DNA from: Antedon mediterranea | Lineage: Eukaryota; Echinodermata; Crinoidea; Comatulida; Antedonidae | Direction of reading: 5' to 3' | Length of the DNA stretch: 64,000 nucleotides | Assembly (NCBI RefSeq): GCF_964355755.1 | Contig: NC_092678.1 | Location: forward strand, 14,046,922 to 14,110,921 | Part shown: positions 1 to 64,000 of the stretch, piece by piece | Layout of the letters: each line of letters opens with the position of its first letter | How positions within the stretch are numbered: position 1 is the stretch's first letter | Notes under the pieces: generated by a model | What the model saw: only the letters and a program-made list of their open reading frames with translations | What the model was told of the DNA's origin: nothing | Database searches by the model: none | Position numbers and translations under genes: made by a program

Positions 1-1486
1 TAACATGCCGTGCATTCATCGCGTGTTGTATAATTATTATACATGGTTTCTTAAATCCAAACACACTCTTATTCTAGAATGTTCATGTAGATACATACAC
101 CGTCTCTTTACCGAATGAACTGATAAGGTCGTGTAATCAATAAGAGGCATAACATGCCGTGCATACGTCGTGTGTTGTATATCGAGAGAACGGATGAAAA
201 TCTTTTTTTTTTTTTTTTACTTCGAGAAGAAGCAATACACCGTCTCTTTACTAATGGAGCTGATAAGGAAGGCCGCGCAATCAGTAACATGCATAACATG
301 CCGTGCATTCATCGCGTGTTGTATAATTATTATACATGGTTTCTTAAATCCAAACACACTCTTATTCTAGAATGTTCATGTAGATACATACACCGTCTCT
401 TTACCGATCGAGTTGATACGGTTGTGCAATCAATAAGAGGCATAACATGCCGTGCATTCGTCGCCTGTTGTATATATACAATAATGTTTATAACTTTCCA
501 GATCATACTTCTTATTCTATTCGATTACAGTTTCTAATGATAGCATACTTCAGGAATGGTCCTGATTGTTCTTATATTAATTATTATAGGCCTACATGGT
601 TTCTTAAATCCAAACACACTCTTATTCTAGAATGTTCATGTAGATACATACACCGTCTCTTTACCGAATGAACTGATAAGGTCGTGCAATCAATAAGAGG
701 CATAACATGCCGTGCATTCGTCGCCTGTTGTATATCGAGAGAACAAATGAAAATATTGTTTACTTCGAGAATAAGCAATACACCGTCTCTTTACCGAATG
801 AGCTGATAAGGCCGTGCAATCAGTAACAGGCATAACATGCCGTGCATTCATCGCGTGTTGTATAATTATTATACATGGTTTCTTAAATCCAAACACACTC
901 TTATTCTATAATGTTCATGTAGATACATACACCGTCTCTTTACCGAACTAACTGATAAGGTCGTGCAATCAATAAGAGGCATAACATGCCGTGCATACGT
1001 CGTGTGTTGTATATCGAGAGAACGGATGAAAATCTTTTTTTTTTTTTTTTTACTTCGAGAAGAAGCAATACACCGTCTCCTTACCAATGGAGCTGATAAG
1101 GAAGGCCGCGCAATCAGTAACATGCATAACATGCCGTGCATTCATCGCGTGTTGTATAATTATTATACATGGTTTCTTAAATCCAAACACACTCTTATTC
1201 TAGAATGTTCATGTAGATACATACACCGTCTCTTTACCGATCGAGTTGATACGGTTGTGCAATCAATAAGAGGCATAACATGCCGTGCATTCGTCGCCTG
1301 TTGTATATATACAATAATGTTTATAACTTTCCAGATCATACTTCTTATTCTATTCGATTACAGTTTCTAATGATAGCATATTTCAGGAATGGTCCTGATT
1401 GTTCTTATATTAATTATTATAGGCCTACATGGTTTCTTAAATCCAAACAAACTCTTATTCTAGAATGTTCATGTAGATACATACAC
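1..1486. repeat. Higher-order tandem satellite
   Basis: The stretch is built from related subunits of about 140-290 bp that share boxes such as ATGCCGTGCATTC, TACACCGTCTCTTTACC and CATGGTTTCTTAAATCC. A larger period of about 833 bp is visible: the block at 154 recurs at 986 and the block at 447 at 1280, with poly-T length differences. The array is cut by the window start and stops abruptly at the fold-back element. Short overlapping reading frames through it repeat the same words and are not genes. Confidence 0.9.
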
Positions 1487-2457
1487 CACACAAATACCTA
1501 TATATAGGGGATAGGGAAAACCAATTCACGTTTTTTTTTTACTTGGAGTTGTGTTATGATGATTAAAATTTGCTGAGGCTTACTTTAATAACTACTTCTC
1601 ATAGTAGTTGATAAATCGAGTCGATAACAATGACATCATCATGCCAGAATCCAATATGGCGTCCAATTTGGCGGAAAAAACAGGGTATTGCTAACCCCGC
1701 AAACCCTTGCAAACCTACTTGTAAAAAAAAACATAGCAAACCCCACCGAACCAACACAAAAGTGTAGTGATTGAATCATGTAGTGTACGACCCACTGGGT
1801 ATATCCATGTAAAAAAAAAAATTAAATTTCTACGGTTAACTACTTATTTTTGGGGTAAAACCTCATTTTTTGGTCAAAAATGATTGCTAAACCCTGCAAA
1901 CCTCCAAAAAAACATAGCAATCCCCACCGAAACAACATAATAAAAGTGATTGAATCATGTAGTGTACGACCCACTGGGTATATCCATGTTTAAAAAAAAT
2001 AAAATTTCTACTGTTAACTACTTATTTTTGGGGTAAAACATCATTTTTTTTGTAAAAAATGATTGTTAATTTTTAACCAAAAAATGATGTTTTATCCCAA
2101 AAATAAGTAGTTAATTCAGTAGAAATTTTAATTTTTTTTTACATGGACATACCCAGTGGGACGAACACTCCATGATTCAATCACTTTTATGTCGGTTCGG
2201 TGCGGTTTTCTATGGTTTTTTTTAGGTTTTCAGGGGTTTGCGGGGGTTTAGCAATACCCTGTTTTTCCCGCCAAATTGGACGCCATATTGGATTCTGGCA
2301 TGATGATGTCATCGTATCAACTTGATTCATCAACTACTATGAGAAGTAGTTATTAAAGTAAGCCTCTACTAATTTTAATCATTAAAACACAACTGCAAGT
2401 AACAAAAACTGTTAATTGATTTCCCTATCCCGTGTATGTTAATAGGAATTTGTGTGT
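1487..2457. mobile_element. Large fold-back (inverted-repeat) element
   Basis: The two ends are inverted copies of each other. CACACAAATACC and GGATAGGGAAA on the left are answered by the reverse complement at 2420-2457, and the match continues inward for some 200 bp around the words GCCAGAATCCAATATGGCG. The middle also folds back; the left arm contains a second copy of a roughly 190-bp block (CCCACTGGGTATATCCATGT at about 1790 and 1970). No transposase is seen. It resembles a non-autonomous fold-back DNA transposon; the target-site duplication is not clear. Confidence 0.75.
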
Positions 2458-2599
2458 GTTCTATAGGCCAAAATTTAAAAGTGCCATGAAAAATTTTCCC
2501 CAAGACCCTGGGATGGGGATTTTTTTTCTGACATTCCATATGGTATACTTTATAAGAAAAACCAAAAAAACATTTTCCTATACTTTTTTCCCGCAAATG

Positions 2600-3175
2600 T
2601 GTATAATAATTGTTCTGCACCCAGGCTACAAGGAGTTATCCGCTACTAAGCGGATAACAAATAAAGATGAAAAAAAAAGATATTTACAATCACAAGGGTT
2701 ATCCGCAACTTAATAAGTTGCGGATAACCAATTAATAAGTTGCGGATAACCAAAAAAAGATATTTACAATAACATGGGTTATCCGCAACTACTAAGTTGC
2801 GGACAACCAATGAAAAAAAAGATATTTACAATAACAAGGGTTGTCCACAACTACTAAGTTGCGGATAGCCAACTAGATTTGAACTCGTCAAAATGACCTT
2901 TGGTTTATAATCTATGACCAATCATTGAAATTCATAAAATTGCGAGTAACTTACGCTGCGCGACTCTAACGTCATTAAAAATATGGAGGTGCACAACTTC
3001 AGGTAAATGTCCATATAATGACAAAGTTATACAAAAGATATATTCACAAGCAATAGGGGATATGCTGTAGACAAAAATCCGGGAAAGAAAGAAGAATAAC
3101 AAAGAAGATGAAAAAGATATTTACAATCACAAGGGTTATCCTGCAACTAAGTTGCGGATAACCAAAAAAAAAAAA
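2600..3175 (-). repeat. Array of GTTATCCGC hairpins (Helitron-like end fragment)
   Basis: Perfect inverted repeats of the form GTTATCCGCAACT-loop-AAGTTGCGGATAAC occur about six times (near 2637, 2698, 2730, 2787, 2840, 3134), spaced by AAGATATTTACAAT boxes. The same hairpin lies in the 5' part of the Helitron-like elements at 8,179-8,210 and 58,625-58,650. The GAAAGAAAGAAGAATA box at 3,080-3,100 is the start box of those elements in minus orientation. This is probably a fragment of one. Confidence 0.6.
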
Positions 3176-4346
3176 GATCCGGACAATAACCAATTAATCA
3201 AAACATATCCCAAAGGCCTCTATAATTCTTAAAAACGAAGTACTGTAGGAAAAGTTGGTAATATCTGGATGTATTTTAAGAGTTGAAGATGATCTTTGAC
3301 TGACTAAACAATAGACTGTTTATAATACCAGGTTTGCATGTTCATAGTAGGAAACTGCTAGGAGGCAATAGAGAGTGAACATTAAATTAAGATAAAAGAT
3401 ATCTTTCTGTAGTCAACACCTTTCAGTACATCTATGAATGAATAAGTAGTTGAGAGCAGGAATGCTAGTAAACTAAACCCAGTACCATTTTGATTTGACA
3501 AGAAATTATCTCTCTCTCTTTTGAAAATGTCTTCAACACATTCAGGTATTCTGTAGGAGTATAGTATCTTGGTGTGTAAAAGTTTATTAATAATTGTCTT
3601 TGTTACATGTTTAGAAGAGAATTTATATCTGATCGTAGTTGTACTACACTGTTTGGTAAGCCGTGTGTTGTTATTCAAATGAGTTTTTGTTTGTTAATTT
3701 TTTGTTAATTTTGTATATTAGAAGTTGCCTAGTATTGTATTAACTTTTTCCTGCCATACAACTTTATGCTGTACTGTTGGTTACACCGGTAGGGAGATAT
3801 CTGGTTCATGCCAGATATTTTATTGTAATATGTTATGCATTAATATTAATCGCTCTTGATCTTGGAACTTTAAATATTGTGTGGTCGCCACTCGAGGCTG
3901 GATGGAATTTTTTTAGAGATTTTTCCCCGATTCGGTTATCAGGGGTTTTATTCATTGCCTATCGCAAGGTTAAGAGTGTTTTAGTAGAACATTACAGGTT
4001 AGCATCTGTTTGCCTTCAGTTCATTTAATTGAAAACAGAACAGAAAAGTAAAAAACACACGACTATTTAATTTTCGTCATTTTATCTAGAAACGAATATT
4101 GCATTTATTTTGTTTGTTTGTTATTTATACGGGGTTATGGAAGTTGGCGTGTGTGACCGCACTTTCCCAGAATAAACATGTTTTAAACAGATATTTTGTC
4201 TCCATTGGTTCATGTATGGGGTTAACAGTGGCTGAGATGAGATCCAAATTTAACTGTGCTGTGGGCATTAGGTTAGATCGATCACACTCCCACACCTCAA
4301 AAGACAAGGCCTGCTATTGGTTAATAAAGGATTTAAAGCAACTTAC
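3176..4346. other. Non-coding stretch left of the last plexin exon found
   Basis: No convincing gene is visible. The minus-strand frame 3,382-3,678 (98 aa) contains VEDIFKRERDNF, only loosely similar to a plexin GAP helix, and I do not call it. 3,775-4,227 begins TGTTGG and ends TTAACA with an AATAAA at 4,171, like a solo LTR, but I could not find a target-site duplication. The plexin exons that should follow the Rho-binding exon (C-terminal GAP half) were not found here and may lie left of the window or be lost. Confidence 0.3.
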
Positions 4347-4503
4347 TGAGATCTAAATGTTGAACTTTTGGGCGATCTGAGTATGGATCATTTTTGTACA
4401 ATGTATCCAGTATCTTCTCCTTTACTTGACTGATGGTGTCACAGCTAAGAACTTTCACTTTTTGAAATGCACCACTGTCAGAATGTTGTATTGCATTCAG
4501 TGT
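4347..4503 (-). CDS. Plexin exon: Rho-GTPase-binding (ubiquitin-like) domain
   Basis: 157 nt, phase 0 to 1, between TTTTACAG and GTAAGT. The translation contains [19 protein letters not shown] followed by [19 protein letters not shown], the hallmark start of the plexin RBD (compare DTDTITQVKEKVLD in vertebrate plexins). It joins in frame with the exon at 7,805-7,951. It is the most 3' plexin exon I can see. Confidence 0.9.
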
Positions 4504-4548
4504 CTGTAAAATAAAAATAAAATTTATTTCTAGAATATTAAGTTGTAA
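4504..4548. other. Short intron segment before the Helitron-like element
   Basis: Only the polypyrimidine acceptor side of the intron of the RBD exon is present before the terminal CTAG of the next element. Confidence 0.4.
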
Positions 4549-7500
4549 CTAGAATTTAATTCGTCACTTTGACGAATTATAGGTGATCATTTTTATCATT
4601 TTATTGACATTCATATTTTTTAAACATGCACGTATGTTAACATACAATCGGAAAATGTTGATGTATGCCATCCTATTATACGCTATAGTGCTGAGTTGTG
4701 CCTATCATATGCCATATATACATTATGTACAGTATATACTGTATATCTATATACAGTGTAGCATTAGTGAAATTAGGGACACACATCGTGTTCTAATTTT
4801 TTGGCACTGATGACATTATCAAAATAAACTTGTGGATAACAATATCGAAAGATAAAGAATTGAGCAATAAAATATAACAATTGGAAGAAAATTTGGCACG
4901 TAGAAGCGCGGTGCACGCTCTTTAAAATTTGTATAACTTTGACGAAAGAGATGAAAAATTTGCTTTTTAACTTCAACTTGCCATATTATAACGTCACAAG
5001 ATTCCATAGGCTTAATTTTTATATAAATTCATATCTACATTTAACCAGCTCTAATAATAAGTTATAAACATCAAGGTCAACTTTAATTCAGAAGAGCTGT
5101 AAGTTATTCAAATGTACCTTATAGGTGAATTTACGTAACCACAGTTATTCAAATTTTAAGACGTGATGACGTCATCAAAATGAAAATGTTGGCAACTCAT
5201 GAGTAACATAATTGGTTGAGGTAGAATATATTAAAATTATAAAAGAAAATCAATTACAGATAAGCGAGTTGCGCTCTGTTGAATATGGTAGTCTATAACA
5301 AAAGGGGAAAAAACCCTGTTTTAAAAATACATGTGGCCCAAATGATGACATCATTCCATTTTGTACGTCTAATGTGTATATACATTTATATCTACAACTC
5401 ATTGGCTTCCATAATAAGTTAAAAAAATTGGGGGTCACCTTCCATTCTGAACAGTTATATTCATTTTAAAAAGGCCTTATTTTTTACAATTTTTAGCACT
5501 TTTGTATAATTAATGTGCGCATTTTGTCATTTTTAACGTGCTCGTATAGCACTATTTTAAGTCGAAATGGACTCAAATTTGTTGAATGTACTATGGAAGT
5601 TGAGTAGAATGCAATTTGTACCAAAAAAATGATATTTTTTACGCTTTCTATGTACGCACGCGCAAAAACGTGTTTTTGCGCAGTAATTTTTTAAAACATG
5701 CAAATGGCCTGCTCTAAATTGATCAAAACGTAATTTTGAGCTTTTTAAATTTTTAACGCGCTCACGCGCATGACCCTGCGTGCTCGTGCGTTTTTATTTG
5801 CTAATATTTTTACCCTTGACCTGATGTTTACGTGTAGTGAATTCATTAATATGTGATAATTAATTATGGAGATATGATTGATATTGCAATTTCACAAAAT
5901 GGCATATAAATGACGTCACGGGTGAGGGATCACGCTGAAAAGCTTATTAGGACTAAGTTAAAGTATTTGAAAGACATTCTGAAATTTTGATAATCATTGA
6001 CATTAAAGTTTTTGAGATATTTGTTACACAAAATCTGTACAGAAAGAAATTGCAAAGAAACATTTTTTTTTTACAAAAACAATTTCTCACTAGAATTTAA
6101 TTCGTCACTTTGACGAATTATAGGTGATCATTTTATCATTTTATTGACATTAATTAATTATTACCTGAAAACAATTTGTTTTAAACATGCACGTACGTTA
6201 TAATACGATCGGAAAATGATGATACATTCCATCCTATTATATGCCATATACATACAGTATACCGTATATCTACAGTCTATACAGTGTAGCATAGGTGAAA
6301 TTACAGGACACACATCATGTTATAATTTTTTGGTATGATGGAATTATCAAAATAAACTCTAAGATGACAATTTCGAAAGATAATGAATTGAGCAAATAAA
6401 TACAAGAATTAGAAGAGAATTTGCCACGTAGAAGCGCTGTGCGCGCTCTTTGAAATTTGTAAAACTTTGACTAAAGAAATTTAAAAACTACTTTTTAACT
6501 TCAACTGGCCATATGATGACATCACAAAATCCGATCGAGTTAATTTTTTTATGAATTCATATCTACATTTCATCAGCTTTCTTAATAAGTTAACATTTTC
6601 AAGGTCACCTTTAATTATGATGAGCTGTAAGATATTAAACTGTATGGTGTAGGTGAAATTACACGACTCACGTTATTCAAGTTTTTACACGTGATAACGT
6701 CATCAAAATGAAAACGCTGACAACTTATGAGAAAGATAAATAATTAAGCAAGGACACACTGAAATTTGTGCAAAAATCGGACTCAAATAACGGAGATGCG
6801 CTCTATTGAATACGATAACCTACACAAAACGGGAAAAAAATCCACATTATTAAATTTAAGTGGCCATTTGATGACGTAATACCATTTTGTACGTCTAATG
6901 TGTATATACATTTATATTTACAACTTATATTGGCTTCCATATTAAGTTTAAAAAATTGGGGGTCACCTGCCATTCTGAAGAGTTATATTCATTTTAAAAA
7001 GGCCTTAATTTTTACCATTTTTTGCAATTAATGTGCGAATTTTGTCATGTTTAACGTGCTCGTACAGCGTCATTTTAAGTCGGAATGGACTCAAAGTCAG
7101 AGAATGTACTAAGGATTGTGAGTAGAATGTGATGTATACATAAAATTTTATTTTTTACGCATTTTAAGAATCGCGTGCGCAAAAACGTGTTTTTGCGCAG
7201 TAATTTTTTGAAACACGCAAATGGCCTAGTTTATGCTCTAAATTGATCAAAACTTAATTTTGAGCTTTTTAAAATTTTAAGGCGCAATTTCACGTACATG
7301 ACCTTGAAACGCGCGAGTTTTTATTTGCCAATATATTTTATCTTAACCTGAAGTTTACGTGTAGTGAATTTCATTAATATGTGATGATATGATTATGTGA
7401 TTTCACAAAACGGCGTATACGTGACGTCAAGGATGAGTGATCACGCTGAAAAGCTTATTATGGCTAAGTTAAAGTATTTGAAAGACATGGTAAAATTTTT

Positions 7501-7645
7501 GTGATCGTTGCCATTCAACTTTTTGAGATATTTGTTACACAAATTTGTACAGAGAGAAATAAATAATAAGAATAAGAATAGGAAGAATAAAGATTTCATA
7601 CAATAACAATAGGTGATCATTTTATTCTAAATGATCACCTAATTA
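4549..7645 (-). mobile_element. Two-unit Helitron-like element, minus strand
   Basis: On the minus strand the element starts with a palindrome (AGGTGATCATTT and its complement, 7,611-7,640). It contains two homologous units of about 1.5 kb (6,090-7,600 and 4,549-6,089), each ending in the hairpin AATTCGTCA-aag-TGACGAATT followed about 6 nt later by CTAG and T. A 3' hairpin before CTAG-T with no terminal inverted repeats is the Helitron signature. The GGTGATCA palindrome arm repeated just before the 3' hairpin recalls Helentron/HINE ends. No Rep/helicase frame is visible, so it is non-autonomous. It lies in the intron between two plexin exons. Confidence 0.65.
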
Positions 7646-7804
7646 AAGTAATGAATATAGTACACACACAAGAGAAAGTAAATACAGAGATTAACTCTGA
7701 CTGTTTACTGTTGTTTTAATAGAAATCCATTGTGGCCATGAAATTTCATCTAATAATGAAAATGGAATGCATGTATACAGGGAAATAGTTAATAGAATAC
7801 ATAC

Positions 7805-7951
7805 AATGACTTGAGGACGTTTGTCTGACTGAAGGCAATCATCAAGGTTCAATGAGTATGTAGCACGTCCAGTAATGGCATCTACTGGACCCATCTCAAT
7901 CCTTAACTTCAGTGCATGGTACAGAACATACAGTGGATGCCCGGCATAGTC
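7805..7951 (-). CDS. Plexin exon: GAP domain (GPVDAITG segment)
   Basis: 147 nt = 49 codons, phase 0 to 0, acceptor TTTTACAG, donor GTATGT. It encodes DYAGHPLYVLYHALKLRIEM then GPVDAITGRATYSL, matching the conserved AGEPLYMLFRAI / GPVDAVTGKAK segment of the plexin cytoplasmic domain. It is symmetric in phase, so skipping or circularising it would keep the frame. It sits in a 450-bp unique island between two inverted Helitron-like elements. Confidence 0.93.
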
Positions 7952-8091
7952 CTGTAAAACACAATGTTTAAATGAGCAAATGGCCAAAAAGTTAAGACAT
8001 TGGAACTGTAATCCATAGCCTTATGCCAAGGGTTTGAGGCTCACTTGCTCCATGGTTCTGGTGGTAGAACGAGTCTTCTTGGATAGTTAAT

Positions 8092-8781
8092 TGTTTTTAA
8101 CTGTGTGCTAGTTTATTAGGTGATCATTTAGAATAAAATGATCACCTATTGTTATTGTACAAAATCTTTATTGTTGTTTTTTAGTTATCCGCATTCAGCG
8201 GATAACTCCTTGTAACTGTCCTGTTTCATCATCTTTTTTTTCTGTATTCTTCTTTCTTTCTGTCATTTTTGTGTCACGCGTAACTCAAAAACGTGTAAAC
8301 ATAACATTTCATAACTTTGTCAACATATGGGCATTTATGTGAAATTGTGCACCTCCTATTTTGAATGACGTCAGAGTTGCGCAACATGACTTACGCGCGT
8401 TTTTACGAATTTCGCGTATTTAACATAGATCGATAGATAATGTTTTTAACTGTGTGCTAGTTTATTAGGTGATCATTTAGAATAAAATGATCACCTATTG
8501 TTATTGTACAAAATCTTTATTGTTGTTTTTTAGTTATCCGCATTCAGCGGATAACTCCTTGTAACTGTCCTGTTTCATCATCTTTTTTTTCTGTATTCTT
8601 CTTTCTTTCTGTCATTTTTGTGTCACGCGTAACTCAAAAACGTGTAAACATAACATTTCATAACTTTGTCAACATATGGGCATTTATGTGAAATTGTGCA
8701 CCTCCTATTTTGAATGACGTCAGAGTTGCGCAACATGACTTACGCGCGTTTTTACGAATTTCGCGTATTTAACATAGATCG
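8092..8781. repeat. 349-bp direct duplication
   Basis: 8,092-8,440 is repeated almost exactly at 8,441-8,781, ending in TAACATAGATCG in both. The unit carries the AGGTGATCATTT palindrome, a GTTATCCGC hairpin and the TTCTTCTTTCTTTC box, that is, the whole 5' end of the Helitron-like element. The element to the right therefore has two 5' ends in tandem. Confidence 0.9.
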
Positions 8782-11625
8782 AAAACCATATAACAATTTA
8801 ATATGAAACTTGACAAAAAGTTTAAGTTATATCTTGCGCTAACTGACTATAGGGAAAAAATGGCATGTTTTACACGAAGTTACGCGCGCACGCGCGTTTA
8901 AAATTTCAAAATGCGAAAAATCAATTTCTAATCAACTTTCTACGCGTTTCATGTAATTTTAAGCATGTAAAAAATTCCCACGCGCCCGCATTTTTTTACG
9001 CGCATGGTGCGTGCGTTGAAAACAATTTTTTTTTTGTGATTTCAGTTTTTTCAGCCTTTTCTAGTAATTTTACCAACTTTTAAACAATTTCGACTTAAAA
9101 CTACGTCATACGGGCACGTTGAATTGGATAATTTACGTGCGTTTTTGATGAAAAAGTTTAAAAATTGGTCAAAATTATGCCTTTTTTTAAACAGTCATAG
9201 ATTCTAAACAACGAGGTGAACTTTTTTTTAATTACATATTCTGGAAGTTGAAGAGTTGTAGATATCGGATCATGAATCGATACGGCTAACCAGACATTGT
9301 GACGTCATCGTATGGCCACACGAATGTAAAATATAGGATTTTTGTCTCTTTCGTTATTGCTCATCATATTCAATGGAGCGCATCACGCCTATCTGTATTC
9401 CTTTTTTTCCAAGACTTTAATATTTTCTAGGTCAATCAACTATCTTACGAATGAGTTAAAAATATTTTAATTTTTATGACGTCATCATGCCTAAAAATTA
9501 TAATTAACAGGGTCATTAATTTCATCTTTACAGTAAATTTTAATCTGTTATAGCTTGTAAGAATAAAAAGCTATAATTATGATTAAAACATTTTCTGGAA
9601 GCTATTGGACTGTAGATACGAATTAATGTGAACATTTTGCCAATCGGATGTTGTGAAGTTATCATATGGCCAGTTGAATAAAAAAAAGCCGTATTTTGAT
9701 ATTATGCGTCATAGTTCATCACATTTAAACGAGCACGCATCCATATTCTACGTATTCAAATTTCTTCTACACGTTAATATGTTGTTGGTGAGATAATGTC
9801 CTTCCGAAATTGCTATCTTAGTGTTTAATTTTAATACCGTCACCATGTTAAAAATTGGAATAAACGGTGGGTCCCGTAATTTCACCTATTCTACACTGTA
9901 TGTAATATGTATACAGATTATACTGTATATACACTATATGACACAAAATAGACAGAATTCAGCACTAACAAGATATGATATTCTTCAGTTCAGGTCATAA
10001 TGCCATAATCTTTTTCTGTGTGCAATATTCAAACGTATGACGTGCACGTGGCGTTTGTCGTGCGGATAACTAACTCGTCAAAGTGACGAGTTTCATGTCT
10101 AGTGTTATTATTCTTCTTTCTGTACACTTTTGTGTAACAAATATCTCAAAAACTTGAAGAGCAATGATCACAAAAATTGTACAATGTCTTTCAAATAATT
10201 TAACTTAGCCATAATAAGCTTTTCAGTGTGATCACTCAACCGTGACGTCAATAATACGCGATTTTGTGAAATCACGCTATCAATCATATCTCCATAATTA
10301 ATTATCAGATATCAATGAAATTCACTACACGTAAACTTCAGGTCAAGGGTAAAAATATAAGCAAATAAAAACTTGCGTGTTTCAAGGTCATGCGCGTGAA
10401 ATCACACGTTAAAAATTTTAAAAGATCAAAATTATGTTTTGATCAAATTAGAGCTTGAATTAGGCCATTTGCGTGTTTCAAAAAATTACTGCGCAAAAAC
10501 ACGTTTTTGCGCACGTGAATTTTAAAAAGCATAACAAATAAAATTTGATGTATACATCACATTCTACTCACAATCCTTAGTACATTCACCAAATTTGAGT
10601 CCATTTCGACTTAAAATAGTGCTCTACAAGTACATTACAAATGACAAAATGCACACATTAATTGTACTAAAGTGCTCAAAATGGTAAAAAATAAGGCCTT
10701 TTTAAAATGAATATAACTCTTCAGAATGGAAGGTGACCCCCAATTTTTTTAACTTATTATGGAAGCCAATGAGTTGTAGATATAAATGTATATACACATC
10801 AGATGTACAAAATGGTATGACGTCATCATTTGGCCACATGAATTTTTTAAGTAGTTTTTTTTCACCTTTTGTCAAGACCACTATAATCAACAGAGTGCAA
10901 CTCGCTTATCTGTGATCGATTTTCTTTAAATTTTTAATATATTCTACCTCAACCAATTATGTTACTTATGAGTTACCAAGATTTTCATTTGGATGACGTC
11001 ATCACGTCTTAAAATTTAAATAACGGTGGTTACGTAATTCCACCTACAAGGTAAATTTGAATACATTACAGCTCTTCTGAGTTAAAGTTGACCTCAATGT
11101 TTATAACTTATTATAAGAGCTGGTGAAATGTAGATATTAATTCATATAAAAATTAAGCCTATCGGATGTTGTGACTTTATCGTATGGCCAGTTGAATTTA
11201 AAAAGTATTTTTTTCATCGCTTTCGTAAAAGTTATACAATTTTTAAATAGCGCGCACCGCCCTTCTACGTGCCAAATTTTCTTCCAATTGTTATATTTTA
11301 TTACTCAATTCATTATCTTTCGATATTGTTAACTTCAAGTTTATTTTGACAACGTCATCATACCAAAAAATTAGAATATGATGTGGGTCCCGTAATTTCA
11401 CCTATGCTACACTGTATATAGATATACACAGTACAGTATATACTGTACATATTGTATATGGCATATAATAGGCACAACTCAGCACTATAAGCGTATAATA
11501 GGATGGCATACATCAACATTTTCCGATTGTATGTTAACATACGTGCATGTTTAAAAAATATGAATGTCAATAAAATGATAAAAATGATCACCTATAATTC
11601 GTCAAAGTGACGAATTAAATTCTAG
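8112..11625 (+). mobile_element. Multi-unit Helitron-like element, plus strand
   Basis: Same family as 4,549-7,645 but on the opposite strand. It has a doubled 5' palindrome at 8,118-8,147 and 8,467-8,496. An internal terminus lies at 10,072-10,102 (AACTCGTCA-aag-TGACGAGTT then CTAG) and the final terminus at 11,598-11,625 (AATTCGTCA-aag-TGACGAATT then CTAG-T). The last 1.5 kb (10,103-11,625) is a close inverted copy of 4,549-6,060. No protein-coding domain is recognised. Confidence 0.65.
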
Positions 11626-11689
11626 TTTTTTATTCTTTTATTTTATTTCATACACATCCAACAGCGAGTACAAACTCGCCAATTACAGG

Positions 11690-11856
11690 ATGGATGAACT
11701 ATTTTATCGTGCTTATAAACTAAGTCTGATTTGAGTGTTAGAGAGTGGAGTTAAAAGAGTCTTGAGTTACAACCCTGCCACGAGGTCAGGATTGAACCCT
11801 GGACCTTGGGATTGGAAGGCAAGCATGTTTTAACCACCAATCTACAGCTCCACTAC
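11690..11856 (-). mobile_element. tRNA-derived SINE
   Basis: Read on the minus strand, 11,856 downward starts with an A-box-like stretch (GTGGAGCTGTAGATTGGTGG) and has a good B box GGTTCAATCC (about 11,790-11,800) at tRNA-like spacing. The two halves do not pair as a tRNA acceptor stem, so it is a pol-III SINE head rather than a functional tRNA. Confidence 0.55.
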
Positions 11857-12169
11857 AATGCGATATGCTATGCTTTTCTGTTCAATGCGCATACTACACT
11901 CAGGGAGTGGAAAGAAAAAATAAAAATATAATAATTTTCTCGATAGAACCACACTTCCTACACACAGAGTAAATTGAACTTACTGGCATATAATTGCATC
12001 ACAACGCATTCGCATTAATAGATGAAAGTTGATCCAATGAATATGATAACAATGTGCAATTCTTTCTGGGTTAATTTCAATGTTAATATAAAACTAATAA
12101 ACATTTTAAGTAAATCTTCCAAATAATTATTTTAATTATATGAATGTAAGAAAAGCAATATAAACATAC

Positions 12170-12236
12170 CTTAAGATAATTGTACATTGATAAAGCTATC
12201 CAATTGGACAACAGCTTTGCAGTCACAGAGTCTGTT
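12170..12236 (-). CDS. Plexin exon: GAP domain (TDSVTAKLLSNW)
   Basis: 67 nt, enters after two bases of a codon and leaves in phase 0 (AAG then GTATGT). It encodes TDSVTAKLLSNWIALSMYNYLK, equivalent to [22 protein letters not shown] in vertebrate plexins. It joins in frame to both neighbours (12,793-12,867 and 7,805-7,951). Confidence 0.93.
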
Positions 12237-12564
12237 CTATAAATGTTAAACAACAATTCAGTTTGAATATGTTGGAAACTTATTTTCACATTTACTGTAA
12301 CTAACAATAAATACATTGACTTTCATTGCACCAACATTAACAATGTACAGTAACATAGTAGTAAACATATTTTCTATTTTCTAGTAAGAATGTGCCCTCT
12401 AATTTGCATAGAACACAAGATAATATACACAAGATGACCTGAAGTAGTTATGACAGTGAACAACTTTAACAATTTGGTTTGATACTCAATGCAGAAACTA
12501 ATGCCATCTCAGCAACTCCATTTTGCAAAGACAATGATTTTAACATAGAATACATCTGACTCAA

Positions 12565-12660
12565 AATAATGAGACAGAAGCTATGATTGAGCCACCGTTT
12601 TGATCTTTATTGGATCAATAAAGATTGAAACGTTGAAAACTGACTTCTCTCTCATTATTT
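12565..12660. other. Nested stem-loop ending in GAAACGTTG
   Basis: An outer stem (AATAATGAGA... with ...TCTCATTATT) encloses a perfect inner hairpin ATCTTTATT-ggatc-AATAAAGAT followed by TGAAACGTTG. Similar stem-loop plus GAAAC words are seen at 60,496-60,535 and, in reverse, at 52,771-52,812. Such words are common at ends of invertebrate retroelements; the class is not established here. Confidence 0.4.
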
Positions 12661-12792
12661 GGATTTAGTTTTCCATGCTATCTAATATTGGATTAAGTTT
12701 GTAGATCATCTTGTGTTTTTGTTGTCTTGCTTTAGTATAATATCGGACATTATTATACGCTGTTGACAAAGGAAAAATAAAAACAAACTGAC

Positions 12793-12867
12793 CTGGCTAG
12801 GACTTGCTTGGCTTTATGCGATGACACACAATAATCAATGTTGTCAATTAACAACTCCTCAAGTACC
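12793..12867 (-). CDS. Plexin exon: GAP domain with Ala-Arg instead of Arg-Arg
   Basis: 75 nt, phases 2 to 2, acceptor GTTATAG, donor GTCAGT. It encodes VLEELLIDNIDYCVSSHKAK then QVLAR, matching [26 protein letters not shown]. The family's paired arginine before T-E/D-S (a catalytic element of plexin GAP activity) is Ala-Arg here, so one arginine is missing. Confidence 0.92.
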
Positions 12868-12980
12868 CTATAACACAACACAAATTATTGTCAGTTTCAT
12901 TTATTTACACAATTAATTGTAACCAATAAATGTCTATATTTTCTGGATTGTTGTGGTGAAACAAGACTTAAAGACACTTA

Positions 12981-13907
12981 CGCCCGTATTCTTAAACCGG
13001 ACTTTAGTCGTAGTTCGAAGTTCGACTTGGAAAAGTCGTAGTTCGAGCTATTACTTCAAATTCGATTCAAAAACGAAGTAGTCGAAGTTTGCAGTTCGAC
13101 TTAATGAAGTCGAGCTTTTAGTCGAGTTGCACACGTCTGGGTAACAAAGGCTATACATTGGCCAATGACAAGAGAGTATTTGAGGAGCAGACGAAATTTT
13201 GCGCATTGATATCACTTTCCATTTCTTACAACACTTTTTACGCATCAGGACTATATACATGAAAAATAATTTTAATCGTTAATTATTAGAACAATATCAG
13301 TATTAATTTAACAGTGAAGTATATTTGATTAACAACAAATAAAATCTTAAAAATATATTTAGGAACCATGGCGGTACGGTAACTTTTATATTTTCTAGGC
13401 CCCCAACAAAGTATGATCGCCACGAACCACGCACTTCATAGCGTGACAAGAAAGCGTTAGGCCCCCTAAACATTCCATCGCGTGGTGAATTGCCGCATCT
13501 CCCATTGTCGCTATGGCGTGACGTAGCTCAAGTCGGACTTGCGCGAAGAAAATAATGTAATTTGTATACAGTTGTAAATAAAGATGACTTTCATTATTAT
13601 AATTTATACCAATGTATATTTAATTAAGCTAATATAAATATAGATATTTCATTCTTCAATATCTGGCCAATATAACAACTCAATGACTGTTACGTTTTTT
13701 ATAAACATCGTTTAAAAACCATTTAGTCGACCATTTAGTCTGCCCCCTCCAGGACTAAAAAAATCGATCAAAATCCGTCTCGATTTAGTCGAGGTTGGCC
13801 TGATTTAGTCGGTGATTTAGTTGAAGTTCGGTTTATGAATTAAAATGACGTCATTTTTTTAGTTTTAGCTCGAACTACGACTAAAGTCCGGTTTAAGAAT
13901 ACGGGCG
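12981..13907. mobile_element. PIF/Harbinger-like MITE with TTA target duplication
   Basis: 927-bp element with terminal inverted repeats of at least 35 bp (CGCCCGTATTCTTAAACCGG ... and complement). It is flanked by TTA at 12,978-12,980 and 13,908-13,910. A TWA duplication is typical of PIF/Harbinger. No transposase frame. It lies in a plexin intron. Confidence 0.75.
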
Positions 13908-13910
13908 TTA

Positions 13911-15206
13911 AGGTTGGCTTTCTTCCAGATTATGTATTTTATTGTTTTACTGATAATCTGTATTAATGTTTGATGAAGTGTGAAATAAAAACGAAAAAAA
14001 AAAAAAAAAAACACGGTTTGAACATTAAAATTGTTCAATTTGATTAAGACAAAATGGAAGTGAAATTATTTCCATCAAATGTATTACACTTTAAACCATT
14101 GTTTAATTACAACTTTTTGGAAAAAACTATTAAAAAACTCTTGTAAGGACAAAATAATATAAGGACTAATTAATATGTTTCTTATATATAAATCTTAGAT
14201 GTAAAATTATGGGAAAAGTGGCAATTTACAATAAAAAATAATCAATGAAAGTATAAACATTAGCATATCTTGCAATCAATTTGGACTACAAGTAGATCAC
14301 AACTTTATAAGTAAAAAAATGGTTTTTAGAGGAGTTAACATGCAAATATTTAATCCAACAAAAACATGCTAGGTTATAGAATGTAAGGCTTCATACAATC
14401 AAATAGGTTAAGGTGTCTAGCAATAAATAGTGTTTTATTCACACTATCCTGTATTGTAATAATTATTATTATATGTTATGTACTGTATATAAATTGTTAT
14501 GTTGTATCTTGAAATAAAAGAATGTTCAACATATGACATTGGTCAACAAGAAAAAAAATATGTTGCCTAACATTGCATTAAATTTAATTAAATGAATTTG
14601 AGCTGATTTTGCAATTTAAATTTGGTTAAAAAACTGTAGACTGTAAATTGTAGACCTGAACTTTTCCATCATTTTGTGTCAATGATAACAGGTTTTGAAT
14701 TTATAAAGCACACAATTAAGCTAAACTTTAAAGGTTATCTTCTTTAAAGATGGTTTTAAAAAAACAAATTATATTCAGTTTAAATGAAAAAACAAAAACC
14801 ACAATATTAAAGTAAAAATAATTTAAAATAAAACGTTACATCACAATTAATATTTGTCCCCATTTGTTTTTCAAACATGCAGCAAGTTTTCAATAAAATG
14901 GAATAAACAACATGAACAACAATATGTATAGGGAGGTAAACATAAAATGTGGTACAAATAATGTAACCATATCAACAACAAAAAGAATAAAACAGTTTGA
15001 ATGCAAACAAATTAACTGAACCAAAATGTTGAGTGCAAAAGGTAAAAAACCCAAACTTTACCACAATGAACTGAAAACTGTAAAAGCTGTGGAGAAATGG
15101 TATGATATTAACTTGAGGCAAATAAAAAAAAAAATATATGTTGTGATACACCTTCTTTGAGACCTCCAATTAAGGGAATACACACCTCTATTAAAACAAA
15201 CTTTCA
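13911..15206. other. Intron with no recognised element
   Basis: A+T-rich intron between plexin exons 16,593-16,711 and 12,793-12,867. By homology one small symmetric-phase exon (the N-V-A-S-L segment of the GAP domain) should lie in this intron (12,868-16,592), but I could not find it on the minus strand. Confidence 0.4.
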
Positions 15207-16240
15207 TGTGAAATGAACAAGGGCAATATTGTTTCAACATTATGGCCAATTACCTTGTTAGTCCAGTCAATCTATGACAAAAAAGGGCGTAACCCAAAAC
15301 AAATTGCAATAGTTTCCAAACCTTTTTTATTTGATTCTATAAGCATCTGGGAAGATCATTTCCAAAATCTACCAAAATCGGTTCAGTGGAACATACTTTT
15401 TAAGGGGTTTTAAGGTCATAGGGGTCAAATTACACATTTTTCTATTTTGAAAACTACTAGGCGTAGCATGTTAATTTTGGTGTCAAACTATTCAGAAGAC
15501 CCATATTTATATGTACTCTAATGAAACCTTTTTACCAAAAATTACAGGAAAGCATGTTTTTTACCTTTGACCTATTTTATTGTATATTTTCGTATATTCG
15601 TATCTTAGTAACCAGTGGGCGTAGATGAGCGTTATTTGCGTCAAACTACTTAGAAGGTCAATGTTTATATTAGCTCTAATGGAAAAGATTCATGTAAAAT
15701 GACCGGAAGTCATTATTTTGACCTCTGACACATATTCATTATTTTAGATTTCTCAGTAAATACATTTTTTATATCTCAGTAACCACTGAGCACAACTTCG
15801 TCAATTTTGTGTCAAAAGATTCAGAAGACTCATATTTATATTCACTATAATGAAAAAGTTTTTTAAAAAATGGATAGAAACTGTTTTTGACCTTTGACCT
15901 ATTATACCAGTATATTTGTTTATATTTACTCTAATGAAAACAAATGCAAATGTACAATATAACCGAAAATCATTATTTTGACCGTTAACATTTTCTAGTC
16001 GTGTCATGAATAAATCTCGAGTCTAGAGTATAAAATTTTAAATTTGACCAAATAATAAGTGCGGCGATCTGGCAGACGTTGGGCTGGAATATCAACTGAT
16101 CTTGCCATAGAACAGTGTCTTATGCGTAGCATAAAAACAGGAGGAGGTCTAACAAGAGGGCGAGGATTAACTTGTCTGGGTCCTTTCAACTCCAGTCACT
16201 ACTGTCATGTGAAATGAACAAGGGCAATATTGGCCAATTA
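15207..16240. repeat. Degenerate tandem repeats between 27-bp direct repeats
   Basis: CATGTGAAATGAACAAGGGC and the following bases occur at 15,207 and again at 16,207, each followed by GGCCAATTACCTTGTT. Between them, 15,420-15,990 is made of three to four diverged units of about 165 bp with words such as TTTGACCT, CTCAGTAACCA and CAGAAGACTCATATTTATAT. Probably the remains of a repeat-rich insertion in the intron. Confidence 0.6.
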
Positions 16241-16592
16241 CCTTGTTTAGTGGACACTTTCTTGTGAACAGACAAAGGGTAATGTGTTTTAACACTACGC
16301 TAACCACTATTCAGGAAACATCTTAATTAAGGCAAAGTTTTTTTTTTGAGTTGATGTATACTTTAAAATGCCAAAAAATTATACAACTCTTATAATTTCG
16401 GTTTGTAAATTCAATTTGAGACAATATTTTCTAGTACAGGCTAGATTGTGTCAATATTATAATAATAATATTTGCCTTCATCTTGATTTGTAGGATTATG
16501 TTCATTTTTGGAATTTGAAACAGTATATAAAACATACGTAAAGATGGCTCACTAATAATTGAAATGTGCAGTATTAAGGGTAAAAAACTTAC

Positions 16593-16711
16593 TTCTCTTT
16601 AACAGTAACTTTTGAATTGCTGTCCAACATTTTGATGAAAGTTAACAAGAAACTCTTGTTAAGAAGAAGCTCTGAAAGTTGTTGTAAACGTTTTGTAATG
16701 TTTTCACTATC
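16593..16711 (-). CDS. Plexin exon: first GAP helices
   Basis: 119 nt, starts in phase 0, ends after two bases (donor GTAAGT). It encodes DSENITKRLQQLSELLLNKS then FLLTFIKMLDSN, equivalent to [28 protein letters not shown]. The upstream exon (17,299-17,439) ends after one base, so a small exon must be missing or lost between them. Confidence 0.9.
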
Positions 16712-16784
16712 CTAAGTAAAGTAAATTATTAGAAAAGAAATAATTACTACACAAATATTTATTTCATATTATTAATTTTATTGA

Positions 16785-16920
16785 TCAGAGTGTTTAAACG
16801 CAAGAAATTGGAATGTTGATCGTTGTCGAAGAACACTGGGACTTTTAAGACCAAAGATTACCGTACACCTTGCGTTAGATAACTAACCTAACGCTGTGAG
16901 TCTGAACAAACAGAAATGTT
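16785..16920. mobile_element. Truncated copy of the GGGTATGTT Harbinger-like family
   Basis: The stretch matches the right part of the element at 22,008-22,679: TTTAAACGCAAG, GGAATGTTGATCGTTG, GATTACCGTAC and GTGAGTCTGAACA in the same order. The left end is missing. It lies just outside the duplicated block. Confidence 0.65.
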
Positions 16921-17298
16921 TGCTGCTTAACTGTTACTTTGACCACTATCACTCATCCATATTTATTGCATATGACCATGGAGTACAACTCGGGTTGTAT
17001 ACAACTGAATAGGAAATAGTTGAATGTTAAGTTTTTTCGTTCATAGTTGTTTTAACTCTTTCTAATTATCACTTCATAATATCAGGCTTGGGAGTGCTTG
17101 CCTAATACACTCGAAAAAATGCCCTGGAGTCGTGCCATTTACTGCACGTTTGGTAAACTTTTACACATGAACAGCAACAGCAAACCTATAGCACACTATG
17201 TGCTGAGGAGTACAATGTGTAGCACACTAGCAATTTTAAAGACACAAAGCCTGTGATATGATATAATATGAGTGGAGAAAATAAACAAACAAACTTAC

Positions 17299-17439
17299 TT
17301 TGTTTTGTGAATCTGGAATGTTCAAAGCCATTGAACATCATGTTACAGACATATTGTTTGTGAGTAACAAAAGGCATTACAATCCCTTGAAAATCATCTG
17401 CCGTCAAATCAGTCAAGTAAACAGTTAAATCAGCGAATG
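17299..17439 (-). CDS. Plexin exon: juxtamembrane / start of GAP (copy 1)
   Basis: 141 nt, enters with two bases and leaves after one; donor GTAAGT. It encodes FADLTVYLTDLTADDFQGIV then MPFVTHKQYVCNMMFNG, matching [36 protein letters not shown]. Phases on both sides require small exons that I do not see. Confidence 0.9.
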
Positions 17440-18029
17440 CTATTACAAAAATAAATAAAAATGATAAGTTTGTGTTTACTAAATATTTAACCAAATATTC
17501 TACACTATGTTATAATGTTCTTTACAAAATATTCACATTTCTATACTTCATTCAATATGATTGTGTTTGTATTTTGAGAAAAATACTTTTTTTTATTGAG
17601 GTTGCATGACAAAGCTATATGAAGTCATCATTGCTTACAATTTGCAACTGTTGAGTTGGTTAGGACCATCAAACCGGGCAGGGTTGGGTTTCACGGTGCA
17701 AATGAAATTGTTGGCCTAAGGATTGTAGAGTACAGCCAGGTGTACATGTAATAAGAGGCAGTTGTAAAGGTTGTATATTCTGGCCAGTAAGTTTCATCCA
17801 CTAAAGACACAACAGAATGCCGAGTACTTTGGCAATAAAAAAAAAAGATGGGAATTTTGTGTACATAATTGAAATATTGGGACATACTTATGAGAATGAA
17901 TGACATTATACCAGTTTAAAAGTACTAATTATGGTAAATTAAATTGTAAATTAAATTATAATGGTAACCTTCAATTTGGTCAGTGTTATGCCCAAATAAG
18001 GTCAAGTTATGCTTGAATTAATGATTCAC

Positions 18030-18223
18030 TCATTCATTTCAACATAAGCTTTTTTGTTTTCTTTGTCATATTGTTTAATCCTTCTTCTATGGATCAGAAG
18101 AATGATAAAGAAAAGAAGTATTGCAACACCTATTACTGAACAAATTACAATAATTATTTCTACTTGAATGTTGGAAGAATATTCGATGGGCCCAAACGTC
18201 ACATTAATGTTACCATGTTGAAT
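18030..18223 (-). CDS. Plexin exon: transmembrane segment (copy 1)
   Basis: 194 nt, acceptor TTTTCAG, phase 0; donor GTGAAT after two bases. It reads INVTFGPIEYSSN (end of the last IPT), then the membrane helix VEIIIVICSVIGVAILLFFI and a basic stop-transfer stretch HRRRIKQY. An in-frame TGA lies just beyond the predicted donor, so use of this splice site is essential. Confidence 0.9.
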
Positions 18224-18751
18224 CTGAAAAGAAAAAAAATTGAATTATAATACTATACACCATTATTTTGTTTTTTGTAAAATAATATTTTGAACTTTTA
18301 TATTTTGCAGTAGTTTAAAAAAATAGATAAAAACATTCTAAAAAGCATTTAAAAACATAAATTCTTGGTTATTGTGGAATAGCATTAAAAAAAAACTATC
18401 ATTAATTTGGATATTATACACATAATGAATGTTTATGAGTTGATGGTTGAAAGATTGACTGCTCCCATTTAACGGGTACCAAGAGTACAATCATAGGTGT
18501 TATAAAAGCCATTATTTGTGATAAAAGATATGTCAATTGCAGAAGATTTGGCAAAATCAGGAGCAGAGTATTTTATTTTGAAATGAGAGGTTACCTCACT
18601 TGGCTTTTAATTGAACTAAAAATTCTATATAATAATATTATAAAATGTCCTTTTCTGTACCATGCTGTCTTAGAGGTTACTTTTAAAATGAGTAATAATT
18701 AGATTATGATTCTTGTGATCTGGTGACCACAAACATTTGCAATACATGTAC

Positions 18752-18910
18752 CTTAACTATAGGATGATCTTCACCATCTACTGGATTAGGTTCCTTGTCT
18801 GGTACTTCAACAATAACTACTGTACGTGTTATTGAATTTACAGTGCATTTAACCCTTCCTATGAAGACTTCAACATCCTCAATGTCACTAGCAAGGTTGA
18901 TGTCAGAACC
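18752..18910 (-). CDS. Plexin exon: last IPT domain (copy 1)
   Basis: 159 nt = 53 codons, phase 0 to 0, acceptor ATTATTAG, donor GTACAT. It encodes GSDINLASDIEDVEVFIGRV then KCTVNSITRTVVIVEVP, equivalent to [37 protein letters not shown] of plexin B. Confidence 0.92.
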
Positions 18911-19300
18911 CTAATAATAATAAATTACAATCAGTAAATAACTGATTAAGGATTTAAAAAGTTCTTTTTCAAATTTTAAAATAAATGTAGCTCAATAATA
19001 CACTTTACACTGAACAAAAACTAACTAACTAAATAATTATAAAAATTATGAGATTTGTGTAAATATTTTGTGCAGCAGTAGAAACTAAGTTTGGTTGCTC
19101 CTGAGCACGCATTGCATGATGTAAGCACAACACAAGTAACTTGACTATTCATGACACGACTGATGGATCAACCATTGCATCATGATAATAGTCAAATTGC
19201 TTGCGTTGTCAATTACATCCTTCCATTGTGTTAAGTAGAGTTGATTTAATGCTTTTACGCAATACACTGCTGAAGAAATAAAACTATATACAGTATTTAC

Positions 19301-19538
19301 CATCAACTTTATAAATTCATCAATATCTTTGTCATATCTGTATATTCCATCAACTACAGTCTCTCCATAAAAAGAAATATTATCAAAGGGATAATATATT
19401 GGATTAGGGTAAACTGAGAATCCAAAATCACCACTCAATGCAGGAACGAAACCATCAATGAAAAGGTCAACCTGATGTGGAGAGATCAGCTGGTGGACTT
19501 TCACAATCCATCTCTTCATTTGACAGAATTATACAGTT
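19301..19538 (-). pseudogene. Plexin IPT exon with one-base frame error (copy 1)
   Basis: 238 nt between TTTTTTCAG and GTAAATAC. The start reads NCIILSNEEMDCESPPADLS in the incoming phase 0 and hits TGA; the rest reads VDLFIDGFVPALSGDFGFSV then YPNP in another frame, ending in phase 0. The two halves together match CSVNSSSLLLCRSPAVP...GFLYQPNP of plexins. Length 3n+1 where 3n is required, so one base is extra or missing near 19,465. Identical in copy 2. Confidence 0.88.
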
Positions 19539-19782
19539 CTGAAAAAACAACACATCATTTCTTTATTTATTAATTAAAGAACAATTTACAAGGAATTTTC
19601 AAAATAATTAATTAATTTTCATAAAGTCATATACTTTGCTTAAATCTGACAAAACAATTCTACTTAGTAACAATTATAATCAAAATAAATACACAAAAGG
19701 CCTATATTGTGTAAATAAGACAGAAGAGAAAACAGAGTGTTAATGTTGGAAAACAAAAACATGATCTTAAAATTATCTTTAC

Positions 19783-19857
19783 TTGATAATCAGATGCTTT
19801 TGGAGATGATTTAATGTACTGAGCATTGAGTACAATTACATCAGAGAAGGACTTATG
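19783..19857 (-). CDS. Plexin exon beside a MITE (copy 1)
   Basis: 75 nt = 25 codons (HKSFSDVIVLNAQYIKSSPK then ASDYQ), phase 0 to 0, donor GTAAAG, fitting between the neighbouring exons. The acceptor AG (19,858-19,859) belongs to the terminal repeat of the MITE at 19,858-20,009. Confidence 0.7.
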
Positions 19858-20009
19858 CTTGGTTACTACTAGAGATGCACAAGGACGCATGTAACATAAG
19901 TGATTTGACCAATCACAAGCGATTGATTATTCCAACTGTTACTTTTCATTGGTCAACTAGCTTGCGTTGGGTCTACATCCTTGAGTTGCGTCTCTAGTGG
20001 CAACCAAGC
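19858..20009. mobile_element. Short MITE with CTTGGTT...AACCAAG ends (copy 1)
   Basis: The ends CTTGGTTACTACTAGAGA and TCTCTAGTGGCAACCAAG are inverted repeats of about 22 bp with a few mismatches; about 152 bp in all. The target duplication is not clear. Its left end supplies the AG of the adjacent plexin exon. Confidence 0.6.
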
Positions 20010-20155
20010 TTTAAAGCACTCAGATTTTATGGATGGATTATGGATATATTCTTATGGATGAATGATATGGATGTAAACATTGTTGACTTCTAAGGAAAAC
20101 CTCTCTTTCTGTTGAAATTTATTATATTAGAAATGTATATGTATCTAAAGCTTAC

Positions 20156-20243
20156 ATTTTCAGCTGATACGATATTTAACAACATCGTTGCTTTCTGTAC
20201 ATATTGGAAATTTGTTCCGGTCACTCTGATGTTTTGACCACCT
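20156..20243 (-). CDS. Plexin exon: IPT domain (copy 1)
   Basis: 88 nt, enters with one base and leaves in phase 0 (GTAAGC). It encodes GGQNIRVTGTNFQYVQKATM then LLNIVSAEN, matching RGGGRLIRVRGTGLDVVQRPLLSVW. The exon before it (21,608-21,742) ends in phase 0, so the exons for IPT1, PSI3 and IPT2 are missing between them. Confidence 0.9.
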
Positions 20244-20779
20244 CTGCAAAAATAAGCATTTTAAACATTATCATTACATGGAATATGGTGCTTTAAGTAT
20301 GAAGGAGTCAATTGATTTTACTTCCAATTCTTAAAGCCCAACATTGTCACATTGTTTTGTATAATAATTTAATACACTGAGCTTTTGTATCAAGGTCAGT
20401 ACAGTTTGTATCTTACTATAGTAAAGCAAGGTCAGTTGGCTTGGAACTTTCCATTTTTCATTTTTTTGACACACGATTTTCAGCCTGAATGAAAAATTAA
20501 GAATAATTTTGTTAACTGGCATATGTAGAGTTTCTCAGTTTACTACCACTGCACAGTTGTATATTATATCTATTTGTTGGCCTACTTCTAATTTTAAGTC
20601 TAGTTACTTTCACTGTTCGAGTCACTGTCAGGGCCAAGCCCTAGCTAGGACTAGATAAAGGACCTTATTTTGGAAAGGTAGGAGGAGGGGATTCTTCTGT
20701 TGGCCTAATTTTATATATTTTGGTTTGAATGGTGGCACTAAAGGAAATAAACCTAGGCTAGTGAATGTGTTAAACTTAC

Positions 20780-21119
20780 CAATTCTATCGTTCTTGTGTT
20801 GATATATTTACGATAACAATGGTGATGAAATTCAAAATATGGATGCTTTGTTATTATGTCTTCATATGACGCATTAAGAATATCTAGCTCAGATACTAGT
20901 TTATTAGCAATATCTTTACAGGTACCATCTAAGTTTACCCAGGGAAGAGTTAAATTGTAATTTAACTCTTCCCTGGTTTACCCATAACTTGGTACAAGCA
21001 ACAACCTTATAAAATCGAACTTCCGTAATTGGAAATGCCGTTTTATCAGTAATGTTTTCATGGTGAAAACAACATTTTATTTGAAGATCACACACGTGGC
21101 TTTCATCAATCGAAGCCAT
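20780..21119 (-). pseudogene. Unknown zinc-binding-like exon, interrupted (copy 1)
   Basis: Same 5' exon as 33,140-33,436 (starts MASIDESHVCDLQIKCC) but broken by the 36-bp palindrome at 20,940-20,975, which adds residues WVNQGRV and a premature stop. Not a plexin segment; it lies where the missing IPT/PSI exons should be. Confidence 0.7.
20940..20975. mobile_element. 36-bp perfect palindrome with target duplication
   Basis: 17-bp arms beginning CAGGGAAGAGTTAAATT around a 2-base centre, flanked on both sides by GTTTACC(C) (20,933-20,940 and 20,976-20,983). Copy 2 has the empty site with a single GTTTACCC. CAGGG ends and a 7-8-bp duplication point to a hAT-type insertion reduced to its two terminal repeats. 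Confidence 0.85.
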
Positions 21120-21607
21120 GTTGTTGTTTGTGCACAGTTCATGTCACGCGTCCATATTCACCAAATCGTTAACAATTGTTGTACTAAAATTACGATAATA
21201 CTGTTTTATTATCAAGTTTCCTGTTATAATTAATATACTAAATATCACTGAGCTTATTCAATGTAGTTTTTGTGAATAAATATTTTATTTAATGAATAAA
21301 ACCTTAATGAAAAAAAAAATTTTTTTGGCTAAAGGAGTTTCTCGTGTGGAAAAGGTCATGGGTCAACACAATGTAAAAAAATTTTCAAATACTGACGTTG
21401 AAATGTGATTTCCTTGTTATATGATACGTTTTTTAGGTGAAACTTTGTGTTAAAACTTATTACTTTTAAAATATTATTAACATAATTATCATGTAGAGTT
21501 TTTTTAGGCTAATGAGACTGGAACGGGATTGAACGATAGGGTTTTCACCCGATGGCCTAAAATAAATAATGAATTTCTCTATAAAATCATTAACTTAAAA
21601 TGTTTAC

Positions 21608-21742
21608 CTTTGTTGCATTTGGTAAATTCCTAATTGGTATTATGACTTCTTTCTGTAATTGTGCATGAATAAGTTCCTCATCTGGTTGATAAATTTGTGG
21701 ACATGACCCTTGACCTTGAAAACCATTTGGTGGTGATGCTGC
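21608..21742 (-). CDS. Plexin exon between PSI2 and IPT1 (copy 1)
   Basis: 135 nt = 45 codons, phase 0 to 0, acceptor ATATGTAG, donor GTAAAC. It encodes GSCPQIYQPDEELIHAQLQK then EVIIPIRNLPNATK, equivalent to GPGACPQVEGL...LALHVRNLQ in plexin B. Confidence 0.9.
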
Positions 21743-22007
21743 CTACATATTAAAACAATAGCTTATAAGTGATATTATAACAATAATGTCGTAAAACATT
21801 TTGAATGCCATAATTACAAAAATAGATAATTTTCTGTTTGTTCTTCTCACCGATAACTGTAGATGATCTAATGGAAACTGTTAATACGAACCGTGGTAAC
21901 TACTGTAAATTACTGACAAAGATCACTAAAATATATTAAGAATACACCATTATTCTTACAAGTTCTTTATCTGGCACGGCACCTAATGTTCCATCTGCAT
22001 AGATTAA

Positions 22008-22679
22008 GGGTATGTTCAGACTCACGGAGTTACGATGGAGTTATGTAAGCGGCGTACATATTTTTGTGTTTGAACCAGGCCGCGGATTAGCGTTAGGAAG
22101 CTGTTACTCCGCGCCAGTGGCGTTATTAACTTTGGCTGGAGAGGGTAGATTTAATAACGCTAATCCAGTGATGCATCAGTGATTTTAACCCTAACCAATG
22201 AAAAGAAACGACCACGATTAGCAGACAGCAACTACATACCTGTACCCTAGTATACAACAGCGAAATAGCTATGTCAAATGTATTTTAGGTTTCCAAGTTT
22301 AAAGAACAGTAAAGTTGGTGTCAGTGATATGATATTTGCCTAAAATAAATCAATTAATCAGAACATTTTCCGTGTAATAATTATGCTTTAACTTATTTTG
22401 AATTAAAATGCAATTCTACAAGTAGCAAGAACAAATAAGTATATGTAACATTATATAAATACAAATAACAAAAACCAATTTAACGATGTAAACTTTCATG
22501 CATTGTCATAAATGTATACATATTATAATTCAATCTGTTTTGACCTGATCAGAGTTTTTTAAACGCAAGGCATTGGAATGTTGATCGTTGTGTCTGAACA
22601 CCTTGGCTTTTAACGCCACAGATCACCGTACGCCTTGAATAGATAACTCCACCGTAACTCTGTGAGTCTAAACATACCC
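22008..22679. mobile_element. PIF/Harbinger-like MITE (copy 1)
   Basis: Ends GGGTATGTTCAGACTCACGG and the complement of CTCTGTGAGTCTAAACATACCC, flanked by TAA (22,005-22,007; 22,680-22,682). No coding capacity. Present in both duplicated copies, so older than the duplication; a truncated relative lies at 16,785. Confidence 0.75.
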
Positions 22680-22892
22680 TAAAGTATCTTGCCTAAGGAC
22701 ACAAGGCATGCCACCTCATAATATAATTTCTATAAGCGGCATACTATAAACTGAGCAACCCATTCGCACCTTACCAACCCCTTCCAAATACAATTAGCCT
22801 AACCATGTTGTCTCAAAAAGTGCTTATTTGAGCAATACAAGTTCCATTTGATTATATAGCACAAAAAAGAAAAAAAAGTCATAATTACTTAC

Positions 22893-23004
22893 GTTTCCTT
22901 TCAAAATAATTTTGTCTGCTGTGCACAATATTGATGCATTATGGGTACATTTGTTGTCGTAGACACACCAATCACAAGTAAAACTTAAAACACATCCAGA
23001 ACAG
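22893..23004 (-). CDS. Plexin exon: PSI2 domain (copy 1)
   Basis: 112 nt, enters with one base, leaves in phase 0 (GTAAGT). It encodes CSGCVLSFTCDWCVYDNKCT then HNASILC, the cysteine-rich PSI pattern (compare [23 protein letters not shown]). Confidence 0.93.
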
Positions 23005-23172
23005 CTACAGTATTGAAAATAAAAACAAAATAACATTGTTAAAAAGTAAAACACCATTTACTTATTTTGCACAACAAATGACAAAGTGCCAATCATTATC
23101 TTATGTAATGTCAATGCCAACAATATAAAGATGTTGTTAAAGATAATTATTAAATCATATACTATCATTTTT

Positions 23173-23504
23173 CTACTCCTCAGGGGACACTTTACTGCCA
23201 AACGAGGAGGACTATATTTTAACACTGCGGCCAACCCTTACAAAAGGAACACCTACACTGGGCCTAAAAAAATCACTGAATTAACATAATGATCTATTGT
23301 ATATTTCACAATTCTGAGCACAAATGTATACAGTAATTTGTTAAGGTAATAACCAGTGCAAACGCATCACAGTTTGCTAAAGTTTAAATTCTCAATTTCA
23401 AGAGCCAATTCATTAATTTTTTTTTTTTTTTTGCATATTTTTTTTTTCATAAGGAGAATTTTTTTAGGTCCCAATAGTGTCCCCTAATAAGGGGGTCTAC
23501 TGTA
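23173..23504. mobile_element. Probable MITE with AGGGGACACT ends (copy 1)
   Basis: TACTCCTCAGGGGACACT on the left and AGTGTCCCCTAATAAGG...TACTGTA on the right are partly complementary; 330 bp, with poly-T tracts inside. The match is imperfect, so boundaries are tentative. Confidence 0.35.
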
Positions 23505-25068
23505 TAATATTTTGATATTGTTAATATTATTTTGAACAATGGGAGAAAATTAATCACAGCACATGGTACAAAATGAATGAAATTGGTGGATACACTTAGG
23601 TCTGTTACAGTACATTTAACAGCAGAATAACTCACTGAGTTCAGATTTGAGAGAGCATTAGTATTAGTTTGTTATATTGAACAAAAGTACAGTATTGGTA
23701 AAACGGTATGAACACATTTTCCCACGCCAACTTCCCTTTGACTCAAAATAACCTTTTGTGTTACAAAAATAATAGGCTAAATTTAGGTAAAGTTATTGTT
23801 GAAATAAAATTCAATAAACAATACAGAAAACTTTAACAACAGAATCAAATCCTTGATGATATAATACTTAATAGAGAAGGTTTACAGTTCTGGTTTCCGT
23901 AACAGCAAGTCAGAGGCTGACAAGTTAATACCAAGAAGCAAAGATTGATGTATTTTGTATCGTTGATTAAATAACCTGATTAATTAAGTATGTGAATGAA
24001 TGGCATTAAAGCATGCTTGACTGCACAGGCAAGTCAAGCAAATGCTGTCAAATGGTTCGATTAACATTGCATACAATTATACTGTGGAATTTATTAGGGT
24101 TGAGGGAATGTTATGGTTCCAGGTAACTGTAAGCTTATATTGGACATGTCCACATGCTTTTTCGACTTCTTGTTAAATGTTCTGTGAAGGTTAAAGATCA
24201 TTCAGGAAAGCATTTTCCTTACAAACCTATACATTTAATAGGCTAACTACTATCTACTCAAAATAACACATATAATAACTTAACTTAATTCAATAATAAT
24301 AATAATCAAATGAATCATTTGAATCTAGTTCAATTATCAAAACACTAACAGTAACTGTTTTTAACACAGTGAGAGTATCACTCTCAATAGTTATGTTTTA
24401 AATTATAAACAGTTTTCTCTTACAATCTAAACTAAATTCCTTCATGTACACCAAGTAGTTTATGATTTATGACATGCAAATACAGTCAACTTTCCTGTCA
24501 GTCAAAATTAGAAACTAAGCTGTCAAAATCACAATGTGCTTAAGAATCCAAAAGTTCTTGATAATTGTGGAAAAACCTTAGTGTGCTCTAAGACATTGCC
24601 ATGCTTTTAAAAAGCCAGATATTTATTTTTTTCTGATCTCTGAAGACTTTGGAACAACCCAACCCAAGAGTTTGATTGATAATATTTGAATTTTTAAAAA
24701 ATACTTAAATTACATTACAACAAAGATAAATAAAAAAGGTGTTATTTAATCTACAATAAACACGTAACTGATGAGTTGATTGTCTTGAAAGGAAGATATA
24801 TTGGTTAATTTGGCTGAACTATCTATCTGATTACAAATAGGGAAGTATAACAATGATGATTCAGTGTTGACACATTGGTTTTTTAACTGTGTTTATTCAT
24901 TCCCTCACAGCTATCAATATTTGCTATCCTGGTTCCAATATAAAATCAATTTGAAGGAACCACTCTCATATGCATTGTAAATGTTTGTACAGTAACGTGT
25001 TACACAATTATAACTGTCCCATTACAACAATACTATCAATATTGTATTTGATTTCCTTATGTACTTAA
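23505..25068. other. Intron, nothing recognised (copy 1)
   Basis: A+T-rich plexin intron sequence matching 35,819-37,365 with small indels. No exon, RNA gene or element boundary found. Confidence 0.5.
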
Positions 25069-25673
25069 CACGTTCACTGCCACGGCGTATTTATACGTCA
25101 AAAATTGCGTGTCGCTACTTGCCAAGACGTAATACTACGTCAAAATCGTAGCACTTTTGTATTGTATGTAGAATCGCTGGCAGTGGTGATTGGAACAGGA
25201 ATTATCGCATGGCAGTTTATGAATGATGTACGTAAACGATAATCTAAAAATAAATATCATATGTTTGTTTGTGTTTATTCCCTCATGCATTGAATATGGT
25301 TGATACGATGGCGCCCTCACACTCAATATAATCATCTCAAACATGTCATAAATTGCGCTAATAGTAAATAAAAATAATAAAGGATGAAATGATTCAGTGT
25401 GGTTTACTGTTTTTATCTCTCGATGATAGGTTTGACCGATTTTAGCGCGGAAAATCCCCGACGTATATTTACGTTCCTGGCAAAGTCAATAAAATTTTTG
25501 GACCATTGCCAGTGACGTATTTATACGTCTCAACGGTTTTTCCCGCCATCGTATTTTGAATGACATCATGATAGTCTGTGACCAGATGTTACACTTTCAA
25601 ACTGTAATTTAATATGTAAACGGGACTTGGCACTGGGACAGAAATTACGGAAAATGCCTTGGCAGTCAATGTG
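25069..25673. mobile_element. piggyBac-like non-autonomous element, copy 1 only
   Basis: 605 bp with ends CACGTTCACTGCCACGGC and the complement of GCCTTGGCAGTCAATGTG, flanked by TTAA (25,065-25,068 and 25,674-25,677). Copy 2 has a single TTAA at the same point (37,362-37,365). It carries several ACGTATTTATACGTC-type boxes and no transposase. Confidence 0.9.
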
Positions 25674-25675
25674 TT

Positions 25676-26192
25676 AAAGATGACAGTGAGATTACAACAA
25701 ATTATGTACATTGCAACCTGGTAAAGATGACAGTGAGATTATAACAAATTATGTACATTGCAACCTGGTAAAGATGACAGTGAGATTATAACAAATTATG
25801 TACATTGCAACCTGGTAAAGATGACAGTGAGATTATAACAAATTATGTACATTGCAACCTGGTAAAGATGACATTGAGATTATAACAAATTATGTACATT
25901 GCAACCTGGTAAAGATGACAGTGAGATTATAACAACTTATGTACATTGCAACCTGGTAAAGATGACAGTGAGATTATAACAAATTATGTACATTGCAACC
26001 TGGTAAAGATGACAGTGAGATTATAACAACTTATGTACATTGCAACCTGGTAAAGATGACAGTGAGATTATAACAAATTATGTACATTGCAACCTGGTAA
26101 AGATGACAGTGAGATTATAACAAATTATGTACATTGCAACCTGGTAAAGATGACAGTGAGATTATAACAAATTATGTACATTGCAACCTGGT
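25676..26192. repeat. 47-bp minisatellite, 11 units (copy 1)
   Basis: Unit AAAGATGACAGTGAGATTAT... ending GCAACCTGGT, 11 x 47 = 517 bp, with few variants (GACATTGAG, ACAACTTATG). Copy 2 carries 27 units. Confidence 0.97.
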
Positions 26193-26401
26193 ACAGTAGA
26201 AACTAACTAAACAATATGTTCATTTCCTTAAAATAATGTGTCAATTGAATTTCAGATCCTTTTATTTCGTTATTATCTTTAGAAAATGTTTGTTTACAAT
26301 AAAAATTTGATATTTAAAGTAATGAAATTTGAAATAATTTTAAATGTTTATTTATTACACATGCTTATAAAAAAAATTCAGTCAGAAAAGTCAGTACTTA
26401 C

Positions 26402-26489
26402 AAAGTAATGGCACTGCAGTCAAAGAATGTGAAGTCAGTGGAAACAAAATCAACATGAGTTACGGATGAGTGAACTGATAAAATAACAT
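26402..26489 (-). CDS. Plexin exon: FYDC segment (copy 1)
   Basis: 88 nt, enters with two bases, leaves after two (GTAAGT). It encodes VILSVHSSVTHVDFVSTDFT then FFDCSAIT, the conserved F-Y-D-C-S-A-V stretch before PSI2. Confidence 0.92.
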
Positions 26490-27058
26490 CTACAGAAGCT
26501 GTAAACAAATTATTTAAAGGTTAGCTACTGTGTAGGACTAGGCCTTAATTTCAAATGCATTTCATTGGTAATACAAAATAATTGAAAATTAAATACAAAA
26601 ATCTCTACAAAAATCCTAAATGTAATATTTAATTACTTTTTTTTCCAGAGGTAGATAGGTTTAAATACTTGGTGCAAACGTCTCCCAAAAAATGTGATAT
26701 GCCCATATATAGAGACGATGATGTGATATCACTACCATTTTTGGGCATATCACTACCATATTTGTTTTGTTATTCAAGTTTGATAGTGTAGACAAAGCTT
26801 AAGATATCAGTAGGTTGAAACAAGGGTCACTTTGGGGGAATCCCCTTGTTGCGAATGTAGAGTAGTGAGTGCATAATTTCTGTAATCCATGGTGTGTACT
26901 AAAACCTATTTCCTCATGAGCTATTAATAGTTATACACCTCCTACAGAGGAGAATGCATACCATGTGTGAAATACTAGTACAGCCACGTGCTACAGTTAC
27001 ATTAAATAAAGAAAAATAAAACAGAAAGTAAAGCATATTAGCATAATGTTTAACTCAC

Positions 27059-27215
27059 CTTGGCTGGTTGGTATCTGTGGCACATGTGATGATGGCGGTG
27101 AATTACAAGTCAATGTTTCTGCATCTTTTATTGCAGATGATTGAAAGTCACCAAATTTACAATTATAATTTTGGTTGATGTTTAAAGGAGGAAGTTGCTC
27201 AACAGTTAGAGAAAT
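27059..27215 (-). CDS. Plexin exon between PSI1 and PSI2 (copy 1)
   Basis: 157 nt, phase 0 to 1, donor GTGAGT. It encodes ISLTVEQLPPLNINQNYNCK then FGDFQSSAIKDAETLTCNSPP, matching LSVPDLPPLWPGESYSCHFGEH and the CxSPP motif. Confidence 0.92.
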
Positions 27216-27813
27216 CTATGAATACAAAAAAAAATATTCCAGATTTAATTTTAAGATATCTGTTTAATTGGAGTGTACTGTACAAAAACTTGTATATAAT
27301 AGGTTTTGGTCCCACAACAACCTATAAATCCTGGCTTGACACACTGATCTAGATATCAAGCCAGGCTTCACAATGTTGGGAGTAATAGTTACTTGGGATG
27401 ACCTCTAGAGTCAATACATGTTGGTGCACACTCAAAAAGGTTGTATTGCAACCGTAGCTGTTCATCCACTTTTTTTTTCTACCATCTTAATTGGGACATA
27501 GGGCCGGAATTCATGTGTCCGTTTGTAAAGAAATGATTTTAACTGGTCGATGCAGTAGGATTATAGACAAAGGCAAATGTAACATGAATCTGTGCATCAT
27601 GGCAACACCCTAGAGTGTACACCCTCGGAGGTTTGAATCCATATTCGAAAAGAATTATGGCTGTGGAGTGCCGATTTTATGGACATGGCTTGTGGTGCCC
27701 CTGCCTTGAGTAGCAGTGCTCAAATTCTAATGGCTAATGGCAAAATAATTTTATTTAAAAAGCATTACAAGCCTGGAAAAAACAAATGTAACAAATTGTT
27801 CTTCACAACTCAC

Positions 27814-27931
27814 ACTGATATTTTCAAAAGTTTGAGGAATAAAAGGTGGTTCAACACTTGTAATCTCTACACACTGTGCATTGTTGCTTGGCAACCAAGG
27901 AGACTGTTGGCATTCATTATATCTGGTACAT
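27814..27931 (-). CDS. Plexin exon after PSI1, kept only in copy 1
   Basis: 118 nt, enters with one base, leaves in phase 0 (GTGAGT). It encodes CTRYNECQQSPWLPSNNAQC then VEITSVEPPFIPQTFENIS (compare CSRRSECSRGQ...LSPANIS). Copy 2 has a deletion of about 185 bp at 40,233 that removes this exon. Confidence 0.9.
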
Positions 27932-28228
27932 CTAAAAAATGACAAGCAATCATAATTAAGTGCCATGAAGGACTATGAACATTTAAATCCTATATATGGA
28001 TTCAGATTTAAAAAAAAACTGTTTGAATAAAAAAGGATTGAAAAAACAATTAAGCCTGATGCATTTGGAATGTACAGTAACTAATTTATAACATTTAATA
28101 GTTTATTGTTTTACTAAAATATGTGAAACAATTTGTAAAATGCAATAATAAAAGACACAGCGACTATACAAATTATAAAATATTGGGATTGAAAAAAAAA
28201 ATGTTAATGAAAATGAAACTCTACTTAC

Positions 28229-28334
28229 TTTTTGTGTAGTGTACACCATCCACAATTCCATCTTCTAGACCTGGTATAATACACTCATCACATGTGATAA
28301 ACTGACTGCAGTTTGAAACTTGTAGCTTAATCAA
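28229..28334 (-). pseudogene. Plexin PSI1 exon with 7-bp deletion (copy 1)
   Basis: 106 nt against 113 nt in copy 2. The bases GATCCTT are missing, so the conserved DPYCGWC becomes a shifted frame. Splice sites are intact (TTGATTAG; GTAAGT). Confidence 0.9.
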
Positions 28335-29069
28335 CTAATCAAATATTGTGATAATTATACAAAATAAAGAAATATTATGAAACATAATCAACAACTAGTA
28401 AACAGACAACACGATTTTAAAACATTTACCATACATTTCCTTAGGATAATTCAATCATAATTGTAAAAGTAACTGATTTAAAGTCTGAAGGGGTTTACAT
28501 TGAATAAAAAAAGTGTTTGTCCTTAATAGGGTTAAAAGCATCATGGAACAAGTATAAAAAATGATGGAGATGGACACCTCAACAGAACGAACAACAGAAC
28601 GTTTCACGGAATGGACTAAAACATGCACAAAGACAAGATAAAGAGATGATATGGCAGTATTTGCGGGAATATCTTGAAGAGAATGAGAGCAGGAGAGGAC
28701 TTTGCCTATGGCTAGAATTATGCTGACGATGTTGTACTTCCTTGAAATATAAACCAAATTATATTAAAATAAACTAACCTTTTTTGCTGTAATTAGATGT
28801 TTCATCTATAAATGTCTCTGACCTGACCTCTTGACCTGTGTATCTATGGTGATAAATTCATACACTCTAGATTAGATAGATGAGGCTTTGTTGGTTAACT
28901 CAGCCTGACAAATTGAAAAAAAATATAACTTAATTAATTAAGTTCATTCAAACATATTTATACATTTAAGCAGTGTTACAAACTTTAATAAATTAGTGAC
29001 AGAATGCTGGTTTAATAACAACCTGTAAATAAATGCCAACAAATATGCATGTCTCTGTACCTGATCTTA
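28335..29069. other. Intron, no recognised feature (copy 1)
   Basis: Corresponds to 40,592-41,320. The 100-aa minus-strand frame near 28,455-28,757 is present in both copies but has no recognisable domain. A possible short exon (EVRSDTFIDETSNYSKK in copy 2, 41,035-41,095) is not supported by homology. Confidence 0.35.
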
Positions 29070-29388
29070 AGCCCGGCACACACTGTAGCTATCGGCTGAG
29101 CCAACTGGCACGAACAACACTTTGCTCACAACAAAAATTGTCACAAACTGTGATCGCGTTCTATCGGACGCATACTAAACGCCTTCAGCATTCGGTTTTC
29201 TCTTTGGATAATTACTTACTATGCTATAGGGCACGTGCTGACATACTATAATAAATGACAACATTTTTCAGTAAGCTGTTAGCTTACGTTCGGAGGAAAA
29301 TGACACGCATGATAGATACTTTCCTCAACAGCACATGTGGCCGATTCCTCACAAAGTGTCCGACGCACACTGTGTGTGAGTAAAGTGT
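29070..29388. mobile_element. Truncated AGCCCGGC MITE at the duplication breakpoint
   Basis: Left arm and body match 41,321-41,639, but the right terminal repeat (about 48 bp) is missing because the duplication junction lies here. Confidence 0.85.
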
Positions 29389-29399
29389 AAGTAAGAAAG
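29389..29399. other. Duplication junction filler
   Basis: Eleven bases (AAGTAAGAAAG) separate the end of copy 1, inside a MITE, from the start of copy 2 at TAAGTTTTTTCG. The filler looks like a local copy of TAAG/AAGTAAG around the junction, as expected for microhomology-type end joining. Confidence 0.8.
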
Positions 29400-29670
29400 T
29401 AAGTTTTTTCGTTCATAGTTGTTTTAACTCTTTCTAATTATCACTTCATAATATCAGGCTTGGGAGTGCTTGCCTAATACACTCCAAAAAATGCCCTGGA
29501 GTCGTGCCATTTACTGCACGTTTGGTAAACTTTTACACATGAACAGCAACAGCAAACCTATAGCACACTATGTACTGAGGAGTACAATGTGTAGCACACT
29601 AGCAATTTTAAAGACACAAAGCCTGTGATATGATATAATATGAGTGGAGAAAATAAACAAACAAACTTAC

Positions 29671-29811
29671 TTTGTTTTGTGAATCTGGAATGTTCAAAGC
29701 CATTGAACATCATGTTACAGACATATTGTTTGTGAGTAACAAAAGGCATTACAATCCCTTGAAAATCTTCTGCCGTCAAATCAGTCAAGTAAACAGTTAA
29801 ATCAGCGAATG
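29671..29811 (-). CDS. Plexin exon: juxtamembrane / start of GAP (copy 2)
   Basis: Duplicate of 17,299-17,439 with one Asp-to-Glu change (TAEDF). Splice sites unchanged. Confidence 0.9.
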
Positions 29812-30389
29812 CTATTACAAAAATAAATAAAAATGATAAGTTTGTGTTTACTAAATATTTAACCAAATATTCTACACTATGTTATAATGTTCTTTACAAA
29901 ATATTCACATTTCTATACTTCATTCAATATGATTGTGTTTGTATTTTGAGAAAAATACTTTTTTTTATTGAGGTTGCATGACAAAGCTATATGAAGTCAT
30001 CATTGCTTACAATTTGCAACTGTTGAGTTGGTTAGGACCATCAAACCGGGCAGGGTTGGGTTTCACGGTGCAAATGAAATTGTTGGCCTAAGGATTGTAG
30101 AGTACAGCCAGGTGTACATGTAATAAGAGGCAGTTGTAAAGGTTGTATATTCTGGCCAGTAAGTTTCATCCACTAAAGACACAACAGAATGCTGAGTACT
30201 TTGGCAATAAAAAAAAAAGATGGGAATTTTGTGTACATAATTGAAATATTGGGACATACTTATGAGAATGAATGACATTATACCAGTTTAAAAGTACTAA
30301 TTATGGTAAATTAAATTATAATGGTAACCTTCAATTTGGTCAGTGTTATGCCCAAATAAGGTCAAGTTATGCTTGAATTAATGATTCAC

Positions 30390-30583
30390 TCATTCATTTC
30401 AACATAAGCTTTTTTGTTTTCTTTGTCATATTGTTTAATCCTTCTTCTATGGATCAGAAGAATGATAAAGAAAAGAAGTATTGCAACACCTATTACTGAA
30501 CAAATTACAATAATTATTTCTACTTGAATGTTGGAAGAATATTCGATGGGCCCAAACGTCACATTAATGTTACCATGTTGAAT
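30390..30583 (-). CDS. Plexin exon: transmembrane segment (copy 2)
   Basis: Duplicate of 18,030-18,223; same membrane helix and donor. Confidence 0.9.
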
Positions 30584-31111
30584 CTGAAAAGAAAAAAAAT
30601 TGAATTATAATACTATACACCATTATTTTGTTTTTTGTAAAATAATATTTTGAACTTTTATATTTTGCAGTAGTTTAAAAAAATAGATAAAAACATTCTA
30701 AAAAGCATTTAAAAACATAAATTCTTGGTTATTGTGGAATAGCATTAAAAAAAAACTATCATTAATTTGGATATTATACACATAATGAATGTTTATGAGT
30801 TGATGGTTGAAAGATTGACTGCTCCCATTTAACGGGTACCAAGAGTACAATCATAGGTGTTATAAAAGCCATTATTTGTGATAAAAGATATGTCAATTGC
30901 AGAAGATTTGGCAAAATCAGGAGCAGAGTATTTTATTTTGAAATGAGAGGTTACCTCACTTGGCTTTTAATTGAACTAAAAATTCTATATAATAATATTA
31001 TAAAATGTCCTTTTCTGTACCATGCTGTCTTAGAGGTTACTTTTAAAATGAGTAATAATTAGATTATGATTCTTGTGATCTGGTGACCACAAACATTTGC
31101 AATACATGTAC

Positions 31112-31270
31112 CTTAACTATAGGATGATCTTCACCATCTACTGGATTAGGTTCCTTGTCTGGTACTTCAACAATAACTACTGTACGTGTTATTGAATTTA
31201 CAGTGCATTTAACCCTTCCTATGAAGACTTCAACATCCTCAATGTCACTAGCAAGGTTGATGTCAGAACC
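31112..31270 (-). CDS. Plexin exon: last IPT domain (copy 2)
   Basis: Duplicate of 18,752-18,910 with the same reading frame and splice sites. Confidence 0.9.
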
Positions 31271-31660
31271 CTAATAATAATAAATCACAATCAGTAAATA
31301 ACTGATTAAGGATTTAAAAAGTTCTTTTTCAAATTTTAAAATAAATGTAGCTCAATAATACACTTTACACTGAACAAAAACTAACTAACTAAATAATTAT
31401 AAAAATTATGAGATTTGTGTAAATATTTTGTGCAGCAGTAGAAACTAAGTTTGGTTGCTCCTGAGCACGCATTGCATGATGTAAGCACAACACAAGTAAC
31501 TTGACTATTCATGACACGACTGATGGATCAACCATTGCATCATGATAATAGTCAAATTGCTTGCGTTGTCAATTACATCCTTCCATTGTGTTAAGTAGAG
31601 TTGATTTAATGCTTTTACGCAATACACTGCTGAAGAAATAAAACTATATACAGTATTTAC

Positions 31661-31898
31661 CATCAACTTTATAAATTCATCAATATCTTTGTCATATCTG
31701 TATATTCCATCAACTACAGTCTCTCCATAAAAAGAAATATTATCAAAGGGATAATATATTGGATTAGGGTAAACTGAGAATCCAAAATCACCACTCAATG
31801 CAGGAACGAAACCATCAATGAAAAGGTCAACCTGATGTGGAGAGATCAGCTGGTGGACTTTCACAATCCATCTCTTCATTTGACAGAATTATACAGTT
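31661..31898 (-). pseudogene. Plexin IPT exon with one-base frame error (copy 2)
   Basis: Duplicate of 19,301-19,538, also 238 nt with the same frame break, so the defect predates the duplication. Confidence 0.88.
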
Positions 31899-32142
31899 CT
31901 GAAAAAACAACACATCATTTCTTTATTTATTAATTAAAGAACAATTTACAAGGAATTTTCAAAATAATTAATTAATTTTCATAAAGTCATATACTTTGCT
32001 TAAATCTGACAAAACAATTCTACTTAGTAACAATTATAATCAAAATAAATACACAAAAGGCCTATATTGTGTAAATAAGACAGAAGAGAAAACAGAGTGT
32101 TAATGTTGGAAAACAAAAACATGATCTTAAAATTATCTTTAC

Positions 32143-32217
32143 TTGATAATCAGATGCTTTTGGAGTTGATTTAATGTACTGAGCATTGAGTACAATTACA
32201 TCAGAGAAGGACTTATG
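32143..32217 (-). CDS. Plexin exon beside a MITE (copy 2)
   Basis: Duplicate of 19,783-19,857 with one Ser-to-Thr change (YIKSTPK). The adjoining MITE is 32,218-32,369. Confidence 0.7.
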
Positions 32218-32369
32218 CTTGGTTACTACTAGAGATGCACAAGGACGCATGTAACATAAGTGATTTGACCAATCACAAGCGATTGATTATTCCAACTGTT
32301 ACTTTTCATTGGTCAACTAGCTTGCGTTGGGTCTACATCCTTGAGTTGCGTCTCTAGTGGCAACCAAGC
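32218..32369. mobile_element. Short MITE with CTTGGTT ends (copy 2)
   Basis: Duplicate of 19,858-20,009. Confidence 0.6.
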
Positions 32370-32515
32370 TTTAAAGCACTCAGATTTTATGGATGGATTA
32401 TGGATATATTCTTATGGATGAATGATATGGATGTAAACATTGTTGACTTCTAAGGAAAACCTCTCTTTCTGTTGAAATTTATTATATTAGAAATGTATAT
32501 GTATCTAAAGCTTAC

Positions 32516-32603
32516 ATTTTCAGCTGATACGATATTTAACAACATCGTTGCTTTCTGTACATATTGGAAATTTGTTCCGGTCACTCTGATGTTTTGACCA
32601 CCT
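32516..32603 (-). CDS. Plexin exon: IPT domain (copy 2)
   Basis: Duplicate of 20,156-20,243, same frame and splice sites. Confidence 0.9.
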
Positions 32604-33139
32604 CTGCAAAAATAAGCATTTTAAACATTATCATTACATGGAATATGGTGCTTTAAGTATGAAGGAGTCAATTGATTTTACTTCCAATTCTTAAAGCCCA
32701 ACATTGTCACATTGTTTTGTATAATAATTTAATACACTGAGCTTTTGTATCAAGGTCAGTACAGTTTGTATCTTACTATAGTAAAGCAAGGTCAGTTGGC
32801 TTGGAACTTTCCATTTTTCGTTTTTTTGACACACGATTTTCAGCCTGAATGAAAAATTAAGAATAATTTTGTTAACTGGCATATGTAGAGTTTCTCAGTT
32901 TACTACCACTGCACAGTTGTATATTATATCTATTTGTTGGCCTACTTCTAATTTTAAGTCTAGTTACTTTCACTGTTCGAGTCACTGTCAGGGCCAAGCC
33001 CTAGCTAGGACTAGATAAAGGACCTTATTTTGGAAAGGTAGGAGGAGGGGATTCTTCTGTTGGCCTAATTTTATATATTTTGGTTTGAATGGTGGCACTA
33101 AAGGAAATAAACCTAGGCTAGTGAATGTGTTAAACTTAC

Positions 33140-33436
33140 CAATTCTATCGTTCTTGTGTTGATATATTTACGATAACAATGGTGATGAAATTCAAAATAT
33201 GGATGCTTTGTTATTATGTCTTCATATGACGCATTAAGAATATCTAGCTCAGATACTAGTTTATTAGCAATATCTTTACAGGTACCATCTAAGTTTACCC
33301 ATAACTTGGTACAAGCAACAACCTTATAAAATCGAACTTCCGTAATTGGGAATGCCGTTTTATCAGTAATGTTTTCATGGTGAAAACAACATTTTATTTG
33401 AAGATCACACACGTGGCTTTCATCAATCGAAGCCAT
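33140..33436 (-). CDS. Unknown 5' exon with Cys/His motifs (copy 2)
   Basis: 99 codons from ATG to a good donor (TTG then GTAAGT). The protein starts MASIDESHVCDLQIKCCFHH and ends with HPYFEFHHHCYRKYINTR, a pattern (YDxxYHxxCYRxF) seen in uncharacterised proteins often linked to transposons in marine invertebrates. The next exon is not found. It lies on the plexin strand where IPT1-IPT2 exons are missing and may mark a mobile gene that landed there. Function unknown. Confidence 0.5.
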
Positions 33437-33929
33437 GTTGTTGTTTGTGCACAGTTCATGTCACGCGTCCATATTCACCAAATCGTTAACAATTGTTGTA
33501 CTAAAATTACGATAATACTGTTTTATTATCAAGTTTCCTGTTATTTAATTAATATACTAAATATCACTGAACTTATTCAATGTAGTTTTTGTGAATAAAT
33601 ATTTTATTTAATGAATAATAAAACCTTAATGAAAAAAAAAATTTTTTTGGCTAAAGGAGTTTCTCGTGTGGAAAAGGTCATGGGTCAACACAATGTAAAA
33701 AAATTTTCAAATACTGACGTTGAAATGTGATTTCCTTGTTATATGATACGTTTTTTAGGTGAAACTTTGTGTTAAAACTTATTACTTTTAAAATATTATT
33801 AACATAATTATCATGTAGAGTTTTTTTAGGCTAATGAGACTGGAACGGGATTGAACGATAGGATTTTCACCCGATGGCCTAAAATAAATAATGAATTTCT
33901 CTATAAAATCATTAACTTAAAATGTTTAC

Positions 33930-34064
33930 CTTTGTTGCATTTGGTAAATTCCTAATTGGTATTATGACTTCTTTCTGTAATTGTGCATGAATAAGTTCCT
34001 CATCTGGTTGATAAATTTGTGGACATGACCCTTGACCTTGAAAACCATTTGGTGGTGATGCTGC
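33930..34064 (-). CDS. Plexin exon between PSI2 and IPT1 (copy 2)
   Basis: Duplicate of 21,608-21,742; 45 codons, phase 0 to 0. Confidence 0.9.
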
Positions 34065-34329
34065 CTACATATTAAAACAATAGCTTATAAGTGATATTAT
34101 AACAATAATGTCGTTAAACATTTTGAATGCCATAATTACAAAAATAGATAATTTTCTGTTTGTTCTTCTCACCGATAACTGTAGATGATCTAATGGAAAC
34201 TGTTAATACGAACCGTGGTAACTACTGTAAATTACTGACAAAGATCACTAAAATATATTAAGAATACACCATTATTCTTACAAGTTCTTTATCTGGCACG
34301 GCACCTAATGTTCCATCTGCATAGATTAA

Positions 34330-34995
34330 GGGTATGTTCAGACTCACGGAGTTACGATGGAGTTATGTAAGCGGCGTACATATTTTTGTGTTTGAACCAG
34401 GCCGCGGATTAGCGTTAGGAAGCTGTTACTCCGCGCCAGTGGCGTTATTAACTTTGGCTGGAGAGGGTAGATTTAATAACGCTAATCCAGTGATGCATCA
34501 GTGATTTTAACCCTAACCAATGAAAAGAAACGACCACGATTAGCAGACAGCAACTACATACCTGTACCCTAGTATACAACAGCGAAATAGCTATGTCAAA
34601 TGTATTTTAGGTTTCCAAGTTTAAAGAACAGTAAAGTTGGTGTCAGTGATATGATATTTGCCTAAAATAAATCAATTAATCAGAACATTTTCCGTGTAAT
34701 AATTATGCTTTAACTTATTTTGAATTAAAATGCAATTCTACAAGTAGTAAGAACAAATAAGTATATGTAACATTATATAAATACAAATAACAAAAACCAA
34801 TTTAACGATGTAAACTTTCATGCATTGTCATGAATATATTATAATTCAATCTGTTTTGACCTGATCAGAGTGTTTTAAACGCAAGGCATTGGAATGTTGA
34901 TCGTTGTGTCTGAACACCTTGGCTTTTAACGCCACAGATTACCGTACGCCTTGCATAGATAACTCCACCGTAACTCTGTGAGTCTAAACATACCC
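34330..34995. mobile_element. PIF/Harbinger-like MITE (copy 2)
   Basis: Duplicate of 22,008-22,679, flanked by TAA at 34,327-34,329 and 34,996-34,998. Confidence 0.75.
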
Positions 34996-35208
34996 TAAAG
35001 TATCTTGCCTAAGGACACAAGGCATGCCACCTCATAATATAATTTCTATAAGCGGCATACTATAAACTGAGCAACCCATTCGCACCTTACCAACCCCTTC
35101 CAAATACAATTAGCCTAACCATGTTGTCTCAAAAAGTGCTTATTTGAGCAATACAAGTTCCATTTGATTATATAGCACAAAAAAGAAAAAAAAGTCATAA
35201 TTACTTAC

Positions 35209-35320
35209 GTTTCCTTTCAAAATAATTTTGTCTGCTGTGCACAATGTTGATGCATTATGGGTACATTTATTGTCGTAGACACACCAATCACAAGTAAAAC
35301 TTAAAACACATCCAGAACAG
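35209..35320 (-). CDS. Plexin exon: PSI2 domain (copy 2)
   Basis: Duplicate of 22,893-23,004 with Ile-to-Thr (HNASTLC). The cysteines are all kept. Confidence 0.93.
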
Positions 35321-35489
35321 CTACAGTATTGAAAATAAAAACAAAATAACATTGTTAAAAAGTAAAACACCATTTACTTATTTTGCACAACAAATGACAA
35401 AGTGCCAATCATTATCTTATGTAATGTCAATGCCAATGATATAAAGATGTTGTTAAAGATAATTATTAAATCATATACTATCATTTTTC

Positions 35490-35818
35490 TACTCCTCAGG
35501 GGACACTTTACTGCCAAACGAGGAGGACTATATTTTAACACTGCGGCCAACCCTTACAAAAGGAACACCTAGACTGGGCCTAAAAAAATCACTGAATTAA
35601 CATAATGATCTATTGTATATTTCACAATTCTGAGCACAAATGTATACAGTAATTTGTTAAGGTAATGACCAGTGCAAACGCATCACAGTTTGCTAAAGTT
35701 TAAATTCTCAATTTCAAGAGCCAATTCATTCATTTTTTTTTGTTTTTGCATATTTTTTTTTCATAAGGAGAATTTGTTTAGGTCCCAATAGTGTCCCCTA
35801 ATAAGGGGGTCTACTGTA
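35490..35818. mobile_element. Probable MITE with AGGGGACACT ends (copy 2)
   Basis: Duplicate of 23,173-23,504, differing mainly in poly-T length. Confidence 0.35.
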
Positions 35819-37363
35819 TAATATTTTGATATTGTTAATATTATTTTGAACAATGGGAGAAAATTAATCACAGCACATGGTACGAAATGAATGAAATTGG
35901 TGGATACACTTAGGTCTGTTACAGTACATTTAACAGCAGATTAACTCACTGAGTACAGATTTGAGAGAGCATTAGTATTAGTTTGTTATATTGAACAAAA
36001 GTACAGTATTGGTAAAACGGTATGAACACATTTTAACACGAACTTCCCTTTGACTCAAAATAACCTTTTGTGTTACAAAAATAATAGGCTAAATTTAGGT
36101 AAAGTTATTGTTGAAATAAAATTCAATAAACAATACAGAAAACTTTAACAACAGAATCAAATCCTTGATGATATAATAGAGAAGGTTTACAGTTCTGGTT
36201 TCCGTAACAGCAAGTCAGAGGCTGACAAGTTAATACCAAGAAGCAAACATTGATGTATTTTGTATTGTTGATTAAATAACCTGATTAATTAAGTATGTGA
36301 ATGAATGGCATTAAAGCATGCTTGACTGCACAGGCAAGTCAAGCAAATGCTGTCAAATGGTTCGATTAACATTGCATACAATTACACTGTGGAATTTATT
36401 AGGGTTGAGGGAATGTTATGGTTCCAGGTAACTGTAAGCTTATATTGGACATGTCCACATGCTTTTTCGACTTCTTGTTAAATGTTCTGTGAAGGTTAAA
36501 GATCATTCAGGAAAGCAATTATCCTTACAAACCTATACATTTAATAGGCTAACTACTATCTACTCAAAATAACACATATAATAACTTAACTTAATTCAAT
36601 AATAATAATCAAATGAATCTTTTGAATCTAGTTCAATTATCAAAACACTAACAGTAACTGTTTTTAACACCGTGAGAGTATCACTCAATAGTAGTTATGT
36701 TTTAAATTATAAACAGTTTTCTCTTAAAATCTAAACTAAATTCCTTCATGTACACCAAGTAGTTTATGATTTATGACATGCAAATACAGTCAACTTTCCT
36801 ATCAGTCAAAATTAGAAACTAAGCTGTCAAAATCACAATGTGCTTAAGAATCCAAAAGTTCTTGATAATTGTGGAAAAACCTTAGTGTGCTCTAAGACAT
36901 TGCCATGCTTTTAAAAAGCCAGATATTTATTTTTTTCTGATCTCTGAAGACTTTGGAACAACCCAACCCAAGAGTCTGATTGATAATATTTGAATTTCAA
37001 AAAATACTTAAATTACATTACTACAAAGATAAATAAAAAAGGTGTTATTTAATCTACAATAAACACGTAACTGATGAGTTGATTGTCTTGAAAGGAAGAT
37101 ATATTGGTTAATTTGGCTGAACTATCTATCTGATTACAAATAGGGAAGTATAACAATGATGATTCAGTGTTGACACATTGGTTTTTTAACTGTGTTTATT
37201 CATTCCCTCACAGCTATCAATATTTGCTATCCTGGTTCCAATATAAAATCAATTTGAAGGAACCACTCTCATATGCATTGTAAATGTTTGTACGTGTTAC
37301 ACAATTATAACTGTCCCATTACAACAATACTATCAATATTGTATTTGATTTCCTTATGTACTT
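35819..37363. other. Intron, nothing recognised (copy 2)
   Basis: Matches 23,505-25,068; ends at the empty TTAA site. Confidence 0.5.
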
Positions 37364-38632
37364 AAAGATGACAGTGAGATTATAACAAATTATGTACATT
37401 GCAACCTGGTAAAGATGACAGTGAGATTATAACAAATTATGTACATTGCAACCTGGTAAAGATGACAGTGAGATTATAACAAATTATGTACATTGCAACC
37501 TGGTAAAGATGACAGTGAGATTATAACAAATTATGTACATTGCAACCTGGTAAAGATGACAGTGAGATTATAACAAATTATGTACATTGCAACCTGGTAA
37601 AGATGACAGTGAGATTATAACAAATTATGTACATTGCAACCTGGTAAAGATGACAGTGAGATTATAACAAATTATGTACATTGCAACCTGGTAAAGATGA
37701 CAGTGAGATTATAACAAATTATGTACATTGCAACCTGGTAAAGATGACATTGAGATTATAACAAATTATGTACATTGCAACCTGGTAAAGATGACAGTGA
37801 GATTATAACAAATTATGTACATTGCAACCTGGTAAAGATGACAGTGAGATTATAACAAATTATGTACATTGCAACCTGGTAAAGATGACAGTGAGATTAT
37901 AACAAATTATGTACATTGCAACCTGGTAAAGATGACATTGAGATTATAACAAATTATGTACATTGCAACCTGGTAAAGATGACAGTGAGATTATAACAAA
38001 TTATGTACATTGCAACCTGGTAAAGATGACAGTGAGATTATAACAAATTATGTACATTGCAACCTGGTAAAGATGACAGTGAGATTATAACAAATTATGT
38101 ACATTGCAACCTGGTAAAGATGACAGTGAGATTATAACAAATTATGTACATTGCAACCTGGTAAAGATGACAGTGAGATTATAACAAATTATGTACATTG
38201 CAACCTGGTAAAGATGACAGTGAGATTATAACAAATTATGTACATTGCAACCTGGTAAAGATGACAGTGAGATTATAACAAATTATGTACATTGCAACCT
38301 GGTAAAGATGACATTGAGATTATAACAAATTATGTACATTGCAACCTGGTAAAGATGACAGTGAGATTATAACAAATTATGTACATTGCAACCTGGTAAA
38401 GATGACAGTGAGATTATAACAAATTATGTACATTGCAACCTGGTAAAGATGACAGTGAGATTATAACAAATTATGTACATTGCAACCTGGTAAAGATGAC
38501 AGTGAGATTATAACAAATTATGTACATTGCAACCTGGTAAAGATGACATTGAGATTATAACAAATTATGTACATTGCAACCTGGTAAAGATGACAGTGAG
38601 ATTATAACAAATTATGTACATTGCAACCTGGT
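37364..38632. repeat. 47-bp minisatellite, 27 units (copy 2)
   Basis: Same unit as 25,676-26,192; 27 x 47 = 1,269 bp, very homogeneous, with a few GACATTGAG variant units. Confidence 0.97.
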
Positions 38633-38841
38633 ACAGTAGAAACTAACTAAACAATATGTTCATTTCCTTAAAATAATGTGTCAATTGAATTTCAGATCCT
38701 TTTATTTCGTTATTATCTTTAGAAAATGTTTGTTTACAATAAAAATTTGATATTTAAAGTAATGAAATTTGAAATAATTTTAAATGTTTATTTATTACAC
38801 ATGCTTATAAAAAAAATTCAGTCAGAAAAGTCAGTACTTAC

Positions 38842-38929
38842 GAAGTAATGACACTGCAGTCAAAGAATGTGAAGTCAGTGGAAACAAAATCAACATCAGT
38901 TACGGATGAGTGAACTGATAAAATAACAT
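38842..38929 (-). CDS. Plexin exon: FYDC segment (copy 2)
   Basis: Duplicate of 26,402-26,489. The last codon changes (Phe to Ser across the junction); frame kept. Confidence 0.9.
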
Positions 38930-39502
38930 CTACAGAAGCTGTAAACAAACTATTTAAAGGTTAGCTACTGTGTAGGCCTAGGCCTTAATTTCAAATGCAT
39001 TTCATTGGTAAATACAAAATAATTGAAAATTCAATACAAAAATCTCTACAAAAAACCTAAATGTAATATTTAATTACTTTTTTTTTCCAGAGGTAGATAG
39101 GTTTAAATACTTGGTGCAAACGTCTCCCAAAAAATGTGATATGCCCATATATGGAGATGATGATGTGATATCACTACCATTTTTGGGCATATCACTACCA
39201 TATTTGTTTTGTTAATCAAGTTTGATAGTGTAGACAAAGCTTAAGATATCAGTAGGTTGAAACAAGGGTCACTTTGGGGGAATCCCCCTTGTTGCGAATA
39301 TAGAGTAATGAGTGCATAATTTCTGTAATCCATGGTGTGTACTAAAACCTATTTCCTCATGAGCTATTAATAGTATATACACCTCCTACAGAGGAGAATG
39401 CATACCATGTGTGAAATACTAGTACAGCCACGTGCTACAGTTACATTAAATAAAGAAAAATAAAACAGAAAGTAAAGCATATTAGCATAATGTTTAACTC
39501 AC

Positions 39503-39659
39503 CTTGGCTGGTTGGTATCTGTGGCACATGTGATGATGGCGGTGAATTACAAGTCAATGTTTCTGCATCTTTTATTGCAGATGATTGAAAGTCACCAAAT
39601 TTACAATTATAATTTTGGTTGATGTTTAAAGGAGGAAGTTGCTCAACAGTTAGAGAAAT
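39503..39659 (-). CDS. Plexin exon between PSI1 and PSI2 (copy 2)
   Basis: Duplicate of 27,059-27,215, same frame. The exon before it is deleted in this copy. PSI1 ends after two codon bases and this exon starts in phase 0, so direct joining shifts the frame. Confidence 0.9.
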
Positions 39660-40478
39660 CTATGAATACAAAAAAAAATATTCCAGATTTTAATTTTAAG
39701 ATATCTGTTTAATTGGAGTGTACTGTACAAAAACTTGTATGTATAATAGGTTTTGGTCCCACAACAACCTATAAATCCTGGCTTGACACACTGTGATCTA
39801 GATATCAAGCCAGGCTTCACAATGTTGGGAGTAATAGTTACTTGGGATGACCTCTAGAGTCAATACATGTTGGTGCACACTCAAAAAGGTTGTATTGCAA
39901 CCGTAGCTGTTCATCCACTTTTTTTTTCTACCATCTTAATTGGGACATAGGGCCGGAATTCATGTGTCCGTTTGTAAAGAAATGATTTTAACTGGTCGAT
40001 GCAGTAGGATTATAGACAAAGGCAAATGTAACATGAATCTGTGTATCATGGCAACACCCTAATCTAGAGTGTACACCATCGGAGGTATTCGAAAAGAATT
40101 ATGGCTGTGGAAGTGCCGATTTTATGGACATGGCTTGTGGTGCCCCTGCCTTGAGTAGCAGTGCTCAAATTCTAATGGCTAATGGCAAAATGATTTTATT
40201 TAAAAAGCATTACAAGCCTGAAAAAAATGTAACAAATCCTATATATGGAATCAGATTTAAAAAAAAACTGTTTGAATAAAAAAGGATTGAAAAAACAATT
40301 AAGCCTGATGCATTTGGAATGTACAGTAACTAATTTCTAATATTTAATAGTTTATTGTTTTACTAAAATATGTGAAACAATTTGTAAAATGCAATAATAA
40401 AAGACACAGCGACCATACAAATTATAAAATATTGGGATTGAAAAAAAAAAATGTTAATGAAAATGAAACTCTATTTAC

Positions 40479-40591
40479 TTTTTGTGTAGTGTACACCATC
40501 CACAATAAGGATCTCCATCTTCTAGACCTGGTATAATACACTCATCACATGTGATAAACTGACTGCAGTTTGAAACTTGTAGCTTAATGAA
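40479..40591 (-). CDS. Plexin exon: PSI1 domain, intact (copy 2)
   Basis: 113 nt, phase 0 to 2. It encodes KLQVSNCSQFITCDECIIPG then LEDGDPYCGWCTLHKK, the canonical PSI start C-x-C...DPYCGWC. The donor is GTAAAT here and GTAAGT in copy 1. Confidence 0.93.
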
Positions 40592-41320
40592 CTAATCAAA
40601 TATTGTGATAATTATACAAAATAAAGAAATATTATGAAACATAATCAACAACTAGTAAACAGACAACAAGATTTTAAAACATTTACCATACATTTCCTTA
40701 GGATAATTCAATCATAATTGTAAAAGTAACTGATTTAAAGTCTGAAGGGGTTTACATTGAATAAAAAAAGTTTTTGTCCTTAATAGGGTTAAAAGCATCA
40801 TGGAACAAGTATAAAAAATGATGGAGATGGACACCTCAACAGAACGAACAACAGAACGTTTCACGGAATGGACTAAAACATGCACAAAGACAAGATAAAG
40901 AGATGATATGGCAGTATTTGCGGGAATATCTTGAAGAGAATGAGAGCAGGAGAGGACTTTGCCTATGGCTAGAATTATGCTGACGATGTTGTACCTCCTT
41001 GAAATATAAACCAAATTATATTAAAATAAACTAACCTTTTTGCTGTAATTAGATGTTTCATCTATAAATGTGTCTGACCTGACCTCTTGACCTGTGTATC
41101 TATGGTGATAAATTCATACACTCTAGATAGATGAGGCTTTGTTGGTTAACTCAGCCTGACAAATTGAAAGAAAATATAACTTAATTAATTAAGTTCATTC
41201 AAACATATTTATACATTTAAGCAGTGTTAAAAACTTTAATAAATTAGTGACAGAATGCTGGTTTAATAACAACCTGTAAATAAATGCCAACAAATATGCA
41301 TGTCTCTGTACCTGATCTTA

Positions 41321-41686
41321 AGCCCGGCACACACTGTAGCTATCGGCTGAGCCAACTGGCACGAACAACACTTTGCTCACAACAAAAATTTTCACAAACT
41401 GTGATCGCGTTCTATCGGACGCATACTAAACGCCTTCAGCATTCGGTTTTCTCTTCGGATAATTACTTACTATGCTATAGGGCACGTGCTGACATACTAT
41501 AATAAATGACAACATTTTTCAGTAAGCTGTTAGCTTACGTTCGGAGGAAAATGACACGCATGATAGATACTTTCCTCAACAGCACATGTGGCCGATTCCT
41601 CACAAAGTGTCCGACGCACACTGTGTGTGAGTAAAGTGTTATTCGTGCCAGTTGGCTCAGCTGATAGCGATAGTATGCGTCGGGCT
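41321..41686. mobile_element. PIF/Harbinger-like MITE spanning the duplication edge
   Basis: 366 bp; ends AGCCCGGCACACACTGTAGC and its counterpart, with long inverted arms (GCTGAGCCAACTGGCACGAA). Flanked by TTA at 41,318-41,320 and 41,687-41,689. The duplicated block ends inside it at 41,639. Confidence 0.8.
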
Positions 41687-41735
41687 TTAAATATTCATAA
41701 ACCATTGTCAAGTACAATACTAATTTCATACTAAC

Positions 41736-41905
41736 CTTAATAAGTTGTCCATTATCCGTGCCTATAAAAGCTATTGTATGGTTCCCTTCTATTGTTGTAG
41801 TAACTGATGTCAATGCTTCTGATACTGCTGCTTCTGTGTAATTACATTAGGAATATTGGCTGAGCAGTCCAACACCACTTATTGATGGACACATCATTGA
41901 TTGAA
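41736..41905 (-). pseudogene. Plexin sema exon with an in-frame TAA
   Basis: The 3' part encodes ALTSVTTTIEGNHTIAFIGT then DNGQLIK before GTTAGT, matching [27 protein letters not shown] of plexin B. Upstream in the same frame is SMMCPSISGVGLLSQYS and then TAA near 41,853. The acceptor and left boundary are approximate. Confidence 0.75.
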
Positions 41906-42097
41906 CTTCAGCAGAAGAAAAACTATAACTCTTCATTAAACAATAAAAAAAAACAATATTATAACTTATTAATTACCAGTTTTGATAATTCTAATTCTAA
42001 AATATTATGTATTATACACTAAATTTATTTTTGTCACCAAAATGACTGGTTGTAATAAATTACTATCTTTCTAAGTAAATATAAAATATATATGTAC

Positions 42098-42339
42098 TTT
42101 TGGACACTTAGCATCATCAGCATAGTCTAGAGTATGAAGACCTTTATCTGTTTAAACATCCTCTTAATGCTTTGAAGAATGATCTTCTATATCATTCCAC
42201 TTGTAAATAAACATTGCAGATTGTCCAGTGGCAACTCCACTTCCATCACGTTTAGCAAACACTCCATACAGGACATTAGCTCTAGATTGTAAGCCTACTG
42301 AAGTAGCTAACTCAGCTCCAACAGGACCAACGGACATGG
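42098..42339 (-). pseudogene. Plexin sema exon with two compensating frame shifts
   Basis: It encodes GPVGAELATSVGLQSRANVL then YGVFAKRDGSG and MFIYKWNDIED (compare GPAG..LA..LGL..GEDVLF.VFA). It then shifts frame to read ALRGCLN and shifts back to read DKGLHTLDYADDAKCPK. The two single-base errors bracket about 25 nt near 42,150-42,175. Confidence 0.85.
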
Positions 42340-42355
42340 CTTGGAATACAGAAAT

Positions 42356-43341
42356 CACTCCGGCCGAGCTTCACTCCGGCCGCGCTTCAATCCGGCCGCG
42401 ATTCATTCCGGCCGCAGCTATGGAGCGCCAAATGAGTCTTTTACAACCGAGACACGTTTTTTGTAGAGAATCAAAATAAACATTTGTAATCATACAGTAT
42501 ATTTTTTCTCTTTCAGGATCACAACAACATCGCAAGTGTTTTAAATTAGGTCTAATGCTAAAACAAAATAATTTATGTGTTTTATCCAATGTAATAGGCT
42601 AGTATATTAATTTTAATTTGATTAATTAATGTAATTTATTGCAATATACCCTATATGTCATATTATTTTTATCATATATAAATTAAAATATAAAATCATT
42701 GTAAATTGGACTGTACAAAAATGATATATTAATTCTTGATACAATTCCAGGTTACATTAATTAGACGGATATTTGATTTGAAATAAATAAATTAATATTG
42801 TAAATATTGTTATTAACTATAACAAACATCAATAATAATTGATTATTTGAAATAAATTAATTAATATTTTACATATTGTTATTAACTATAATTAGTAAGT
42901 ATGGGTACTGGCAAGATAAAATGTTATAAAAATAAGGGTTTTAACTAATTTTTAATGTTAATAAATGTAAAGCTATAAAAATAAATGTACATAGAAAGAA
43001 TATTGTTATTCAAGCACTAATTAGACGGGTATTTGATTATTATTTTATTATTGAATTTAATTAAGTTAAGTTTAGTTTGAAAGAAAAAGCAGTTCCAACT
43101 TCTTTGAATGTTATTGTTAATGAAAAAAGTAAAATTGTTGCTAATAAATATTCAACTAGCCTAGTTCCATTTAAATTCACCAAGAATTTGTTATAACACT
43201 GAACAGTATAGAAAACTTAGATATGGGCGCTCCATACTAACGGCCCCTTTGCACAGGAAGTCGAATTGAATATATAGCGGCCGGAGTGCATAACATCGCG
43301 CTAAACTGATACGGCGGCCGGAGTGAAGCGCGGCCGGAGTG
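42356..43341. mobile_element. CACTA/EnSpm-like non-autonomous element
   Basis: 986 bp with ends CACTCCGGCC...GGCCGGAGTG and repeated subterminal boxes (CTCCGGCCGCGCTTCA). CACT ends with clustered subterminal repeats fit the CACTA superfamily; the target duplication is at most AT. It sits in the plexin sema coding region between 42,339 and 43,351, with GT 9 bp beyond one end and AG 15-16 bp beyond the other. Confidence 0.7.
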
Positions 43342-43677
43342 ATCGGCTACCTAAATTGTAATCAACATTATTAACTAAACATCGAATGTAGATCTCAGAA
43401 AATGTATGAAATGAGTTTTCTTGACAAATTCGACTCAGTCGTGAATGAAAGTAATCAGTATCATCTGGCCTATGAAACAGAATAAGTATATCCTTCAAAG
43501 AGAATGTATTTGTAAAACTGATATAAACCAACCTACTAGACCGTAACAACTTCCCCAAGGTTTTTTAAAACTTGGAGATGGTGAAAAAGTATTAAATTGA
43601 ATATTACGAGCTTCAAAAATCATCTCTGTTTCAAGATGTCTTCTGGCATTAATATACCTAGAAAACTCTACTTGATC

Positions 43678-43710
43678 CATAGAGATATTATAGTGAACTA
43701 TATCTCTATG
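43678..43710. mobile_element. 33-bp palindrome with target duplication in the sema exon
   Basis: Arms start CATAGAGATAT and end ATATCTCTATG around a short AT-rich centre; CTTGATC(C) flanks it at 43,671-43,678 and 43,711-43,718. Same architecture as 20,940-20,975 (CA...TG ends, 7-8-bp duplication) but a different sequence. Confidence 0.8.
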
Positions 43711-43792
43711 CTTGATCCAATGACGTATGACCAGATGACACATATAAAACGTTCCTTTTGATAACATCATCTCTATCCCATTTGGGGATCCA

Positions 43793-43858
43793 GTCAAGTC
43801 GCCCCATTGCAAAGTCACCCCATAACAAAGTCGCCCCATAACAAAGTCGCCCCATTTG
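43793..43858. repeat. 16-bp minisatellite inside the sema exon
   Basis: Three to four units of GGGGCGACTTTGTTAT (minus strand). They lie between two CAAATGGG octamers, which could be an 8-bp target duplication. They introduce TGA stops. Confidence 0.7.
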
Positions 43859-44305
43859 TACTATCACCCAACACACCAGGTGCAATGATTCCAACTGCTG
43901 ACAGTTCACTCACTACTATTTCATCTATTACTTTACTTTCATGTAATTTGTTTAAATCCACAAGAGATCTTCCTTCAAATCTTCCATTGTTTCCTCGTCC
44001 GCACGTGATCAATCGTTCATGATCATAATCAATTTCTAATATTTTATTTATGTTATCACAATCATCTGATGAACATGTTGAAATATTAGCAATGATATTA
44101 AAATCTTCTGACAGTCTGTACAGTGTGTTGTAAGCTCCTATGTAGGTATCTCCTGTTGTACTATGGATTTTGACATGGTACAGAGCTTCATTTTCATGAG
44201 GTGTAAATTTGAGTAACACATCATTGTCGAATGCCTGGATGCTTAGCAGAATGTTGAAGAATATAGCAGAAATGCAAAAATGTTTAACAATGTTGGAAAA
44301 CTCAT

Positions 44306-45234
44306 ATTTAAAGGTGAGAGAATGTCATTACCTTATATAAAAGAAAATACAAAAACACTAATTTAAATAAGAAATACAATACAATGAATCATTAATGATT
44401 AATTTTTATATGCCTTTACTGAATAGCAATCTACTATCTATACTCATTAATTAAAAAGCTAAAACTGGATTGTACTAAGACTGACAAGACCAACAAGCAT
44501 GGAAAAATATCCCACTCAGATAATATTGCTCCTTTCAGGATTACATGCTGCACAGGATAGTTTAGTACAGTATGTATAGTATCAGAGTATCAGTTTTGTC
44601 TCTCTTTTTATATCTGCATACAAAATTTGTATAACTTGTAACCAGTGTTTAATCTCCTGAGTTATTCCACATTTTCATTAACGCATATGCTGGGAAAAAT
44701 CGGGAGGAAAGCGTACAGTAGTTGCACGCTATTTGATTACTATGATTGGTCAGTTTAATACCAGGGCAATACACGTGCGCACAGAACAAAAACAGGCCTC
44801 TCTCTGTGTTTTTCTCCCGAGATCCTATTCACACTATGCAAACCTGGTTACAACTTCTTACAATATAAAGTTGTTACATTACATTTTGCAATATGAAAAG
44901 GATATAACTCTATGTTTTGAACAGTCAAACAATTTGAAGATTTATTTTGGGTTCTCCACTTAAAACTGGTTTACTTTTATGTAATATATATTTATTGATA
45001 TGAAGCATCTTTGAGGGATGTACAGTTACCATCAGCCAATCTATCCAAAAATGGAATAAATTCTTTTTCTTCAATTTATTACTGTACAATTAGACTATAC
45101 ATTGCATTGTTGCAATATTATCAAGACGATATACAAAAACCAAACAATGTTAAAGCGAGACCAGAAGCTTCCAACGAGAAAAAAGCTTGATTATTATTAA
45201 CAATTTAATTACTTATTTTATAAAATTGTATAGG
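44306..45234. other. Upstream region of the plexin locus
   Basis: A+T-rich, no second gene seen. Any plexin promoter or 5' non-coding exon should lie here or further right; I see no decisive TATA or initiator arrangement. Confidence 0.4.
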
Positions 45235-45445
45235 CCTCAGGAATTCGGAAACTCAGTTAGCTAGTTAGGCCGGATGATTAGCTAGGCTAAGCCAAGGCCT
45301 TAGCTAGGCTAGTTGTAGTAGGTCTAGGACTAGCCTAGTAGCCTAGGCGCGCCTAGGCTAGGCCCCTTCTTAGGCCTATGGCTAGGCCTAGCCTGCTGGG
45401 CCAGGCAGGCCTAGCTAGCTAGCTAGCTAGGCCTAGGTCTAGTAG
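45235..45445. repeat. AGGCCTAG / CTAG-rich low-complexity DNA
   Basis: Dense overlapping TAGGCCTAG, GCTAGGC and CTAGCTAG words, GC-rich compared with its surroundings and full of short palindromes. Confidence 0.8.
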
Positions 45446-45892
45446 TCCAGTCAAAAATCACCCTCACCATGGTATAAGAACGTACCCTAATAAAATTTCA
45501 TCCCTATGGGCATAGGTAATAACATTTCTTGATGTTGCGTCTTGCAAAACTTGGGATTTTACGAGAAAATTATACTTTTATACCCAATTTATAACCGCCT
45601 CATGTCGTATTATTGTGTACAGTGAATGCGACGAAGCGTGACTGAAATTACGAGACGCCGTTAGCGCCCGTTGAAAAATGCAATAACAAAGCTAAAAACC
45701 TACAAAATTAATAGTTCATACAATAATTTAAATATAGTTTACAATAAATTGTATAATAAAATACATAACATATAAAGAAAACCCAAGTATAGACTAAAAT
45801 ATTTACAGATATGTGTTTAAAAATGTACAAATCAAAATGGCCTTTCATAAAATAAAGTGCGCCCTCACGCGTCATACTTTTATCGGACTTGT

Positions 45893-46190
45893 ATGGATGG
45901 CCGGTTATAATACAAGGCATTAATATACGAAACCCGATGCGGTTTGTTAGTTATATTGCCCCTGCAAGAGGCAGAATATTATATTTTCACAAATATATTT
46001 CTAGTTTTTATCATGGAAAAAAAGGATTGTATATATTTAAACACATTACAACTTCCAGTCTACCATCATGATGGATTAAGTGAAGCGCCGTATTGTATCT
46101 GCTAAAGCGTAATGATCTCCTATAGTTAGGCCTATCTGGTTAGCCTATAGGCCTATTCTGGACATTCTTTTTTTCACAGCATTATTTGCC
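45893..46190. repeat. Left arm of an inverted repeat
   Basis: Matches the complement of 47,250-47,522 at about 80-85% (for example ATACGAAACCCGATGCGGTT, AGGCAGAATATT, GATTGTATATATTTAAACAC). The arms are about 1 kb apart and enclose the exon at 46,972-47,025. Confidence 0.8.
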
Positions 46191-46911
46191 CGGTTAGCAA
46201 CAAAGTTAATCCTTGTGATTGTTAGTTTTAAGTTTCTTTTAATTGTTTATTGGCATCCATATCGTATGATGTGTAAGACAATTTCGTGTTTTAGAAAATG
46301 TGATCCTGCCACCAAAGATTCTTTATGTTCGAAGACGTCTGACGGATAACTGTTTTATTCTTTTACATTTAATTAATTAATTAATCTTCATCTTCACTTT
46401 TGAGGGAATTAGCCTCTTTTAGGTTTAAAACATCATTTATAAGCATTTGAATAAGCCAACAAATTAAACTACTGCTTTCTCCCAAGCTTTTTAAATATTA
46501 TTTAAATGCATTAAAATGCGTCGAACTCGGCGGATAACAATATTTGAAATAAAAATGCATATAAAACTTTTGTTTTGGACTTTACTTTTTTGTCCCAAGT
46601 GAGAACTTTCAGGCCGTGGAGGTGAACTGATTGTTTATGACATTCTTTTTTGTATAAAATGTCCAATAATAATTATCATTGTAGGACTAGTAGGCCTACT
46701 CTCCACCAAAAAACTTTATATTAGAAAGTATTTAATACGCCGTCATGTCTTTAAAAAAGGAGAATTGGGTAATATATGTAGTTTCTCGCGAATCTTACAT
46801 CACACTCCAACATTCTCACTCTCTTTTATTTAGTGGAAAAACACTTTAACTTTAGAATGCTTTGAATTCTGGAAGACAACTTCGAACTTAAAAGAATCGT
46901 CATGAATGACG
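46191..46911. other. Non-coding spacer
   Basis: Between the inverted-repeat arm and the poly(A) site of the terminal exon. No gene recognised; one GCGGATAACAAT fragment near 46,530. Confidence 0.4.
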
Positions 46912-47025
46912 TTTATTGGCTCAAACTTCACACATCGGTACGATGTGAAGGCCAGACGGATTCAGAGAGGATCAAACCGGCTCCTCCTCCCCATTGACAG
47001 CCGGGGCAGCGGTGGGTGGCGGTGG
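46912..47025 (-). CDS. Terminal exon of an unknown gene (with poly(A) signal)
   Basis: The strong acceptor CCCCTTTCAG is followed by 54 nt, 46,972-47,025, encoding PPPPTAAPAVNGEEEPV and a stop (phase 0 assumed). A good poly(A) signal AATAAA follows at 46,917-46,912, 55 nt downstream of the stop. GC-rich against an AT-rich background. Upstream exons would lie at higher coordinates but none is recognisable in the repeats there. Function unknown. Confidence 0.5.
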
Positions 47026-47249
47026 CTGAAAGGGGAAAATGAAAAATGTTGATTCAGACGAATGCCAACCAGCGCCTTTGATACGCTCTTAATAATTGTT
47101 GGAAAGTGAAAGTAGGTCTACTTGAGGTAGTATCTTTCGTATAGGCCTACATGAAATAGATTATCCTTAAATAATTGGTTCTTACTCTAGATTATAATCG
47201 CGAATGATAGTTCAAAATATGCAATGCATTGTGATATCCACGCAAGTAG

Positions 47250-47522
47250 GCCTAATGCTGTGAAAAAAAAGAATTTCCAAAATAAAACCAGCAGAACTAG
47301 TAGGCTAGATCATTACGCTTCAGCAGATATATACAAATATAGGGCCTACACTTAATTCATCATGATGGTATATTGGAGGTTGTAATGTGTTTAAATATAT
47401 ACAATCCGTTTTTCCATGATAAAAAATATAAATAAATTTGTGAAAATAAAATATTCTGCCTCTTGCGTAAAAAAAGGCAATAACTAACAAACCGCATCGG
47501 GTTTCGTATATTAATGCCGTCA
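47250..47522. repeat. Right arm of an inverted repeat
   Basis: Complement of 45,893-46,190; its outer end is cut by the fold-back element at 47,520. Confidence 0.8.
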
Positions 47523-48349
47523 AAGAATATATATCACAAGAATGAGTATTCCGCGATTTTGCATGAGAAATTTGCCCGGTAACAGAGAGCTCCAGAGAGT
47601 GATGCCCGCCCTCATAAGGTCGGATGTATACATACTAAATAAGACTTGATTTAATAGATATTATACATGTCACATTAAATAGAATTATGATAATATATTT
47701 TGCAATTGTAAACTATTTTATAATACATATTTATTAACAAACTAGTGTACATTCACTTTTACAGACAATTATTTACTAACATGCTAAGTTAGTTCACAAA
47801 AAAAGCCTAACACAGCAACACCAAAAATCAACGAATCGTTACTCAGCACGGCCTATTACCATTGCCGTGTACTACTCTACGCCCGGTAAAATAAGTATTG
47901 TTTTTATGATATAAATTAGTATAAAATACATGTTATTAATAGGACAAAATGTTAAATATCATTAACATTTATTTGTTTCACCAGAAACAAGTTAAATATA
48001 GGGATATTATTAAACTATCGTTCGTGAAAACGCGTAAACACCAACACGCCCGGTCAATCGTAGCGCCCGGTTGATAAAGCAAACTGTTTATACGGCAGTT
48101 TTTACTAAATAAATTGCATAAAACGAACAATTAAATATCCAAATAGTATAACATGATGTTGGCATGTAGTTTATAACATTTTTTATCATGAAAATATTAC
48201 CGGTGGTCCAGCCTTTGAATGGTGAAACCGTCACATAAAGTTGTATACGTCCCAGATACATCCACACTTATGGCGGCGCCCTACCACATGGACAATTTTA
48301 CTGTTACAGGGAAAATCGCGGATTACTCATTCTTGTGGTAATTCTTTGA
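47520..48349. mobile_element. Fold-back element with TCAAAGAAT ends
   Basis: Terminal inverted repeats of about 40 bp share TCAAAGAAT, CACAAGAATGAGTA and CCGCGATTTT, and weaker complementarity continues inward. It contains several GCCCGGT words. TGCC occurs near both flanks, one base offset. No coding frame. Confidence 0.65.
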
Positions 48350-48754
48350 TGCCCCGTGTACTGTGTATTAACCATATCGAGCTATATTTCCTATACCAAC
48401 CTGGCTAGTTGAGAATTCTCAACTATTTTATGTTTTTTTCTACCTTTCTGGAAAATGATATAATCCAAAGTGTATTAATACTACCAGTAATAAATATTTA
48501 GAAACACTTGCATACCTTCACTAATTTTAGTTGTTTGTAGTTTAAGACAATCTTAGTGATATTTAAATGAAAACAATACGATAAAAACTATTGTGTCTGT
48601 ATTTTACAAGACTATGACTTCCGTATAACGTGCATTGTGGGTACTTCAATTTTTATAGAAAAGCTAGGGAATCCTAATTTAGTAGGCAGCATATGGGGGC
48701 GGGGCAACCAAACTTGCTTATCAAATCAAAGCACAGTAAAGCAAAGGATAAAAT

Positions 48755-50657
48755 TAATGTACGATCCCGTTTAACACTGTTCTCAACTATAGTCATTTTG
48801 GTATACTTGAGCACAGTGATAAATAATAGGATAAACTTAACAATATACAACAAAAAACATTAATGTACGATCCAGTTTAACACTGTTCTCAACTATAGTC
48901 ATTTTGGTATACTTGAGAACAGTGATAAAGAATAGGATAAACGTAACATTATACAACAAATAACATTAATGTATGATCCCGTTTAACACTGTTCTCAACT
49001 ATAGTCATTTTGGTATACTTGAGCACAGTGATAAAGAATAGGATAAACTTAACAATATACAACAAATAACATTAATGTACGATGTAGTTTAACACTGTTC
49101 TCAACTATAGTCATTTTGGTATACTTGAGCACAGTGATAAAGAATAGGATAAACTTAACAATATACAACATATAACATTAATGTACGATCCCGTTTAACA
49201 CTGTTCTCAACTATAGTCATTTTGGTATACTTGAGCACAGTGATAAAGAATAGGATAGGCCTAAACTTAATAATATACAACAAAAAACATTAATGTACGA
49301 TCCCGTTTAACACTGTTCTCAACTATAGTCATTTTGGTATACTTGAGAACAGTGATAAAGAATAGGATAAACTTAATAATATACAACAAATAGCATTAAT
49401 GTACGATCCAGTTTAACACTGTTCTCAACTATAGTCATTTTGGTATACTTGAGAACAGTGATAAAGAATAGGATAAACTTAATAATATACAACAAATAGC
49501 ATTAATGTACGATCCAGTTTAACACTGTTCTCAACTATAGTCATTTTGGTATACTTGAGCACAGTGATAAAGAATAGGATAAACTTAATAATATACAACA
49601 AATAACATTAATGTACGATCCAGTTTAACACTGTTCTCAACTATAGTCATTTTGGTATACTTAAGCACAGTGATAAAGAATAGGATAGGCCTAAACTTAA
49701 AAATATACAACAAAAAACATTAATGTACGATCCCGTTTAACACTGTTCTCAACTATAATCATTTTGGTATACTTGAGAACAGTGATAAAGAATAGGATAA
49801 ACTTAACAATATACAACAAAAAACATTAATGTACGATCCCGTTTAACACTGTTCTCAACTATAGTCATTTTGGTATACTTGAGAACAGTGATAAAGAATA
49901 GGATAAACTTAATAATATACAACAAATAGCATTAAGGTATGATCCCGTTTAACACTGTTCTCGACTAAAGTCATTTTGGTATACTTGAGCACAGTGATAA
50001 AGAATAGGATAAACTTAATAATATACAACAAATAGCATTAATGTACGATCCCGTTTAACACTGTTCTCGACTATAGTCATTTTGGTATACTTGAGCACAG
50101 TGATAAAGAATAGGATAAACTTAATAATATACAACAAATAGCATTAAGGTATGATTCCGTTTAACACTGTTCTCGACTATAGTCATTTTGGTATACTTGA
50201 GCACAGTGATAAAGAATAGGATAAACTTAATAATATACAACAAAAAACATTAATGTATGATCCCGTTTACCACTGTTCTCAACTATAGTCATTTTGGTAT
50301 ACTTGAGCACAGTGATAAAGAATAGGATAAACTTAATAATATACAACAAAAAACATTAATGTACGATCCAGTTTAACACTGTTCTCAACTATAGTCATTT
50401 TGGTATACTTGAGCACAGTGATAAAGAATAGGATAAACTTAAAAATATACAACAAAAAACATTAATGATGTACGATCCAGTTTACAACTGTTCTCAACTA
50501 TAGTCATTTTGGTATACTTGAGAACAGTGATAAAGAATAGGATAAACTTAACAATATACAACAAAAAACATTAATGTACGATCCAGTTTAACACTGTTCT
50601 CGACTATAGTCATTTTGGTATACTTGAGAACAGTGATAAAGAATAGGATAAACTTAA
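48755..50657. repeat. 106-bp satellite array, first block
   Basis: About 18 units of 106 bp. Each holds the inverted repeat CACTGTTCTCAA-loop-TTGAGAACAGTG (often with one mismatch, TTGAGCACAGTG) and the box TAAAGAATAGGATAAACTTA. Variation between units is low. Confidence 0.95.
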
Positions 50658-51205
50658 AGATGTATTGTCCCTTTAAACACAAAAAAATGAAGGTCAAAAT
50701 ATTCTAAATTTAAAGTGGCCATATCAAAGTAATATTAAAGTTATTCACTTTTAGTCGAAAATTTGAGCCAAAAACAACAAGTTTACGTAATTAACAGGTA
50801 AATTAGTTTGATTACATTCCATCTGGAAAATCGTCACGAGCGAAAGTAAACAAAGATTTCAAACCATGAGTACGCATTATGCATATGCTAAATTAGGATT
50901 GTTTACAACTCGCCACGGTTAAGAAGGTATTTTCACACAGATCATAAGGAAGTTTTATGATTATGCATACAGAGTAGCCAAACAAGCGCGTTTCATTATG
51001 GGATATGTTTTGATTGAAAACTTTGACTGGAAGTCAAAGTTATTTTTTAAACAAAAAAACGTCTGTATTTCAGTTAAATTTTTTTTTTTTCCGAAAAATT
51101 TTTGGTGAAAGTTAATAACTATTATGATACTTCAAAATGACCCACTTTTTTTAGAAATAAAAAAAAAAAATTTTTGTTGGAATTAGTCAAAGGGACAATA
51201 CATCT
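50658..51205. mobile_element. TTAA-flanked MITE within the satellite
   Basis: 548 bp with ends AGATGTATTGTCCCTTT and the complement of AAAGGGACAATACATCT, flanked by TTAA (50,654-50,657 and 51,206-51,209). The uninterrupted satellite unit has a single CTTAACAAT here, giving a clean empty-site comparison. A piggyBac-type (TTAA) or TA-duplicating origin is possible. Confidence 0.85.
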
Positions 51206-51930
51206 TTAACAATATACAACAAAAAACGTACATTAATGTACGATCCAGTTTAACACTGTTCTCGACTATAGTCATTTTGGTATACTTGAGCACAGTGATA
51301 AAGAATAGGATAAACTTAACAATATTCAACAAAAAACATTAGGCCTAATGTACGATCCTGTTTACAACTGTTCTCAACTATAGTCATTTTGGTATACTTG
51401 AGAACAGTGATAAAAAATAGGATAAACTTAACAATATACAACAAAAAACATTAATGTACGATCCAGTTAAACACTGTTCTCAACTATAGTCATTTTGGTA
51501 TACTTGAGAACAGTGATAAAGAATAGGATAAACTTAACAATATACAACAAAAAACGTACATTAATGTACGATCCAGTTTAACACTGTTCTCGACTATAGT
51601 CATTTTGGTATACTTGAGCACAGTGATAAAGAATAGGATAAACTTAACAATATACAACAAAAAACATTAATGTACGATCCCGTTTAACATGCACTGTTCT
51701 CAACTATAGTCATTTTGGTATACTTAAGCACAGTGATAAAGAATAGGATAAACTTAATAATATACAACAAATAGCATTAATGTACGATCCAGTTTAACAC
51801 TGTTCTCAACTATAGTCATTTTGGTATATTTGAGCACAGTGATAAAGAATAGGATAAACTTCGAATAAACAGCAAATAACATTAATGTAAGATGCCGTTT
51901 AATACTGTTTTAAACTATAGTCATTTGAGT
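51206..51930. repeat. 106-bp satellite array, second block
   Basis: About seven further units, the last one clearly diverged (51,860-51,930). Confidence 0.95.
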
Positions 51931-52380
51931 ATAATTAATCACAGATAAAGAATAAGATCAACTTTAATACTATTTATTAAATAAAAAAAACTAATTCTAT
52001 ATTAACACATATTATTTACATATACTTTCACTGCTGATTTCTAGTATAAACAGGCCATAGGCCTATACATGGCTGCAGTCGCGTGCTCAAATTTGAGTTG
52101 GTGTTTACCGACCGACCGATCGACATAGTGAGCTGTAGAGTCGCGTTTGCACGCTACTAAAAAGTTCACAAAAACCGTAGGATGGGCACAGGGAAGTTTG
52201 TTCGAAACTCCAACCCCTCCCCTGGCTATGCGTTTAGATTTTTCATGCCTCCTTTACAAACCAAGATTATTAGAATACTATTAGGAGGATCAAACACAAT
52301 TCTTGTTGCCAGATTTCATTGACATTACAGGTATGAAGTCTATCAATATACAGTACCGCTTAATACAATACTTGTTGAGG
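51931..52380. other. Non-coding stretch
   Basis: No feature recognised beyond a small ACCGACCGACCGATCGA run near 52,110. Confidence 0.4.
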
Positions 52381-53249
52381 CCATATCCATCTATACATTT
52401 TAGTGTTATTCCACTTTAAAAAAGTCGATTTATATCAATACTTATCAACATACGATATAACGATAGAATTTATTGCAACTTGTCCATGTCGTATTCATCT
52501 ACAAATAAAGTGTCTATTACCGTACTTTTAAAAATCTATTTATATCAATACCTATCAACGTATGTACGTGTGCATATTATATATACAAAACTATATACAT
52601 CAACATAAATGTCATATCATCTACAGTCATTAGTGTTATTTCACTTTTAATATTAGTAAATCCAAAGGCAAAATACTGAAATAATAACAATGCTGTGGTC
52701 TCAATGGAAATACAAAAAAAGAAGCGAAAAGCTAAATCAAAACGATAAAGTAAGACAGCCAGAAAAGTTAGCAGAGTTTTCGGGCAACACTAGCCCTTCA
52801 TCAGTGCAAGTGAGGGTACTTGTACAAGATAGTGTTATTTAACGTTTAGTCGATTTATATCAATACACTCATCAACATATGTACGTGCAATTCACGTCTA
52901 CAATCAATAGTGTTAATTCCTCTTTTAAAAGTCGATTTATATCAATATACTCATCAACATATGTACGTGTCCACGTCATATTCATCTATAAATATTAGTG
53001 TTATTTCACTTTTAAAAGTCGATTTATATCAATATACTCATCAACATATGTACGTGTCCACGTCATATTCATCTACAAATATTAGTGTTATTTCACTTTT
53101 CAAAGTCGATTTATATAAATATACTACTCATCAACATTATGTACGTGCAATTCACGTCATATTTATCTACAATCATTTGTGTTAATTCCACTTTTAAATG
53201 TCAATTTATATCAATTACTTATGAACATATGTACGTGTCCGCGTCATTC
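52381..53249. repeat. Diverged tandem repeat (about 80-90 bp)
   Basis: Words TCGATTTATATCAATA, CATCAACATATGTACGTG and AATATTAGTGTTATTTCACTTTTAAAA recur about eight times, most regular from 52,910 to 53,249. It runs into the assembly gap, so its true length is unknown. The open frame through it is a repeat artefact. Confidence 0.8.
52771..52812 (-). other. CTGATGA-stem-GAAA hammerhead-like motif
   Basis: On the minus strand CTGATGAAGGGC is followed by a loop, GCCC and GAAAAC. This has the core words of a hammerhead ribozyme (CUGANGA ... GAAA) with a 4-bp stem, and is also typical of retroelement tails. I could not identify the cleavage-site helices. Confidence 0.35.
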
Positions 53250-53449
53250 NNNNNNNNNNNNNNNNNNNNNNNNNNNNNNNNNNNNNNNNNNNNNNNNNNN
53301 NNNNNNNNNNNNNNNNNNNNNNNNNNNNNNNNNNNNNNNNNNNNNNNNNNNNNNNNNNNNNNNNNNNNNNNNNNNNNNNNNNNNNNNNNNNNNNNNNNNN
53401 NNNNNNNNNNNNNNNNNNNNNNNNNNNNNNNNNNNNNNNNNNNNNNNNN
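53250..53449. other. Assembly gap (200 N)
   Basis: Run of N of exactly 200, next to tandem repeats. Confidence 1.
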
Positions 53450-54054
53450 GATTGTTTAACTTTTCAATGGGTATTCGTTCGATGTACATAATGCATTGGG
53501 ACATTAAACATTTATGCAAAACTCATCTTCAAGACTTTCTTCACCAAGGGCAGTACACGTTTATTGTTAAAGTATTCAACATGTGGTGTCACGCATAACG
53601 TTCGTTCGATAATGTTTTAGAAAAATCAATCACAATGCGTGTTTAAAACACCGGGTCATACAAAATGAGAGAAATAAAAAGTATATATATTTAAACTGGA
53701 CATATTATTTATTTAAAGAAAAAAAAACATATTCATTCAATCCAACGATATAACAACGTGCATCATTGTCTGGCATGCTATAATACAAACGATTACTTCG
53801 ACCTCAATGACAGTGTGCGTCAATGTTTAAGCATTCAGTTTACACACAAGAGAGAACATACATCCCCTTATACAAAATATGTTCATAACCTTCTAGATCA
53901 TTCCTTATACGGTACTTCTCACTCAATATTATCAATTCATTATCCCTTTATCCTCCCGGGCCCTTTATCAATTCATTATCCCTTTATCGACAACATCGCG
54001 TTACAGAACTTCTATAATAAAACTAAAATATACCCATTTAGAAACAAAGTATAA
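53450..54054. repeat. Unique DNA ending in CATTATCCCTTTATC repeats
   Basis: No gene. 53,930-54,010 contains two copies of ATCAATTCATTATCCCTTTA; the same words recur at 58,840-59,250 on the other side of the Helitron-like array. Confidence 0.5.
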
Positions 54055-54394
54055 CTAGATTTAATTCGTCACTATGACGAATTATAGGTTATATGCATTG
54101 ATTTAAAAAAAGATAATTGATTTGTAAAAGATATATTGATTGATTGATTTTCTCAGAATCTTTAATTATTTATAATATATGATAGGACCTTGCTAACGCG
54201 AACACCATAGCCGGTATCACAATCCGATCAAAGATCCATATGCGTATAATGTCATAAACCACATTTGTTGTTACATAATAATAAAGACATAAGTTAATTT
54301 TTATCTAGATTTCATTATAAATCATGTGTATAATCTATACACTAAGAAATAAATTTGAACAAACAATACGGATAATAAAAAAAAAAAATCTTAT

Positions 54395-54475
54395 TTCGTT
54401 TCCCAAGGTGAGACTCGATCTCGGTACCTTGAATGCCATAGACACGAGCACAGACCACCGAGCCGTACACAACTG
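54395..54475 (-). other. tRNA-like segment (SINE head)
   Basis: GGCTCGGTGG (A-box-like) and GATCGAGTCTC (B-box-like) at tRNA spacing in the divergent Helitron unit. No cloverleaf acceptor stem. Confidence 0.45.
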
Positions 54476-55469
54476 ACTAAAAGTTGTAGAAAAATTCCTC
54501 CGTGTATTTACTATGCAGTAACCACTTTGATGCAAATAGATTATTACATACCGAAATGAATTATAATTTTTTACTATGATGACATCTTTAAAATGTATAC
54601 AAATGATGCACTGTCAAACTACATACTTTTAACTTTAATATATGAATTTTTGAAGGAAGAAAGTTAATGTTAAGTTTGTTATTTTGGCCTAAGAAAATGT
54701 CATAATTTGTTTGATTGTCGAAATTATGTTTTTTTAATTTAATATGCAATTAATGATGACTTAATCAACTTTTGTTCTCTTAATTTGATAATAAATCATA
54801 CATGTGATACATACACTTCAAGAAAATGAAATAAAAAATAGGTGTTCCCCTGCATTCTGACGATATATATTAATTTTAAAATTTAGCATATTTTCACCAT
54901 TTTGTTAACTTATACGTGCGTAGCCAGTCACTTTTAACGTGCTCGTATAACGCAATTTCGAGTTGAAACCTGAATCAAATATGATGATATTATTAAAGAA
55001 AGATTGTAAAACAGAAATCGGGCAAAAAGAGTGCGCATTAACGTTTAACGCGCAGTGCGCGTGCAAAAATCTGCGCACTCATGGCAATTTTTTAAACGCT
55101 TAAAATTGCCTGAAACGTACTCTAATTTCATCGAAAATAAATTTTGACAATTTTGAACATTTTAAGCGCGCGTACGCAAGCGTTATATGCGCTACGCACG
55201 TAATTTAATTGCCATATGATGAAATATGACCTGAAATTTATGAGTACCAAATTTTGTTTAATTGTGATTCACGCTTGTGAAGATATGATTACAAACGTGA
55301 TTTCGTAAAATCGCGCGTAGACCGCGTAATTTTTGATTACGCATCGTGAAAATATAACCACATCGATTCCTGGCCATAAGGAATATACTCTGAAAAATTG
55401 ACTTAGCTAGATTAAACTGATGCCAAGATAATGCACGGACAAAATAGTGCTAAGGAAAGAATAAATAAA

Positions 55470-57030
55470 CTAGAACTTAAACTCGTCACTTGAGGACGAG
55501 TTTGGTTATCCGCCAGCAACAAAGCGTATCTTGCGTATTCAAGTACTTCCAAGTTATGACTTTTCCAAAAAAAGTAGGCTATTCAAAATTAAAACTGCCC
55601 TCTCAGTGTAATAACCAACTAAACCCTTTTAATTAATTGTTTTCCCGTGACGGGACTCGAACCCGGTACCTCTGATACCAAAGTCGGTTGCATTACACAT
55701 CGAGCCATATGACCACCTGCTGACGAAAATCCTAAGAAAGAGTCCTCGTTCATTCGGTATGTCGTGAACCCCCTCGATGCAAGTTGATTATTACATATCA
55801 AACTTAAATCATAAATTTTACTATGATGAAATCTTCAAAAATTTTAAACGCTGATATTTTATGAAAGTACATACTTTCAAGTTTTATATATTAACATGTA
55901 AAGAAAAAAGATAAATGTTATGTTTATTGTTTTGCTCTTTGAATAAGTTTATGTTTGTTTGATGATAAATATTTCAAAAATTATATTTAATATGCAAATA
56001 ATGTAGCCATCAAACACGTTTTAGCATTCAACACTATAATAAATCAGACCTATGATTCATACACTGCAAGAAATTAAAATAAAAAATGGGGGTAACCTTG
56101 CATTCTGATGAACTGTGTCATTTTTAAAAGTAGACATATTTTGGAACATTTTCACAATTTGTTGACGTTTTCGTGCGCAACCTGTCATGTTTAACGTGCT
56201 CGTAGAACGCCATTTCAAGTTGAAAAGTGAATAAAATAACGTAAAATTGTTAACAGAAGATTTAAAAACACAAATCGTGTAAAAGAAATGCTCATACCTG
56301 TTCCCTGCGCCGTGCGCGCGTAAAAATGTGCGCACCAGTGGCAATTTTTTAAACGCTTAAAATGACCTGAATCGTGCTCTAATTTAATCAGAAATTGATT
56401 TGAAGCATTTTAAAATTTCAAACGCCATTTACGCGCGCACTTTCTAATGTTACAAATTGCGATAGCGTTAAAAAAGTTAACTATTGATGTGAAGCAAACG
56501 TGGCTGAAAATGACGTTAAAAAATATTCATTTGTTTCGAAGTTATAACCAATTTAAGATTTTCAGAAAATCACGCGTAACTTACGCTACGCGGCTCTGAC
56601 ATCGTCAAAAAGCTTGGCTGGACAACTTCAGTAAAATGTCTATATGTTGAACAAGTTACAAAATGTTATGTTAACGCGTTACAGAGAAACAGCGTGCACA
56701 AATTAGGAGCATTTTAAAATTTCAAACGCAGTTTACGCGCAGACTTTCTAGTGTTCAAAAATTTGCTGAAGAGCGAAAAAGTTAGCCATTGATGTGAAGA
56801 AAACGTGGCTGAAAATTTCGTTAAAAAATATTTATCGGTTTCGAAGTTATGACCGATTTAAGATTTTCAGAAAATCGCGCGTAACTTACGCTACGCGGAT
56901 CTGACATTGTCAAAAAGCTTCGCAGTACATCTTCAGTTAATTGTCTATATGTTGACCAAGTTACAAAATGTTATGTTAACACGTTCAAGAGAAAACGCGT
57001 ACACAAAATCGGAGAAAGAAAGAAGAATAA
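55470..57030 (-). repeat. Helitron-like unit, 1,561 bp (copy a)
   Basis: Tandem copy of 57,031-58,591 with only a few substitutions (for example TCCTAAGAAAG/TCCGAAGAAAG). Internally also contains two related blocks (about 56,400-56,700 and 56,700-57,000). Confidence 0.95.
55645..55720 (-). other. tRNA-like segment inside the Helitron unit (copy a)
   Basis: Minus strand: TGGCTCGATGTG (A-box-like), then about 35 nt on GGTTCGAGTCCCG (perfect B box). It resembles the pol-III head of a SINE captured by the element. Confidence 0.55.
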
Positions 57031-58591
57031 CTAGAACTTAAACTCGTCACTTGAGGACGAGTTTGGTTATCCGCCAGCAACAAAGCGTATCTTGCGTATT
57101 CAAGTACTTCCAAGTTATGACTTTTCCAAAAAAAGTAGGCTATTCAAAATTAAAACTGCCCTCTCAGTGTAATAACCAACTAAACCCTTTTAATTAATTG
57201 TTTTCCCGTGACGGGACTCGAACCCGGTACCTCTGATACCAAAGTCGGTTGCATTACACATCGAGCCATATGACCACCTGCTGACGAAAATCCGAAGAAA
57301 GAGTCCTCGTTCATTCGGTATGTCGTGAACCCCCTCGATGCAAGTTGATTATTACATATCAAACTTAAATCATAAATTTTACTATGATGAAATCTTCAAA
57401 AATTTTAAACGCTGATATTTTATGAAAGTACATACTTTCAAGTTTTATATATTAACATGTAAAGAAAAAAGATAAATGTTATGTTTATTGTTTTGCTCTT
57501 TAAATAAGTTTATGTTTGTTTGATGATAAATATTTCAAAAATTATATTTAATATGCAAATAATGTAGCCATCAAACACGTTTTAGCATTCAACACTATAA
57601 TAAATCAGACCTATGATTCATACACTGCAAGAAATTAAAATAAAAAATGGGGGTAACCTTGCATTCTGATGAACTGTGTCATTTTTAAAAGTAGACATAT
57701 TTTGGAACATTTTCACAATTTGTTGACGTTTTCGTGCGCAACCTGTCATGTTTAACGTGCTCGTAGAACGCCATTTCAAGTTGAAAAGTGAATAAAATAA
57801 CGTAAAATTGTTAACAGAAGATTTAAAAACACAAATCGTGTAAAAGAAATGCTCATACCTGTTCCCTGCGCCGTGCGCGCGTAAAAATGTGCGCACCAGT
57901 GGCAATTTTTTAAACGCTTAAAATGACCTGAATCGTGCTCTAATTTAATCAGAAATTGATTTGAAGCATTTTAAAATTTCAAACGCCATTTACGCGCGCA
58001 CTTTCTAATGTTACAAATTGCGATAGCGTTAAAAAGGTTAACTATTGATGTGAAGCAAACGTGGCTGAAAATGACGTTAAAAAATATTCATTTGTTTCGA
58101 AGTTATAACCAATTTAAGATTTTCAGAAAATCACGCGTAACTTACGCTACGCGGCTCTGACATCGTCAAAAAGCTTGGCTGGACAACTTCAGTAAAATGT
58201 CTATATGTTGAACAAGTTACAAAATGTTATGTTAACGCGTTACAGAGAAACAGCGTGCACAAATTAGGAGCATTTTAAAATTTCAAACGCAGTTTACGCG
58301 CAGACTTTCTAGTGTTCAAAAATTTGCTGAAGAGCGAAAAAGTTAGCCATTGATGTGAAGAAAACGTGGCTGAAAATTTCGTTAAAAAATATTTATCGGT
58401 TTCGAAGTTATGACCGATTTAAGATTTTCAGAAAATCGCGCGTAACTTACGCTACGCGGATCTGACATTGTCAAAAAGCTTCGCAGTACATCTTCAGTTA
58501 ATTGTCTATATGTTGACCAAGTTACAAAATGTTATGTTAACACGTTCAAGAGAAAACGCGTACACAAAATCGGAGAAAGAAAGAAGAATAA
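57031..58591 (-). repeat. Helitron-like unit, 1,561 bp (copy b)
   Basis: Directly repeated neighbour of 55,470-57,030; see that entry. Confidence 0.95.
57206..57281 (-). other. tRNA-like segment inside the Helitron unit (copy b)
   Basis: Duplicate of 55,645-55,720 with identical A- and B-box words. Confidence 0.55.
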
Positions 58592-58729
58592 TAAAAAAAA
58601 AAAGTAACACTACAATAACAAAGGTTATCCGCTTGAGGCGGATAACCAATAAATAAATAAATAAATAAAGATTTTGACAGAATCAAGAGGTTATATGCAT
58701 ATCATGCATATAACCTAATTATTGTCTGT

Positions 58730-59330
58730 CACGCGGCGTGTAACGCAGGTATATTATCTGCCAATAGAGGGCGCACTACTTATTGTATTCGTTATCAGGA
58801 CTACAAAATACTATACAAGCCGTTTAAATTATAATAATATCAATTCATTATCCCTTCAATCGATAACAAACACTTTGTCTTCTATTAATATACCGTTTAG
58901 TATAACTTCGAATACACTTTTGTTAGTTTTTTTAATCAGGGTTCATTATCGAATACATCGTGTTAGAGAACAACTATAAGTTAGTAAATACAGTATATAT
59001 TTTCTGTCACGACGTTTAATATCATAATACAGTCATATTATCTGTCAATAGAGGGCGCAATACTTATTTCTTTCGTTATCTGGACTACAATTAGTACTAC
59101 ACGGCGTTTAATTCATTATCCCTTTATCGACAACAAACACGCCGTCTTCTACGTTTAGTAAAACTTCGAATACACTTTTAATTCTGTATACTGTTTAGTT
59201 TACAAATTACACATTTTATTATCAATTCATTATCCCTTTATCGCGAGAACATCGTGTTAGAGAACAACACGCCGTCGTTTATATTAAAAGCATACATACC
59301 CGTTTAGATTACCAAATGCACTTTATTGTT
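58730..59330. repeat. Diverged tandem repeat of about 285 bp
   Basis: CTGTCAC...AATAGAGGGCGCA, CTTCGAATACACTTTT and CATTATCCCTTTATC recur in two to three units. Related words at 53,930-54,010 suggest that the Helitron-like array split one repeat locus. Confidence 0.65.
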
Positions 59331-59425
59331 ATCGAATAGATCGTACTATAGATTCTGTTAATTTCTTTTATTATTGATTAATGAGTGTTAGCAAGAAACA
59401 AAACAAAACAAAAACAGCACAGATT

Positions 59426-59850
59426 TTATAAGATAAGATTATTGTATTCATCAACATCACATGTATCTAAGTGATCAACTAACTGAACATGTTCTATGAA
59501 ATTAAACTCTTTCAGACAACGAGGACATTGTAATAATTCATCCAAATTACTTACCGTCTTCTACAGCTGCATAATCATCACAAACTAATTCAGGAATATC
59601 GGGAGTATTAGAAGATTATAAGATTGTTCAAGTGACGCATACGTCTCTTGATATTGACCAATTATTTTATCAAGTCTGTTATTGTGTTTAGTCAATTCAA
59701 TTCGCATGTCTTTCCCAAATCTGTTGCCAAACTAAGAACAGCAGCATCGATTTTTTTTTTCGTTTCTCTGTTTGCATCCGCTCAAGTTCAGCAAAGATTC
59801 TTGTATGTCCAGATATCGGTCTACGTCGTGGAGAATTGGAGAATATGAGA
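59426..59850 (-). pseudogene. NEMO/TAX1BP1-type adaptor remnant (coiled coil + C2HC zinc finger)
   Basis: Minus-strand pieces in order: FAELERMQTEKRKKK (after an A-run frame shift), the coiled-coil-like ELTKHNNRLDKIIGQYQETY, an acidic linker PELVCDDYAAVED, and LLQCPRCLKEFNFIEHVQLV then DHLDTC, ending in TAA at 59,426. CPxC...HxxxC near the C-terminus after a coiled coil is the layout of ubiquitin-binding adaptors such as NEMO and TAX1BP1. At least three single-base frame changes separate the pieces, so it is a broken copy or a poorly resolved multi-exon end. It lies head-on to the DED genes. Confidence 0.5.
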
Positions 59851-59904
59851 AAGGCAAATGATATATTTTACAGACTTTAGAAACGAGATTTGTTGTAACA
59901 AAAA

Positions 59905-60252
59905 AAAAAGTTAGGATTGCTTATAGAACTGTTTGAGTTGATAGGACATGGGTGTATGGCTGCTAAAATAAAACAGTATGCAACAACAACAGATTACGTC
60001 TCACCTTACAAAAAAAAAATCTTTCTCGTTTACCCCACAGACGTATGACAATTCATATTGCATCTGAAATGGGAGAGAGTGACATGAATATTTTAAAGCG
60101 GTTTCTAAAAGCCGAATTACCAACAGCAGAACTTTTTTGAGAATTCAATTGAGCTGTTTAGTGTGATGGAGAAAATGGGATACATCTTTTCTCGAAAAAA
60201 TTGGAAAGGAATAAAACAATTATCATATAATATCAGCAGTGACCGGGTTTAG
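59905..60252 (+). pseudogene. DED-protein relative, frameshifted
   Basis: The end of a first DED (LGLLIELFELIGHGCMAAKI) is followed by the acceptor TTTACCCCACAG at 60,040 and an exon RRMTIHIASEMGESDMNILK then RFLKAELPTAELF. A TTTTTT run shifts the frame; beyond it ENSIELFSVMEKMGYIFSRK is readable. Exon structure (AG then A-CGT-ATG) is the same as in the intact gene 0.8 kb downstream, so the two are tandem paralogues. No good donor remains for the first piece. Confidence 0.75.
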
Positions 60253-60734
60253 ACGAACTTTGTCACATGGTCTATGTTTTGGCCAGTCTACACCCAACTT
60301 TGAGACAATGCTATTGTTTTTAGCTTTTCTCATCTTGCTTTTCACACCTATCAGAAACACTTCACTATTGTTCATGAGAAACAGCCAGTTTCAATCCCTC
60401 CCATTGTGTGAACTTGCCATTGTTTCTGGCTTTCACACCAGTCCCACCCTTTCCACTTATATTCCAAGTTTCCTCGACTTTCTGCATTCTCACTCCTGAA
60501 GACGATCAAAGCATATTGATCGAAACGTCGAGAAACTCAACAGTTCTTTTCAGAACTAATACATCGAATACAACCGTTTTGTCATAACTTTCGTCATCGA
60601 TCACAAAGGATTCGTCATAGCTTTCGTCATCACAAACAGTATACAAACGAAAACAATGACAACTGCAGCTGCTATGGCCACTTTCGACTACTTAAGAGAG
60701 AGAGAGAAAATCATTCAGTTTATATTTGTTCACC
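60253..60734. repeat. Retroelement-tail-like repeat and DED gene upstream region
   Basis: 60,496-60,535 reads CTGAAGACGATCAAAGCATA... then a GATC stem and GAAACGTCG, followed by AGTTCTTTTCAGAACT, a combination common at repeat-element ends in marine invertebrates. 60,575-60,640 has repeated TTCGTCAT words. No other coding feature; the plus frame 60,239-60,499 is not credible as a gene. Confidence 0.45.
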
Positions 60735-61060
60735 ATGGGTGCAGGTAACGATAGCAAGACATTTACTGACGCAACCTATAGCAAATTGATTGTCGAACTA
60801 GACAGTGCACTGACAAAAACTGATGTCTGTAAACTCAAATACTTATGTCTCGATAAAACGATCGGTCTTCGCTATGAAGAATTTGATGAAATCTCTTCAT
60901 TCATTGAATTAGTTTCTCGTCTTGAAGGCATGAAGAAAGTATCAAAAATGAACTTAAACTTACTCGAAGAACTGCTGGGTAATATAGGCGAGATTGAAAT
61001 GGCGTGTAGAGTAGAACGATACTTGCAGAAAAAAGCGATGCCTATCATCTCACGGTATAG
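60735..61060 (+). CDS. Tandem death-effector-domain protein, exon 1 (DED1)
   Basis: The gene encodes a 192-residue protein with two DEDs and nothing else, the layout of short c-FLIP-type regulators. DED proteins bind FADD or caspase-8-like partners in the cytosol and control caspase activation and NF-kB signalling. The start ATG sits in an ideal context (CACCATGG); another ATG three codons upstream is possible. Exon 1 codes MGAGNDSKTFTDATYSKLIV, LKYLCLDKTIGLRYEEFDEI, SSFIELVSRLEGMKKVSKMN and LNLLEELLGNIGEIEMACRV, which follow the six-helix DED pattern (LKFLC, Lf..Le..g.ls..Nl..L.ell). It ends after two codon bases at GTAAGT. Its role is inferred from the family only. Confidence 0.85.
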
Positions 61061-61167
61061 GTAAGTTTAATATTGATATTTGTTTTTTTTTTTCTTTTGT
61101 TTTTGTTTTGTTTTTTTAATATGGTCAGCAGAATCTTATTATTATTATTTTATCTATTTTCATCTAG
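61061..61167 (+). other. Intron of the DED gene
   Basis: 107-bp GT-AG intron with a long T-rich tract before TTTTCATCTAG; joining restores AG-A (Arg) in frame. Confidence 0.9.
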
Positions 61168-61420
61168 ACGTATGCTTGTTGATATTGCTTCAAATATTGA
61201 TAAAGAGCAAGTGAATGAATTGAAGAATCTTCTGAAAAGCTACATGCCAAGAAAACACATAAAACGGATAAACAATTCGTTTGAGCTCTTTATCGAGTTG
61301 GAACATCTAGATTTCATATCAGAAAATAACGTAAATTTGATAGGCTCAATTGGAGATTTGTTGAACGATATGTATATAACTATCGCCATTATTGCCTATG
61401 GCGGATCACGATGTTGGTAG
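61168..61420 (+). CDS. Tandem death-effector-domain protein, exon 2 (DED2)
   Basis: It encodes RMLVDIASNIDKEQVNELKN, LLKSYMPRKHIKRINNSFEL, FIELEHLDFISENNVNLIGS and IGDLLNDMYITIAI before TAG. This is a second DED (LlxdIaxnl...lKxLL, slFxxLE...is..Nl..L). The protein ends directly after it (AYGGSRCW), so no caspase-like domain is present. Confidence 0.85.
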
Positions 61421-61426
61421 TATAGT

Positions 61427-61432
61427 AATAAA
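61427..61432 (+). terminator. Poly(A) signal of the DED gene
   Basis: AATAAA seven bases after the stop, leading into an A-run; very short 3' UTR expected, or a later signal is used. Confidence 0.5.
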
Positions 61433-61716
61433 AAAAAAAGTTTAAAAAATTGGTGTTTCTATGTTATCATTGCAAGTAATGACGACGACGACGACGATGA
61501 GAGATATTATATTGTACATAATATTTATTATTGAAATATGAACAACAACAACAGAGATAAACATAATATTTTCGATGAAATGTTATAACCGGAGGAGGAG
61601 GTGGATGACGCACCACGCAGTTGGTCAGACGAGTGTATAGAGGTATTCGTTGCTGCTGCTGCTGTAGTGGTGGTGGTGGTAGGTATGTCGATGATGCACG
61701 AATAAGCATCCTGCAC
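61433..61716. other. Convergent intergenic spacer with microsatellites
   Basis: Contains GACGAC, ACAACAACAAC, GCTGCTGCTGCT and GTGGTGGTGGTGGT runs. A minus-strand AATAAA at 61,529-61,524, about 190 nt past the laminin-G stop, is the likely poly(A) signal of that gene. Confidence 0.6.
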
Positions 61717-63388
61717 TTAGTATAATGCCTTGTTTATGTACAGAGCGGCTATGACACCGGTTATAGAATTACTTTCTTCGTCTACCTTTCCGACAATCAC
61801 TGTAGTCGCATTCTTTGTAGTTGAAACGGTGTTGAACTCGTCGGTGGGTAACTTTTCTTCTTGTATGTAACCGGAGAACTTACATCGAACGTACAGTCTA
61901 TTTCTGTAAACTTCAACATACGCCCATGTATTCGTGATGTACTGTTGCGTGCTTATAATCTGAACACGAAGGCCGGAAGGTGATTTGAATATAACGTGTA
62001 GATAATTGTCAACGAGTCGCGCGTTAAAATTTGTCGTATCACTCTGATAGCTTAAAATGTTGCCGGAATTTCTTAGCGATATAAAGTAAAAAGAGACTGA
62101 CGCTTTATCGATCATCAACAGCGGTGTTGTAAGCTTGACGCAGTCTGTTTGATTCAAAAAGAAACTTTTCGATGACGACGGTTTGTACCATAATTGATAG
62201 TCTATCCTGGTGTCTACGTCGCGTAAAATCATATTCTCTGGCTCAATTTTGTCAACGACGACCGGGCCGTCGTTGCAATCAGTGCGAAGATTCAAAGAAT
62301 CCATCGTCCATCCGTTGATGGTGAAATCGGCGATAGTTCCATCGATCGACGGTAAACGATTGTTTGCGCCAATTATAAACACACCATCCTGTCGGTAAGG
62401 AGACTTAAATTCAGACGGTAGCCGTTGCCATCGACTAACCACCTTCGAGTTTGAAGACAAGCGTACAAACCCCATGACCAATTCGAGAGTGTATTGATAC
62501 CAAGTACCCTGCGTCATTCGTCCGATGTTTTTGATGACAGTCATACGCGACAAAGACACAAAACTGAACTTCAATCGTCCTCCCGGTACGACAACAATTG
62601 ACATTCGTACGTCGGCACTGTATTCATACAGTAGTATTTGTCGTTTTTCGTCCACCGTATCCAGTTTAATGTAGAATTCGATGACCATTGTGTTTTCTAA
62701 ACGATTCAAAGTGGGAACGGTGAAGGAACGACAAGATTTCTTTTTCAAGTCAATTCTGAATGCAGACTCGAGTGGCGGTGCAGACGGTGTCGTCATGAAC
62801 GTAACCTCGTCGACGACATCATCATCGTGTGTACACGTTTCGGCTATACTCGGTTGTAATTGAAGATTGTTTACTTTCAACATTGTCACTGTACCTACAA
62901 TCGACTTTAAAGTATCACTTGCGCCCACCTTAAGCGTTGTCACCACATCGTTGGGCGTAAACCTTTTCATCACTTGTGCCCATTCGTCGAAGGCCGTATT
63001 CAACGACAAGTACACTTGATTTCCTTTTCGTTTTATCAACACCTGGTACCATTCTCGTATCGCAAGTTTTTCAATGCTGCTAAGTCGAGCCGTTTTCGAC
63101 TTTGCTGTTGCCGAAGAGCTGCGGCTACGCAACTCTACGACTAAATGGCCGTCTTCTATCAAGACGGACGGTCCGAACGCTTCGGCGTTGTTCACCACGT
63201 TGGAATACATGATTTGTCCGTCTTCTTTTTTCGTGAGTTTCAACAAGAATTTTACGTTCACCGTTTCATTGAACGTGTACAGGTCGTACGGATCGATATC
63301 GAATGCATAACAAGAATCGTTCGTCAACTTCATCTTCCAATCGCCGATCAATGAAACCGTATGATCTGCTGTCGTTGCCCGTGCGTTT

Positions 63389-63419
<31 letters not shown>

Positions 63420-63999
63420 CATCATTTTCGTTGAATGTGCAGTCTGTAACCGTGTTGGGTTGCAGTAACCATCCGTTAAACTGAAAGGATGCTATGCAAC
63501 CGGTTATCGACTGTGTTCTATTGGTACTGCCCAAATGAAATGTACCGTTCAAATCTAGGCTGGTACCGCCCATCGTATCGTTCAGCTTTGTCCAACCACC
63601 GACGTTGAAATCCGAATCAATTCTAGCCTGATTACCGATTCTGGAAACGTCGAAATGATACCAATTTTCGACAACGAGCACATGATCGCTGACAACTGTC
63701 AGCGATCCAGAACCCATGTTAAATGTAGCGTTCAATCGACCGTCGACGATACCCAAAAACATATAATCCTCGTTGCCACTGCTGTACAGAATCTGTCCAT
63801 CGGCGTCTTTGTTTAGTTTTATGTAAAACGATAAGAACACTCTGTCCTGATAGTCGACGTCACTAGGCCATTGAAAAGTAGTAGAAACGGCGTGAGATAA
63901 GTGAAATGCACGTTCACCCTTTAGTAAATTTGCCCTGCTAACAGATTGCGTTGCAGTAGCGCCACGTTCTCGTTGCTGCTGCTGATGCTCAGTTACTTT
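61717..63999 (-). CDS. Laminin-G-like repeat protein, 5' end outside the window
   Basis: A single open frame of 760 residues runs from the right edge (starting inside a codon series, no start visible) to TAA at 61,717. Four related segments of about 160-180 residues follow a concanavalin/laminin-G pattern. Each has a start like FLSFYIKLNKDADGQILYSS / VKFLLKLTKKEDGQIMYS / MVIEFYIKLDTVDEKRQILL / SVSFYFISLRN, a middle IVDGRLNATF / ENWYHFDV / TWYQYTLELV, and an end ITGCIASFQFNGW...DC / IDGTIADFTINGW...DC. A poly-Asp linker (NENDDDDDDDGDDDENA, about residues 191-207 of the visible part) separates segments 1 and 2. Asn-X-Ser/Thr sites and paired cysteines fit a secreted or cell-surface protein; the precise family (neurexin/laminin-like versus other LamG protein) cannot be named. 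GC content is clearly higher than in the surroundings. Convergent with the DED gene. Confidence 0.88.
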
Positions 64000-64000
64000 G

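What the first reader, a model, noticed from the sequence alone, without database searches (positions are those of the whole stretch)
43671..43718. Second nano-palindrome, inside the sema exon, with CTTGATC(C) duplication
A 33-bp palindrome with CA...TG ends and a 7-8-bp duplication breaks the plexin frame. Removing it and one flank rejoins SSGHTSLDQ to VEFSRYINARR exactly. Its sequence is unrelated to the one at 20,940, so this is a class of event, not one family. Such TSD-flanked mini-elements recall internal eliminated sequences, but nothing here shows that they are removed from DNA or RNA.
Basis: partly seen in the sequence, partly recalled or inferred. Interest (0 to 1): 0.75.

Follow-up and report, generated by a model that had tools for sequence, protein, structure and literature searches.

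The report
Transposon excision scar in plexin pseudogene
The tiny palindrome is most likely the scar left when a P-type jumping gene cut itself out and the break was sealed; the genome holds more than a thousand sites of this form, and this plexin copy is a dead duplicate of intact neighbours, so nothing needs to be removed for a gene to work.

Summary
In detail: window 43671-43717 is CTTGATC + 33-bp palindrome + CTTGATC, and the 40-bp excess breaks a plexin-like sema frame. The hint at internal eliminated sequences is not supported: 13 paralogous matches read through the site, the six aligned lack the palindrome, and the window copy has four further frame-changing lesions. It is a pseudogene.

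The palindrome belongs to a family (A; 521 + 536 matches); the one at 20,940 to another (B). Families C, E, K and M have the ends of P-superfamily transposons found here. Junctions are diverse (31 distinct forms in 50 C loci); arms stop at 17-20 nt although the parent ends run on for 27-32 nt. Drosophila P-excision junctions look the same (17-nt tails; PMC2895639). A prediction from one transposon's repeat found 14 palindromes, control 0; 7 of the 14 have exact 7-bp duplications.

Best reading: end-joining scars of P-superfamily excision. Open: no parent element for A or B was found, and terminal-repeat-only MITEs are not fully excluded.

The parts
43671..43677 (.). left copy of the 7-bp target duplication, CTTGATC
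   Evidence: six aligned paralogs have a single, slightly different copy at the site
43678..43710 (.). 33-bp palindromic scar, family A: inverted terminal fragments (about 21 and 11 nt) joined head to head
43711..43717 (.). right copy of the 7-bp target duplication, CTTGATC (43718 C also matches)
43778..43853 (.). 76-bp minisatellite-like insert in the same exon (76 mod 3 = 1), shared with the second broken copy and absent from six aligned paralogs
43524..43558 (.). 35-bp insert absent from the second broken copy and from L073; 1-nt and 2-nt deletions lie close by
43842..44231 (-). upstream part of the plexin-like sema exon
   Evidence: 93% to the second broken copy, 67-77% to 13 copies that run through, 80% to one partial copy, 34-45% to more distant ones
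20933..20982 (.). second scar in the window, family B: GTTTACC + 36-bp palindrome (20940-20975) + GTTTACC

Best explanation
A P-superfamily DNA transposon inserted into one copy of a tandemly duplicated plexin-like gene and duplicated 7 bp of target (GATCAAG on the coding strand). It was later cut out. The Drosophila P transposase leaves 17-nt 3' tails of terminal repeat on both sides of the gap; the two tails have the same sequence in opposite orientation, and end joining, with trimming and small inserts, fuses them into a short palindrome between the two target copies. The gene copy was then duplicated together with the scar. Shown: the anatomy, the repeat families, transposons with the ends of families C, E, K and M, the diverse junctions, the limit on arm length, the empty paralogs, the other lesions. 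Inferred: excision as the event at this very site, since no parent transposon of family A was found.
For: Parents: PF21787 (P/THAP9-type transposase) has 35 matches here. Twenty-four regions holding 25 of the 35 were fetched; 13 of the 24 have, within about 4 kb of the match, an end of family C, E, K or M. Elements with both ends and exact 7-bp duplications include L067 (6,324 bp, 32-bp repeat CATGGAGGTATAAAAATAGA...), L063-L065, L123 and L124. Diversity: 31 distinct forms in 50 C loci (first 50 of 415), 28 in 50 E loci (first 50 of 134), 11 in 14 M places, 32 in 49 A loci (57 in the first 100 places, 8 tandem-array units dropped). Limit: longest arm 20 nt of a 32-nt repeat (C), 17 of 32 (M), 19 of a 27-nt end seen on one side each of L066 and L072 (E). 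Prediction from the repeat of L063-L065: 14 palindromes, control 0. Duplications: C 17 of 20 loci exact, E 6 of 6 (four 7-bp, two 8-bp), M 7 of 14 exact and 3 with one mismatch, first A and B sets 29 of 40. Two strongly one-sided copies, with about 5-7 nt of one repeat, lie between exact duplications (L100; L136). Target consensus GTTNAAC; Galileo of the P superfamily has 7-bp, rarely 8-bp, GTANTAC (PMC4168063, passages). Drosophila P-excision junctions have this architecture (PMC2895639, passages and parts of tables 1-3).
Against: No element with family A or B ends around a transposase was found: two pattern tests for an AGGAGA extension gave 0, the 24 transposase regions gave none (L122 and L123 hold B-type scars only), and a B end without a near partner has none within 9 kb (L121). 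Arms in A reach 21 nt and in B 20-23 nt, more than 17. One 36-bp form makes up 9 of 49 A loci and forms an array with 43-bp spacing. Overlaps at junctions are not clearly above a random-trimming null: P = 0.06 (C), 0.32 (E), 0.39 (M). The 14 M places are about 9 sites: one site occurs three times and another four times, as copies of a larger repeat, and 4 of 14 have no clear duplication. Later deletion inside an inserted element could mimic a one-sided scar. No site was seen both filled and scarred.
Confidence: 0.78

Rival explanations
1. Terminal-repeat-only MITEs: the palindromes are themselves non-autonomous elements of about 20-42 bp that P-superfamily transposase moves, and each site is an insertion.
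For: Many copies, many distinct 7-bp duplications, both orientations, recurrent identical 36-bp forms of A and B.
Against: Junction forms are diverse; two one-sided copies with about 5-7 nt of one repeat have exact duplications, and such an end should not be able to insert; arms stop short of the 27-32-nt ends; a 22-bp element leaves little room for two bound ends (inference).
Confidence: 0.15
2. Post-insertion collapse: deletion of the middle of resident transposons during replication, driven by their inverted ends, not transposase excision.
For: Would also leave duplications and diverse junctions (inference; no call tests it directly).
Against: Does not predict a stop at 17-20 nt in three families whose ends continue to 27-32 nt.
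Confidence: 0.05
3. Internal eliminated sequence or other programmed removal from somatic DNA.
For: Frame-breaking, flanked by direct repeats, local frame rejoins when 40 bp are left out.
Against: Paralogs without the insert; four other lesions remain; P-type ends in the genome explain the class.
Confidence: 0.01
4. Unconventional intron or introner removed from RNA.
For: In an exon, palindromic, flanked by repeats; by eye a 28-nt GT...AG span can be drawn on the coding strand.
Against: That span is far below usual intron size (recalled); the exon is broken elsewhere too; the same class occurs at hundreds of other places. Not tested with RNA.
Confidence: 0.01

Closest known systems
P-element excision junctions of Drosophila melanogaster (P{wa} assay, Rad51-deficient flies; PMC2895639, passages and parts of tables read)
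   Same: Two inverted fragments of the terminal repeat, up to 17 nt each, fused with microhomology or small inserts between two intact target duplications.
Galileo (P superfamily, Drosophila; PMC4168063, passages read)
   Same: 7-bp, rarely 8-bp, weakly palindromic target duplication (GTANTAC there, GTTNAAC here).
   Different: Galileo copies are long elements with long internally repetitive ends (abstract opening of PMC3573991); the passages read mention no scars of this kind.
MITEs
   Same: Short, inverted ends, target duplications, high copy number.
Paramecium internal eliminated sequences (titles and abstract openings; the rest recalled)
   Same: Short, in exons, flanked by a short direct repeat.
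   Different: piggyBac-like enzyme and TA boundaries (recalled); no evidence of removal here.

Membership tests
P-superfamily excision scar | two intact copies of a 7-8-bp target duplication | tested here: met
   exact at the window site; A and B 29 of 40, C 17 of 20, E 6 of 6, M 7 of 14
P-superfamily excision scar | inverted fragments of the ends of a P-superfamily element | tested here: inconclusive
   met for C, E, K, M; no parent found for the window's own family A or for B
P-superfamily excision scar | arms limited by the second-strand cut (17 nt in Drosophila P) | tested here: met
   longest arms 20 (C), 19 (E), 17 (M), greedy upper bounds, against ends of 32, 27, 32 nt; not testable for A and B
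P-superfamily excision scar | diverse junctions with small overlaps or inserts | tested here: met
   31 of 50, 28 of 50, 11 of 14, 32 of 49 distinct; excess of overlap over chance not shown
P-superfamily excision scar | same site seen filled before and scarred after | not tested
   needs other individuals or related species; none held
TIR-only MITE | homogeneous copies descended from a master | tested here: not met
   the 36-bp form of A (9 of 49) is a partial exception
TIR-only MITE | both ends long enough to be recognised | tested here: inconclusive
   two one-sided copies with exact duplications, L100 and L136; later deletion could mimic this
Internal eliminated sequence | removal restores a working frame | tested here: not met
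   four other lesions in the same exon
Internal eliminated sequence | absence from somatic DNA | not testable with these tools
   no reads held

The most novel reading that the evidence does not exclude
Some of these palindromes, above all the recurrent 36-bp form of family A that also builds an array with 43-bp (36 + 7) spacing, move or multiply on their own with P-superfamily transposase supplied in trans. They would then be among the shortest transposable elements known, and excision scars would be a birthplace of new mobile elements and satellites.
Probability: 0.12. Interest if true: 0.8.

Novelty: new member of a known kind. Interest (0 to 1): 0.5.

Why it matters
P-element scars are known from laboratory flies. 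Here another genome appears to keep more than a thousand of them from several P-superfamily lineages, including two (A, B) for which no complete element was found. Each scar records one break and its repair, so the cut position of each transposase and the repair style of the germ line can be read from sequence alone. It also warns that such palindromes in exons can be mistaken for introns, eliminated sequences or MITEs.

Tried and rejected
Internal eliminated sequence and intron readings: set aside because of paralogs without the insert and further lesions. Singletons: rejected by genome searches. TIR-only MITE was my own first reading; it was demoted after the junction diversity. Looking for complete A and B elements by an AGGAGA extension failed, as did nine more transposase regions. 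Excess microhomology was not shown. The pattern GTTAAACCAN{22,52}TGGTTAAAC gave 28 + 38 matches but its reversed control 27 + 6, so I used it to discover families, not as a count. PF21787 had no match in the tool's 14 control genomes, but their kinds are not shown, so this is weak. Host: I guessed a bryozoan from size and chromosome number (search), found nothing to support it, and leave the host unnamed; the first 6,000 bases of contig C18 showed no mitochondrial-looking frames.

Selection: loci were 20 high-ranking places from each BLAST list; those were picked by size class, those are 20 unpaired arms, and those the first 20 of 50, all from the first listed places on contig C1; the ten regions were chosen for scores or long frames. 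Junction counts use the first 100 listed places per pattern (M: all 28). Arm lengths are greedy matches, hence upper bounds; patterns forced arms of at least 9-11 nt and total lengths of at most 50-52 bp. Some places are copies of one site (for example L143, L144, L146), so loci are not all independent events.

Changed on checking: exact one-sided copies are two, not three (L095 has one mismatch in its duplication); family E ends were seen on one side of each element only; flanks of M and six E places were fetched and M came out mixed; confidence lowered from 0.80 to 0.78 and two rivals raised by 0.01 for this.

Full report
OBSERVATION. Window 43671-43717 reads CTTGATC [CATAGAGATATTATAGTGAACTATATCTCTATG] CTTGATC, with one more matching C at 43718. 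A mechanical scan of the window for exact direct repeats around exact inverted ends finds this site and the one at 20933-20982 (GTTTACC, 36-bp palindrome, GTTTACC), apart from a poly-T artefact, and nothing in ten Markov controls; a second scan with other limits agrees. On the minus strand the plexin-like frame ..NVLYVSSGHTSLDQ is interrupted at the palindrome and goes on as VEFSRYINARR.. in another frame.

THE GENE IS A DEAD COPY. The genome (354,431,138 bases, 18 contigs) has a cluster of plexin-like copies on the same chromosome. Of 25 protein matches listed, 13, all at C9:12.23-12.92 Mb, run through the position of the palindrome in one open frame without stops. Six of the 13 were aligned: each has a single, slightly different target copy (for example TCATTGGATCCAGTAGAG in L073) and no palindrome. 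Two copies carry it: the window's and one at C9:13.91 Mb, 180 kb away, 97.5-98% identical over at least 2.3 kb. Both also share a 76-bp minisatellite-like insert that shifts the frame. The window copy has in addition a 35-bp insert and 1-nt and 2-nt deletions. The palindrome therefore sits in a duplicated pseudogene, and leaving it out would not give an open exon. This removes the reason to think of eliminated sequences or RNA removal.

BOTH PALINDROMES BELONG TO REPEAT FAMILIES. A search with the window stretch gave 50 matches, most of them covering little more than the palindrome, and the one at 20,940 gave 80, both strands counted. In 40 fetched loci, 29 stand between exact duplications of 7 bp or more, mostly different from site to site. 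Exact 15-mer arms of family B number 370 + 380, reversed control 0. Pattern counts: family A 521 + 536 matches (an uneven pattern, so not every site matches on both strands), family C 415 per strand, family E 134, family M 14, reversed controls 0 in each case. Not every match was checked for a duplication, and some are copies of one site. From 100 loci of A, B and C an automatic rule took 64 exact 7-bp duplications, 44 distinct, with the symmetric consensus GTTNAAC.

PARENT TRANSPOSONS. PF21787, the RNase H-like domain of P-element/THAP9-type transposases, has 35 matches here. Twenty-four regions holding 25 of them were fetched. L067 is an element of 6,324 bp with duplication GATACCG, a 32-bp perfect repeat beginning CATGGAGGTATAAAAATAGA, and a 590-aa frame that scores for PF21787. 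L063-L065 are about 5.55 kb, 99.0-99.5% identical to each other, with 32-bp repeats CTGAGACAACAATCAAAGAG... and three different 7-bp duplications. L123 (4,231 bp) and four others have CAAAGATCTTAT... ends, family K; only one K scar was seen, at C4:27907459. L066 and L072 have one family E end each, L069 and L126 one end of a variant of C. In all, 13 of the 24 regions have within about 4 kb of the transposase an end that recurs as the arm of short palindromes. No region has A or B ends around its transposase; L122 and L123 hold B-type scars.

SCARS RATHER THAN MOVING PALINDROMES. If the palindromes moved themselves, a family should consist of copies of a few masters. Instead the middle differs: 31 distinct forms in 50 C loci, 28 in 50 E loci, 11 in 14 M places, 32 in 49 A loci after dropping 8 units of one array. 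Two copies keep only about 5-7 nt of one repeat and still lie between exact duplications (L100; L136), which insertion of the palindrome does not explain, though a later deletion could. In Drosophila, P excision leaves 17-nucleotide 3' tails and end joining yields, for example, acccagac CATGATGAAATAAC(AT)GTTATTTCATCATG acccagac (PMC2895639, passages and parts of tables): the same anatomy. A prediction from the CTGAGAC repeat alone gave 14 palindromes, control 0, no arm above 17 nt. Their flanks are mixed: 7 of 14 have exact 7-bp duplications (five distinct sites, one present three times), 3 more have one mismatch, and four with TGTAGG-type flanks look like copies of one site inside a larger repeat. 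Six E places fetched all have exact duplications, four of 7 bp and two of 8 bp.

WHAT SPEAKS AGAINST. Families A and B, the two in the window, are tied to the P superfamily only by the duplication length, the target consensus, the form of the ends and the scar anatomy; two tests for parents failed. Their arms reach 21 and 20-23 nt, so the cut would lie deeper than in Drosophila. Overlaps at junctions exceed a random-trimming null only weakly (P = 0.06, 0.32, 0.39). The 36-bp form of A recurs at 9 of 49 loci and forms an array with 43-bp spacing at C1:19904699-19905121. Preferred joins can explain recurrence, since in the fly table one join was seen 14 times, but self-movement of this form is not excluded.

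VERDICT. A real feature, ordinary in mechanism, unusual in scale: what looks like a natural archive of P-superfamily excision scars, one of which lies in a plexin pseudogene. Whether such genome-wide sets are already described I can judge only from six searches of the open library; none of the titles and abstract openings shown describes one, and searches showed 15 of 27 and 15 of 73 papers.

Noticed in passing
C1:19904699-19905121 and L058: Arrays whose unit is scar plus target duplication: 43-bp spacing (36 + 7) for family A, eight units listed; direct repeats of about 37-38 bp containing CCAGGGAAGAGTGAAATTACACTCTA in L058. Possible birth of satellites from scars.
   Followed up: partly
L063, L064, L065 (C1, C3, C8): Three 5.55-kb P-superfamily elements 99.0-99.5% identical, each with its own 7-bp duplication and a 794-aa frame: recent movement.
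   Followed up: partly
C9:12.23-12.92 Mb and window 43.5-44.2 kb: Large local expansion of plexin-like sema genes: 13 matches with a through-running exon plus two broken copies.
   Followed up: partly
window 43778-43853: 76-bp insert of ATGGGGCGACTTTGTT-like units in the sema exon, shared by both broken copies; origin unknown.
   Followed up: no
C4:21338583-21338651: Two different scars side by side sharing one GTTAAAC, as if a second transposon had used the duplication of the first as its target.
   Followed up: no
L121:200 (C1:4172100): Family B end without an inverted partner within 9 kb; possible remnant of the missing B transposon.
   Followed up: partly
L142, L145, L148, L152: Family M palindrome with similar TGTAGG / ATGTAGGGCTAC flanks at four places: a scar carried along inside another repeat.
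   Followed up: no
L057 (C1:3582015-3582641): 427 bp between two family B ends inside a larger inverted repeat that includes the flanks.
   Followed up: no
window 43260-43340: Short GCGGCCGGAGTG repeats next to the plexin copy.
   Followed up: no
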